Of a stretch of DNA of 36,997 nt, positions 1 to 36,997 are shown piece by piece; the first letter of the stretch is position 1, and every line of letters starts with the position of its first letter. The DNA is from Bacillota bacterium (GTDB taxonomy: Bacteria; Bacillota; Bacilli; Alicyclobacillales; SLC66), in the NCBI GenBank assembly GCA_026627345.1, contig JAPNUP010000153.1, forward strand, positions 1-36,997, in the 5' to 3' direction. Both the position numbers and the translations under genes were made by a program. Under the pieces are notes generated by a model. That model ran no database searches. It was not told the DNA's origin and saw only the letters and a program-made list of their open reading frames with translations.

Positions 1-310
1 CTGGGTCTAGACGGGCGATGACGTCTTGCGCGTACAAAAGGTTGTCTGCATAGGCTTTGCGAATAGCGACGACATCCCAATGATCGGCTTGAAACGGATT
101 CCGTGTAGAAGGTTCAGGTGTCTTTCCGTCGAGAACAGTCAGAAAGCGGCGCTCGACCATCGTCACATGTTCAAGAACGGATGCCACGTTGTTAAAATCA
201 GCGCGTGGTTTGCGCAGCCACTCCGCGTCACTCAAGTCTTCCACCATCTTCTCGACTGACTCATGTACCGCGCTCCAAAGCTGCCCTAAATCTCTCAATT
301 CTGATGTCAC
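1..310 (-). CDS. DinB-like four-helix protein, partial (C-terminus outside window)
   Basis: The first 103 residues of a leftward gene that runs off the window edge. It starts at GTG 310, preceded by AGAGGAGG about 8 bases upstream. The N-terminus (VTSELRDLGQLW...) is helical, and the stretch 'SVLEHVTMVERRFL' around residues 42-56 matches the first metal-ligand helix of DinB/YfiT-like proteins, where a His sits in an L-x-H-x-x-x-x-E-x context. These are small four-helix-bundle proteins that bind a divalent metal; many are thiol-dependent transferases or have no known role. Only the first conserved His is inside the window, so the other ligands cannot be checked. The family call is reasonable and the specific function unknown. 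Confidence 0.7.
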   Translation of the reverse strand, partial: MTSELRDLGQLWSAVHESVEKMVEDLSDAEWLRKPRADFNNVASVLEHVTMVERRFLTVLDGKTPEPSTRNPFQADHWDVVAIRKAYADNLLYAQDVIARLDP

Positions 311-359
311 TGTTATCTTCCTCCTCTATGTAAGATGCTTACTCCTACTCTCGATTTTA

Positions 360-905
360 TCACACATGTGGCGTTTTCCCTGTGAGCGCTATGTGAATCA
401 TCTTTGGGATCCAAGAAGGTGGCAACGCCCCCATATATACCATGACAACGCGGCCTTTACGCGTTAGCACAAAGGTCATCGGTTCTGCAATCACGGTGTA
501 GGCTTGTCTAAAAGTGCCTTTCGTATCGAGCAGGATCGGGTATGGAATGTGGTATTTGTGAGCGAAATCGCGGGCCTTTGATACACTATCGATGCTGGTC
601 AGATTCACGCCGACAAAAGTGATGTCATGCCCATACTTTTTGGCCGCTTTCACGAATTCTGGGGTTTCTTGCTGGCAAGGGGGGCACCACGACGCCCAGG
701 CGTTGATGATGATCGGCTTTTTGCCTAGAAGACTGGAAAGGCTTATCCTCTTATGATTAATCGTCAGAAGGGAAAATGATGGCGCCTGTTGTCCAGCGTG
801 AAGGAACCCGGCGGCCTGCGCAGGGGCGGCTGAGCCAAGCGTCCAGATGAGGGTGAACACGAGAAGCAGGGCGCTCCATAGTCGATGAGTACGGATAGTC
901 GTCAC
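360..905 (-). CDS. Secreted TlpA/ResA-type thiol-disulfide oxidoreductase
   Basis: A 181-residue thioredoxin-fold protein of the AhpC-TSA/Redoxin group. Residues about 1-32 form a signal peptide or signal anchor with a possible cleavage site at AQA-AG. The catalytic motif WCPPC lies at residues 73-77 after a 'PIIINAWASWCPPC' strand, and the cis-Pro region is 'AEPMTFVL'. Such proteins reduce disulfides outside the membrane, for example in cytochrome c maturation or spore-coat assembly; no cytochrome-c genes lie nearby, so the partner is unknown. The start at GTG 905 is awkward because the only SD-like sequence (AGAGG) directly abuts it, and no other in-frame start lies before the signal peptide. 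A palindromic repeat begins 14 bases upstream. Confidence 0.85.
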   Translation of the reverse strand: MTTIRTHRLWSALLLVFTLIWTLGSAAPAQAAGFLHAGQQAPSFSLLTINHKRISLSSLLGKKPIIINAWASWCPPCQQETPEFVKAAKKYGHDITFVGVNLTSIDSVSKARDFAHKYHIPYPILLDTKGTFRQAYTVIAEPMTFVLTRKGRVVMVYMGALPPSWIPKMIHIALTGKTPHV

Positions 906-918
906 CTCTTTTGCGATT

Positions 919-984
919 GGACGGTAACATGGTGCTGTCGCACCACCGTCCGCGGGAAGAATAAGCGGCTGACGCCGTTATTCC
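919..984. repeat. Double-hairpin palindromic repeat, copy A
   Basis: Two adjacent hairpins. The first has an outer stem GGACGGT/ACCGTCC around an inner hairpin GGTGC-tgtc-GCACC. The second is GAATAA-g-CGGC-tgac-GCCG-TTATTC. The same architecture occurs twice in tandem at 13163-13302. Compared with those copies the outer stem carries a paired change (GGACGGT/ACCGTCC here, GGACGCT/AGCGTCC there), so the fold has been kept while the bases changed. It sits between divergent genes, upstream of the likely promoter of the helicase gene, so it is not an ordinary terminator. Confidence 0.85.
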
Positions 985-1051
985 GAGAGTGGTAGAATTG
1001 AAGTCTTCATTATAAACTAATGGAACCGTCAATGTCACACGATCCCTGTTA

Positions 1052-1081
1052 TTGACAATTGACAATGGCCGTCGTTACAAT
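1052..1081 (+). promoter_or_regulatory. Sigma-A-type promoter of the SNF2 helicase gene
   Basis: A perfect -35 TTGACA (1052-1057), an 18-base spacer and -10 TACAAT (1076-1081). A second TTGACA at 1059-1064 is too close to the -10 to be used with it. The predicted transcript start near 1088 lies downstream of the in-frame start at 1052, which supports the ATG at 1109 as the true translation start. Confidence 0.75.
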
Positions 1082-1108
1082 AGGTCGGATAGACAAAAAG
1101 GGGTTTCC

Positions 1109-4100
1109 ATGATGAAGATCAGTGCCACGCTCATTACTGATTGGTGCGGCCCGCAGGCTTGTCAGCGCGGTCGAGACTACTATCAGACGCGACATGTGAC
1201 GGAACTGAAGCGTATAGGGGCCGGGGCCGGTGACTATCATGCCGTCGTGGTGGGGAGCAAACGCTACCACGTGCACGTGAACATCCGCGACTTGGACGAA
1301 GATTCGTTAGAGGCTGAATGCACATGCCCTGCTTTTGAACAGTATTTTTCCTACTGCAAGCATATCGCGGCGGTCTTGTTTGCGATCGCCGATCAACCGA
1401 CAAATGTAGACTTGCCAAGTGAAGGACCGGCACCGGACCCGCGTATGGCGCAGCAGATCTTATCCCTTTTTTCTGATGGCGCACTCCTTCGCGAATCGCC
1501 CATGCCACCTTCCTTGGATGACGACAAACAGGTCTTGCAGTCAGCGTATACCTTACATGTGCTGAGTGCAGGGATTAGGCGAGCTCTGGCGATCGAACTC
1601 AAAGTTGGGCCTAAACGGCTGTACGTTGTGCAGAAAATCAAGGAGTTTCTCGATCACTTGGAGAATCGCTCACCTTATACCTTTACTAAGCTGTTTACCT
1701 TTCAATTTACCGATTACCGTTTTACACCACTCGATTGGTCTATTATGGAACAACTGATTCGCGTGAAGCGCGAGGAAGCGCATTACCGCTTTGCACTTCA
1801 GTACCCGTACGGACAGAGCTTCTCGAGTGGGCAAAATGAGCGTCTCTTGATCCTTTCGCCGAGTGTCTGGCCTGCCTTATCGCCGCTATTAAAAAGTGCC
1901 GATGTGCAGTTTGTCATAGGCAATCAACAGGTAACAAATCCTGTATTCACAGATGAGCCAGTCAAACTGGCGAGTCGTATGAGCAAAGGCGCAAGCGAAG
2001 GCTACCACTTACGCATTGATGGGCTTCGCTCGGTGACACTGCTTCCCGACTATGAAATGGCCATTGGGGAAGGTCGCGTACACACCGTGCCACGTGAAGA
2101 GTTAACGCGCATGGCGAGCCTTCAGTTCACGTTGTCACGCCTGCCTGATACTTCCGTCTTCGTGTCTAGTGAGCAGATCGAACCATTCATGGAGCGTGTG
2201 GTGCCTGAACTGCGTAGATTCGGGTCACTAGAGATCGCGCCTGAGATTGCGGAACAGTTGGTCGACCTTCCGCTTCACATCAGGTTGTATCTCGATCGCG
2301 AGGATGAGCGACTGCTTGCGCATGTAGAGTACGCATACGGGGATCTGCGTATCAATCCGTTGCAACACAGTCCGCGTAAAGAAGAGAAGGATCACATTTT
2401 ACTTCGCGATGTGCAACGGGAAGCGGCGTTCATGGCTGTGCTCGAAAGATCGGCGCTGACGTACGATGGACGTACCCTGTCTACGGATGACGAAGAGGCT
2501 ATCTACGCCTTCTTGCATCACGTGCTGCCGCAATTGGAAGAACTGTCAGAGGTATTCGTTACCCCTGCGCTGCAGTTGCAGACAGATCGGCCCGCCTTTG
2601 TACCGAAAGTGCGCGCAGACATGAATGAAAAGACGAATTGGCTTGACATCAACTTCTCGATCGACGGCATCGATGACGAGCAGATTCAGGATGTGCTGCG
2701 GGCGCTGGTGGAGAAAAGGCGATATTACCGACTCGCAGACGGAAGATTTCTGTCTCTGGAGACAGACGCATTCGCACAGATGGAGACATTTTTAAGTGGT
2801 CTCGATGTGCGTAAAACGCAGATTCGCGGCGCACGCCTGGAGGTGCCGGCGGTGCGCGGCTTGCATCTATTGAACGCTGATCAAGAACTGCGTAACGTCA
2901 AGCTTGGAAAAGCTTTGCGTCAACTGCTGGACAATCTGAAGAATCCGGACAGTCTCGATTTTCCTGTACCTGCATCGCTAGACACGGTCTTGCGCGATTA
3001 TCAAAAGTACGGGTTTCAGTGGTTCAAGACGCTGGCGTACTACCACTTCGGCGGTATTCTCGCTGATGATATGGGTCTTGGCAAGACGCTGCAAAGTATC
3101 GCTTTTATCCTATCTGAGATAGAGAGCAGTCGTGAAGCTGGCTTGCCAACATTGATCGTATGTCCGGCGGCGCTGACTTTTAATTGGCGCAATGAACTGC
3201 AACGCTTTGCGCCTTCGCTTCACGTGGCGCTCGCCGTCGGCACGCGCGACGAAAGAGAGAGCGTCCTCGATGACCTAGAAGGTGTCGATGTACTGATTAC
3301 CTCGTATCCGATCCTTCGCCGCGATGTAGACGCTTATGCTAAGCAGTCCTTTTACGCGCTGATTCTTGATGAAGCGCAGGCCTTTAAGAATCACCAGACG
3401 CAGACAGCGCAAGCCGTAAAGCAGATACAGGCCAGACAGCGTTTTGCCTTGACCGGAACGCCTGTAGAGAACGCGCTGGCTGAACTGTGGTCGATCTATG
3501 ATGTCGTGTTTCCAGATTTGTTTGCCAGCCACAAAGCGTTTCTTGATTTGTCTACCGAACAAGTGGCGAGGCGCATTCGGCCGTTTCTCCTGCGACGGAT
3601 GAAAAAGGAAGTACTAACCGAACTGCCGGATAAAATCGAGACGCTCCAGACGGCAGAACTGACAGTCGAGCAAAAGAAACTGTATTTGGCGTACCTGTCG
3701 ACCCTGCAAAGTGAGACGCGTGAACAGCTGCAAGCGCAAGGACTGCAAAGAAGCCGCATGAAGATTCTCGCCGGTATTTTACGACTGCGGCAGTTGTGTT
3801 GCCATCCTGCCTTGTTTGTCGAACACTATGAAGGCGGCTCAGGCAAACTCGACCAGTTTCTCGAGATTGTCGATGAGTGTATGAGTGGCGGCAAACGGAT
3901 GCTGGTGTTCTCGCAGTTCACGGAGATGCTCGGGATCCTCAGAACGGAGCTGGCACAGCGCGGACTACGCACCTTTTACCTCGATGGCGCGACGCCCGCG
4001 AAAATGCGTGTACAACTATGTGATCGTTTCAATGCTGGCGAAGAGCGGATCTTCTTGATCTCTCTGAAGGCAGGTGGTACGGGACTGAATCTGACAGGCG

Positions 4101-4360
4101 CCGACACAGTCGTCTTGTACGATCTCTGGTGGAATCCGGCGGTTGAAGAGCAGGCGGCGGATCGGGCCCATCGCATGGGTCAGAAGAATGTGGTGCAAGT
4201 GATTCGTATGGTCACAGAAGGAACCATCGAGGAAAAAATGTACGCCCTACAGCAGAAAAAGCGCGATTTGATCGGACAAGTGATTCAGCCTGGGGAAGAA
4301 GCTTTGACAGCGCTCACGGAGCAGGAGATTCGTGAACTCCTCATGTTGGAAGAAACGTAA
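1109..4360 (+). CDS. SWIM zinc-finger SNF2-family DNA helicase/translocase
   Basis: A 1083-residue bacterial SNF2 ATPase. The N-terminus has a SWIM zinc finger with C71-x-C73 and C83-x-H85. A long middle region of the SNF2-associated type follows. The ATPase begins near residue 640: Walker A 'DDMGLGKT' near 650-660, the DEAQ box in 'LILDEAQAFKN' near 755, then a helicase C-terminal domain with 'LKAGGTGLNL' and 'ADRAHRMGQ'. The family pumps along duplex DNA and is linked to transcription recycling and repair; the exact role of this subfamily is not settled. Start ATG 1109 is preceded by AAAGGGG, and a strong promoter lies at 1052-1081. The glycosylase gene tag follows after 32 bases and is probably cotranscribed, which fits a DNA-repair context. 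Confidence 0.92.
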   Translation: MMKISATLITDWCGPQACQRGRDYYQTRHVTELKRIGAGAGDYHAVVVGSKRYHVHVNIRDLDEDSLEAECTCPAFEQYFSYCKHIAAVLFAIADQPTNVDLPSEGPAPDPRMAQQILSLFSDGALLRESPMPPSLDDDKQVLQSAYTLHVLSAGIRRALAIELKVGPKRLYVVQKIKEFLDHLENRSPYTFTKLFTFQFTDYRFTPLDWSIMEQLIRVKREEAHYRFALQYPYGQSFSSGQNERLLILSPSVWPALSPLLKSADVQFVIGNQQVTNPVFTDEPVKLASRMSKGASEGYHLRIDGLRSVTLLPDYEMAIGEGRVHTVPREELTRMASLQFTLSRLPDTSVFVSSEQIEPFMERVVPELRRFGSLEIAPEIAEQLVDLPLHIRLYLDREDERLLAHVEYAYGDLRINPLQHSPRKEEKDHILLRDVQREAAFMAVLERSALTYDGRTLSTDDEEAIYAFLHHVLPQLEELSEVFVTPALQLQTDRPAFVPKVRADMNEKTNWLDINFSIDGIDDEQIQDVLRALVEKRRYYRLADGRFLSLETDAFAQMETFLSGLDVRKTQIRGARLEVPAVRGLHLLNADQELRNVKLGKALRQLLDNLKNPDSLDFPVPASLDTVLRDYQKYGFQWFKTLAYYHFGGILADDMGLGKTLQSIAFILSEIESSREAGLPTLIVCPAALTFNWRNELQRFAPSLHVALAVGTRDERESVLDDLEGVDVLITSYPILRRDVDAYAKQSFYALILDEAQAFKNHQTQTAQAVKQIQARQRFALTGTPVENALAELWSIYDVVFPDLFASHKAFLDLSTEQVARRIRPFLLRRMKKEVLTELPDKIETLQTAELTVEQKKLYLAYLSTLQSETREQLQAQGLQRSRMKILAGILRLRQLCCHPALFVEHYEGGSGKLDQFLEIVDECMSGGKRMLVFSQFTEMLGILRTELAQRGLRTFYLDGATPAKMRVQLCDRFNAGEERIFLISLKAGGTGLNLTGADTVVLYDLWWNPAVEEQAADRAHRMGQKNVVQVIRMVTEGTIEEKMYALQQKKRDLIGQVIQPGEEALTALTEQEIRELLMLEET

Positions 4361-4392
4361 GTGAGTGACTAGCAGGTGAAGGAGGGACGAGG

Positions 4393-4992
4393 ATGACCGA
4401 GTTACGACCGGAGGCGGGGGCTAGTGTTGTGCGCTGTGCCTGGTGCGGCACAGACCCGCTCTATGAGGCTTATCACGATACAGAATGGGGTGTGCCGCTG
4501 TCTGATGATCAGCGGCTATTTGAATTTCTCGTTTTGGAATCGATGCAAGCCGGGCTCAGTTGGCTGACTGTTTTGCGTAAACGCGAACATTTTCGACGCG
4601 CATTTGAAGGCTTTGATCCAGTGCGAGTGGCCGGTTTCGACGACACCAAAATCGCGTCCCTGCTTGCGGACCCAGGGATTATACGCAATCGTTTGAAGAT
4701 CGCCGCGGCTGTGCGAAACGCCTCGGCGTTCTTGCGGGTGGTCGAGGAGGTAGGCAGTTTCTCAGAGTACATGTGGGGGTTTACGGATGGCAGACGCATT
4801 TTGAATCACTGGCGCCATGCCGAAGAAGTCCCGGCGCGCACGGAGTTGTCAGACCGTTTTAGCCGGGACCTCCAAAAGCGTGGATTTTCCTTTGTCGGCA
4901 GCACGATCTGCTACGCGCATCTGCAGGCCACAGGGGTCGTCATGGATCATGTGGTCAGTTGCTTTCGCCACGAGCAACTGATCCGCGCATGA
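4393..4992 (+). CDS. tag: DNA-3-methyladenine glycosylase I
   Basis: A 199-residue protein of normal length for Tag. It excises 3-methyladenine from alkylated DNA to begin base excision repair in the cytoplasm. The 'RCAWCGTDPLYEAYHDTEWG' segment supplies the zinc ligands C15 and H28, and H186 and C190 in 'MDHVVSC' supply the C-terminal pair. The 'LESMQAGLSW' segment contains E49, equivalent to the conserved active-site Glu of E. coli Tag. Start ATG 4393 has GGAGGG upstream. It follows the SNF2 helicase in the same direction with a 32-base gap, and it ends 12 bases before the convergent lipoprotein gene with no room for a separate terminator. Confidence 0.96.
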   Translation: MTELRPEAGASVVRCAWCGTDPLYEAYHDTEWGVPLSDDQRLFEFLVLESMQAGLSWLTVLRKREHFRRAFEGFDPVRVAGFDDTKIASLLADPGIIRNRLKIAAAVRNASAFLRVVEEVGSFSEYMWGFTDGRRILNHWRHAEEVPARTELSDRFSRDLQKRGFSFVGSTICYAHLQATGVVMDHVVSCFRHEQLIRA

Positions 4993-5004
4993 GCGAAGCT
5001 CCGG

Positions 5005-5637
5005 TCAACGCATAGTGATCGCGCGCTGCCAGACTGGGAAAGTGTGTTCGCCGACTAGTGACGTGAGCTTTCCATTGTCCTTGAACATCAGGTAGGGGAA
5101 GCCTGTGATGTATTTCATATCGGCGTTGCCGATCAGATACAAAGGATCTTTGATGAAGTGCAGGTGAAGAGCACGCAGTTCCTGTGCCTCGATCGCTTTT
5201 GCCCACTTCAGCGGGAATCCGGGCGGATAGCCAGTGAATACGATCGTCGGCCACTGCGTCATGTGCGACGCGTTTTTTTGTAGCATTACCAAGGTGCGCT
5301 GACAGTGTGGACACCAATAGGCGACAAAGAGAACAGGGTGCGTCATCGCGTCGAGTGTCGTCCATCTGCCAGACGATTCTTGCACATGAATGTGCTCGTC
5401 TGCTGTGACGCTTATGACAGGCATCGTATTCATCTTAGACACCAAAGGTGTGGGATCCATCAGTAACAAGTTTTCAAATTGCGGCCGCGTCCCGGTCGTT
5501 TTCTCTGGCTTGTGAAGTGCAGGATGTACCGTCTTTGTTATCGGCGTAGCCGCGCTAGGGCTCGAGCAACCTGTCAGCAGTGCGGTGAGCGCGGCGGTAG
5601 CGGCAAAGCCGAGTGTTAGCCAGTGTCTCTTGGGCAT
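5005..5637 (-). CDS. Thioredoxin-fold lipoprotein with WCPHC motif
   Basis: A 210-residue predicted lipoprotein. The signal sequence ends in the lipobox LLTGC with C24 as the acylated residue, followed by a Ser/Ala/Pro-rich linker. A thioredoxin-like domain starts near residue 75, with W108-C109-P110-H111-C112 after the strand 'PVLFVAY'. The CPHC dipeptide is DsbA-like, and a cis-Pro region 'TGFPYLMF' is visible near residue 180. It is therefore likely to be a membrane-tethered thiol-disulfide oxidoreductase outside the cell. Start ATG 5637 is chosen because GGAGGG lies 6 bases upstream; an earlier ATG at 5661 adds eight residues but has no ribosome binding site. It is a second extracytoplasmic redox protein within 5 kb of the TlpA-type protein. 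Confidence 0.82.
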   Translation of the reverse strand: MPKRHWLTLGFAATAALTALLTGCSSPSAATPITKTVHPALHKPEKTTGTRPQFENLLLMDPTPLVSKMNTMPVISVTADEHIHVQESSGRWTTLDAMTHPVLFVAYWCPHCQRTLVMLQKNASHMTQWPTIVFTGYPPGFPLKWAKAIEAQELRALHLHFIKDPLYLIGNADMKYITGFPYLMFKDNGKLTSLVGEHTFPVWQRAITMR

Positions 5638-5736
5638 GATGTCCCTCCAATTGCCTATCATCAGACCAAGGATATCGTAGTCGTGTCTGCTGTCAACTAC
5701 CCAAAAGTACTAGTTCAAGTCTATACCTTCGTCTAG

Positions 5737-5785
5737 TACCCGACTACCAAACAGTCGGGTATCCTACTATCGTAAGCTCACGATA
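5737..5785 (+). promoter_or_regulatory. Two inverted repeats in the leader of sedolisin 1
   Basis: The first is a perfect 9-base inverted repeat, TACCCGACT and AGTCGGGTA, separated by 7 bases (5737-5761). The second is TATCGT-aagctc-ACGATA (5768-5785), which ends just before the ribosome binding site GGGAGGG. They could be protein-binding operators or two RNA hairpins in a structured leader. The sequence does not decide between these. I did not find a convincing -35/-10 pair upstream. Confidence 0.6.
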
Positions 5786-5801
5786 CTGGGAGGGAACATG
5801 C

Positions 5802-7520
5802 GTGAAAGGCAAATTCCTTAAGATCGGCGCGGGTTTGGCGCTGCTGGCATCGCCGTTGACGCTTTTGATGACGTCACCTGCTGCATATGCCAGTACAACC
5901 ACTTGGTCGGCTACGGCCACACAGGCATTCAATCCTACGAATGCGACGAATCTCGGTGCGCTCTCCGCATCGGCGCCCGTTCAAGTCGTGCTAGGGTTGA
6001 AGCTTCACAATCAGCAGGAAATGGATACGTACATTCAGGACATTAGCACACAAGGTAACGCCCTATTCGGCGAAAGTTTAACGCCGGCTGAGTTCACCGC
6101 AGACTATGCGCCCACCTCCGATCAAGTGGACGCCGTGACAAGTTATCTGACCAGCCAAGGGTTTACCAATATCTCCGTATCGTCCAATAACTTGCTCATC
6201 ACAGCCAATGGTACAGCGGCGCAAGCTGAATCCGCTTTCAACACGGTGCTCGACCAGTTCAGCCAAGATGGTCAAACCGTGTACGCGAATACCACACCAG
6301 CGGAGATCCCCACTTCCCTCAGTGGAACGGTGGCCGCTGTCCTCGGGCTCAATGACGCGGCGCGCATGACGCCTCCGATTGTCAAAGCGACTGGTACCTC
6401 GACGTCGACTTCGTTGCCTAATTATCCGGCCAGCTACAATCCACAGAACTTCTGGCAAGCTTACGACGTAGGTAATACGCCAACTGGCTCTGGTACGAGT
6501 ATCGCCATTATGGCGGAAGGCGATCTGACACAAGTGGTGAAGGATCTTCGGCTTGAAGAAGCGGCAAACAATCTTCCTCAAGTTCCGTATACCATTGTTC
6601 CAGTCGGCATCGCCAGCAATGACACGTCGGGTGCAGACGAGTGGGATTTAGATACGCAGTATTCGACCGGGATGGCCGGTACGGTGTCTCATCTCTACAT
6701 CTATGACACGACTTCATTGACTGATTCGGACACCGCGCGTGAATTCAACGCGTTTGCCAGCCAAGACGTGGCGAAAGCAGGCAGCGCATCATTTGGTGAA
6801 TGTGAATTCGATCCGTACCTAGACGGCGCGATGCTGGTGGATGACGAGATTTTTGCTGAAGCGGCAGCCCAAGGGCAGACTACCTTCGCGTCAGCGGGTG
6901 ACACAGGTGGTTTCTGCGCGGTCGCGCCGACCAACGGTGTACCAGCCGGCGCGCCAGACGTGAACTATCCGGCGTCTTCTCCTTACGTGGTGGCAGTCGG
7001 CGGCACCACGCTGATCACCAACAGTAACGGCAGTTACGATGAAGAACTCGCTTGGACAGCAGGCGGCGGTGGTACCAGCTACTTTGAATCCGCCCCCTAT
7101 TGGCAGTCTGGTATCGTGCCAGAAACCACAGAAGTAGGGAAGGGCTTGCCGGATATTGCGATGGACGCCGATCCGAATAGCGGCGCCAACGTATGGGTAG
7201 ATGGCACACCTGAGGTTGTCGGTGGCACCAGCTTGTCTTCCCCACTATCGCTCGGGGTGTGGGCGCGACTGGAGAGCGCGCATGGCAATCAGCTTGGCTT
7301 CGCGTCTCCTCTTCTGTATGGTGTGTATGGTAGCGATGGGTTCCACGATATCATCCTTGGTGACTCGGGTCCGTATCCGGCTACACCAGGCTGGGACTTT
7401 GCGACCGGCCTCGGTACCTTTGATGTGAGCAACATGAACACGGTGATGGATCAATACGCGCCGCAGGGACCGGCCCCAGCTCCGGCACCGGCACCGGCTC
7501 CAGGACCTGCAGGTCCCTGA
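5802..7520 (+). CDS. Sedolisin-family (S53) secreted serine-carboxyl protease 1
   Basis: A 572-residue acid protease precursor. Residues 1-30 are a signal peptide (cleavage about AYA-S). Residues about 55-195 form the S53 propeptide (Pro-kumamolisin-like), and the catalytic domain follows. Catalytic residues seen are E280 and D284 in 'DEWDLD', S477 in 'GGTSLSS' and the oxyanion Asp, probably D337 in 'GECEFD', a spacing that resembles Pseudomonas sedolisin. The calcium site is the 'HDIILG...GWDFATGLG' region. The protein ends in a Pro/Ala/Gly tail of about 19 residues. Start GTG 5802 follows GGGAGGG; the ATG at 5798 is out of frame and stops after seven codons. These enzymes cleave proteins at acidic pH outside the cell. 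Confidence 0.94.
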   Translation: MKGKFLKIGAGLALLASPLTLLMTSPAAYASTTTWSATATQAFNPTNATNLGALSASAPVQVVLGLKLHNQQEMDTYIQDISTQGNALFGESLTPAEFTADYAPTSDQVDAVTSYLTSQGFTNISVSSNNLLITANGTAAQAESAFNTVLDQFSQDGQTVYANTTPAEIPTSLSGTVAAVLGLNDAARMTPPIVKATGTSTSTSLPNYPASYNPQNFWQAYDVGNTPTGSGTSIAIMAEGDLTQVVKDLRLEEAANNLPQVPYTIVPVGIASNDTSGADEWDLDTQYSTGMAGTVSHLYIYDTTSLTDSDTAREFNAFASQDVAKAGSASFGECEFDPYLDGAMLVDDEIFAEAAAQGQTTFASAGDTGGFCAVAPTNGVPAGAPDVNYPASSPYVVAVGGTTLITNSNGSYDEELAWTAGGGGTSYFESAPYWQSGIVPETTEVGKGLPDIAMDADPNSGANVWVDGTPEVVGGTSLSSPLSLGVWARLESAHGNQLGFASPLLYGVYGSDGFHDIILGDSGPYPATPGWDFATGLGTFDVSNMNTVMDQYAPQGPAPAPAPAPAPGPAGP

Positions 7521-7547
7521 TCTCGACGCGCAAAGACACTTAACACG

Positions 7548-7574
7548 GCCAGGTGCGACAGCACCTGGCTTTTT
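7548..7574. terminator. Bidirectional terminator between sedolisin 1 and P450 genes
   Basis: GCCAGGTGC-gaca-GCACCTGGC followed by TTTTT on the + strand, so it ends the sedolisin transcript. The stop codon of the convergent P450 gene (7573-7575) lies inside the T run. The 14-base core is the exact reverse complement of the inner hairpin of the double-hairpin repeats at 919 and 13163. Confidence 0.85.
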
Positions 7575-8805
7575 AGCGCACGCGTACAGGCAAAGCCAAA
7601 GGACCGCGGAAGACGCCAGATTGTCGCCAGTCGATGTGCTCATAGGCAGGTTCTATACCGATGTAATGGGTGAGTAGCGACTCGATTGCGATCACGCCTT
7701 CCATGCGGGCCAGAGGCGCGCCGATACAGAAATGAGGTCCTGCAGCGAAGGCCAGATGGCGGTTCGGATGTCGCTGTACATCCAGTTGATGAGGGTTTGC
7801 AAAGACGTCTGGGTCGCGATTGGCCGCGCCTAAGAAGACATTGACATTGTCACCGCGCCGTATCACATCTTGGCCGATCACCACATCTTGTGCCGCAAAG
7901 CGATTGGTCAATTGCACCGGGCTTTCAAAGCGCAAAAACTCCTCCACTGCGCTTGGCATTAGCGCGGGCGTCTCTCGTAGTAGCTGGTGTGTGTCGGGGT
8001 GGGCCAACAGCAGCGCGACAGAGTTGCCGATCAAGTTGACCGTGGTCTCATGCCCGGCAAACAGAAGCAATACGCAGGTGGCCAGCAACTCATCCTCGGA
8101 TAGGCGGGTGCCTTGTTCTTCTGCTGCGATCATACTGCTGATGACGTCTGCCTTCGGTGCTTTGCGGCGTGCGCGCACCAGTTGGCGAAAGTAATCCATC
8201 ACCTGCTTGGCCATTTGACCGCCACGCTCAACGGTAGCTTGGTCGACAGATCCGAATTCAAGAGTACTGGAAATCGCCGTGGACCACTCGCGAAACATCG
8301 CTCGGTCTTCTGCAGGTACGCCAAGCATTTCGGCAATGACGATCACAGGTAACGGAAAAGCATAGGCATTAATGAGGTCAAAATGTTCCTGATCGCGCAA
8401 AGGGGTCAGCAAAGACTCGGCAATCGCACTGATGCGCGGTCCTAATCGTTCGATCATACGCGGCGTAAACGCCTGATTGACAAGCGAACGCAGGCGCGTA
8501 TGTGTGGGGGGATCGCGAAACAGCATCCAGTTGTCAAACATCTGATACAGCGGATTGCGCTCAGCGCCGGATGGGCTAGGCGCAACCGATGGGTTTTGCA
8601 TAAGCGTCGTCTGTTCCTTGATAAAGCGGTGGTCTTTCAAGACCATCGCTACATCTTCGTAGCGCGTAAAAAGCCACTCCCGGTAGTGGTCCTTTTCGCT
8701 CAGTAACCGGGGCGCCTGCATTCTCATCTGATCGTACATGGGGTACGGATTGGCCCTAAAAGCAGGCGAGGTAAAATCGAGATCGGCAAGTGCGCCTTCT
8801 GTCAT
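7573..8805 (-). CDS. Cytochrome P450
   Basis: A 410-residue soluble bacterial class I-type P450. The I-helix motif is 'AGHETT', the K-helix ExxR is in 'EEFLRFES', and the heme loop 'FAAGPHFCIG' places the axial thiolate at C360. Length and motifs fit the CYP107-like group, which hydroxylates varied substrates using a ferredoxin/reductase partner. No partner gene lies nearby, so neither the substrate nor the electron donor can be inferred. Start ATG 8805 has GGGAGGG about 9 bases upstream. A possible promoter, TAGGCA-N17-TATGAT, lies upstream on the minus strand but is weak. Confidence 0.95.
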   Translation of the reverse strand: MTEGALADLDFTSPAFRANPYPMYDQMRMQAPRLLSEKDHYREWLFTRYEDVAMVLKDHRFIKEQTTLMQNPSVAPSPSGAERNPLYQMFDNWMLFRDPPTHTRLRSLVNQAFTPRMIERLGPRISAIAESLLTPLRDQEHFDLINAYAFPLPVIVIAEMLGVPAEDRAMFREWSTAISSTLEFGSVDQATVERGGQMAKQVMDYFRQLVRARRKAPKADVISSMIAAEEQGTRLSEDELLATCVLLLFAGHETTVNLIGNSVALLLAHPDTHQLLRETPALMPSAVEEFLRFESPVQLTNRFAAQDVVIGQDVIRRGDNVNVFLGAANRDPDVFANPHQLDVQRHPNRHLAFAAGPHFCIGAPLARMEGVIAIESLLTHYIGIEPAYEHIDWRQSGVFRGPLALPVRVR

Positions 8806-8956
8806 AGTAAAAGCCCTCCCATATGAACGATAGATCGATCATACTACAGATCTTGCCAACTGCCTATGCCCTGTGCGAAATGGCGAACAGTTGCGGTCGC
8901 GCACATTAACCTTCATACTATGAGCGTTCAGACTACATACAGGTGGAGTGATCAGG

Positions 8957-10234
8957 TTGCGCAGTCGGGTGCTTGCGTTTGTAGCCGGGCTGCAATGGCT
9001 CGGCTTCATGTTTGCCAATACAGCCGTCATTCCCCTTTCTGTCGGTGGCGCCTTTCATTTAAGCGGTGCGGCACTGGCCGGGTGTGTGGCGCGTTCGTTT
9101 GTGCTCACAGGGGCCGCCTGTCTCGTACAGGCCCTTTTTGGTCACCGCTTACCACTCATGGAAGGTCAATCAGGCATCTGGTGGGGCGCGATCTTGAGCA
9201 TCGTCGCTACGTTGTCGAGTTCGCATATTCCGCTTGCAGAGGCCGGTGGCGCGATCAGCGCGGGTCTTGTGGTGACAGGGCTTTTGATCATGGTGCTCGG
9301 CGCGCTGGGCATTCATCGTGCGCTAAACCGCATCTTTACGCCGATGGTCATGGCCGTGCTCCTGCTACTGCTGTCCGTGCAACTGATCGACATCTTCTTT
9401 CGCGGCATGTTTGGCATCAGTGACGGCGGTACGATCTCCTTGAAACTCGGTGCCTTGTCTATCGGCTTGGCACTTTTGGTGGGGATCTTGACGGTCGCAG
9501 CCAAAGGGTGGTTGAGCAATTTCTCGATTCTAATCGGCATTGTCGTCGGTTGGTTGTTGTACGCACGGATTTTCGGCGCTACACCTGTGCAAGACCCCAC
9601 TTTCGCCACGATGACTCAGTGGTTTGCGTGGGGGCCATGGAACCTCGATCCAGGCATTGTCGGGGCGGTGATCTTGGTTGGGCTCATCAATATTACCAAT
9701 ACGATTGCCACGTTGCGTGCAGCCGAGATGACATTCGCACCGCCTGTCAGCGCAGCTCAGTATCGACGCTCGTTCATCTCGACAGGCGCGGTGACGGCGA
9801 TCGCTGGGGTGTTCGCAGCGGTGCCGTATGCGCCGTATACGTCGTCCATCGGGTTCCTGCGCACCACCCGCATTTATGACCGCGCGCCTTTTTTGATAGG
9901 CGCGGCTTTGTTTACGGCGATTGGCTTAGTGCCCAGCCTAACCGGATTTTTTGCGACGCTGCCTGTCGGAGTGGGTGACGCCGTGCTGTTTATCGCGTAT
10001 TTGCAGCTTTTTGGCTCAGCGATGCAAACACTCGAAGGCGTGACATTCACGTTTCGAACGATCTTTCGTCTTGCTGTGCCAGCATTGACAGGACTTGCGG
10101 TGCTCAGTTTGCCGGCAGGAACTTTCGCGAACTTGCCGGGATTCTGGCAAGTGGTGCTTGGTAACGGCATGTTGGTGGGCATCTTACTCTCTCTTGTTTT
10201 AGAAAATGTTGTAAAATGGGAGAAGTACGCGTAG
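8957..10234 (+). CDS. NCS2-family purine/pyrimidine permease
   Basis: A 425-residue polytopic membrane protein with about 12-14 hydrophobic segments and the layout of nucleobase:cation symporter-2 proteins (uracil/xanthine permeases). The conserved 'MEGQSGIWWG' in the third segment and 'GLINITNTIATLRAAE' in the middle are visible. It probably imports a nucleobase with a cation; the substrate cannot be read from sequence. TTG at 8957 is the better start because AGGTGGAG lies 8-9 bases upstream, while the GTG at 8948 overlaps that site. The FAH-family gene follows after about 80 bases on the same strand, so the two may form a degradation/import unit. Confidence 0.88.
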   Translation: MRSRVLAFVAGLQWLGFMFANTAVIPLSVGGAFHLSGAALAGCVARSFVLTGAACLVQALFGHRLPLMEGQSGIWWGAILSIVATLSSSHIPLAEAGGAISAGLVVTGLLIMVLGALGIHRALNRIFTPMVMAVLLLLLSVQLIDIFFRGMFGISDGGTISLKLGALSIGLALLVGILTVAAKGWLSNFSILIGIVVGWLLYARIFGATPVQDPTFATMTQWFAWGPWNLDPGIVGAVILVGLINITNTIATLRAAEMTFAPPVSAAQYRRSFISTGAVTAIAGVFAAVPYAPYTSSIGFLRTTRIYDRAPFLIGAALFTAIGLVPSLTGFFATLPVGVGDAVLFIAYLQLFGSAMQTLEGVTFTFRTIFRLAVPALTGLAVLSLPAGTFANLPGFWQVVLGNGMLVGILLSLVLENVVKWEKYA

Positions 10235-10314
10235 CCTTCGGTCATGTGCCCTTTCGTGGTAGTATGAGGGGGAGCTTGGCTTTTGTTCGTTTGTACAGTA
10301 CAGGAGGGATGAAT

Positions 10315-10992
10315 GTGCCGTTATTCAAATCTGCTGCCGACGCCGTGCGCGATGTCCGCAATATCTTTTGCGTAGGGCGAAACTACGGCGAGCACGCGCG
10401 TGAATTGGGGAATGATGTGCCTGCTGAACCGATCATTTTTGGCAAGTCTACGCATGCCGCTATGGCTATTCCTGGGACTGGAATCGTCGATGTCAGTTTG
10501 CCGTCGACGCGAGATAATATTCACTATGAAACAGAAGTTGTCCTGTGGATTTCGCGTGAGTATCAACGCGGCATGAAAGTTTCCGACATGGTCAGCGGCA
10601 TCGCGCTGGGTCTGGACTTGACGGATCGTGACGCGCAGAATCGTCTGAAGGCGCAAGGTCAACCTTGGGAATACGCCAAAGGGTTTCGCCACTCTGCTGT
10701 GTGGACAGACTTTTATAGCGTTACCGAAGCCGAGTGGGACCAAGTGCATCAGACGCCTTTCACGATGGTGCTCGAACGCGGTGGACAGCAACGCGTCGCG
10801 CAAGAAGGGCAGTTGTCAGAGATGATTTTCCCGCTGCAGACGCTGATTGACTACGTCGGACAGCGCTTCTATCTCGCGCCTGGAGACGTGTTGTACACTG
10901 GGACGCCTGCAGGTGTCGGTCCACTACAGACAGGAGATGTTGCGCAACTCTCCTATGGTGATAAGCTCTGGGGCTCCTGCCGGTTCGTGTAA
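10315..10992 (+). CDS. Fumarylacetoacetate hydrolase (FAH)-family protein
   Basis: A 225-residue protein of the FAH superfamily (FAHD1/YisK-like acylpyruvase or oxaloacetate decarboxylase group), which uses Mg2+ or Mn2+ to cleave C-C bonds in diketo acids. The metal ligands are in 'HYETEVVLW' (two acidic residues in E-x-E) and 'GLDLTDRD'. Other family marks are 'GRNYGEHARELGN' at the N-terminus, 'KGFRHSA' in the middle and 'YTGTPAGVGPLQTGD' at the C-terminus. GTG at 10315 is preferred because AGGAGG lies 7 bases upstream; the ATG at 10309 would almost touch that site. The specific substrate is unknown. Confidence 0.88.
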   Translation: MPLFKSAADAVRDVRNIFCVGRNYGEHARELGNDVPAEPIIFGKSTHAAMAIPGTGIVDVSLPSTRDNIHYETEVVLWISREYQRGMKVSDMVSGIALGLDLTDRDAQNRLKAQGQPWEYAKGFRHSAVWTDFYSVTEAEWDQVHQTPFTMVLERGGQQRVAQEGQLSEMIFPLQTLIDYVGQRFYLAPGDVLYTGTPAGVGPLQTGDVAQLSYGDKLWGSCRFV

Positions 10993-11112
10993 ATCAAGAA
11001 AGCTCATCGAGGATGACAGATGCTGGAGTTTGTGAAATACGGGCATTCGCCCTGCCGTAACCCTTTGCGAAGGCATACCTTGCAATATGTCTTCGATAGG
11101 AGGGGATTTCAC

Positions 11113-11217
11113 ATGGGCACCTTTGGTCCGTACACCCAATGGGCAGTTGTGTTCTTGATCATCTTCGTTCTGTTCTTCCTGTTTGTGCCGGCATACGGCG
11201 CTGGCGCAGGTTACTAA
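11113..11217 (+). CDS. 34-residue single-pass membrane mini-protein (YjcZ-like)
   Basis: A very small ORF with an excellent ribosome binding site (AGGAGGGG, 8 bases before ATG 11113). The product has a short polar N-terminus (MGTFGPYTQW), one strongly hydrophobic helix (AVVFLIIFVLFFLFV) and a Gly/Ala/Tyr tail (PAYGAGAGY). Composition and size resemble YjcZ/SscA-type small sporulation proteins of Bacilli, but no diagnostic motif is available at this length. It ends 16 bases before a strong terminator. A longer in-frame start at 11020 lacks a ribosome binding site and adds a charged, non-hydrophobic extension. Confidence 0.7.
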   Translation: MGTFGPYTQWAVVFLIIFVLFFLFVPAYGAGAGY

Positions 11218-11233
11218 GTCGCCAGACTTTCTA

Positions 11234-11280
11234 GAAAACGGGCTGGCTTGGCGGAATATCCGCTAAGCCAGCCCGTTTTC
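11234..11280. terminator. Strong bidirectional terminator
   Basis: A nearly perfect inverted repeat of about 21 bases per arm, with GAAAACGGGCTGGCTT on the left and AAGCCAGCCCGTTTTC on the right. A-rich and T-rich ends serve both directions. It lies between the convergent mini-protein gene and the CocE-type hydrolase gene. Confidence 0.92.
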
Positions 11281-11296
11281 GTGGCTTCCATGAGGG

Positions 11297-13075
11297 TTAT
11301 TTCGGGATAATCGGCAAAAGAATGTGTGACGGGTGCTCGCGGTCGTGATAGACCGACTGTTGCGCGGCAACCGCCGCTTGCGTGCGCTCGCTGCTCTCGC
11401 CAGTATTCAGATTGCGCGACCAGCGCGGAAAGGAGCTGCTGGTGATCACGACGCGCATGCGGTGTCCCGCCTTAAAGACATTGCTGGTCGCCCAGCAGTC
11501 GATGTCGATCGCATACACCTGGCCCGGTTTGACGAGTGTGGGTTCGCTGAGAGAATCGCGGTAGCGTAGGCGGATAATGCCATCGGCGATGTTGTACGAA
11601 CGCCCATCTGGGTGCACATCACATAAACGAGCGACAAAGTCAGTGTCAGGGACGTTGGTGCTGACCCACAGTTTGACCTTGACAGGCCCGGTAACTTCAA
11701 CGTCCGACGTCAGGACATCCGACGTATACACCAGAACGTCATCGCGTTCTTCTACGTGCGCTTGATCCTGTGGTCCTGTGGGAAAGGCGGCTGACATCAA
11801 GAGGTTGCCGCCAGTGGTCAACACAGGGTTAGCCGGGTCGTACACGAAGTGGTCTACATCGGAATTCATGGCGTAACCGCGATCCTCGATTGCCGGTACC
11901 GCAGACTGACGGCCGTCATCCATGGCAAATGACAGAAATCCGTTTCCGGATGCCGTGTTGGCATGTCCACCGCTGTGAAGATACACCGGCGTATAGGTCG
12001 TTTGTGGCAGCGGCCAGTCCTGCGCGAATTGCCAGCGGTTGTCGCCCATGGTGAAGATGCGCACGGGTGGTAGCTGTGCGAAAGCCTGCACATCCGGCGC
12101 CTGACTGCCTTTTAGCTGCCAGTCAAACCACTTGCGATGCAAGGCATTGACGTCGTCTTGCAGTCCTAAAAAGCCGAGTGAGGCGGCAGAACCAAAATCT
12201 AGCGCGCCTACTGCACCGGACTGATTCAGATGCGTCCAAGGCCCAATGATCAGTCGTGCTTCTTGTCCGGCATCGCGCATTTCGCGAAAACTGCGCAGCG
12301 TACTGTCGATGAATACGTCGTACCAGCCGCCGATATGGAGGGCTGGAATCGTGAGTTCTTTGAGGCGGCCGCGAACAGACAGGGCACGCCAATAGTCGTC
12401 GTAGGTGTCATGTGATACTTGCTCAGAGAGAAAGTGCATCCCCACTTTTTCTAGTGGCGCAAACGTGTCAATGGGTAGCTCCCAATACCCTTCCTGCCCC
12501 ATCCGATCGAGATCGTGAAAAATACCTGCAAAGAGAAGTGGGAACTGCGGGTCAGTCGCTTGTCTCCGAGCAAGATCTTGGGCCGCCATGGCCAACTGCC
12601 AACTGCCGATGAGTCCCCATTCAAAAGCGCCTGCCCGATAAACCGGCCCTTCCCAGTGATCGGCATAGGCGATGAGTGGCGCTAAGGCTTTGAGTGCAGG
12701 AGGGTGCATGACAGCGGCTGCCCACTGGGTAAAACCGTAGTAAGAGGCACCAAACATGCCTACAGCGCCAGTCGTATCGGGTAACTGTGCCGCCCACTGG
12801 ACAGTGTCAAAGCCATCCGTGAACTCCTGGTCGTTGTTGCCGTAGTCGCCTTGTGAAGCGAATCGCCCACGAACGTCTTGTACCACGACAATATACCCGG
12901 CTTCGGCCATGCGGACAGGATCCAAAACGAAGGTTGCAGCCATATCTTTACCGTATGGGGTGCGCGTGAGCAAAACCGGATACGGGCCAGAGACGTCAGG
13001 ACGATAGACATTAGCATGTAAAATGACGCCATCGCGCATGGTGGCAGGCACGTTTTTCTCAATGACGATGCGCAC
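11297..13075 (-). CDS. CocE/NonD-family (X-Pro dipeptidyl-peptidase-like) hydrolase
   Basis: A 592-residue alpha/beta hydrolase with the CocE-type layout: an N-terminal catalytic domain and a C-terminal jelly-roll (PepX-C) domain ending in 'RWSRNLNTGE'. The nucleophile elbow 'GASYYG' gives S111, and 'GGWYDVF' and 'GPWTH' supply the probable catalytic Asp and His regions. Family members hydrolyse X-Pro peptides, cocaine or cephalosporin side chains, so it acts as an esterase, amidase or peptidase of unknown substrate. There is no signal peptide. GTG 13075 is chosen because GAGGAGG lies 7 bases upstream. The ATG at 13111 overlaps a TATAAT box (13110-13115) and cannot be the start if that promoter is used. 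Confidence 0.9.
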   Translation of the reverse strand: MRIVIEKNVPATMRDGVILHANVYRPDVSGPYPVLLTRTPYGKDMAATFVLDPVRMAEAGYIVVVQDVRGRFASQGDYGNNDQEFTDGFDTVQWAAQLPDTTGAVGMFGASYYGFTQWAAAVMHPPALKALAPLIAYADHWEGPVYRAGAFEWGLIGSWQLAMAAQDLARRQATDPQFPLLFAGIFHDLDRMGQEGYWELPIDTFAPLEKVGMHFLSEQVSHDTYDDYWRALSVRGRLKELTIPALHIGGWYDVFIDSTLRSFREMRDAGQEARLIIGPWTHLNQSGAVGALDFGSAASLGFLGLQDDVNALHRKWFDWQLKGSQAPDVQAFAQLPPVRIFTMGDNRWQFAQDWPLPQTTYTPVYLHSGGHANTASGNGFLSFAMDDGRQSAVPAIEDRGYAMNSDVDHFVYDPANPVLTTGGNLLMSAAFPTGPQDQAHVEERDDVLVYTSDVLTSDVEVTGPVKVKLWVSTNVPDTDFVARLCDVHPDGRSYNIADGIIRLRYRDSLSEPTLVKPGQVYAIDIDCWATSNVFKAGHRMRVVITSSSFPRWSRNLNTGESSERTQAAVAAQQSVYHDREHPSHILLPIIPK

Positions 13076-13109
13076 AGGGAAGCCTCCTCGACGGCTGCAA
13101 GATGCATCC

Positions 13110-13115
13110 ATTATA
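13110..13115 (-). promoter_or_regulatory. -10 box of the CocE-type hydrolase gene
   Basis: A perfect TATAAT on the minus strand, 35 bases before the GTG start. No good -35 hexamer is present at the usual distance, so the promoter may be weak or need an activator. Confidence 0.5.
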
Positions 13116-13162
13116 CCGCATGCGAGGGATGTCAGGCAGGGAAATCGGGGACGAGTATGGTA

Positions 13163-13302
13163 GGATGGACGCTAAACACGGTGCTGTCGCACCAGCGTCC
13201 ACGGGAAGAATAAGCGGCTGCGCCGTTATTCTGGATGAACGCTAAACACGGTGCTGTCGCACCAGCGTCCACGGGAAGAATAAGCGGCTACGCCGTTATT
13301 CC
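13163..13302. repeat. Tandem double-hairpin repeat, copies B1 and B2 (70-base period)
   Basis: Two 70-base units (about 13163-13232 and 13233-13302) that are almost identical. Each holds an outer stem GGACGCT/AGCGTCC around the inner hairpin GGTGC-tgtc-GCACC, then a second hairpin GAATAAgCGGC...GCCGTTATTC. B2 has one mismatch in the outer stem (GAACGCT). A third, truncated start (13303-13320) matches the first 18 bases of the unit at 15 positions. The array lies between the divergent CocE-type hydrolase gene and pgpA and ends about 25 bases before the pgpA ribosome binding site. Confidence 0.92.
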
Positions 13303-13340
13303 GGACGTTAAACATGATGCAGGAAATGAGGGTTTGGACA

Positions 13341-13868
13341 GTGGCATCTTTTGTACCGAGTAAAGAGATTCGCGAAGCGACGCTGGCTGCACTGGCTAAG
13401 CGAGGCGTGGCATTAGAAGAGATTGCGGAGTTGACTTTGTTTTTACAAAAGGATTATGTGCCGGGCCTTTGTTTGGAGACATGTCTGATGAGCGTACAGC
13501 ATGTGCTCGAGAAGCGCGAAGTGCAAAATGCGATCTTGACAGGCATCGAGCTTGATGAGCTGGCAGAACGCGGGCAACTGTCGCAACCGCTGCAAACGAT
13601 GATTGAAGCCGATGAAAGCCTGTACGGTGTGGACGAAATCCTCGCGTTGTCGATTCTGAACATCTACGGGAGCATCGGCTACACGAATTACGGCTACATC
13701 GACAAACTCAAAGTTGGTGTCCTGCAAAGGCTCAATGACAAGTCGTCCGGGCAAGTTCACGCGTTCCTCGATGATCTGGTCGGCGCTGTGGCGGCAGCCG
13801 CGGCCAGTCGGATCGCCCATCATCATCGCGGCGAATTGGAGCGCGCAGCCGAGCAGCAGACTGACTGA
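13341..13868 (+). CDS. pgpA: Phosphatidylglycerophosphatase A family protein (YpjQ-like)
   Basis: A 175-residue protein of the PgpA superfamily in the Firmicutes YpjQ form. Family segments seen are 'IAELTLFLQKDYVPGL', 'REVQNAILTGIELDELAERGQLS', 'DESLYGVDEILALSI', 'NYGYIDKLKVG' and 'FLDDLVGAVAAAAASRIAH'. PgpA enzymes dephosphorylate phosphatidylglycerophosphate at the membrane during phospholipid synthesis; for the YpjQ group this activity is less well shown. GTG 13341 is chosen because GAGGG lies 8 bases upstream. The ATG at 13314 falls inside the truncated repeat unit, has no ribosome binding site and would add nine residues outside the family alignment. Confidence 0.85.
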   Translation: MASFVPSKEIREATLAALAKRGVALEEIAELTLFLQKDYVPGLCLETCLMSVQHVLEKREVQNAILTGIELDELAERGQLSQPLQTMIEADESLYGVDEILALSILNIYGSIGYTNYGYIDKLKVGVLQRLNDKSSGQVHAFLDDLVGAVAAAAASRIAHHHRGELERAAEQQTD

Positions 13869-13875
13869 ACAACAA

Positions 13876-13894
13876 GGGGGCGACAAAGGCCCCC
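13876..13894 (-). terminator. Possible terminator of the fluoride-channel operon
   Basis: GGGGGC-gacaaag-GCCCCC between the convergent pgpA and fluC genes. On the minus strand the stem is followed by CTTGTTGTT, a mildly U-rich tail, so it could end the leftward operon. The tail is poor for the rightward direction. Confidence 0.5.
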
Positions 13895-13896
13895 CG

Positions 13897-14259
13897 CTAG
13901 ATGGACAACCCGAGCCATGCGCCGAGCAGTCCGAACAGGATACTGGCAGCCAGATAGCTGAACATGGTCAGAAAAGCCCGGCGATCGGTCAAGGTAATCG
14001 ACTCGAACATGAAAGTAGAAAAAGTGGTATAAGCGCCTAAAAATCCGATGCCGACAGCGCTTCGCAACCAATAGTCGAATACGTTGTTTGGGCGCGCTGC
14101 GGCTGTGACAAAACCGAGTAAAAAGGCTCCGGTTATATTGATGAGAAAGGTCGCTAGTGGATAGTTCGCTTTCCAGAAGCGTCCGATCAGATTCGTGATC
14201 GCAAAGCGCGTCCATGCGCCGAAGATTCCGCCTACGGCGACCCCTGCCCACTCGATCAT
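13897..14259 (-). CDS. fluC: Fluoride ion channel FluC/CrcB, subunit 1
   Basis: A 120-residue four-helix membrane protein that exports fluoride. Typical marks are 'GGIFGAWTRFAI' in helix 1, 'GAFLLGF' after 'LATFLINIT' in helix 2, and 'GAYTTFSTFMFE' in helix 3, which carries the Phe residues lining the fluoride path and the region of the central Na+ site. It overlaps the upstream fluC copy by 4 bases (ATGA), so translation is coupled. Firmicutes often encode two FluC proteins side by side that assemble as an antiparallel heterodimer, and this pair fits that pattern. A fluoride riboswitch heads the operon. Confidence 0.95.
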   Translation of the reverse strand: MIEWAGVAVGGIFGAWTRFAITNLIGRFWKANYPLATFLINITGAFLLGFVTAAARPNNVFDYWLRSAVGIGFLGAYTTFSTFMFESITLTDRRAFLTMFSYLAASILFGLLGAWLGLSI

Positions 14260-14681
14260 ACGGCTGCCTCCTTCTTTTCCCCGCCGAGTCGTGCTCCTAG
14301 AAAAGCGAAGGCAAAACCACCGAGTAGACTGAGCACTAGATAGACAATGGCCTCCGCCGCTTTACCCTTGTGAAAGAGTTTGACGGTCTCCACCGAGAAT
14401 GTGGAAAATGTCGTGTAGGCCCCGATGACACCCGTGCCGAGTCCGGCGCGAAACCACTGTGGCACGCGCCATTTCCAAATCGAGATCGTATAAAACCAGG
14501 CGAGAAAGAAGCTTCCGCTCCAGTTGATGATCAGGGTTGCCAGCGGGAACGACTGAAGACTTGGCACCAACAACTCAACGCCTTCTCGCAAAGGCGCGCC
14601 GATGAGACCGCCGAGACCGACCGCTGCGTACTGTTTGAGAGGCTCCAGCCAGTTTCTTTTGGAGGAGTGGATGGTGTCCAT
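14256..14681 (-). CDS. fluC: Fluoride ion channel FluC/CrcB, subunit 2
   Basis: A 141-residue second FluC paralogue with an N-terminal extension of about 15 polar residues. Visible marks are 'AAVGLGGLIGAPLREGVE' in helix 1, 'LATLIINWSGSFFLAWF' in helix 2 and 'GAYTTFSTFSVETVKL' in helix 3. Its helix-1 motif has P-L in place of the usual W/L-T-R-F/Y order, a difference common in the second partner of paired FluC proteins. Start ATG 14681 has AAAGGAG about 7 bases upstream; the longer in-frame start at 14732 would overlap the preceding gene and lacks a site. It probably pairs with the overlapping downstream copy to expel fluoride that enters as HF at low pH. Confidence 0.94.
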   Translation of the reverse strand: MDTIHSSKRNWLEPLKQYAAVGLGGLIGAPLREGVELLVPSLQSFPLATLIINWSGSFFLAWFYTISIWKWRVPQWFRAGLGTGVIGAYTTFSTFSVETVKLFHKGKAAEAIVYLVLSLLGGFAFAFLGARLGGEKKEAAV

Positions 14682-14700
14682 TGCATGGCTCCTTTGCCGG

Positions 14701-14943
14701 TTATGACTCGATCTGACGGATCGAGCCTTCAAGGCTCCCGTCTTCTCGCGTCCCTATGATGGTAACAGCCAAACTGTCGCCTTCTTGCAGTTTCTGCGCT
14801 GGGTGCTCAATCTCGAACCAAGCGATCTCGGCGAGGGGAATCCATACTGCTGTACCACTGCCCGTGCGGATCCACGCGCCTGTTTCATCGAGTTCAAAGA
14901 CGTGCCCCTCGATGCGTGTACCCACTATGTCGTTTTTCGCCAT
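14701..14943 (-). CDS. Small S1-like/OB-fold protein, first gene of the fluoride operon
   Basis: An 80-residue protein with a strong ribosome binding site (AAGGAGGG, 7 bases before ATG 14943). The pattern 'VGTRIEGHVFELDETGAWIRT' followed by 'AVWIPLAEIAWFEIEHPAQKLQEGDSLAVTIIGTREDGSLEGSI' follows the strand order of an S1 RNA-binding domain: G-x-V, G-A-x-[VI], I-P-x-x-E and G-D-x-[LV]. No catalytic motif is present. It lies directly behind the fluoride riboswitch and 19 bases before the first fluC gene, so it is controlled with them. Its role is unknown; RNA binding is a family-based guess from sequence pattern alone. Confidence 0.75.
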   Translation of the reverse strand: MAKNDIVGTRIEGHVFELDETGAWIRTGSGTAVWIPLAEIAWFEIEHPAQKLQEGDSLAVTIIGTREDGSLEGSIRQIES

Positions 14944-14970
14944 CAGAGACCCTCCTTCTATAACATAAAG

Positions 14971-15018
14971 GCCCCGACAAGATTAGCCCTGCGCTGTGCG
15001 CGGACGTCTTGTAGGGGC
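14971..15018 (-). terminator. Riboswitch expression-platform hairpin
   Basis: On the minus strand GCCCC-u-ACAAGA (the 3' end of the aptamer) can pair with UCUUGU-c-GGGGC (14971-14982) around a loop that holds a small GCGC-aca-GCGC stem. The tail is CCUUUAUGUUAU, so the U-run is short. Because the 5' arm contains the conserved CCUAC end of the aptamer, folding is mutually exclusive with the ligand-bound aptamer, as expected of a fluoride ON switch. The terminator strength is uncertain. Confidence 0.65.
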
Positions 15019-15055
15019 TATCATCCGAATATCGGCTTACGCGAGCTCCATCGCT
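15011..15055 (-). ncRNA. Fluoride riboswitch (crcB motif) aptamer
   Basis: Read on the minus strand, the aptamer begins AGCGAUGGAGCUCGC, giving stem GCGA/UCGC with the conserved GAUGG. It continues UAA, the hairpin CCGA-uau-UCGG, and then UGAUAGCCCCUAC with the conserved UGAU and CCUAC. The pseudoknot GGAGCU/AGCCCC pairs except for one A-C mismatch. This matches the order of elements in the known crcB fluoride aptamer. It lies upstream of an operon that encodes two FluC fluoride channels, which is independent support. Confidence 0.87.
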
Positions 15056-15073
15056 ATGAGATTCTCACGAGCT

Positions 15074-15103
15074 AAGCTATCACGTTTATGTGCTCGGCGT
15101 CAA
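15074..15103 (-). promoter_or_regulatory. Promoter of the fluoride-riboswitch operon
   Basis: On the minus strand: -35 TTGACG (15103-15098), an 18-base spacer, and TAGCTT (15079-15074) with an extended -10 element (TGA immediately before it). Transcription would begin just before the aptamer. Confidence 0.6.
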
Positions 15104-15198
15104 CCCTGAGAAAGACGTAGGATTTGTATTGTGAGTAGCCTAAGACAACGGTATCATAGTTGTTACAGCGTTTTTAGAGACGAATAGGAGTGAGGGGA

Positions 15199-16284
15199 AT
15201 GGCCGATCGGATTCGCATAGGAATCATTGGAAGTGGCGGCATCGCAGGTGCGCACGTGCGCGCGTATTTGCAGATGCCGGACGTCGAGGTGGTGGCGGTC
15301 GCGGACATCATCCCTGGCAAGGCCGCGGAATTCATCGCACGCCACCAGGTGACTGGCGCACAAGCGTTTGATGATCATCGACAACTGCTTACGCTGGATC
15401 TCGACGGCGTCAGCATCTGTACGCCAAACGTGGCGCACTATGAAACGGCGATCGATGCGGTAGAAGCAGGTAAACACGTGTTGGTCGAAAAGCCGCTGTC
15501 GTATACGCTGGAGCAAGCCGTCGAGATGGTGCGCGCAGCTAAGCAGGCTGATCGCATGCTGACCGTGGGGTTTCAACCCCGCTATGATCCGAATATGAAG
15601 ACGGTCAAACAGATCATCCAATCTGGTGTGCTCGGTAAAGTCTACTATTTACAGACAGGTGGCGGTCGCCGCCGCGGAATGCCAGGCGGCACTTTTATCC
15701 GCAAGGAGCTGGCCGGCTCAGGTGCGATTGCAGATATTGGTTGCTATTCGCTCGATCTTGCACTTGCGGCGCTGGATTATCCGAAGCCGCTTACCGTATC
15801 TGCCTACACATCGTCCTACTTTGGGACGAATAGAAAGTACCACGCTGAAGCGGACCGCTTTGACGTGGAGGACTTCGGAGTGGCACTCGTACGGCTCGAA
15901 GGCGGCATTGTCCTGAATTTCAAAATCGCTTGGGCGATGCATATGGATACCCTTGGACCCACTTTGTTTCTCGGAACAGACGCTGGATTGCGTCTCACGC
16001 CGGGCAGCTCCGGGCCGTGGGGTGGCGTATGGGATGGAGGTATCTCTTCGATCTCTTTATTTCAAGATACACTCGGCAAGCATACAGAAACAGTCGTGCC
16101 GGTCGAACAACACAACGTCGATCGCTTCTACGAAAAGGTGCGCGATTTTGTCTCTGCGATTCAAGAAGGACGCGCTGCGCCGATTCCGGCAGAGCAGATT
16201 ATCCGCAATCAAGCCATTATCGATGGTATCTTGAAGTCGGCACAGCTCGAGCGGGAAGTCGAAGTGGTGATCCCCGAGGTCTAG
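15199..16284 (+). CDS. Gfo/Idh/MocA-family NAD(P)-dependent oxidoreductase
   Basis: A 361-residue protein. The N-terminal Rossmann fold shows 'IGIIGSGGIAGAHVRAYLQ' for NAD(P) binding, and 'HVLVEKPLSYTLEQA' carries the family EKP motif whose Lys is catalytic. The C-terminal domain has 'GAIADIGCYSLDLALA', in which the D-x-G-x-x-x-x-D/H pattern marks the sugar-binding site. Relatives oxidise or reduce sugars, inositols and related polyols; the substrate here is unknown. Start ATG 15199 follows AGGAGTGAGGGG. The ThuA-like gene 2 kb downstream belongs to a family that often accompanies such oxidoreductases in sugar degradation, so a shared pathway is possible. Confidence 0.9.
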   Translation: MADRIRIGIIGSGGIAGAHVRAYLQMPDVEVVAVADIIPGKAAEFIARHQVTGAQAFDDHRQLLTLDLDGVSICTPNVAHYETAIDAVEAGKHVLVEKPLSYTLEQAVEMVRAAKQADRMLTVGFQPRYDPNMKTVKQIIQSGVLGKVYYLQTGGGRRRGMPGGTFIRKELAGSGAIADIGCYSLDLALAALDYPKPLTVSAYTSSYFGTNRKYHAEADRFDVEDFGVALVRLEGGIVLNFKIAWAMHMDTLGPTLFLGTDAGLRLTPGSSGPWGGVWDGGISSISLFQDTLGKHTETVVPVEQHNVDRFYEKVRDFVSAIQEGRAAPIPAEQIIRNQAIIDGILKSAQLEREVEVVIPEV

Positions 16285-16325
16285 GCTTGGCAGACACGAC
16301 AACCGATGTGCTTCTCTGATCAGCG

Positions 16326-16368
16326 AGCGAGGATCCGTACAGGTGTGTTCAGCCAACGGATCCTCGCT
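16326..16368. terminator. Probable bidirectional terminator
   Basis: A perfect 13-base inverted repeat, AGCGAGGATCCGT and ACGGATCCTCGCT, with a 17-base loop. It lies between the convergent oxidoreductase and aromatic hydroxylase genes. Neither side has a clear T run, so the terminator role rests on position and stem strength. Confidence 0.65.
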
Positions 16369-16374
16369 GTTCGT

Positions 16375-18162
16375 TCACAGTGGACGTTCGGCCAGCGCAA
16401 GGGCGTTGTCTATCCATTCGCCGAGATGCGCATACTGCGCGCTTTGAAGCGTTCGGATGTCTGCGAGAATCTCCGTCCTAACGGTTGGTAGGCGATGGGT
16501 CGTGCAAAGCAACTCATAGAGTTCGATCCGCAAAAGCCAGTCGTCTGAGAAAGAGTCTTTTAGCCGTAAGTGGATCGCAGTCAAGCGCGTGTCGATCTCG
16601 GAGTCGGTCAGCGGGCTCGTGCCGGCCGCCAGATCTTCACGCAATTGGCGAACGTCGCTGTACAGTTGCAAAAGTAAAGACACCTCTCGGGTATCTGTGT
16701 GTGCAATAGATACGGCAGGCTCGGCAGGTGTCTTTGCTGTCGTATCTGCATAAAAGTGTTCAGGATCTGCCGCATCGGCAAATACAGAGCGGATTGTGGC
16801 GCCGACTGCCATATCAAAAGGCCCATAGGCGGGAGCAAAGAGCACCTTGTCATCCCAGGTCACGGTGCAATCAGACCAAGTAATCAACACCAGTTTGCCT
16901 TGCTGCCAAGTCAGTTTCGTCACTAGGCCTCCGACTTCTACGCCACTGCTAAAGAGCAGTCTGCCTCGGGTACCTTGTACGATTCCTAGACGTTTGAGGT
17001 CGCTCACTGTGCAGTCTTGCAAAGCACGGTCTAGTCCGACGATACGACCTACAGGAGAACTGAAACCTTCTGGATGTCGGTTTTTCCCTTGTTCAGGCAG
17101 TTGCGATCCATCATACGCCAGTGCGCATGCGCTGCCAAAGCGAAGATAAGCCGCTTCCCCATGATGATCGGTCAAGACTTCCGTGACTGTTCCGCTGACT
17201 TGCAACCCAGAATCGTACACGACGGTGGCCGTATGGCCGGAACGCACTGCCTTGCGCAGCCCTTCGACACCGCCGTGCATAAACGCCATGCGTTTGGCGA
17301 ATGTCCGAACTGCATCCGTCAGTTGGTCGAAAGACTGACAAACGAATAGCTGCGGTTGCTGCGTGGTGATGTCAAATGGCGTCGCCAGACAGGCTTCCAG
17401 GTCAAACGGTAGTTTCTGTACAGCGTCTGTCAAACAACTGCGACTTTCACCGATCGAAGACAGCAGTCCTGCGCCGTAAATGAGCGGGTGCTCGAGATCG
17501 CCGTATAGTCCGTATTCCACCGTCCACCAATACAGGCGCGCGATGAGTTCGGCTTCGGAAGGCACTGTGGCCGCCGCTTGCTTTTGCGCTAAGACTTCCT
17601 TGGCTTGTGCGATCTCCTCTGGCGAGGATGTGCCGTCTTCGAGAATGTCAGACAAGTGCTTGACTGCATCGAACACTTCATGCTCCGCCTGGCTCGCCAG
17701 CGCCTTGGCGCCGATCTCGCCAAACACTTTCACGTAGTGTGCGTAGCCCGGGTCGCACAAGATTGGTGCGTGACCTGCCGCCTCGTGCAAGATGTCTGGA
17801 GCCGGGGTATAGTCGATGTGCTCGAGCTTGCGAATGCCAGTGGCGATCGGAAGGATGCCATGCGCCTGAAAATCGTAGAAAGCGACTCCCGGGATGAAGC
17901 CACCAATCGTCTCTGCGCCAAAGCCATGCGGTCCTAGGCAGCGGTTCATTTCCTCGACATGCGGAATGCGTTCAATGCTGATACCGGAGGCTGTCAGTCC
18001 ATCCAGATAAGCAGGATGCGCCCGGCCTTCCAAAAAGTATCTGTTTTGCCGCATCACAAATCGCCAGACCGCCTGATCAACCGGCGTGTAGGCCTCATAA
18101 TGCTGACGTACGACGTAAGACCGCAAGTGGGCGGGTACCCGTCGTGATGCCGTGATCGTCAT
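16375..18162 (-). CDS. phhA: Aromatic amino acid hydroxylase, long form (phenylalanine 4-monooxygenase-like)
   Basis: A 595-residue protein, about twice the length of typical bacterial PheH but like the long form known in the Bacillus cereus group. The catalytic domain covers residues about 20-300. Iron ligands are H126 and H131 in 'HEAAGHAP' and E216 in 'LYWWTVEYGL'; an insert of about 40 residues between them is rich in Glu and Ala. Such enzymes hydroxylate Phe (or Trp/Tyr) with tetrahydropterin and O2. The C-terminal half has two similar beta-rich modules (about 316-355 and 404-445) of unknown role. Start ATG 18162 has GGAGGG 7 bases upstream, and a TTGACA-N17-TACGAT promoter precedes it. 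Substrate preference cannot be told from sequence. Confidence 0.9.
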   Translation of the reverse strand: MTITASRRVPAHLRSYVVRQHYEAYTPVDQAVWRFVMRQNRYFLEGRAHPAYLDGLTASGISIERIPHVEEMNRCLGPHGFGAETIGGFIPGVAFYDFQAHGILPIATGIRKLEHIDYTPAPDILHEAAGHAPILCDPGYAHYVKVFGEIGAKALASQAEHEVFDAVKHLSDILEDGTSSPEEIAQAKEVLAQKQAAATVPSEAELIARLYWWTVEYGLYGDLEHPLIYGAGLLSSIGESRSCLTDAVQKLPFDLEACLATPFDITTQQPQLFVCQSFDQLTDAVRTFAKRMAFMHGGVEGLRKAVRSGHTATVVYDSGLQVSGTVTEVLTDHHGEAAYLRFGSACALAYDGSQLPEQGKNRHPEGFSSPVGRIVGLDRALQDCTVSDLKRLGIVQGTRGRLLFSSGVEVGGLVTKLTWQQGKLVLITWSDCTVTWDDKVLFAPAYGPFDMAVGATIRSVFADAADPEHFYADTTAKTPAEPAVSIAHTDTREVSLLLQLYSDVRQLREDLAAGTSPLTDSEIDTRLTAIHLRLKDSFSDDWLLRIELYELLCTTHRLPTVRTEILADIRTLQSAQYAHLGEWIDNALALAERPL

Positions 18163-18181
18163 CGCAGTTCCCTCCATAGCT

Positions 18182-18237
18182 AGTGAATTCGCTTTCACTC
18201 GCAAAATTATCGTAGAAGAGTCAGCCCAAGATGTCAA
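18182..18237 (-). promoter_or_regulatory. Promoter of the aromatic hydroxylase gene with adjacent inverted repeat
   Basis: On the minus strand: -35 TTGACA (18237-18232), a 17-base spacer and -10 TACGAT (18214-18209). Just downstream, in the leader, is the inverted repeat AGTGAA-agcgaa-TTCACT (18199-18182), a possible operator. Confidence 0.65.
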
Positions 18238-18265
18238 TCTGCTTGTCAGGTGACGGACGCTACAC

Positions 18266-18306
18266 TTGATAAACGATGACTAGTCCTGTAGGCTTTGTGT
18301 AGTCCT
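18266..18306 (+). promoter_or_regulatory. Possible promoter of the ThuA-like gene with direct repeat
   Basis: TTGATA (18266-18271), a 17-base spacer and TAGGCT (18289-18294). The 8-base direct repeat TAGTCCTG occurs at 18281-18288 and 18299-18306, on either side of the -10. Only a weak promoter match. Confidence 0.4.
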
Positions 18307-18338
18307 GAAAAACCACTTTGATAAAGGAGTGTATCAGT

Positions 18339-19073
18339 ATGACAGAGCCCCTTCGCGTTACGGTTTGGAATGAATTTCGCCATGAGAAGGAACATGAATC
18401 CGTTCGCAGCGTATATCCGGAAGGCATACATAAGACTATTGCAGGGGCGATGGAGAAAGCGGGCTTTCGCGTTCGTACAGCCACACTGGATGAACCTATG
18501 CATGGGTTGACGCCAGACGTTCTAGAAGGCACCGATGTCTTGATCTGGTGGGGTCATATGGCACACCACGAGGTGTCTGATGACATCGTGGCGGCCGTGC
18601 ATGCGCGCGTGTTAGATGGGATGGGCTTGGTCGTGCTCCATTCCGGACATTTCTCGAAGATTTTCAAGCGTCTGATGGGCACTTCGTGCGATCTGAAATG
18701 GCGTGAAGCGGGTGAGCGTGAGCGCATCTGGGCGATCGATCCATCGCACCCGATCGCAGCGGGTCTCGGACAGTACATCGAACTGCCGCACGAGGAGATG
18801 TATGGCGAGCATTTTGACATTCCTGCGCCCGATGAACTCGTCTTTGTGAGCTGGTTTCAAGGGGGAGAGGTCTTTCGCAGCGGCTGTGTCTTCCACCGCG
18901 GGAGAGGAAAGATTTTCTACTTCCGCCCTGGACACGAGACTTTCCCAACGTACCACCGCGAGGACATTCAACGTGTGATTGCCAATGGCGTGCGCTACGT
19001 GGCCCCGAGCGATACGGCGAAGCCGGTATACGGCAATGTGAAGCCCATTGAAGTGCTGCCTGAGTCACACTGA
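18339..19073 (+). CDS. ThuA-like domain protein
   Basis: A 244-residue cytoplasmic protein covering the whole ThuA (trehalose utilization) domain, a class I glutamine amidotransferase-like fold. The N-terminus '[27 protein letters not shown]' is typical, followed by '[17 protein letters not shown]', '[13 protein letters not shown]' and '[25 protein letters not shown]'. The usual amidotransferase nucleophile Cys is replaced in this family, so it is unlikely to be an amidotransferase. ThuA of Sinorhizobium acts in conversion of trehalose to 3-keto derivatives with a Gfo/Idh oxidoreductase; a Gfo/Idh gene lies 2 kb upstream. Start ATG 18339 follows AAAGGAG. A terminator follows. Confidence 0.88.
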
Positions 19074-19086
19074 TTGGATAGATCTG

Positions 19087-19139
19087 TCGGCAAGGGGCAC
19101 GACCTCCTTAGTGAGTGCGTGACCTTTGCCGATTTTTTT
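19087..19139 (+). terminator. Rho-independent terminator after the ThuA-like gene
   Basis: TCGGCAAGG pairs with CCTTTGCCGA (one bulge) around a 27-base loop that can form an inner stem, followed by a run of seven Ts on the + strand. Confidence 0.85.
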
Positions 19140-19171
19140 GTGCTCAGCGGACGGCATACACGCGGTTCTCC

Positions 19172-20128
19172 TCAAAATGTCGTGTACGGATAGGGCGAGC
19201 CTTCTTTCAGGTGATCGATGATGTCATGGACATTGCCCGTTTGGTGTAGATGAACCGTTGGCTCAAGGGAGTGCGTAGCGAGGAACGCGTTGGCACATCC
19301 GAGCCAAAAGCCGATTCGTGGATGACGCGCGGCAAAGCGATCGAGCTTTGTCAAAAGTTCTGGGTCTTCCTCCAGAGGGATGGGTGTGGTGATAGACAGC
19401 ACAACGAGCGAAGGTTCTAACTGCAAGACGGCTTTCTCTATTGCGCCAGGAGCAGGTGACGAGCCTAAATAGATCACTCTCCATCCTTGAAGTAGTGCGC
19501 GCAGCATCAGCACCTGTAGCGAAATCTCGTGTCTTTCGTGCGGGACAGTGGCGCATAGGCAAAGGGGGCCACGCGCCTCCTCCCATACGGAACTACGCAT
19601 CCTTTGCAAGAAGGACAAGACAGTTGTGCTGGTCATGTGTTCCTGATATTCACTCCAAGTGCGCTCGCGCCAAAGCTCTCCGACTCTCGTGAGAAGGGGG
19701 TTCAACACCTGATCAGCGAACCGCTCTAGCCCGAGATCGTGGTACGCCTTTTGCAGCGTAAACAAGACGCGGTCAGTGTCACACGTGGCTCCTGCGACTT
19801 CTAACTCTCTCGTGTATTCACCTGCTTTTTGTCCTGGGTCTAGCGCATCGGTCGTCGCTGACATGGACCGATTGCCTTCATCAAGTACAGGATGTGCGGC
19901 GCGCGCCGCGATCATCGCATTTTGTACTGTATAGCCGCGTTCCATCAAGGCCCGCACAGACAGTAGCTGCGTCACGTCACGCTCAGTGTACACGCGGTAG
20001 CCGTTGGGCAAACGCCGTGGTTCTGGCATGTGGTAGCGCTGCTCCCATTTACGAATGAGCTGTGTGGAAATGCCTACTCGCTCGGCGACTTGACGAATAC
20101 TGAGCCAGCCGCTTGTCTGCGTCATCAT
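19172..20128 (-). CDS. MerR-family regulator with C-terminal B12-binding domain (CarH/LitR-like)
   Basis: A 318-residue transcription factor. The N-terminal MerR helix-turn-helix has 'LSIRQVAERVGISTQLIRKWEQRY' and the wing 'RRLPNGYRVYTERDV'. A helical cap (about 105-185) and a Rossmann-like B12-binding domain (about 188-310) follow. E198-R-H200 matches the E-x-H motif whose His binds cobalt in CarH, and W153 with E163-H164 matches the cap residues over the cobalamin. The residue after W153 is Arg where CarH of Thermus has the His that ligates cobalt after light exposure. CarH-type repressors release DNA when light breaks adenosylcobalamin. ATG 20128 follows AAGGAG; a GTG start at 20137 overlaps that site. 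It is divergent from the EAL gene. Confidence 0.85.
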   Translation of the reverse strand: MMTQTSGWLSIRQVAERVGISTQLIRKWEQRYHMPEPRRLPNGYRVYTERDVTQLLSVRALMERGYTVQNAMIAARAAHPVLDEGNRSMSATTDALDPGQKAGEYTRELEVAGATCDTDRVLFTLQKAYHDLGLERFADQVLNPLLTRVGELWRERTWSEYQEHMTSTTVLSFLQRMRSSVWEEARGPLCLCATVPHERHEISLQVLMLRALLQGWRVIYLGSSPAPGAIEKAVLQLEPSLVVLSITTPIPLEEDPELLTKLDRFAARHPRIGFWLGCANAFLATHSLEPTVHLHQTGNVHDIIDHLKEGSPYPYTTF

Positions 20129-20219
20129 CTGTGTCACTCCTTAGACGGGAGAGTTTACATGCCTATGTAGCACTATTGTATCATGATTGTCCTTCATCGT
20201 ACTAACATTATACTTGTGT

Positions 20220-20265
20220 TTGACAGTCGATTCCTGCGAAGCTATTGTCTAGTTGTACGATTACA
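20220..20265 (+). promoter_or_regulatory. Promoter of the EAL gene with a TGTA-N4-TACA dyad at the start site
   Basis: -35 TTGACA (20220-20225), a 17-base spacer and -10 TATTGT (20243-20248). The predicted start (near 20255) falls in TGTA-cgat-TACA (20254-20265), a short inverted repeat that could be the operator of the divergent MerR-type regulator. The promoter is well supported; the operator is an inference. Confidence 0.7.
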
Positions 20266-20289
20266 CTAAACTTGTAGCGGAGGGTTGTC

Positions 20290-21336
20290 GTGGAAGATTG
20301 TTCAGCGTGTTCTCTCGATCTGCAGTCTGGCTACCGAATCGATTTTCCAAACCGACATAGCTGCGAACAAATCGCTTCTACCATGCTACTTAGCGGATCG
20401 GAACAACTTGTGCGTGTCAGCGATCACGCCCTTTGGATGCCGGAACGCCTTTTTTTGGATCATGTGGATTACTGGGAGGCGCACTGTGAACCTTCTGCGT
20501 GGAAAGTTCGCCATGTTCAGCGCCAAGACGGCGGCCTGTCTTCTGATGTCTTGGGCACTGCGCTGACGTGGCATGAAGGCACCGCCAAGCGGGCTGAGAC
20601 ATGGGTTTATGAACTGATCGCGCGCGATCGGATCAAGATGATGTTTCAGCCGATTGTAAACGTTCAAGACGACTCGTCTCTGACGATTGGCTACGAAATG
20701 CTGGCAAGAGGCATGGATGCGGATGGACAGTGGATTGCGCCAGCCAAGCTGTTCGCTGCAGCGCGCGAACAAAATCAAATGTTTCGGCTTGACCGCGCTT
20801 GCCGTTTCGCTGCCATCGATGCAGCCTCATCGTTACCTGCAACCGCCTCAGTTTTTGTCAACTTTATCCCTACATCGATCTACGTTCCGGAGCACTGTTT
20901 GGCCACGACAATGGCAGCTGTACAACGCATCGGATTGCGCCCGGAACAACTGGTCTTCGAAGTGGTAGAAACGGAGCGCGTGGAAGACCTCGCGCATCTG
21001 AAGCGGATCTTGCGTTTCTATCGCGAACGCGGGTTTCGCTATGCACTAGACGATGTCGGGCAAGGGTTTAACGACCTTGACACGTTGCGGGCACTAGAGC
21101 CGGACGTGGTCAAGCTCGACCGCGAATGGGTCACGGAGATTCACCTTGACCGGGAGAAACGCGCTGTTGCCGAGCACGTGTTGAAAGTGAGCTTAGGTAT
21201 GGGTGCTGTCCCACTGGCAGAAGGCGTGGAGTCAGCGCAAGAAGCGCACGTGTTGCGCGAGTTGGGCTATACGTGGCAACAAGGTTATTATTATGGAAGA
21301 CCGACTTTTCATCCAGAGCTGTTGCCGAGCGTATGA
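20290..21336 (+). CDS. EAL-domain cyclic-di-GMP phosphodiesterase
   Basis: A 348-residue protein. Residues 1-95 are a Cys-containing N-terminus (C4-S-A-C7, C25, C66) of no recognised family, possibly a metal- or redox-sensing module. The EAL domain covers about 100-345. Catalytic positions are present: E136 in 'GYEMLAR' (EML for EAL), N191 in 'FVNFIP', E224/E227 in 'FEVVE', D254-D255 in 'LDDVGQGF', K275, E311 in 'AEGVE' and Q331. It should therefore hydrolyse c-di-GMP to pGpG. There are no membrane segments. GTG 20290 has GGAGGG 5 bases upstream. A strong promoter precedes it, and the divergent B12-type regulator is the obvious candidate controller. The prolyl oligopeptidase gene starts 63 bases downstream. 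Confidence 0.9.
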   Translation: MEDCSACSLDLQSGYRIDFPNRHSCEQIASTMLLSGSEQLVRVSDHALWMPERLFLDHVDYWEAHCEPSAWKVRHVQRQDGGLSSDVLGTALTWHEGTAKRAETWVYELIARDRIKMMFQPIVNVQDDSSLTIGYEMLARGMDADGQWIAPAKLFAAAREQNQMFRLDRACRFAAIDAASSLPATASVFVNFIPTSIYVPEHCLATTMAAVQRIGLRPEQLVFEVVETERVEDLAHLKRILRFYRERGFRYALDDVGQGFNDLDTLRALEPDVVKLDREWVTEIHLDREKRAVAEHVLKVSLGMGAVPLAEGVESAQEAHVLRELGYTWQQGYYYGRPTFHPELLPSV

Positions 21337-21399
21337 TTCTCTCGCAGGGGCCGTATGAAGGATCATTTTTACGTTGTGCATGTAGAAAGGAAGAGGCAA

Positions 21400-23427
21400 A
21401 TGACGGGATTTCGCAAAGCGGATATCGTAGATGATTTTTTTGGCACGGCTGTCGCTGATCCTTACAGATGGCTGGAAGACGCCTCTGCACAGGATACCAA
21501 GTCATTTATCGAGGCACAAAATGAACGCACGATGGCTTATTTGCGCAACTTGCCGACGCGCCCTGCAATCGCCAAGCGGTTGTCTGAGATCTACAACTAC
21601 GTGCGCTACGGCGTGCCCGTGCGCGCGGCCGGGGAAGTCTTTTACGCCTACAACAGTGGACTGCAAAACCAGGCTGTGTGGATGCGAGAAACGACGCCTG
21701 CTGGCGCAAGTGTATTTCTGGACCCTAATGCGCTGAGCGCTGATGGTACGATTGCCGTGACGAACTTTGAACCCTCTCGGGATGGGGCTTGGGTTGCCTA
21801 CGCGTTGTCGCAAAGTGGAAGCGACTGGCAGGAGATTCACGTGCGCGAAGTAGCCACCGGCAAAGATCGTGAAGATCTGCTCCAGTATGTCAAGTTCACG
21901 TCGATTGCCTGGACGCCTGATCACGCGGGATTCTATTATACGCGTTTTGCCAAGCCAGGGACGGTGGCGCCTGGGGACGAGAGCAAGAACAACAAAGTCT
22001 ACTACCATCAACTGGGCCAATCCCAAGATGACGATAGGTTGATCTTTGCCCAGCCTGAAGATCCCGAGTTGTCTTTTCATCCCACTGTCACCGAAGATGG
22101 ACGTTACCTCTTGTTGCACGTCTGGCGTGGCACTAGTCCAAAGAATCGCTTGTATGTGAAAGACCTCACAGCAGACCGTGATTTTGTACAGGTTTTGACT
22201 CAGGAAGACGCCTCTTATCATGTTGTGGCCAATGACGGCACGCTGTTCTATCTTTTGACAGACCTCGGAGCGCCGCGTAGAAAACTGGTCGCGGTCGACT
22301 TCTTTCAGACGCAAGAAGCGAAGTGGCGTACGGTCATTCCCGAAACGGACGCAGTGCTGGCGGATTGCCACGATGTTTGCGGGAAATTTGTGGCCACCTA
22401 TGCCAAAGATGCTTGTCAGACGGTCAGCGTTTTGGATAGGGATGGGAGTGTCCTGAGTCAGGTGCCGCTGCCAGGTGTAGGGTCTGTGGTCGCGATGGGA
22501 AGTCGCCCGGAAGACCCGCTGGTATACATTCAGTTTTCCTCGTATCTGTACCCGGCGCAGATATTTGCCTATGACGTCTTTGCCAACACCTTGACGCCGC
22601 ACTTTAAAGTCGGACGTACGTTTGATCCAGAACGCTATGAAACTAAGCAGGTCTTCTATACGTCCAAAGATGGCACGCGCGTGCCGATGTTCATCACAGC
22701 CAGCAAGCATTTACCGCTCACAGGTCAGCATAAGACGATCCTTTACGGATACGGTGGATTCAATGTCGGTCTGACGCCTGCTTTCTCTGCTTCTGTGATC
22801 AACTGGCTTGAACAAGGCGGCGTGTGGGCGGTTGCCAATTTGCGCGGCGGCGATGAGTACGGCGAAACCTGGCACGAGCAGGGGATGCTTGCGAACAAGC
22901 AGAATGTTTTTGATGACTTTCACAGTGCCGCCGAGTACTTGATCGAACAAGGGTACACGAGTAAGGAGCGATTGGCGATCCAAGGGGGAAGCAATGGTGG
23001 GTTACTGGTATCCGCCTGTATGTTGCAACGTCCGGACCTTTACGGAGCCGTCATCTGCCAGGTGCCTGTGACCGATATGCTCCGTTATCATCTATTCACC
23101 GTGGGTCGCTACTGGATCTCTGAGTACGGTAACGCGCACGCCAGCAAGGAAGCGTTTGACGTGCTGATGCGCTACTCACCTTTACACAACGTGCGGCCAG
23201 GCGTCCTTTATCCGCCAATGCTCATCACCACAGCCGACACGGACGATCGGGTTGTGCCGGCGCACTCTTTCAAATTTACAGCTACGATGCAAGAAGCAGC
23301 GCCACCGGATGCCGTCATCTATTTGCGCGTGGAGACAAAAGCCGGTCACGGTGCAGGTAAGCCGATCGCGAAAGTCATCGAGGAGCAGGCCGACATCTGC
23401 GCTTTCTTGCTCGACCAACTGCAATGA
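21400..23427 (+). CDS. Prolyl oligopeptidase (S9A)
   Basis: A 675-residue cytosolic serine peptidase that cleaves short peptides after proline. The N-terminal 'VDDFFGTAVADPYRWLED' is the family hallmark, and a seven-blade beta-propeller follows to about residue 400. The C-terminal hydrolase domain has S531 in 'GGSNGG', the Asp in 'DTDDRV' (613-618) and H650 in 'KAGHGAGK'. No signal peptide is present. ATG 21400 is chosen for the upstream AAAGGAAGAGG and because it aligns with the family start; ATG 21355 adds 15 residues with a poor site. The last codons overlap pxpA by 4 bases, so the two are translationally coupled. Confidence 0.94.
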   Translation: MTGFRKADIVDDFFGTAVADPYRWLEDASAQDTKSFIEAQNERTMAYLRNLPTRPAIAKRLSEIYNYVRYGVPVRAAGEVFYAYNSGLQNQAVWMRETTPAGASVFLDPNALSADGTIAVTNFEPSRDGAWVAYALSQSGSDWQEIHVREVATGKDREDLLQYVKFTSIAWTPDHAGFYYTRFAKPGTVAPGDESKNNKVYYHQLGQSQDDDRLIFAQPEDPELSFHPTVTEDGRYLLLHVWRGTSPKNRLYVKDLTADRDFVQVLTQEDASYHVVANDGTLFYLLTDLGAPRRKLVAVDFFQTQEAKWRTVIPETDAVLADCHDVCGKFVATYAKDACQTVSVLDRDGSVLSQVPLPGVGSVVAMGSRPEDPLVYIQFSSYLYPAQIFAYDVFANTLTPHFKVGRTFDPERYETKQVFYTSKDGTRVPMFITASKHLPLTGQHKTILYGYGGFNVGLTPAFSASVINWLEQGGVWAVANLRGGDEYGETWHEQGMLANKQNVFDDFHSAAEYLIEQGYTSKERLAIQGGSNGGLLVSACMLQRPDLYGAVICQVPVTDMLRYHLFTVGRYWISEYGNAHASKEAFDVLMRYSPLHNVRPGVLYPPMLITTADTDDRVVPAHSFKFTATMQEAAPPDAVIYLRVETKAGHGAGKPIAKVIEEQADICAFLLDQLQ

Positions 23428-24227
23428 GTCAAGGCAGCGAAGATGTGCGGACGCTCGATCTGAACGCCGATCTCGGAGAAGGTTTCGGTGTTTATGAGAT
23501 AGGAGACGACTCTGCGCTTTTGTGTGCGATGACATCGGCCAATATCGCGTGTGGGTTTCACGCCGGCGATTTTGCGGTGATGCGCCGCACGGTGGCGCAG
23601 GCGCAGGCAAGTGGTGTCCGCATCGGCGCCCATCCAGGCTACCCGGATCGCTACGGATTCGGGCGCCGTACGCTCAGTTTTACGCCAGAGGAGACCGCTG
23701 CTCTCGTGGTGTATCAGATCGGCGCTCTGCAGGCGCTGGCGCGAGCGGCGGGTGGTCGAGTGGAACACGTAAAATTGCACGGCGCCCTCTACCACGACGT
23801 CAGTTATCAGGTCGAGTATGCGCGAGCAGTGCTTGCAGCCGTGCAAAAAGCGTCACCGGAATTATCGTTTATCGCGCCTTTTGGGAGTCCGTTTGTGGCG
23901 CTGGCGATACAGACAGGTGTGCGCGTGGAAGAAGAGTTTTTTGCCGACCGTGAGTATGAGAGAGACGGTCGGCTGACGCCGCGTGATCGCCTAGGTGCGG
24001 TGCTCGCGGATGAGCAACAGATTGCACAGCGCGTCGTAACCGCTTGGCAAGATGGATATGTGCGCACGCGCACGGGCGAAGAGATCTCGGTACGGGCGGA
24101 CACTGTGTGCCTGCATGGTGATCATCAAGGCGCCGTGCAACGCGCGGTCGCTTTGCGGCGAGCCCTGATAGACAGCGGCATCCCTGTAGGGCGACCACAC
24201 TTGAGGGTACATCCTGAACGCGCTTGA
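23424..24227 (+). CDS. pxpA: 5-oxoprolinase subunit A (LamB/YcsF family)
   Basis: A 267-residue protein of the PxpA/YcsF family. Signature segments are 'LDLNADLGEGFG', 'SANIACGFHAGD', 'GAHPGYPD' and 'HVKLHGALYH'. PxpA works with PxpB and PxpC to hydrolyse 5-oxoproline (pyroglutamate) to glutamate with ATP. pxpB and pxpC are not in this window, so they must lie elsewhere or be missing. The ATG overlaps the prolyl oligopeptidase stop (ATGA) without its own ribosome binding site; a GTG at 23445 is an alternative start that fits the usual family N-terminus. Coupling to a prolyl peptidase suggests a shared role in using peptides. Confidence 0.93.
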   Translation: MSQGSEDVRTLDLNADLGEGFGVYEIGDDSALLCAMTSANIACGFHAGDFAVMRRTVAQAQASGVRIGAHPGYPDRYGFGRRTLSFTPEETAALVVYQIGALQALARAAGGRVEHVKLHGALYHDVSYQVEYARAVLAAVQKASPELSFIAPFGSPFVALAIQTGVRVEEEFFADREYERDGRLTPRDRLGAVLADEQQIAQRVVTAWQDGYVRTRTGEEISVRADTVCLHGDHQGAVQRAVALRRALIDSGIPVGRPHLRVHPERA

Positions 24228-24252
24228 TGCAAAGGCGAGGGGAGGGTACGCA

Positions 24253-25167
24253 GTGCGGACAGTCTTGGTGATGGGTGGCACCGGTTTGATCGGACAGGCG
24301 CTGGTGGACGCTCTCCTGCGCGATGCTGTGCAGGTGATCGTGTCAGGCCGTTCGCAGCAAAAGGTTGAACAGGTTTTTGCTCAGCGTGTACAGTTTGCGC
24401 GATATACAGGAGAGCAGATCGAGTTGCCGTCGTCAGTACAGGCTGTGGATGCCATTGTCAATCTGGCGGGCGTCTCGCTTTCAGAAGGCCGCTGGACGAA
24501 GGAGCGCAAGCGCCTGATCCTCAGTAGTCGCATTGCTGCCACGCGCGCCGCAGTGGCGCTCATAGAGCGCCAAGAACCCCGTGTGAGAACGCTTGTCAAC
24601 GCTTCGGCAGTCGGATACTATGGCACCAGCGAGACGGTCACTTTTACAGAAGAAAGTCTGCCGGTCGGGGATGACTTTCTGGCATCGGTGTGCAGAGCCT
24701 GGGAAGCAGAGGCTGACCACGCAGTCGGGCTTGGCACGCGCGTTGTCAAGGCGCGTTTCGGTGTCATCCTAGGACGCGGTGCTGGGGCGCTCGAGAAAAT
24801 GGTACAGCCTTATCGCTTGTTCGCCGGTGGACCACTTGGTTCGGGTCGACAATATGTGTCGTGGGTTCACATCAGCGATGCAGTCGGGTTGCTATTGCTC
24901 GCTCTTGGTGAGGACTCCGTAGTAGGTCCTGTGAACGTAACGGCGCCTACGCCCGTGCGGATGAACGAGATGGGCCAAGCGATCGCACGCGTCCTACGCC
25001 GCCCGCATCTCTTACGGGCGCCGGAGATTGCACTGCGCGTCGCACTCGGTGAGATGGCTACTATGGTGCTCGAAGGGCAGCGCGTGTTGCCGACGGTGGC
25101 GCAGACCTATCACTACGATTATGCCTTTGCGACAGTGGACCGGGCCATGCGTGATTTGCTCTCGTAA
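24253..25167 (+). CDS. TIGR01777-family NAD(P)-binding epimerase-like protein (YfcH/SDR39U1)
   Basis: A 304-residue extended SDR protein. It has the N-terminal 'VLVMGGTGLIGQALVDALL' nucleotide-binding loop, 'DAIVNLAGVSLSEGRWT' in the middle, and 'VNASAVGYYGTS', which holds the Tyr of the SDR active site. 'ARFGVILGRGAGAL' and 'QYVSWVHISDAVGLLLLAL' are typical of this group, and a DUF1731-like C-terminus ends near 'RVLPTVAQTYHYDYAFATVDRAMRDLL'. The physiological substrate of the family is not known. GTG 24253 has GGGGAGGG 6 bases upstream and follows pxpA by 25 bases. Confidence 0.92.
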   Translation: MRTVLVMGGTGLIGQALVDALLRDAVQVIVSGRSQQKVEQVFAQRVQFARYTGEQIELPSSVQAVDAIVNLAGVSLSEGRWTKERKRLILSSRIAATRAAVALIERQEPRVRTLVNASAVGYYGTSETVTFTEESLPVGDDFLASVCRAWEAEADHAVGLGTRVVKARFGVILGRGAGALEKMVQPYRLFAGGPLGSGRQYVSWVHISDAVGLLLLALGEDSVVGPVNVTAPTPVRMNEMGQAIARVLRRPHLLRAPEIALRVALGEMATMVLEGQRVLPTVAQTYHYDYAFATVDRAMRDLLS

Positions 25168-25212
25168 AAAATGATGCAGTCATCTATGCGCGTTACGTAG
25201 GGAGGCACTCGA

Positions 25213-26301
25213 TTGGCGGATATGATAGAGCCTATTCGTTATACAGAAGACAGACTTGTGATGATCGATCAGACGCAGTTGCCGGAAACGGTGGCGTGGT
25301 TGCAGTTGGAGACAGTGGAAGAAGTGTGGCACGCCATTCGTGAAATGCGCGTTCGCGGGGCTCCGGCGATTGCGATGGTGGCGGCGTATGGATATGCGAT
25401 GGCCGCAAGAAGCGCGCAGGCTAAGACGCCCATGGAACTGCAAGCGCGACTGGCGACGGTGAAGACGTATCTGGAAAGCGCGCGACCGACCGCGGTCAAT
25501 CTGTTTTGGGCGATGGAGCGGATGGCGGCTGTGACGCTTTCTTTGTGCGACGAGGCGCAAAAACTGGCGCATGCGGATGAACGGCAGATGGTGAAGTGGG
25601 TAGTCGCAGGTTTGTTTGACGAAGCACGGGCGATCCAGGCAGAGGATGAGACATCTTGCCGCGCGATCGGCGAAAACCTCCTGACGCTCATGCACGATGG
25701 GATGGGCGTGTTGACGCATTGCAACACAGGGACGCTCGCCACTAGCAAATACGGGACTGCTTTGGCCGGTATGTATTTGGCGCATGAACGTGGCTGGCAT
25801 ATTGCTGTGTTTGCTGATGAAACGAGGCCGGTGTTACAAGGCGCGCGTTTGACAGCTTGGGAGTTACAACAAGCCGGCATCGATGTCACCCTAATTTGTG
25901 ACAATATGGCGGCGACCGTGATGGCGCAAGGCAAAGTGCAGGCGGTGATGGTCGGAGCAGACCGCATTGCGGCTAACGGCGATACCGCCAATAAGATCGG
26001 AACGCATGGCTTGGCCGTGCTGGCAAATCATTTCGGAATTCCGTTTTATGTGGCAGCCCCTTTGTCCACCTTCGATCTGGCCACGCCAAACGGAGCGGCT
26101 ATCGTTATTGAAGAGCGCGATGAGCGGGAGATTACGGAACCGTTTGGCAAACGCATCGCGCCAGCGGAGATTCAGGTGTACAACCCAGCGTTTGACGTGA
26201 CGCCGCATGAACTGATTAGCGCGATCGTCACAGAGCGTGGCGTTTTACCTAGACCTGATCTAGCAGTGATGTCCGCCTTCACGGGTCGCTGGTCCTCGTA
26301 G
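25213..26301 (+). CDS. mtnA: S-methyl-5-thioribose-1-phosphate isomerase
   Basis: A 362-residue enzyme of the methionine salvage pathway that converts methylthioribose-1-phosphate to methylthioribulose-1-phosphate. It shares the fold of eIF2B subunits. The catalytic residues match C170 in 'LTHCNTGTLAT' and D250 in 'VGADRIAANGDTANKIG'; 'MRVRGAPAIA' is the N-terminal signature. The TTG start at 25213 has GGGAGG 7 bases upstream, and an ATG at 25222 is the alternative. Other mtn genes are absent here and no SAM riboswitch fits in the 45-base upstream gap, so expression probably comes from the upstream genes. Confidence 0.96.
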   Translation: MADMIEPIRYTEDRLVMIDQTQLPETVAWLQLETVEEVWHAIREMRVRGAPAIAMVAAYGYAMAARSAQAKTPMELQARLATVKTYLESARPTAVNLFWAMERMAAVTLSLCDEAQKLAHADERQMVKWVVAGLFDEARAIQAEDETSCRAIGENLLTLMHDGMGVLTHCNTGTLATSKYGTALAGMYLAHERGWHIAVFADETRPVLQGARLTAWELQQAGIDVTLICDNMAATVMAQGKVQAVMVGADRIAANGDTANKIGTHGLAVLANHFGIPFYVAAPLSTFDLATPNGAAIVIEERDEREITEPFGKRIAPAEIQVYNPAFDVTPHELISAIVTERGVLPRPDLAVMSAFTGRWSS

Positions 26302-26364
26302 CGCCATCTCTTTGCGCGACGCTTCCCTTATATTTCGGTTTCACTGGACGGAGGAAACGACACG

Positions 26365-27102
26365 TTGCTGCGCGCAGACGGGTTAACGAAGCGTTTCGGA
26401 GACAAAGAGGCGGTCTGTGACGTGTCTCTGACACTCAAGGCGGGTGAGCTGTTTGGCTTTCTAGGTCCCAATGGCGCAGGCAAGACCACCACCATTCGGA
26501 TGCTGGCAGGCTTGTTGACGCCGACACGCGGTGAGGTGCGCATCGGCAATCATGATCTAGAGCGTGCTCCGAGGGAGGCCAAAAAGTTACTCGGATACTT
26601 ACCCGACAAGCCGCTGGTCTACGAGAAATTGACGGGGCGCGAATATATTCGCTTCATGATGGAGCTATACGATATGCCAAGCGATGTGCTGGATGAGGCG
26701 GAAAGCTACCTGCATGCTTTTGCGTTGGACAGTGCCGCTGATGATCTGATCTCCGGATACTCGCACGGGATGAAGCAAAAAATTGCGCTGATCGGGCAAT
26801 TGACTCATCGTCCGCGTGTGCTCCTACTCGATGAACCGACAGTGGGCCTTGACCCGAAAGGCGCGCGCACGTTGCGCGAGACACTACGTGCGCTGTGTGA
26901 ACAAGGGGTCGCCGTGCTGATCTCAACACATCTGCTGCCTGTCGCTGAGATGATGTGCGATCGCATCGGTATCATGGTTTCTGGGCGTATGATTGCCTCC
27001 GGAACGGTGGTCGAGTTGCAATCTCGGTATCACACCGATGCGTCGCTCGAAGACCTCTTTTTGCAACTGACGGATGCGACAGAAGGGGAGCCTGCGGGGT
27101 GA
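26365..27102 (+). CDS. ABC transporter ATP-binding protein
   Basis: A 245-residue ATPase of the ABC-2 exporter type. Walker A is 'GPNGAGKTT' at residues 34-42, the signature is a divergent 'YSHGMKQK' (LSGGQ is usual), and Walker B is 'LLLDEPTVGLDP'. The H-loop His is in 'LISTHLLPVAEMMCDRIG'. The TTG start at 26365 has GGAGG about 10 bases upstream. It overlaps the permease gene by 4 bases (GTGA), so the two form one transporter. The cargo is unknown; relatives include the Ecs and Yth systems. Confidence 0.93.
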   Translation: MLRADGLTKRFGDKEAVCDVSLTLKAGELFGFLGPNGAGKTTTIRMLAGLLTPTRGEVRIGNHDLERAPREAKKLLGYLPDKPLVYEKLTGREYIRFMMELYDMPSDVLDEAESYLHAFALDSAADDLISGYSHGMKQKIALIGQLTHRPRVLLLDEPTVGLDPKGARTLRETLRALCEQGVAVLISTHLLPVAEMMCDRIGIMVSGRMIASGTVVELQSRYHTDASLEDLFLQLTDATEGEPAG

Positions 27103-28772
27103 CTGTATGCTCAGACTGGCAGAAGGTTCGGCACTTGGCGCGGTACCAGCGACTGATGGCGCGGCGCGGCATTCAGTCGCGCGCGCTTTGGTGGTTGGCC
27201 CGTGGGGTGACAGTTGCGGCATTCGGTGCGCTCGCGGCTTTTTGCGTCTTAGTGATGGCTACTTTGCCGCCTGGAGAAGGCGGACGCTCGAATTTGCTGA
27301 TGCTGATCTTTCTCGGCGGCGGCGCTTTTCTTCTCTATCTCGAACTGATGGTTCTGTTTAATCGCTTGTGTGTGATTCCATTTGACGAATTGCTCGTCTC
27401 TCCTCTGTCAGGGCGCGCGGTGCTGATGGAGCGGATGTATGAACAAGTGCGTGCGCTGCCCTTGTACGCGCTTTTAGTGATACCGGTCGTCATCACGTAC
27501 GGGGTGACGGAGAACGCACCGCTCGTATTCTATCCGATCGCTTTGCTGGCGGTCTTCCTGACGACTACGGCGATCTACGCCAGTGCTGCGCTGCTCCTTC
27601 TTCTTTTGTTGACTTTCTTGAAGCGTCGGATGTCGCGCGAGACTTTGGCGCTCATCTCATCGATTGTAGCTGCACTCGTGTTCGTTATCCCTCGTATACT
27701 TGATGCATCGACAGCAGGACACGGCTTTCAGATCAATCTGCAAGGTGCGGTCTGGTCTATGTTACCCATGATTTGGGGTGCCCGTATGATCGCAGCTGTA
27801 GCTCATGCGGCACCGCTTCAAGCTGTTCTCTACGGCCTTTTGCTATGCGCAGAAACCGTGATAATAGCGGGCTTCGCGTTGATCTGGGCCAACCGCCACT
27901 TGCACGACCGCATTGGACGTTTGTATGACGGTCAGCATCGCGCCCGTCAAAAGCGGGTGCGAAGTAGCCAACGGGCAAGGCGAAGCGTTTGGCGAGTCCT
28001 ACCACTGTCTCCAGCTACACGCGCAGTCTTGTATAAGGACTGGGTGCGCTTGCGGCGAACGCCCAGTGAGCTTATCGGGCTACTGTTTTCTGCACTGTAT
28101 CTTTGGTTTATCGTCTTGAGGCCAGGTGCCGGAGGGTTCTCTGGTGCGTGGCAGCTAGTCATCATGATCTGTGTCGTGACGTTGCCTACCGTGCGACTCG
28201 GACTTTCCGGCTTAGGCCTAGAAAGTGCCCAAGTCACCTTGCTCATGCAAGCCCCCGCTTCTCCAGGTGACGTGCTGATCGCCAAGTGGCTCTATGCGTT
28301 CTTGACCGCCTTTGGGTGGTCGGAACTGTCGCTTCTGATCTATGTTTTGATTATTCATCCGCCAGTGTCAGCTGTCGTACTCACGGCGATCTGTCTCTTG
28401 CCGCTTGTGGCGGCGTCTTCTAGCATTACCCTACCATTTGCCGTGTATTATGCCGCTTTTGTAGCTACTGCTCGACAAGGGCGACAACGTAACATCTACA
28501 CGAAGCCAGGGATTAGCTTGCAATGGTTGGCGCAGTTGCCGCTCTACGTTTTGCAAGCCGGGATTCTCTTGTATGGCGTGGCGCCTGACTGGCCGGGGCA
28601 AATGCCAGCCTTGGCGAGTTTGTTGACTGGGTCTGCGACGATGCATGTGGTTTTAGCCATTGTCGCGTCCGTCGCTGTAGCGGCAGTTGTTTGCCTGATA
28701 GGCTGGGGGATGGCGCTAAAAGCTTGGCGCCGGCGTCTGTTCTTGATGAGGGAATCGGGGGCGCTCGATTAA
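27099..28772 (+). CDS. ABC transporter permease (ABC-2-like), partner of preceding ATPase
   Basis: A 557-residue membrane protein with roughly 12-14 hydrophobic segments in two sets, split by a positively charged stretch (about 285-320, rich in Arg). It is twice the size of a simple ABC-2 permease, so the two halves may form a fused pair. An Arg-rich N-terminus (ARYQRLMARRGIQSRALWWLARG) precedes the first segment. GTG 27099 overlaps the ATPase stop and has AAGGGGAG 8 bases upstream; the open frame continues upstream to 26955 inside the ATPase gene, but that part is not a real start. No substrate can be assigned. Confidence 0.85.
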   Translation: MTVCSDWQKVRHLARYQRLMARRGIQSRALWWLARGVTVAAFGALAAFCVLVMATLPPGEGGRSNLLMLIFLGGGAFLLYLELMVLFNRLCVIPFDELLVSPLSGRAVLMERMYEQVRALPLYALLVIPVVITYGVTENAPLVFYPIALLAVFLTTTAIYASAALLLLLLLTFLKRRMSRETLALISSIVAALVFVIPRILDASTAGHGFQINLQGAVWSMLPMIWGARMIAAVAHAAPLQAVLYGLLLCAETVIIAGFALIWANRHLHDRIGRLYDGQHRARQKRVRSSQRARRSVWRVLPLSPATRAVLYKDWVRLRRTPSELIGLLFSALYLWFIVLRPGAGGFSGAWQLVIMICVVTLPTVRLGLSGLGLESAQVTLLMQAPASPGDVLIAKWLYAFLTAFGWSELSLLIYVLIIHPPVSAVVLTAICLLPLVAASSSITLPFAVYYAAFVATARQGRQRNIYTKPGISLQWLAQLPLYVLQAGILLYGVAPDWPGQMPALASLLTGSATMHVVLAIVASVAVAAVVCLIGWGMALKAWRRRLFLMRESGALD

Positions 28773-28812
28773 CTTTAGTATATTAAATAAGTGCGGGGAC
28801 GGAAGATGTCCC

Positions 28813-28841
28813 TTGATTCTCAAAGCTACTGCCGATAGACT
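28813..28841 (+). promoter_or_regulatory. Possible promoter of sedolisin 2
   Basis: TTGATT (28813-28818), a 17-base spacer and TAGACT (28836-28841). A small hairpin GGGAC-ggaagat-GTCCC lies just before it (28796-28812) and may help end the upstream transporter transcript. Confidence 0.4.
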
Positions 28842-28881
28842 GATCTTGTAAGCAATTTACGGGAAAAGGTGGGTGGTAGGT

Positions 28882-30855
28882 TTGAAGTTTCGCCTTGCTA
28901 AAGGTGTACTCGCAACTCTCATTCTGTCCGGTGCAGCGGTGTTTCCGCTTGCGCCCACGAGCGCGATGGCACAGTCTACATCGTCGGCGCCAGTCCCTGT
29001 ACCACAAGGGGTCGGGCCCAAAGTGTTGCAGCAAGCGACCGTGTTTGGCTCAACGCCAGCGAGTACCCCAGTGACGGTATCTTTGATCCTGAATACGCAA
29101 AACGCTTCCCAACTGGCAAGCTACATCCAGCAGTCCACCACGCCTGGGAATCCAGCTTTTCGGAAGTTTTTAACCACACAACAATTTGCGCAAACATACG
29201 GACAGCCGCAGTCGGTGATTCAGTCGCTTGTTCAGTACTTCGCAGGGTTTGGCATCACCAATTCGTATGTTTATGCGGATGATTTGGATATTACGCTAAA
29301 CGGTACGGCTGGTCAGTTTGACCAGGCATTTGGGACTACCCTGCAAAATATGCAGTTCAACGGTCACGCCTTCCATGGAGCGATGCAGCCACAACTACCA
29401 GGACCGTTGGCGAGCCCCATTCTAGCTGTGCTGGGGCTGACCAACTATACAAGTTTTGCGACGAACGTGGCAAAAACGCCAGCCGCTGTGCTTTCTAAGA
29501 TCCCCGCTACCGATAAGACAGAGTCTTCGAGTACACCGCCGGCTGGTTGGCAGACGCCGCAGGATCTAGAGCAACACTACAATGTATCGCCCCTGATCAA
29601 GAAAGGTGACCTAGGACAGGGCCAGACCCTAGGTATCGTCACTTTGGCCAGTCTGAATCCGAGCGACGCCTATGCGTACTGGAAAGCCTACAACATTCCA
29701 GTGAGCAATCATAATCGCATTACGCTGGACAATGTAGACGGTGGCGCAGGTGCGCCTTCGCTAGATACGGGTTCTGATGAGACGACGCTTGACGTCGAGC
29801 AATCTGGGGCGCTCGCGCCGGATGCGAATATCGTCGTGTACCAGGCACCGAACACTGACTACGGCTTTGCCGATGCGTTTGCCACGGCTATCTCTGATAA
29901 CCAAGTCGGTTCGTTGTCGGCCAGTTGGGGCCAGAGTGAGGACTCTATCAATTCGGAAATTGCAGCAGGCGAAGAGTCGAGCAACTATGCGCAAGTGTTC
30001 AATGAGCTCTTCGAGGAAGCAGATGCACAAGGCATCAGTACGTTTGTGGCGACTGGTGACAGTGGAGCCTATGAAGCCACGGCAGACAATGGCACGACTG
30101 ACCTGAACGTGGGCAACCCGTCTGATAGCCCATATGTCACGGCGGCCGGCGGGACGACGATCGCAACGAACGCGAGTAGTCCGCTGACCACGGGACTCGG
30201 TATCACCATCCCTAGTGAACGCGCCTGGGGTTGGGATTATCTTTTCCCGCTTTGGCAAGAATTCGGTCAGGCTAGTGAAGCGGCGTGGGCGGAACAGTTA
30301 ATCGCGGGGGGCAATGGCGGATATAGCGAGATCTTCCCCGAGCCGTGGTATCAGCAAGGAATCAGTGGTGTAAGTAACTTCCAGGCCGTTCAGTGGTTTA
30401 CATCTACACAGGACGATACGAACTTTGCGTTTCATGCCAGCCCTCACATCGTTTCAGGCCAGAGCAATGGTGGACGTGCGATGCCGGACCTATCCATGAA
30501 TGCAGATCCGGAAACGGGTTATACGATCTACAGTACCCTCTTTGACCCCGCCAGCAGTTTTGGTGGTCCATGGGCGTACGGGTATGGTGGCACTAGCTTT
30601 GTCGCTCCGCAATTGAACGGTATTGCGGCTCTCATCAACGAGTCAGCAGGTGGCCGCGTAGGCTTCTGGAATCCGCAGATCTACCAGTTCGCGAAGACAT
30701 CCCAGTCTCCGTTCACACCACTTGATGCGACGGGCACAAGCAACGATAATCTCTATTATTCAGGTACTGCAGGGACGATCTACAACCCTGCGACCGGCCT
30801 TGGGACCCCGAATGTGGCGGCCCTGTCGAGTGACTTCATCGGTAGCGCCCAGTAA
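28882..30855 (+). CDS. Sedolisin-family (S53) secreted serine-carboxyl protease 2, kumamolisin-like
   Basis: A 657-residue precursor. Residues 1-30 are a signal peptide (cleavage about AMA-Q). The propeptide covers about 45-200 and the catalytic domain starts near 225. Catalytic residues are E300 and D304 in 'DETTLD', D354 in 'SWGQSED' and S572 in 'GGTSFVAP'. The oxyanion 'SWG-x-x-ED' motif is that of kumamolisin and differs from the first sedolisin in this window. There is an insert of about 90 residues (about 430-525) between the 'AAGGTTI' strand and 'GRAMPDLSMNADP'. TTG 28882 is preferred because AAAGGTGGG lies 8-9 bases upstream; GTG 28873 overlaps that site. It acts on proteins at acidic pH outside the cell. 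Confidence 0.93.
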   Translation: MKFRLAKGVLATLILSGAAVFPLAPTSAMAQSTSSAPVPVPQGVGPKVLQQATVFGSTPASTPVTVSLILNTQNASQLASYIQQSTTPGNPAFRKFLTTQQFAQTYGQPQSVIQSLVQYFAGFGITNSYVYADDLDITLNGTAGQFDQAFGTTLQNMQFNGHAFHGAMQPQLPGPLASPILAVLGLTNYTSFATNVAKTPAAVLSKIPATDKTESSSTPPAGWQTPQDLEQHYNVSPLIKKGDLGQGQTLGIVTLASLNPSDAYAYWKAYNIPVSNHNRITLDNVDGGAGAPSLDTGSDETTLDVEQSGALAPDANIVVYQAPNTDYGFADAFATAISDNQVGSLSASWGQSEDSINSEIAAGEESSNYAQVFNELFEEADAQGISTFVATGDSGAYEATADNGTTDLNVGNPSDSPYVTAAGGTTIATNASSPLTTGLGITIPSERAWGWDYLFPLWQEFGQASEAAWAEQLIAGGNGGYSEIFPEPWYQQGISGVSNFQAVQWFTSTQDDTNFAFHASPHIVSGQSNGGRAMPDLSMNADPETGYTIYSTLFDPASSFGGPWAYGYGGTSFVAPQLNGIAALINESAGGRVGFWNPQIYQFAKTSQSPFTPLDATGTSNDNLYYSGTAGTIYNPATGLGTPNVAALSSDFIGSAQ

Positions 30856-30876
30856 TATCGAATTGCGGCTTATAAG

Positions 30877-30920
30877 AAGAGACACCTGTGAGCGTAGATC
30901 ACGCGCACAGGTGTCTCTTT
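30877..30920. terminator. Bidirectional terminator after sedolisin 2
   Basis: AAGAGACACCTGTG pairs with CACAGGTGTCTCTT around a 15-base loop, followed by TTG on the right. A-rich sequence on the left serves the convergent gene. Confidence 0.85.
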
Positions 30921-30937
30921 GTAAGGAGCCACTCCGC

Positions 30938-31555
30938 TTAGACATAGCGGACCGTGTAGCTGGGGTAGTACAGGTTCAAGATGTTCAAAAAGTTGATTTT
31001 CGCCACGCGCCCCCAGTATTCCGAGCCCCACTGCGCCATGACGCCGGATTCGAGAAAGGCGCTGTTCTCCCGGTTTGGAAATCCCGCCCGATAGTCTAAT
31101 TCTTTGATTTCACCGCTCGGTGGAACAAAAAGCGTGTTCCACGTCTCTTGAATGGCCTGATCTGTGGTAGGGTGCCCACTTAAGTACTTAAACTGCTGGA
31201 AGTTAGTCGTGTTATCGACATCGTAGGTGAACCCGTCTGTGGTAACCGGGTGCAGTGTGTGATACCACGCATACATCTTCACCGCGATGGCGCCCGCTTT
31301 CAGTGACTCCGTATTCCACGTGGGAAACCATTCGTTAGGTAGGACATCTTCGCAGTACTCTTGAAAACCAAGCGTCTGTACATAGAGGATCGGGCCGACA
31401 GGATTGTTATAGGAGCGAATGGCGACACGGATGACTGCTGGATAGGCCGTATTGGCGATCGTATGCGTCTGCGCCTGTGCCGTCTCGGACCCCACCCCTC
31501 CCAGACAGGCAAGGATGGCCACTGCTGTGCCTAGAACTGCCTGTGATCGATTCAT
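30938..31555 (-). CDS. Secreted SpoIID/LytB-domain protein
   Basis: A 205-residue exported protein with an N-terminal signal peptide (about 1-28, cleavage near AQAQT). The middle segment 'FQEYCEDVLPNEWFPTWNTESLKAGAIAVKMYAWYH' is the SpoIID core, with the Glu in 'NEW' at the position of the catalytic Glu of the SpoIID transglycosylase. SpoIID cleaves peptidoglycan glycan strands during engulfment; this protein is shorter and has a different C-terminus. Its own ribosome binding site is poor, and its ATG overlaps the upstream stop by 4 bases (ATGA), so it is translated together with the preceding gene. Its function may lie in sporulation or in the cell wall. Confidence 0.75.
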   Translation of the reverse strand: MNRSQAVLGTAVAILACLGGVGSETAQAQTHTIANTAYPAVIRVAIRSYNNPVGPILYVQTLGFQEYCEDVLPNEWFPTWNTESLKAGAIAVKMYAWYHTLHPVTTDGFTYDVDNTTNFQQFKYLSGHPTTDQAIQETWNTLFVPPSGEIKELDYRAGFPNRENSAFLESGVMAQWGSEYWGRVAKINFLNILNLYYPSYTVRYV

Positions 31556-32160
31556 GGCTTGGTACCCTGGGTCTTGTTATCACTCTTTAGCGCCGGACCC
31601 CAAGGGGCATATCCGAAGTCTCCTGGAACGGGTGCTTGCCTTGTGAGTCCCATGAGTTCCGCATAGCGTTCGACAAAGTTACGCAGGTTGTGCTGATGGA
31701 TATTTCCGAGCGAGGCACTCGGTAAATTGCGTGCATTTGGCTGAATCGGCTGCAAAATGACCGGTTGCACCGTGTGCGCCGTGATCGGGACGACGAATAC
31801 GACTTGTTCGTTATAACCATTGGCTACGACGATGGCATTCACTACGCCTTTCGTGGAAAATCGCTCATTCCACTGCACTACATAATACGGGACTTTGGCA
31901 CTCCACCTGCCAGAGGTATCCGTCAGGCCCGTGGTAAACACTTTACCATCGTGCAAAATGACGATGATACGCGCACCTGCGACCACCTTAGAGGTAGAGG
32001 AACCGACGCGAAATTCGACAACGCCCTGCTGGCCTGCGACCGACTGATTCTCGGCAGGTGCGGGGGCCGGGGCGGACGCAGCCTGCGTCATGGAAACAGG
32101 TACGGCCCCTAGTGCAGTACAAAGAATTGTAGCTGAGAAAAGTCTTCTCCAAAGCGTCAT
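31552..32160 (-). CDS. Secreted protein with carboxypeptidase-regulatory-like (beta-sandwich) domain
   Basis: A 202-residue exported protein. A signal peptide (about 1-28) is followed by a short Ala/Pro linker. Residues about 45-135 are beta-rich, with 'AGARIIVILHDGKVFTTGLTDTSGRWSAKVP', a pattern seen in carboxypeptidase-regulatory-like and related Ig-like domains (V-x-G-A-x-V ... T-D-x-x-G-x-W/Y). The C-terminal third is polar and ends 'KSDNKTQGTKP'. No enzyme motif is visible. ATG 32160 has GGAGGG 6 bases upstream. It overlaps the SpoIID-like gene downstream, so the two probably act together at the cell surface. It may bind sugar or protein; this is unproven. Confidence 0.6.
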   Translation of the reverse strand: MTLWRRLFSATILCTALGAVPVSMTQAASAPAPAPAENQSVAGQQGVVEFRVGSSTSKVVAGARIIVILHDGKVFTTGLTDTSGRWSAKVPYYVVQWNERFSTKGVVNAIVVANGYNEQVVFVVPITAHTVQPVILQPIQPNARNLPSASLGNIHQHNLRNFVERYAELMGLTRQAPVPGDFGYAPWGPALKSDNKTQGTKP

Positions 32161-32174
32161 GGGCTTCCCTCCGT

Positions 32175-32199
32175 CATGATAACTTCTTGGGTTATCATG
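32175..32199 (-). promoter_or_regulatory. Inverted repeat at the ribosome binding site of the secreted-protein pair
   Basis: A perfect 9-base inverted repeat, CATGATAAC and GTTATCATG, separated by 7 bases. It ends one base before the SD sequence of the gene at 32160. The arm and loop lengths match the repeat at 5737-5761. It could be an RNA hairpin affecting translation or a protein-binding site. Confidence 0.6.
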
Positions 32200-32290
32200 C
32201 CAATGCAGAGCGCTTTTTACGCATACCGCTTGAGAATCGCCTCGTAAAGCTTACGACGTCCGGCCTATACTAAGCTTTGTGCACCGTCAG

Positions 32291-33184
32291 TTAGTCATCA
32301 GTGGTCTCTTCTAGATCCACCTCGTATCCCTCGCGTCGCACCCGCAAGTCCAGATACAGATTAGCCACTAAAAGATTGAAAAGCGGAGCCAACAAGATCG
32401 AGACCAAGCCACTGCCCACTACACTGAGGACGTTTAGCGGCAGCACGAGGTTAAACACTGCGCCAAGACCAGCGGCTGCGAAGCCGAGAACCAGGTACGA
32501 GATGACGAGAATACCGAAGATCCGCCAAAAGGATCCTGCCGTCAGACGATATGATCGAGCAATCGCCCCCCAGTTGCGCTTACGTTCGAGAAAGACGGCA
32601 GCGAACACAAACAGTAGGCGAATGGCCAACCAGATAAAGGCAATGGCAATGATAAATGACACGATCGAGAAGAGGCCGCCAAGTGCCGCTGAGTGCGTCA
32701 TCCCAATGAGTGCGGCGATCCCGATGAGCACTGCAAAAAGGAGAACAGTTAGGCCGATCAGTAGCCATAAAGTCGCCAGATATGCTCCCCAACGAGAAAC
32801 CGCCAGGCGGACATAACGCCACGGGGACGGACGAGTACGGTCGTGCACGAGCGTGTCTTGTGCCAGCGCATAGTACGCGCCTTCTGTCAGCGGGCTTGAT
32901 ACATTCATAGAAAGGAGGCTAACGATGAGCGCGCCTATCCCTTCGATGATCGAAGCTGTTGTGGTATGTGTCGACTGAAAGAACTGTGAGATCGTGGTGT
33001 GACCCGAGAGTAAGGCTTGATACTGAAGCGTGGGAACCTGACTGCTAACGAAAGAGTCCAGAATGATAATCGGTGCCAAAAAGACCAAACTGATTAGAAA
33101 TAATGGTCCAAAGTACTTACGGTACTGTCTGAACACATCATCCAAAATCCCTCCGATACTGCGCGCCTCTATGCGACTCCGCAC
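32291..33184 (-). CDS. Polytopic membrane protein of unknown function
   Basis: A 297-residue protein with about six hydrophobic segments (near 25-47, 85-105, 135-160, 165-195, 220-245 and 250-280) and a charged N-terminus 'RSRIEARSIGGILDDVFRQYRKYFG'. The layout resembles membrane proteins near the glycerophosphodiesterase membrane-domain group, which have a similar 'IL..F.LYR..F' start, but I see no catalytic motif. The acidic C-terminus (EVDLEETTDD) is probably cytoplasmic. GTG 33184 has GAGGAGG 7 bases upstream. It is divergent from trxB. Confidence 0.7.
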   Translation of the reverse strand: MRSRIEARSIGGILDDVFRQYRKYFGPLFLISLVFLAPIIILDSFVSSQVPTLQYQALLSGHTTISQFFQSTHTTTASIIEGIGALIVSLLSMNVSSPLTEGAYYALAQDTLVHDRTRPSPWRYVRLAVSRWGAYLATLWLLIGLTVLLFAVLIGIAALIGMTHSAALGGLFSIVSFIIAIAFIWLAIRLLFVFAAVFLERKRNWGAIARSYRLTAGSFWRIFGILVISYLVLGFAAAGLGAVFNLVLPLNVLSVVGSGLVSILLAPLFNLLVANLYLDLRVRREGYEVDLEETTDD

Positions 33185-33308
33185 AACGATACCTCCTCAG
33201 TGTACAGCACTCGCGTCTATGCGCTGGAACAAGTATACCAAATGGGCTCGGTACCATGTACGGCACTCTGTACCCGCCGGGGTGTTTTTAATTTGTCGGG
33301 CAACTCGG

Positions 33309-33314
33309 TATAAT
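33309..33314 (+). promoter_or_regulatory. -10 box of trxB
   Basis: A perfect TATAAT 30 bases before the trxB start. The hexamer at the usual -35 position (TTTTAA, 33286-33291) is a weak match. Confidence 0.5.
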
Positions 33315-33344
33315 GAAAGGGCACGGAAAAGAGGAGGATGTTCG

Positions 33345-34322
33345 ATGACCACAACGCATCATCACGTTATGATACTCGGGACAGGGCCAGCTGGACTGAC
33401 GGCGGCGATCTATGCCGCGCGCGCCAATTTGAAACCATTCGTAGTAGAAGGCAATGAGCCAGGTGGGCAACTGACGCTGACTACGGAAATCGAGAATTTT
33501 CCAGGCTTTCCGGAAGGCATCATGGGACCACAACTGATGGCTGACATGCGTGCGCAAGCGGAGCGCTTCGGCGCTGAATTTCAAATGGGCTGGGTGACGA
33601 GTGCTGACTTGTCCAAGCGTCCCTTTCGCGTGACAGTGAATGAAGACGAGATGCATGAAGCGGACGCCATCATCGTGTCGACTGGCGCTTCTGCTAAACT
33701 GCTCGGGATCGACGGAGAAGACGAGTATATCGGTCGCGGTGTGTCCACTTGCGCCACGTGTGACGGCTTCTTCTTTCGCAACAAAGAGATCATCGTTGTC
33801 GGCGGCGGCGACTCGGCGATGGAAGAGGCGACTTTTCTTACGAAGTTTGCGAGCAAAGTGACGATTGTGCACCGCCGCGAGGAGTTGCGCGCGTCGAAGG
33901 TCATGCAAGACCGCGCACGCGCTAATGAGAAAATCACTTGGGCGCTCGGCATGACGCCGCTTGGCGTGGAGGCAGACGGTAAGAAAGTGACCGGGCTTAA
34001 AGTGAAAGACGGCAAGACTGGCGAAGAAAAGGTATTGAAGACCGACGGTATCTTTGTCGCCATTGGCCACTCGCCGAACACCGCTTTTTTAAACGGACAG
34101 TTGGATGTGGATGCCATCGGTTATATCAAGACTCAAGGGGTGACGTCTGCAACCAACGTTGAAGGCGTCTTTGCCTGTGGCGATGTGATGGACCCTCACT
34201 ATCGCCAAGCCATCACGGCGGCCGGCTCCGGCTGTAAGGCGGCTATGGATGTCGAAAAGTTCCTGGAAGGTTCTAGTGTTCACGACTGGTCAGAGTCGGC
34301 GCCCGAGTCGATCAAGGCGTAA
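33345..34322 (+). CDS. trxB: Thioredoxin-disulfide reductase
   Basis: A 325-residue flavoenzyme that uses NADPH to reduce thioredoxin. The FAD-binding loop is 'VMILGTGPAGLTAAIYAARA' (residues 8-27), the redox-active CATC has C136 and C139 in 'STCATCDG', the NADPH loop is 'VVGGGDSAMEEA', and the C-terminal FAD motif is 'GVFACGDVMDPHYRQAITAAGSGCKAA'. Near the N-terminus three His follow three Thr (MTTTHHH). Start ATG 33345 has GAGGAGG 8 bases upstream; the in-frame start at 33063 is inside the divergent gene. It supplies electrons to cytoplasmic thioredoxin and indirectly perhaps to the two secreted thioredoxin-fold proteins here. Confidence 0.97.
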   Translation: MTTTHHHVMILGTGPAGLTAAIYAARANLKPFVVEGNEPGGQLTLTTEIENFPGFPEGIMGPQLMADMRAQAERFGAEFQMGWVTSADLSKRPFRVTVNEDEMHEADAIIVSTGASAKLLGIDGEDEYIGRGVSTCATCDGFFFRNKEIIVVGGGDSAMEEATFLTKFASKVTIVHRREELRASKVMQDRARANEKITWALGMTPLGVEADGKKVTGLKVKDGKTGEEKVLKTDGIFVAIGHSPNTAFLNGQLDVDAIGYIKTQGVTSATNVEGVFACGDVMDPHYRQAITAAGSGCKAAMDVEKFLEGSSVHDWSESAPESIKA

Positions 34323-34333
34323 TGGGCGCTTGA

Positions 34334-34409
34334 TGACAGCCCTGGCAGTGGGACCGGGCAGCTGCAAAGTTTGCAGTTCAGTAAGGCTGCCTGGTCCCGC
34401 GAGCTGTCA
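34334..34409. terminator. Nested inverted repeat between trxB and menA
   Basis: Outer arms TGACAGC/GCTGTCA (34334-34340, 34403-34409), a 15-base middle stem GTGGGACCGGGCAGC/GCTGCCTGGTCCCGC with two G-T pairs (34348-34362, 34386-34400), and a tight inner hairpin CTGCAAA-g-TTTGCAG. It probably ends both convergent transcripts, but there is no T run. The menA stop codon lies in the outer arm. Confidence 0.65.
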
Positions 34410-35306
34410 GCGAACCGCAATCTGGATCAGTAAACCGATGAATAACAAGAAGGCGTATGCGATGAGAGTCGCAGACGTCTTTTTAAATGCGCCTTGCAGG
34501 TCCTTGGCCTCCTTGGCCTTAGAAAAAGCGCGCGGCACGCCAAATGGGAGTGGGGATGACAGCAGTACGAGTAAGGCCCAAGTCGGCAGGACATGGGTGA
34601 TCACCAGCGCGATCGTCCACAGATAAGCTACGATAAAAGCGGTGGCGAGGATGCGGATGGCCCCGCTTCGCCCGGCAACAATAGCGAGCGTTCGGCGGCC
34701 GCCAGCGATGTCATGCTCGATATCGCGAATGTTATTGGCCATCAAGATCGCGCCGATCAAGAGTGCAGACGGTAGTGAAGCGAGAACGGCGCCCCAAGTG
34801 ACACTTTCCGTTTGGATAAAGTACGAAATCAAAATAATGACTGGGCCCATGATGAGTCCGGCTGTCACTTCGCCAAACGGCGTGTAGGAGATCGGCCTCG
34901 GACCGCCTGAATAGAGGTACAGAAAAAGTGTGCTTAGTACACCGACCACCGCGACCCACCACGACGTGACTGCGCAGATATAAACACCGATCAGAAATGC
35001 GATCAGCAGCGTGAATTGTGTGATCCGCAGTACGGTGATGGGTTGCACGTTGTCGCGAACGATCGCGCCTGCGATGCCGACCATCTCTGCGTTGTCGAGT
35101 CCGCGCTTGAAGTCGTAGTACTCATTTAGCATATTAGCTGCGGATTGAATGAGCATGGAGGCGAGTAGCATGGCGATAAACAACAGTGGACGCAGTGGTC
35201 TGCCTTGCAGAGCAAGTCCGGTGCCGATCAGCACTGGCGCGATCGATGCAGTCAGGGTCGGCGGGCGTAACAGCTTCCAAGCTATCGATAAGGGCGACGA
35301 TTGCAT
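34407..35306 (-). CDS. menA: 1,4-dihydroxy-2-naphthoate polyprenyltransferase
   Basis: A 299-residue UbiA-family membrane enzyme that joins a polyprenyl diphosphate to 1,4-dihydroxy-2-naphthoate to make demethylmenaquinone. The first Asp-rich motif is 'NMLNEYYDFKRGLDN' (about 58-72) and the second is 'ANNIRDIEHDIAGGRRTLA' in the middle. Eight or nine hydrophobic segments are visible. ATG 35306 has AAAGGAG upstream. It is divergent from menB-menE with a 270-base region between them that holds matched promoters and palindromes. Confidence 0.95.
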   Translation of the reverse strand: MQSSPLSIAWKLLRPPTLTASIAPVLIGTGLALQGRPLRPLLFIAMLLASMLIQSAANMLNEYYDFKRGLDNAEMVGIAGAIVRDNVQPITVLRITQFTLLIAFLIGVYICAVTSWWVAVVGVLSTLFLYLYSGGPRPISYTPFGEVTAGLIMGPVIILISYFIQTESVTWGAVLASLPSALLIGAILMANNIRDIEHDIAGGRRTLAIVAGRSGAIRILATAFIVAYLWTIALVITHVLPTWALLVLLSSPLPFGVPRAFSKAKEAKDLQGAFKKTSATLIAYAFLLFIGLLIQIAVR

Positions 35307-35329
35307 ATGCTGGATACTCCTTTATAAGG

Positions 35330-35374
35330 GATAAGCGCTTATCACAGTATAGACGCATCTGCGCGGGCGCGCCA
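35330..35374 (-). promoter_or_regulatory. menA promoter with palindromic site at the start
   Basis: On the minus strand: -35 TGGCGC (35374-35369), a 17-base spacer and -10 TATACT (35351-35346). The perfect 14-base palindrome GATAAGCGCTTATC (35330-35343) covers the expected transcript start, as an operator would. Confidence 0.55.
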
Positions 35375-35377
35375 CCA

Positions 35378-35399
35378 CTTGTTCACAAACGTTCACGAG
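35378..35399. promoter_or_regulatory. Imperfect dyad between menA and menB promoters
   Basis: A 22-base imperfect inverted repeat built on GTTCACAAAC-GTTCACGAGC, a 10-base direct repeat of GTTCAC. It lies between the two -35 boxes. Part of it (TTCACAA) resembles half of a Rex redox-sensor site, but the full Rex pattern is not present. Confidence 0.35.
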
Positions 35400-35417
35400 C
35401 ATCAGTCACAGTCCCTC

Positions 35418-35472
35418 TGGCGACAGACTGGTCAGTTTGTTATACTCGACTCATTGCAGACTGGCTGGTCTG
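35418..35472 (+). promoter_or_regulatory. menB promoter with downstream inverted repeats
   Basis: -35 TGGCGA (35418-35423), a 17-base spacer and -10 TATACT (35441-35446). Inside the spacer is ACTGGTCAGT, and downstream is CAGAC-tggctg-GTCTG (35457-35472). The two share the ACTGG core and may bind one regulator. The -10 and spacer equal those of menA. Confidence 0.5.
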
Positions 35473-35580
35473 TAAGAACGTAAAGTGGTGACGCCTGCCG
35501 TTTTTGGACACCCTTTGTGCAGAGGGTACAGGTGTCCCATGCAGCTAGGCGTAGACTTTTCGATGAGGGGTGCGAGAGAC

Positions 35581-36399
35581 ATGTCCGTTTTATTTGAGCG
35601 CGTTCGAGAGTACGAAGATATCATTTATGAACAGGGCGAAGGAATTGCCCGTATCGTCATCAACCGTCCAGAGGTGAGAAACGCGTTTCGCCCGGAGACG
35701 GTCATTGAACTCATGGACGCATTTGAACGTGTGCGCGACGACGCTAACGTTGGAGCGGTGATTTTGACAGGCCAAGGCGACCTGGCCTTTTGCTCAGGCG
35801 GTGACCAGCGCGTGCGCGGCCATGGTGGATACGTAGGCAGTGACACGGTGCCGCGGCTCAATGTGCTCGATTTGCAGCGCCAAATTCGCCTCTTGCCAAA
35901 GCCTGTGATCGCAGCGGTTGCAGGCTACGCGATCGGTGGCGGACACGTGCTGCACTTGGTCTGCGACTTGACGATTGCAGGCGATAACGCAGTATTTGGT
36001 CAAACCGGGCCGATCGTCGGCAGCTTCGACGCCGGGTATGGAACAGGGCTTTTGGCACGCACAGTAGGCACGAAAAAAGCCAAGGAAATCTGGTTTTTGT
36101 GCCGTCAGTACTCCGCGCAAGAGGCGCTCGACATGGGACTCGTCAACAAAGTGGTGCCAGTGGACCAAGTGCAAGATGAAGCGATCTTATGGGCGCAGGA
36201 GATTTTGACGAAAAGCCCGATGGCGATCCGTTTTCTCAAGGCTTCTTTCAACGTGGACACGGATGGGCTGGCGGGTCTTCAACAGATGGCAGGCGATGCG
36301 ACGATGATGTTTTACATGACCGAAGAAGCTCGTGAAGGCAAGAACGCCTTTTTGGAGAAGCGCAAGCCTGACTTCTCGAAGTTTCCGCGTTTGCCGTAA
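35581..36399 (+). CDS. menB: 1,4-dihydroxy-2-naphthoyl-CoA synthase
   Basis: A 272-residue crotonase-family enzyme that closes the second ring of the naphthoquinone from o-succinylbenzoyl-CoA. The oxyanion-hole segment is '[12 protein letters not shown]', and '[34 protein letters not shown]' is the MenB signature; the '[19 protein letters not shown]' segment is typical of crotonases. ATG 35581 aligns with MenB proteins and has GAGGGG 10 bases upstream, a long spacing. An earlier in-frame start at 35485 would add 32 residues that do not fit the family. menE follows after about 30 bases. Confidence 0.96.
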
Positions 36400-36431
36400 G
36401 CATACGCAGAGAACGGGGAGGGGGAAGCGAC

Positions 36432-36997
36432 GTGATGTCAGGGTCAGATCCTTCTGTACGCATGCCAGACTGGCTGTTTCAGCGACGGGATGAATCGCAG
36501 TGGGCGGTTATTCATCCGGATGGGCGCTTTAGCTACAGTCAGCTGTATCAACATGCGGCTGACTTTGCAGCCATGCTCCAAGAACGAGGCGTACAAGCGG
36601 GTGACCGGGTGGCGATCCTCGCGCGCCATGCGCTCGTCTACGCAGTCACACTGCATGCGGCGCGTTTTGTACAGGCTATTTTGGTACCGTTGAACACGCG
36701 TTTGTCAGCGGTGGAAATTGCGTGGCAGGTGGAGGATGCAGAGGCACATTACATCGTTTGCGACTCTTTGCACCTTGCCCTCTGGCAAGATGCGCAGAAG
36801 CTGACTGGCCGGTCGCTGGATGTATCGATACAAGACGGATTGCACTGGCCGCAGGTGCAACATTCGCTGACGCCACCATGGATCGAGCTTGAACGTGTAC
36901 AGAGTCTGATGTACACATCAGGAACCACTGGGAAGCCTAAAGGCGCCATGATTACCTACGGCAACCACTTTTACGGTGCTACAGCCTCTGCTTTTGG
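36432..36997 (+). CDS. menE: o-succinylbenzoate-CoA ligase, partial (C-terminus outside window)
   Basis: The first 188 residues of an acyl-CoA synthetase of the ANL superfamily, cut by the window end. The AMP-binding P-loop 'MYTSGTTGKPKG' near residue 160 is complete. The N-terminal 'MPDWLFQRRDESQWAVIHPDGRFSYSQLYQ' and 'VPLNTRLSAVEIAWQVEDAEAHYIVCD' resemble MenE. Its position right after menB supports that it makes o-succinylbenzoyl-CoA, the MenB substrate. GTG 36432 has GGGGAGGGGG upstream (7-base gap); ATG 36435 is an equally acceptable start. Confidence 0.88.
   Translation, partial: MMSGSDPSVRMPDWLFQRRDESQWAVIHPDGRFSYSQLYQHAADFAAMLQERGVQAGDRVAILARHALVYAVTLHAARFVQAILVPLNTRLSAVEIAWQVEDAEAHYIVCDSLHLALWQDAQKLTGRSLDVSIQDGLHWPQVQHSLTPPWIELERVQSLMYTSGTTGKPKGAMITYGNHFYGATASAF

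Follow-up and report, generated by a model that had tools for sequence, protein, structure and literature searches.

The fluoride unit described here lies on the minus strand of a 36,997-nucleotide stretch of DNA (the window) and consists of a leader, a gene for an S1-fold protein and two fluC genes, at the coordinates and in the gene order given by an initial annotation made from the sequence. The S1-fold gene (14701..14943 (-); Pfam S1, AlphaFold/Foldseek) comes first in the operon, encodes 80 amino acids and is preceded by the Shine-Dalgarno sequence GAAGGAGGG (14958-14950 (-)). The two genes that follow, fluC 1 (CrcB; 141 aa, 14256..14681 (-), ATG at 14681) and fluC 2 (CrcB; 120 aa, 13897..14259 (-)), overlap in an ATGA and, in keeping with their initial assignment, score 92.7 and 88.6 bits, respectively, above the Pfam CRCB cut-off of 32.9 bits. 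The operon is flanked by a PgpA-like gene (13314-13868 (+)) and, on its other side, by a divergent gene for a Gfo/Idh/MocA-type oxidoreductase (15190-16284 (+)). An oxidoreductase gene of this type also flanks the operon of a related genome, G003 (L095, 3354-4412 (+)), where it is co-directional; this may be a coincidence. Farther along the window, 16375-18237 (-) encodes a biopterin-dependent aromatic amino acid hydroxylase of 620 aa with approximately 300 residues outside the Pfam domain. PADLOC found nothing.

The promoter is the weak point of this anatomy. A probable -35 element, TTGACG (15103-15098 (-)), is clear, and TTGAC recurs at an equal distance 5' of the aptamer in the aligned leaders of relatives. 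The possible extended -10 element (TG-A-TAGCTT; TGATAGCTT, 15074..15082 (-)) is poor and aligns with AGTATAnT in those leaders. A consensus scan reported neither a minus-strand promoter nor a terminator for the fluoride operon; the terminator was missed because its loop is too long for the scan and its U-tract is weak. The extended -10 promoter proposed initially is thus partly convincing, in that a -35 element can be added to it while its -10 element stays doubtful.

The leader contains a variant fluoride (crcB) riboswitch aptamer (15007..15054 (-)), supported by RF01734, a model built from the leaders of the window's bacterial family and a pair table. A permissive scan of 1.4 kb against all Rfam families matched RF01734 at 15063-15005 (23.6 bits; E 6.6e-4), and the aptamer had an E of 3.1e-4 in a whole-genome search. 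Because the score falls short of the RF01734 gathering score of 34 bits, the default Rfam scan did not find the riboswitch in the window. The aptamer core (GAUGGAGCU...GAU-GCCCCUA), P1, the second stem and the six-position pseudoknot are all present and, as expected for RF01734, a terminator overlaps the aptamer and fluC lies downstream. The GC-paired P1 has 3 bp, one pair fewer than in RF01734, the outer pair being absent; 20 of 23 strong aptamers in the window's family lack the C needed for it. The pseudoknot departs from RF01734 as well: the loop GGAGCU (15049-15044 (-)) and the 3' strand AGCCCC (15019-15014 (-)) form Watson-Crick pairs at five of six positions; position 1 is a U-A pair, whereas position 4 is mismatched as A-C (A15047, C15016). 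Since the core, P1, pseudoknot and terminator features are combined with a score under the gathering cut-off, we term the aptamer a class variant. A further difference from the fluC operons of RF01734 is the first gene, which here encodes the S1-fold protein.

The 3' pseudoknot strand reappears as the 5' strand of a predicted terminator hairpin (GCCCC-ACAAGA / UCUUGU-GGGGC, with the tail CUUUAUGUUAU; 14971..15018 (-)), an arrangement typical of ON switches (PMC2864571, PMC11077080). Both folding and covariation uphold this overlapping alternative hairpin, which had been noticed at the outset. The leader folds 3.5 standard deviations below its shuffles (z -3.5), only 1 of 200 of which folds as well, and in a set of 16 leaders the variable base of the pseudoknot strand, when C, faces G in the terminator in 11 of 11 cases and, when U, faces A in four of five, showing that the terminator stem covaries with this base. 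The reading of the leader as a crcB-type aptamer held up likewise, with its sub-threshold RF01734 match and with near-identical cores that precede fluoride genes throughout its acidophilic family (Ferroacidibacillus, Sulfoacidibacillus and mine-drainage MAGs). A family aptamer model (R1) built from 14 aligned leaders gave 25 strong matches of at least 39 bits in the family's 18 genomes, the next match scoring 23.7 bits; the window aptamer scores 66 bits, a match by construction since its sequence is part of the model. A 17.7-bit match to the aptamer model at 25510-25580 (+) of the window is without the 3' core and is probably due to chance.

Previous work showed that, under its assay conditions, switching requires one U-G wobble, located at pseudoknot position 1 (PMC11077080); this wobble occurs in 35 of 36 well-scoring aptamers of the sister family. 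Of 23 aptamers in the window's family, 13 have U-A at position 1 and 17 have A-C at position 4; the window aptamer carries both. The idea that A-C at position 4 is unique to the window's family was rejected, as the count of 0/36 in the sister family came from a biased comparison of best Rfam hits. The order was searched with exact patterns for this reason, and A-C at position 4 was found in 13 of 19 matches in the window's family and in 11 of 86 in the sister family, indicating enrichment rather than uniqueness. Within the sister family, position 1 is U-A in eight of the 11 matches with A-C at position 4 and in none of the 75 with A-U (P = 3e-9, a value that ignores shared ancestry). Counts over the whole order, uncorrected for ancestry, are 17 of 24 for A-C at position 4 together with U-A at position 1, and 79 of 81 for A-U together with U-G. 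Judging from these counts, the weak pair of the pseudoknot tends to sit at either position 1 or position 4. An A-C pair at position 4 could be protonated and pH-sensitive. The pseudoknots of this family are natural sequences with which the requirement for one weak pair claimed in PMC11077080 can be tested.

The 80-residue product of the first gene almost certainly adopts an S1 fold. It matches Pfam S1 (PF00575) with 35.9 bits against a cut-off of 22, its AlphaFold model from the family alignment (pLDDT 82.6) has five strands and the S1 helix, and its best PDB neighbours in Foldseek are the S1 domains of GSP13 (top) and YabR, so that the S1/OB pattern first read from the letters is also what structure prediction returns. 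The closest relatives of the protein (39-49% identity) are confined to the window's bacterial family, where the subfamily occurs in 10 of 18 genomes with 114-134 bits. It was found in none of 41 sister-family genomes, and nothing above about 60 bits was found outside the family among 398 Bacilli and 398 phylum genomes, the best outside matches lying mostly in open frames of ribosomal-protein-S1 length. A GTDB genome scan with one short peptide pattern, which may miss distant relatives, yielded eight loci, all in the window's family and including Sulfoacidibacillus thermotolerans and Ferroacidibacillus organovorans.

Among the 11 complete genes of the S1 subfamily, five are standalone (one each in the window's genome, G000, in S. 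thermotolerans, G015, and in F. organovorans, G005, and two in G012) and the other six encode fusions with a family I pyrophosphatase. All five standalone genes follow an aptamer and precede fluC-fluC. Counting the genes of G013 and G016, which are included by contig position and homology, 10 of the 11 lie behind a fluoride aptamer, and six adjoin fluC. This recurrent proximity to fluC in relatives, which the initial annotation had proposed to look for, lends weight to its suggestion that the S1 gene is important, and genomic context makes it very probable that the protein belongs to a lineage-specific fluoride regulon. The gene is nevertheless dispensable, since four genomes (G004, G011, G006 and G008) have fluC pairs without it. 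A search of open-access literature found no paper linking an S1 domain or protein to a fluoride riboswitch, CrcB or fluoride.

In the fusions (G002, G003, G007, G009, G013 and G016), S1 makes up the N-terminal part of a 250-residue protein that also carries a pyrophosphatase domain. The order in G003 is aptamer, enolase, fluC, fluC and the fusion gene; in G009 and G007 an aptamer is followed on one strand by a run of complex I/formate-hydrogenlyase-like genes and then by the fusion gene, and in G013, where the fusion gene likewise stands behind an aptamer-led cluster of this kind, the aptamer lies 8 kb upstream on the same strand. The G016 fusion probably also stands behind an aptamer-led complex I/hydrogenlyase-like cluster, the pieces of which are on separate contigs. 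Only the G002 fusion (L096, G002:C16, 3500-4700) has no fluoride aptamer upstream, and the fluC pair of that genome is on another contig. Genes already known from fluoride riboswitches include those for enolase, pyrophosphatase and formate hydrogenlyase (PMC11139923, PMC2864571, PMC5533749). For example, the fluoride-resistance operon of Enterobacter cloacae FRM, ppaC-uspA-eno-gpmA-crcB, is riboswitch-led and, like that of G003, combines an exporter gene with genes for enzymes that fluoride inhibits, but it is without an S1 protein and its pyrophosphatase is annotated as Mn-dependent and of the other family (PMC5533749).

The C-terminal domain of the fusions shares its fold with family I inorganic pyrophosphatase (Ppa), and this fold is kept in the model of the fused domain (pLDDT 81). 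What sets the fusions apart from Ppa, besides the S1 domain in front, is the loss of residues that we take to be catalytic in family I (E20, K29, E31, Y51, Y55, D65, D67, D70, D97, D102, K104 and K142 in E. coli numbering). In an alignment to E. coli Ppa, with the family confirmed independently by a PDB search, the fused domains do not conform to this pattern: all fusions carry Glu, His or Asn in place of Asp67, Lys29, Glu31 and Asp70 are also lost in the g7 and g9 fusions (E31 to R, D70 to R), and Glu20, Asp97 and Asp102 are also lost in the G003 fusion (D97 to N, D102 to N). The dN/dS values, which are rough and based on few sites, are 0.09-0.33 for this domain and 0.14-0.52 for the fused S1. 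We regard the fused pyrophosphatases as pseudo-enzymes since catalytic residues are lost yet purifying selection persists, and on the alignment they are most likely catalytically dead. A plasmid tblastn search gave only ordinary pyrophosphatases among the matches listed. The window's genome has a family II pyrophosphatase and none of family I; a simple role of the window S1 as partner of the latter was therefore rejected, and the standalone protein must have another partner there.

GSP13 (YugI) and YabR, which are stress/ribosome proteins of Bacillus and the best structural matches, likewise consist of one small S1 domain, but they are approximately 130 aa long compared to 80 aa here, share only about 22-25% identity with the window protein and, to our knowledge, are not fluoride-regulated. 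They also differ in their RNA-binding face, the canonical form of which is missing from the window S1. When the subfamily is aligned with E. coli S1 domain 3, YGAF corresponds to (S/T/Q/R)GAW, in which the tyrosine is replaced and the second aromatic is kept as Trp, LLHITD to (F/W)(V/I/L)PLAE, in which Pro replaces the histidine, and WKRVKHP to WFEIEHP, in which the basic KRVK loop reads FEIE. If, as we assume from the PNPase S1 structure, residues of the F19, F22 and H34 type bind RNA, those lost are RNA contacts. The second aromatic is the only canonical RNA-binding residue that the subfamily retains, and because of it weak RNA binding is possible. With these residues replaced and the active site of the fused partner broken, function cannot be read from the S1 fold, and for the same two reasons the protection of RNA suggested at first finds no backing.

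Taken as a whole, the locus is best explained as a fluoride-response operon with an S1 accessory protein, a reading that we consider reasonably probable. Cytosolic fluoride would rise through HF entry at low external pH, and Mg-bound fluoride would stabilise the pseudoknotted aptamer, withholding the AGCCCC strand from the terminator and thereby allowing transcription into S1-fluC-fluC. The two FluC proteins would assemble into a double-barrelled fluoride channel, and the S1-fold protein would serve as a dedicated member of the regulon, either standalone or as the N-terminal domain of a pseudo-pyrophosphatase. As a soluble accessory protein, it would bind a protein partner via its conserved acidic/aromatic face, with the translation/transcription machinery or a fluoride-sensitive metalloenzyme as candidates. 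We give about equal weight to the protein being such an adaptor, acting through protein contacts rather than as a canonical single-strand RNA binder, and to its not being one.

The protein could instead be a fluoride-induced analogue of GSP13 (YugI)/YabR that, by binding to ribosomes or mRNA, adjusts translation as the cytosol is acidified by HF and Mg-dependent enzymes become inhibited. The closest predicted structures, the single S1 domain with its ribosomal-S1-like sequence and the stress-operon context would all fit, but the F19- and H34-type residues have given way to polar residues and Pro, FEIE stands in place of KRVK, the protein is acidic (pI 4.5) and relatives carry it fused to a pseudo-pyrophosphatase, so we consider this explanation unlikely. 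Another possibility is that the standalone protein is a functionless leftover of a fusion that has lost its dead pyrophosphatase part, as its end coincides with the start of the fusion linker and the fused pyrophosphatases are already degenerate. This is very unlikely given the purifying selection on the standalone gene (dN/dS 0.21 for G005/G012; few sites, rough), its retention beside fluC in three genera and the 13 residues (G8, D19, G22, W24, P36, L37, E39, E44, E46, H47, P48, G69 and R76) that are invariant over nine sequences; the S1 tree gives no order of events. We are similarly sceptical of a NusA-like or RNA-chaperone role in which the protein would target the leader itself and feed back on termination in its own operon: the protein is encoded first after the terminator in five of five standalone cases, but last or nearly last in the fusion operons, and the family's leaders also occur in genomes without the S1 gene (G004, G011 and G006). 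Finally, S1 domains are common and some family members are without the gene, but a chance neighbour with no link to fluoride is scarcely credible when 10 of 11 genes lie behind one of only about 25 aptamers in 18 genomes and six of 11 beside fluC.

The fluoride-response operon with an S1 accessory protein, our preferred reading, has a bolder extension that we regard as a long shot. The lineage-specific S1-fold module, either by itself or fused to a selectively maintained pyrophosphatase without catalytic activity, would be a non-enzymatic effector or regulator of fluoride stress, and the required weak pair of the riboswitch would have moved to an A-C that protonation can stabilise, such that fluoride and cytosolic acidity are read jointly. 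The operon type is already known; the S1 subfamily, the S1/pseudo-pyrophosphatase and the shifted weak pseudoknot pair are new. The genes of known fluoride regulons encode exporters, antiporters and additional copies of enzymes that fluoride inhibits. Since the S1-fold protein and the S1/pseudo-pyrophosphatase match none of these classes, they suggest that acidophiles, for which HF makes fluoride stress acute, may have a further layer of fluoride tolerance; the family includes cultured hosts (Ferroacidibacillus and Sulfoacidibacillus).

Several other loci of the family came to light. In G011 (L100, G011:C16), an aptamer at 2911-2960 lies 48 nt before a gene for a sigma-70-family factor (3008-3847; Pfam Sigma70_r2, r4), and a second aptamer (4741-4791) precedes a gene for a 577-aa sulfocyanin-domain membrane protein (5099-6832); fluoride-switch control of a sigma factor would mean that the regulon extends further. 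One G013 locus (L093, G013:C121) has four aptamers in two divergent pairs (1465-1514(-) and 1836-1889(+), 7714-7763(-) and 7931-7980(+)), with downstream genes that include an FtsH-like AAA/M41 protease, a MoxR ATPase and a GPR1/FUN34/YaaH-type transporter. The aptamer-led MoxR gene of G013 is echoed in G008 (L103, G008:C100, 6827-2703(-)), where a gene for a MoxR ATPase and two unassigned genes stand directly before the fluC pair on the same strand; no aptamer was found at this MoxR-fluC locus. In addition, the fluoride operons of the g4 genomes (fluC operon) and of G007 (hydrogenlyase-S1-pyrophosphatase operon) are each directly preceded by a gene resembling type II NADH dehydrogenase (L097, L102, L104 and L092 623-1690).
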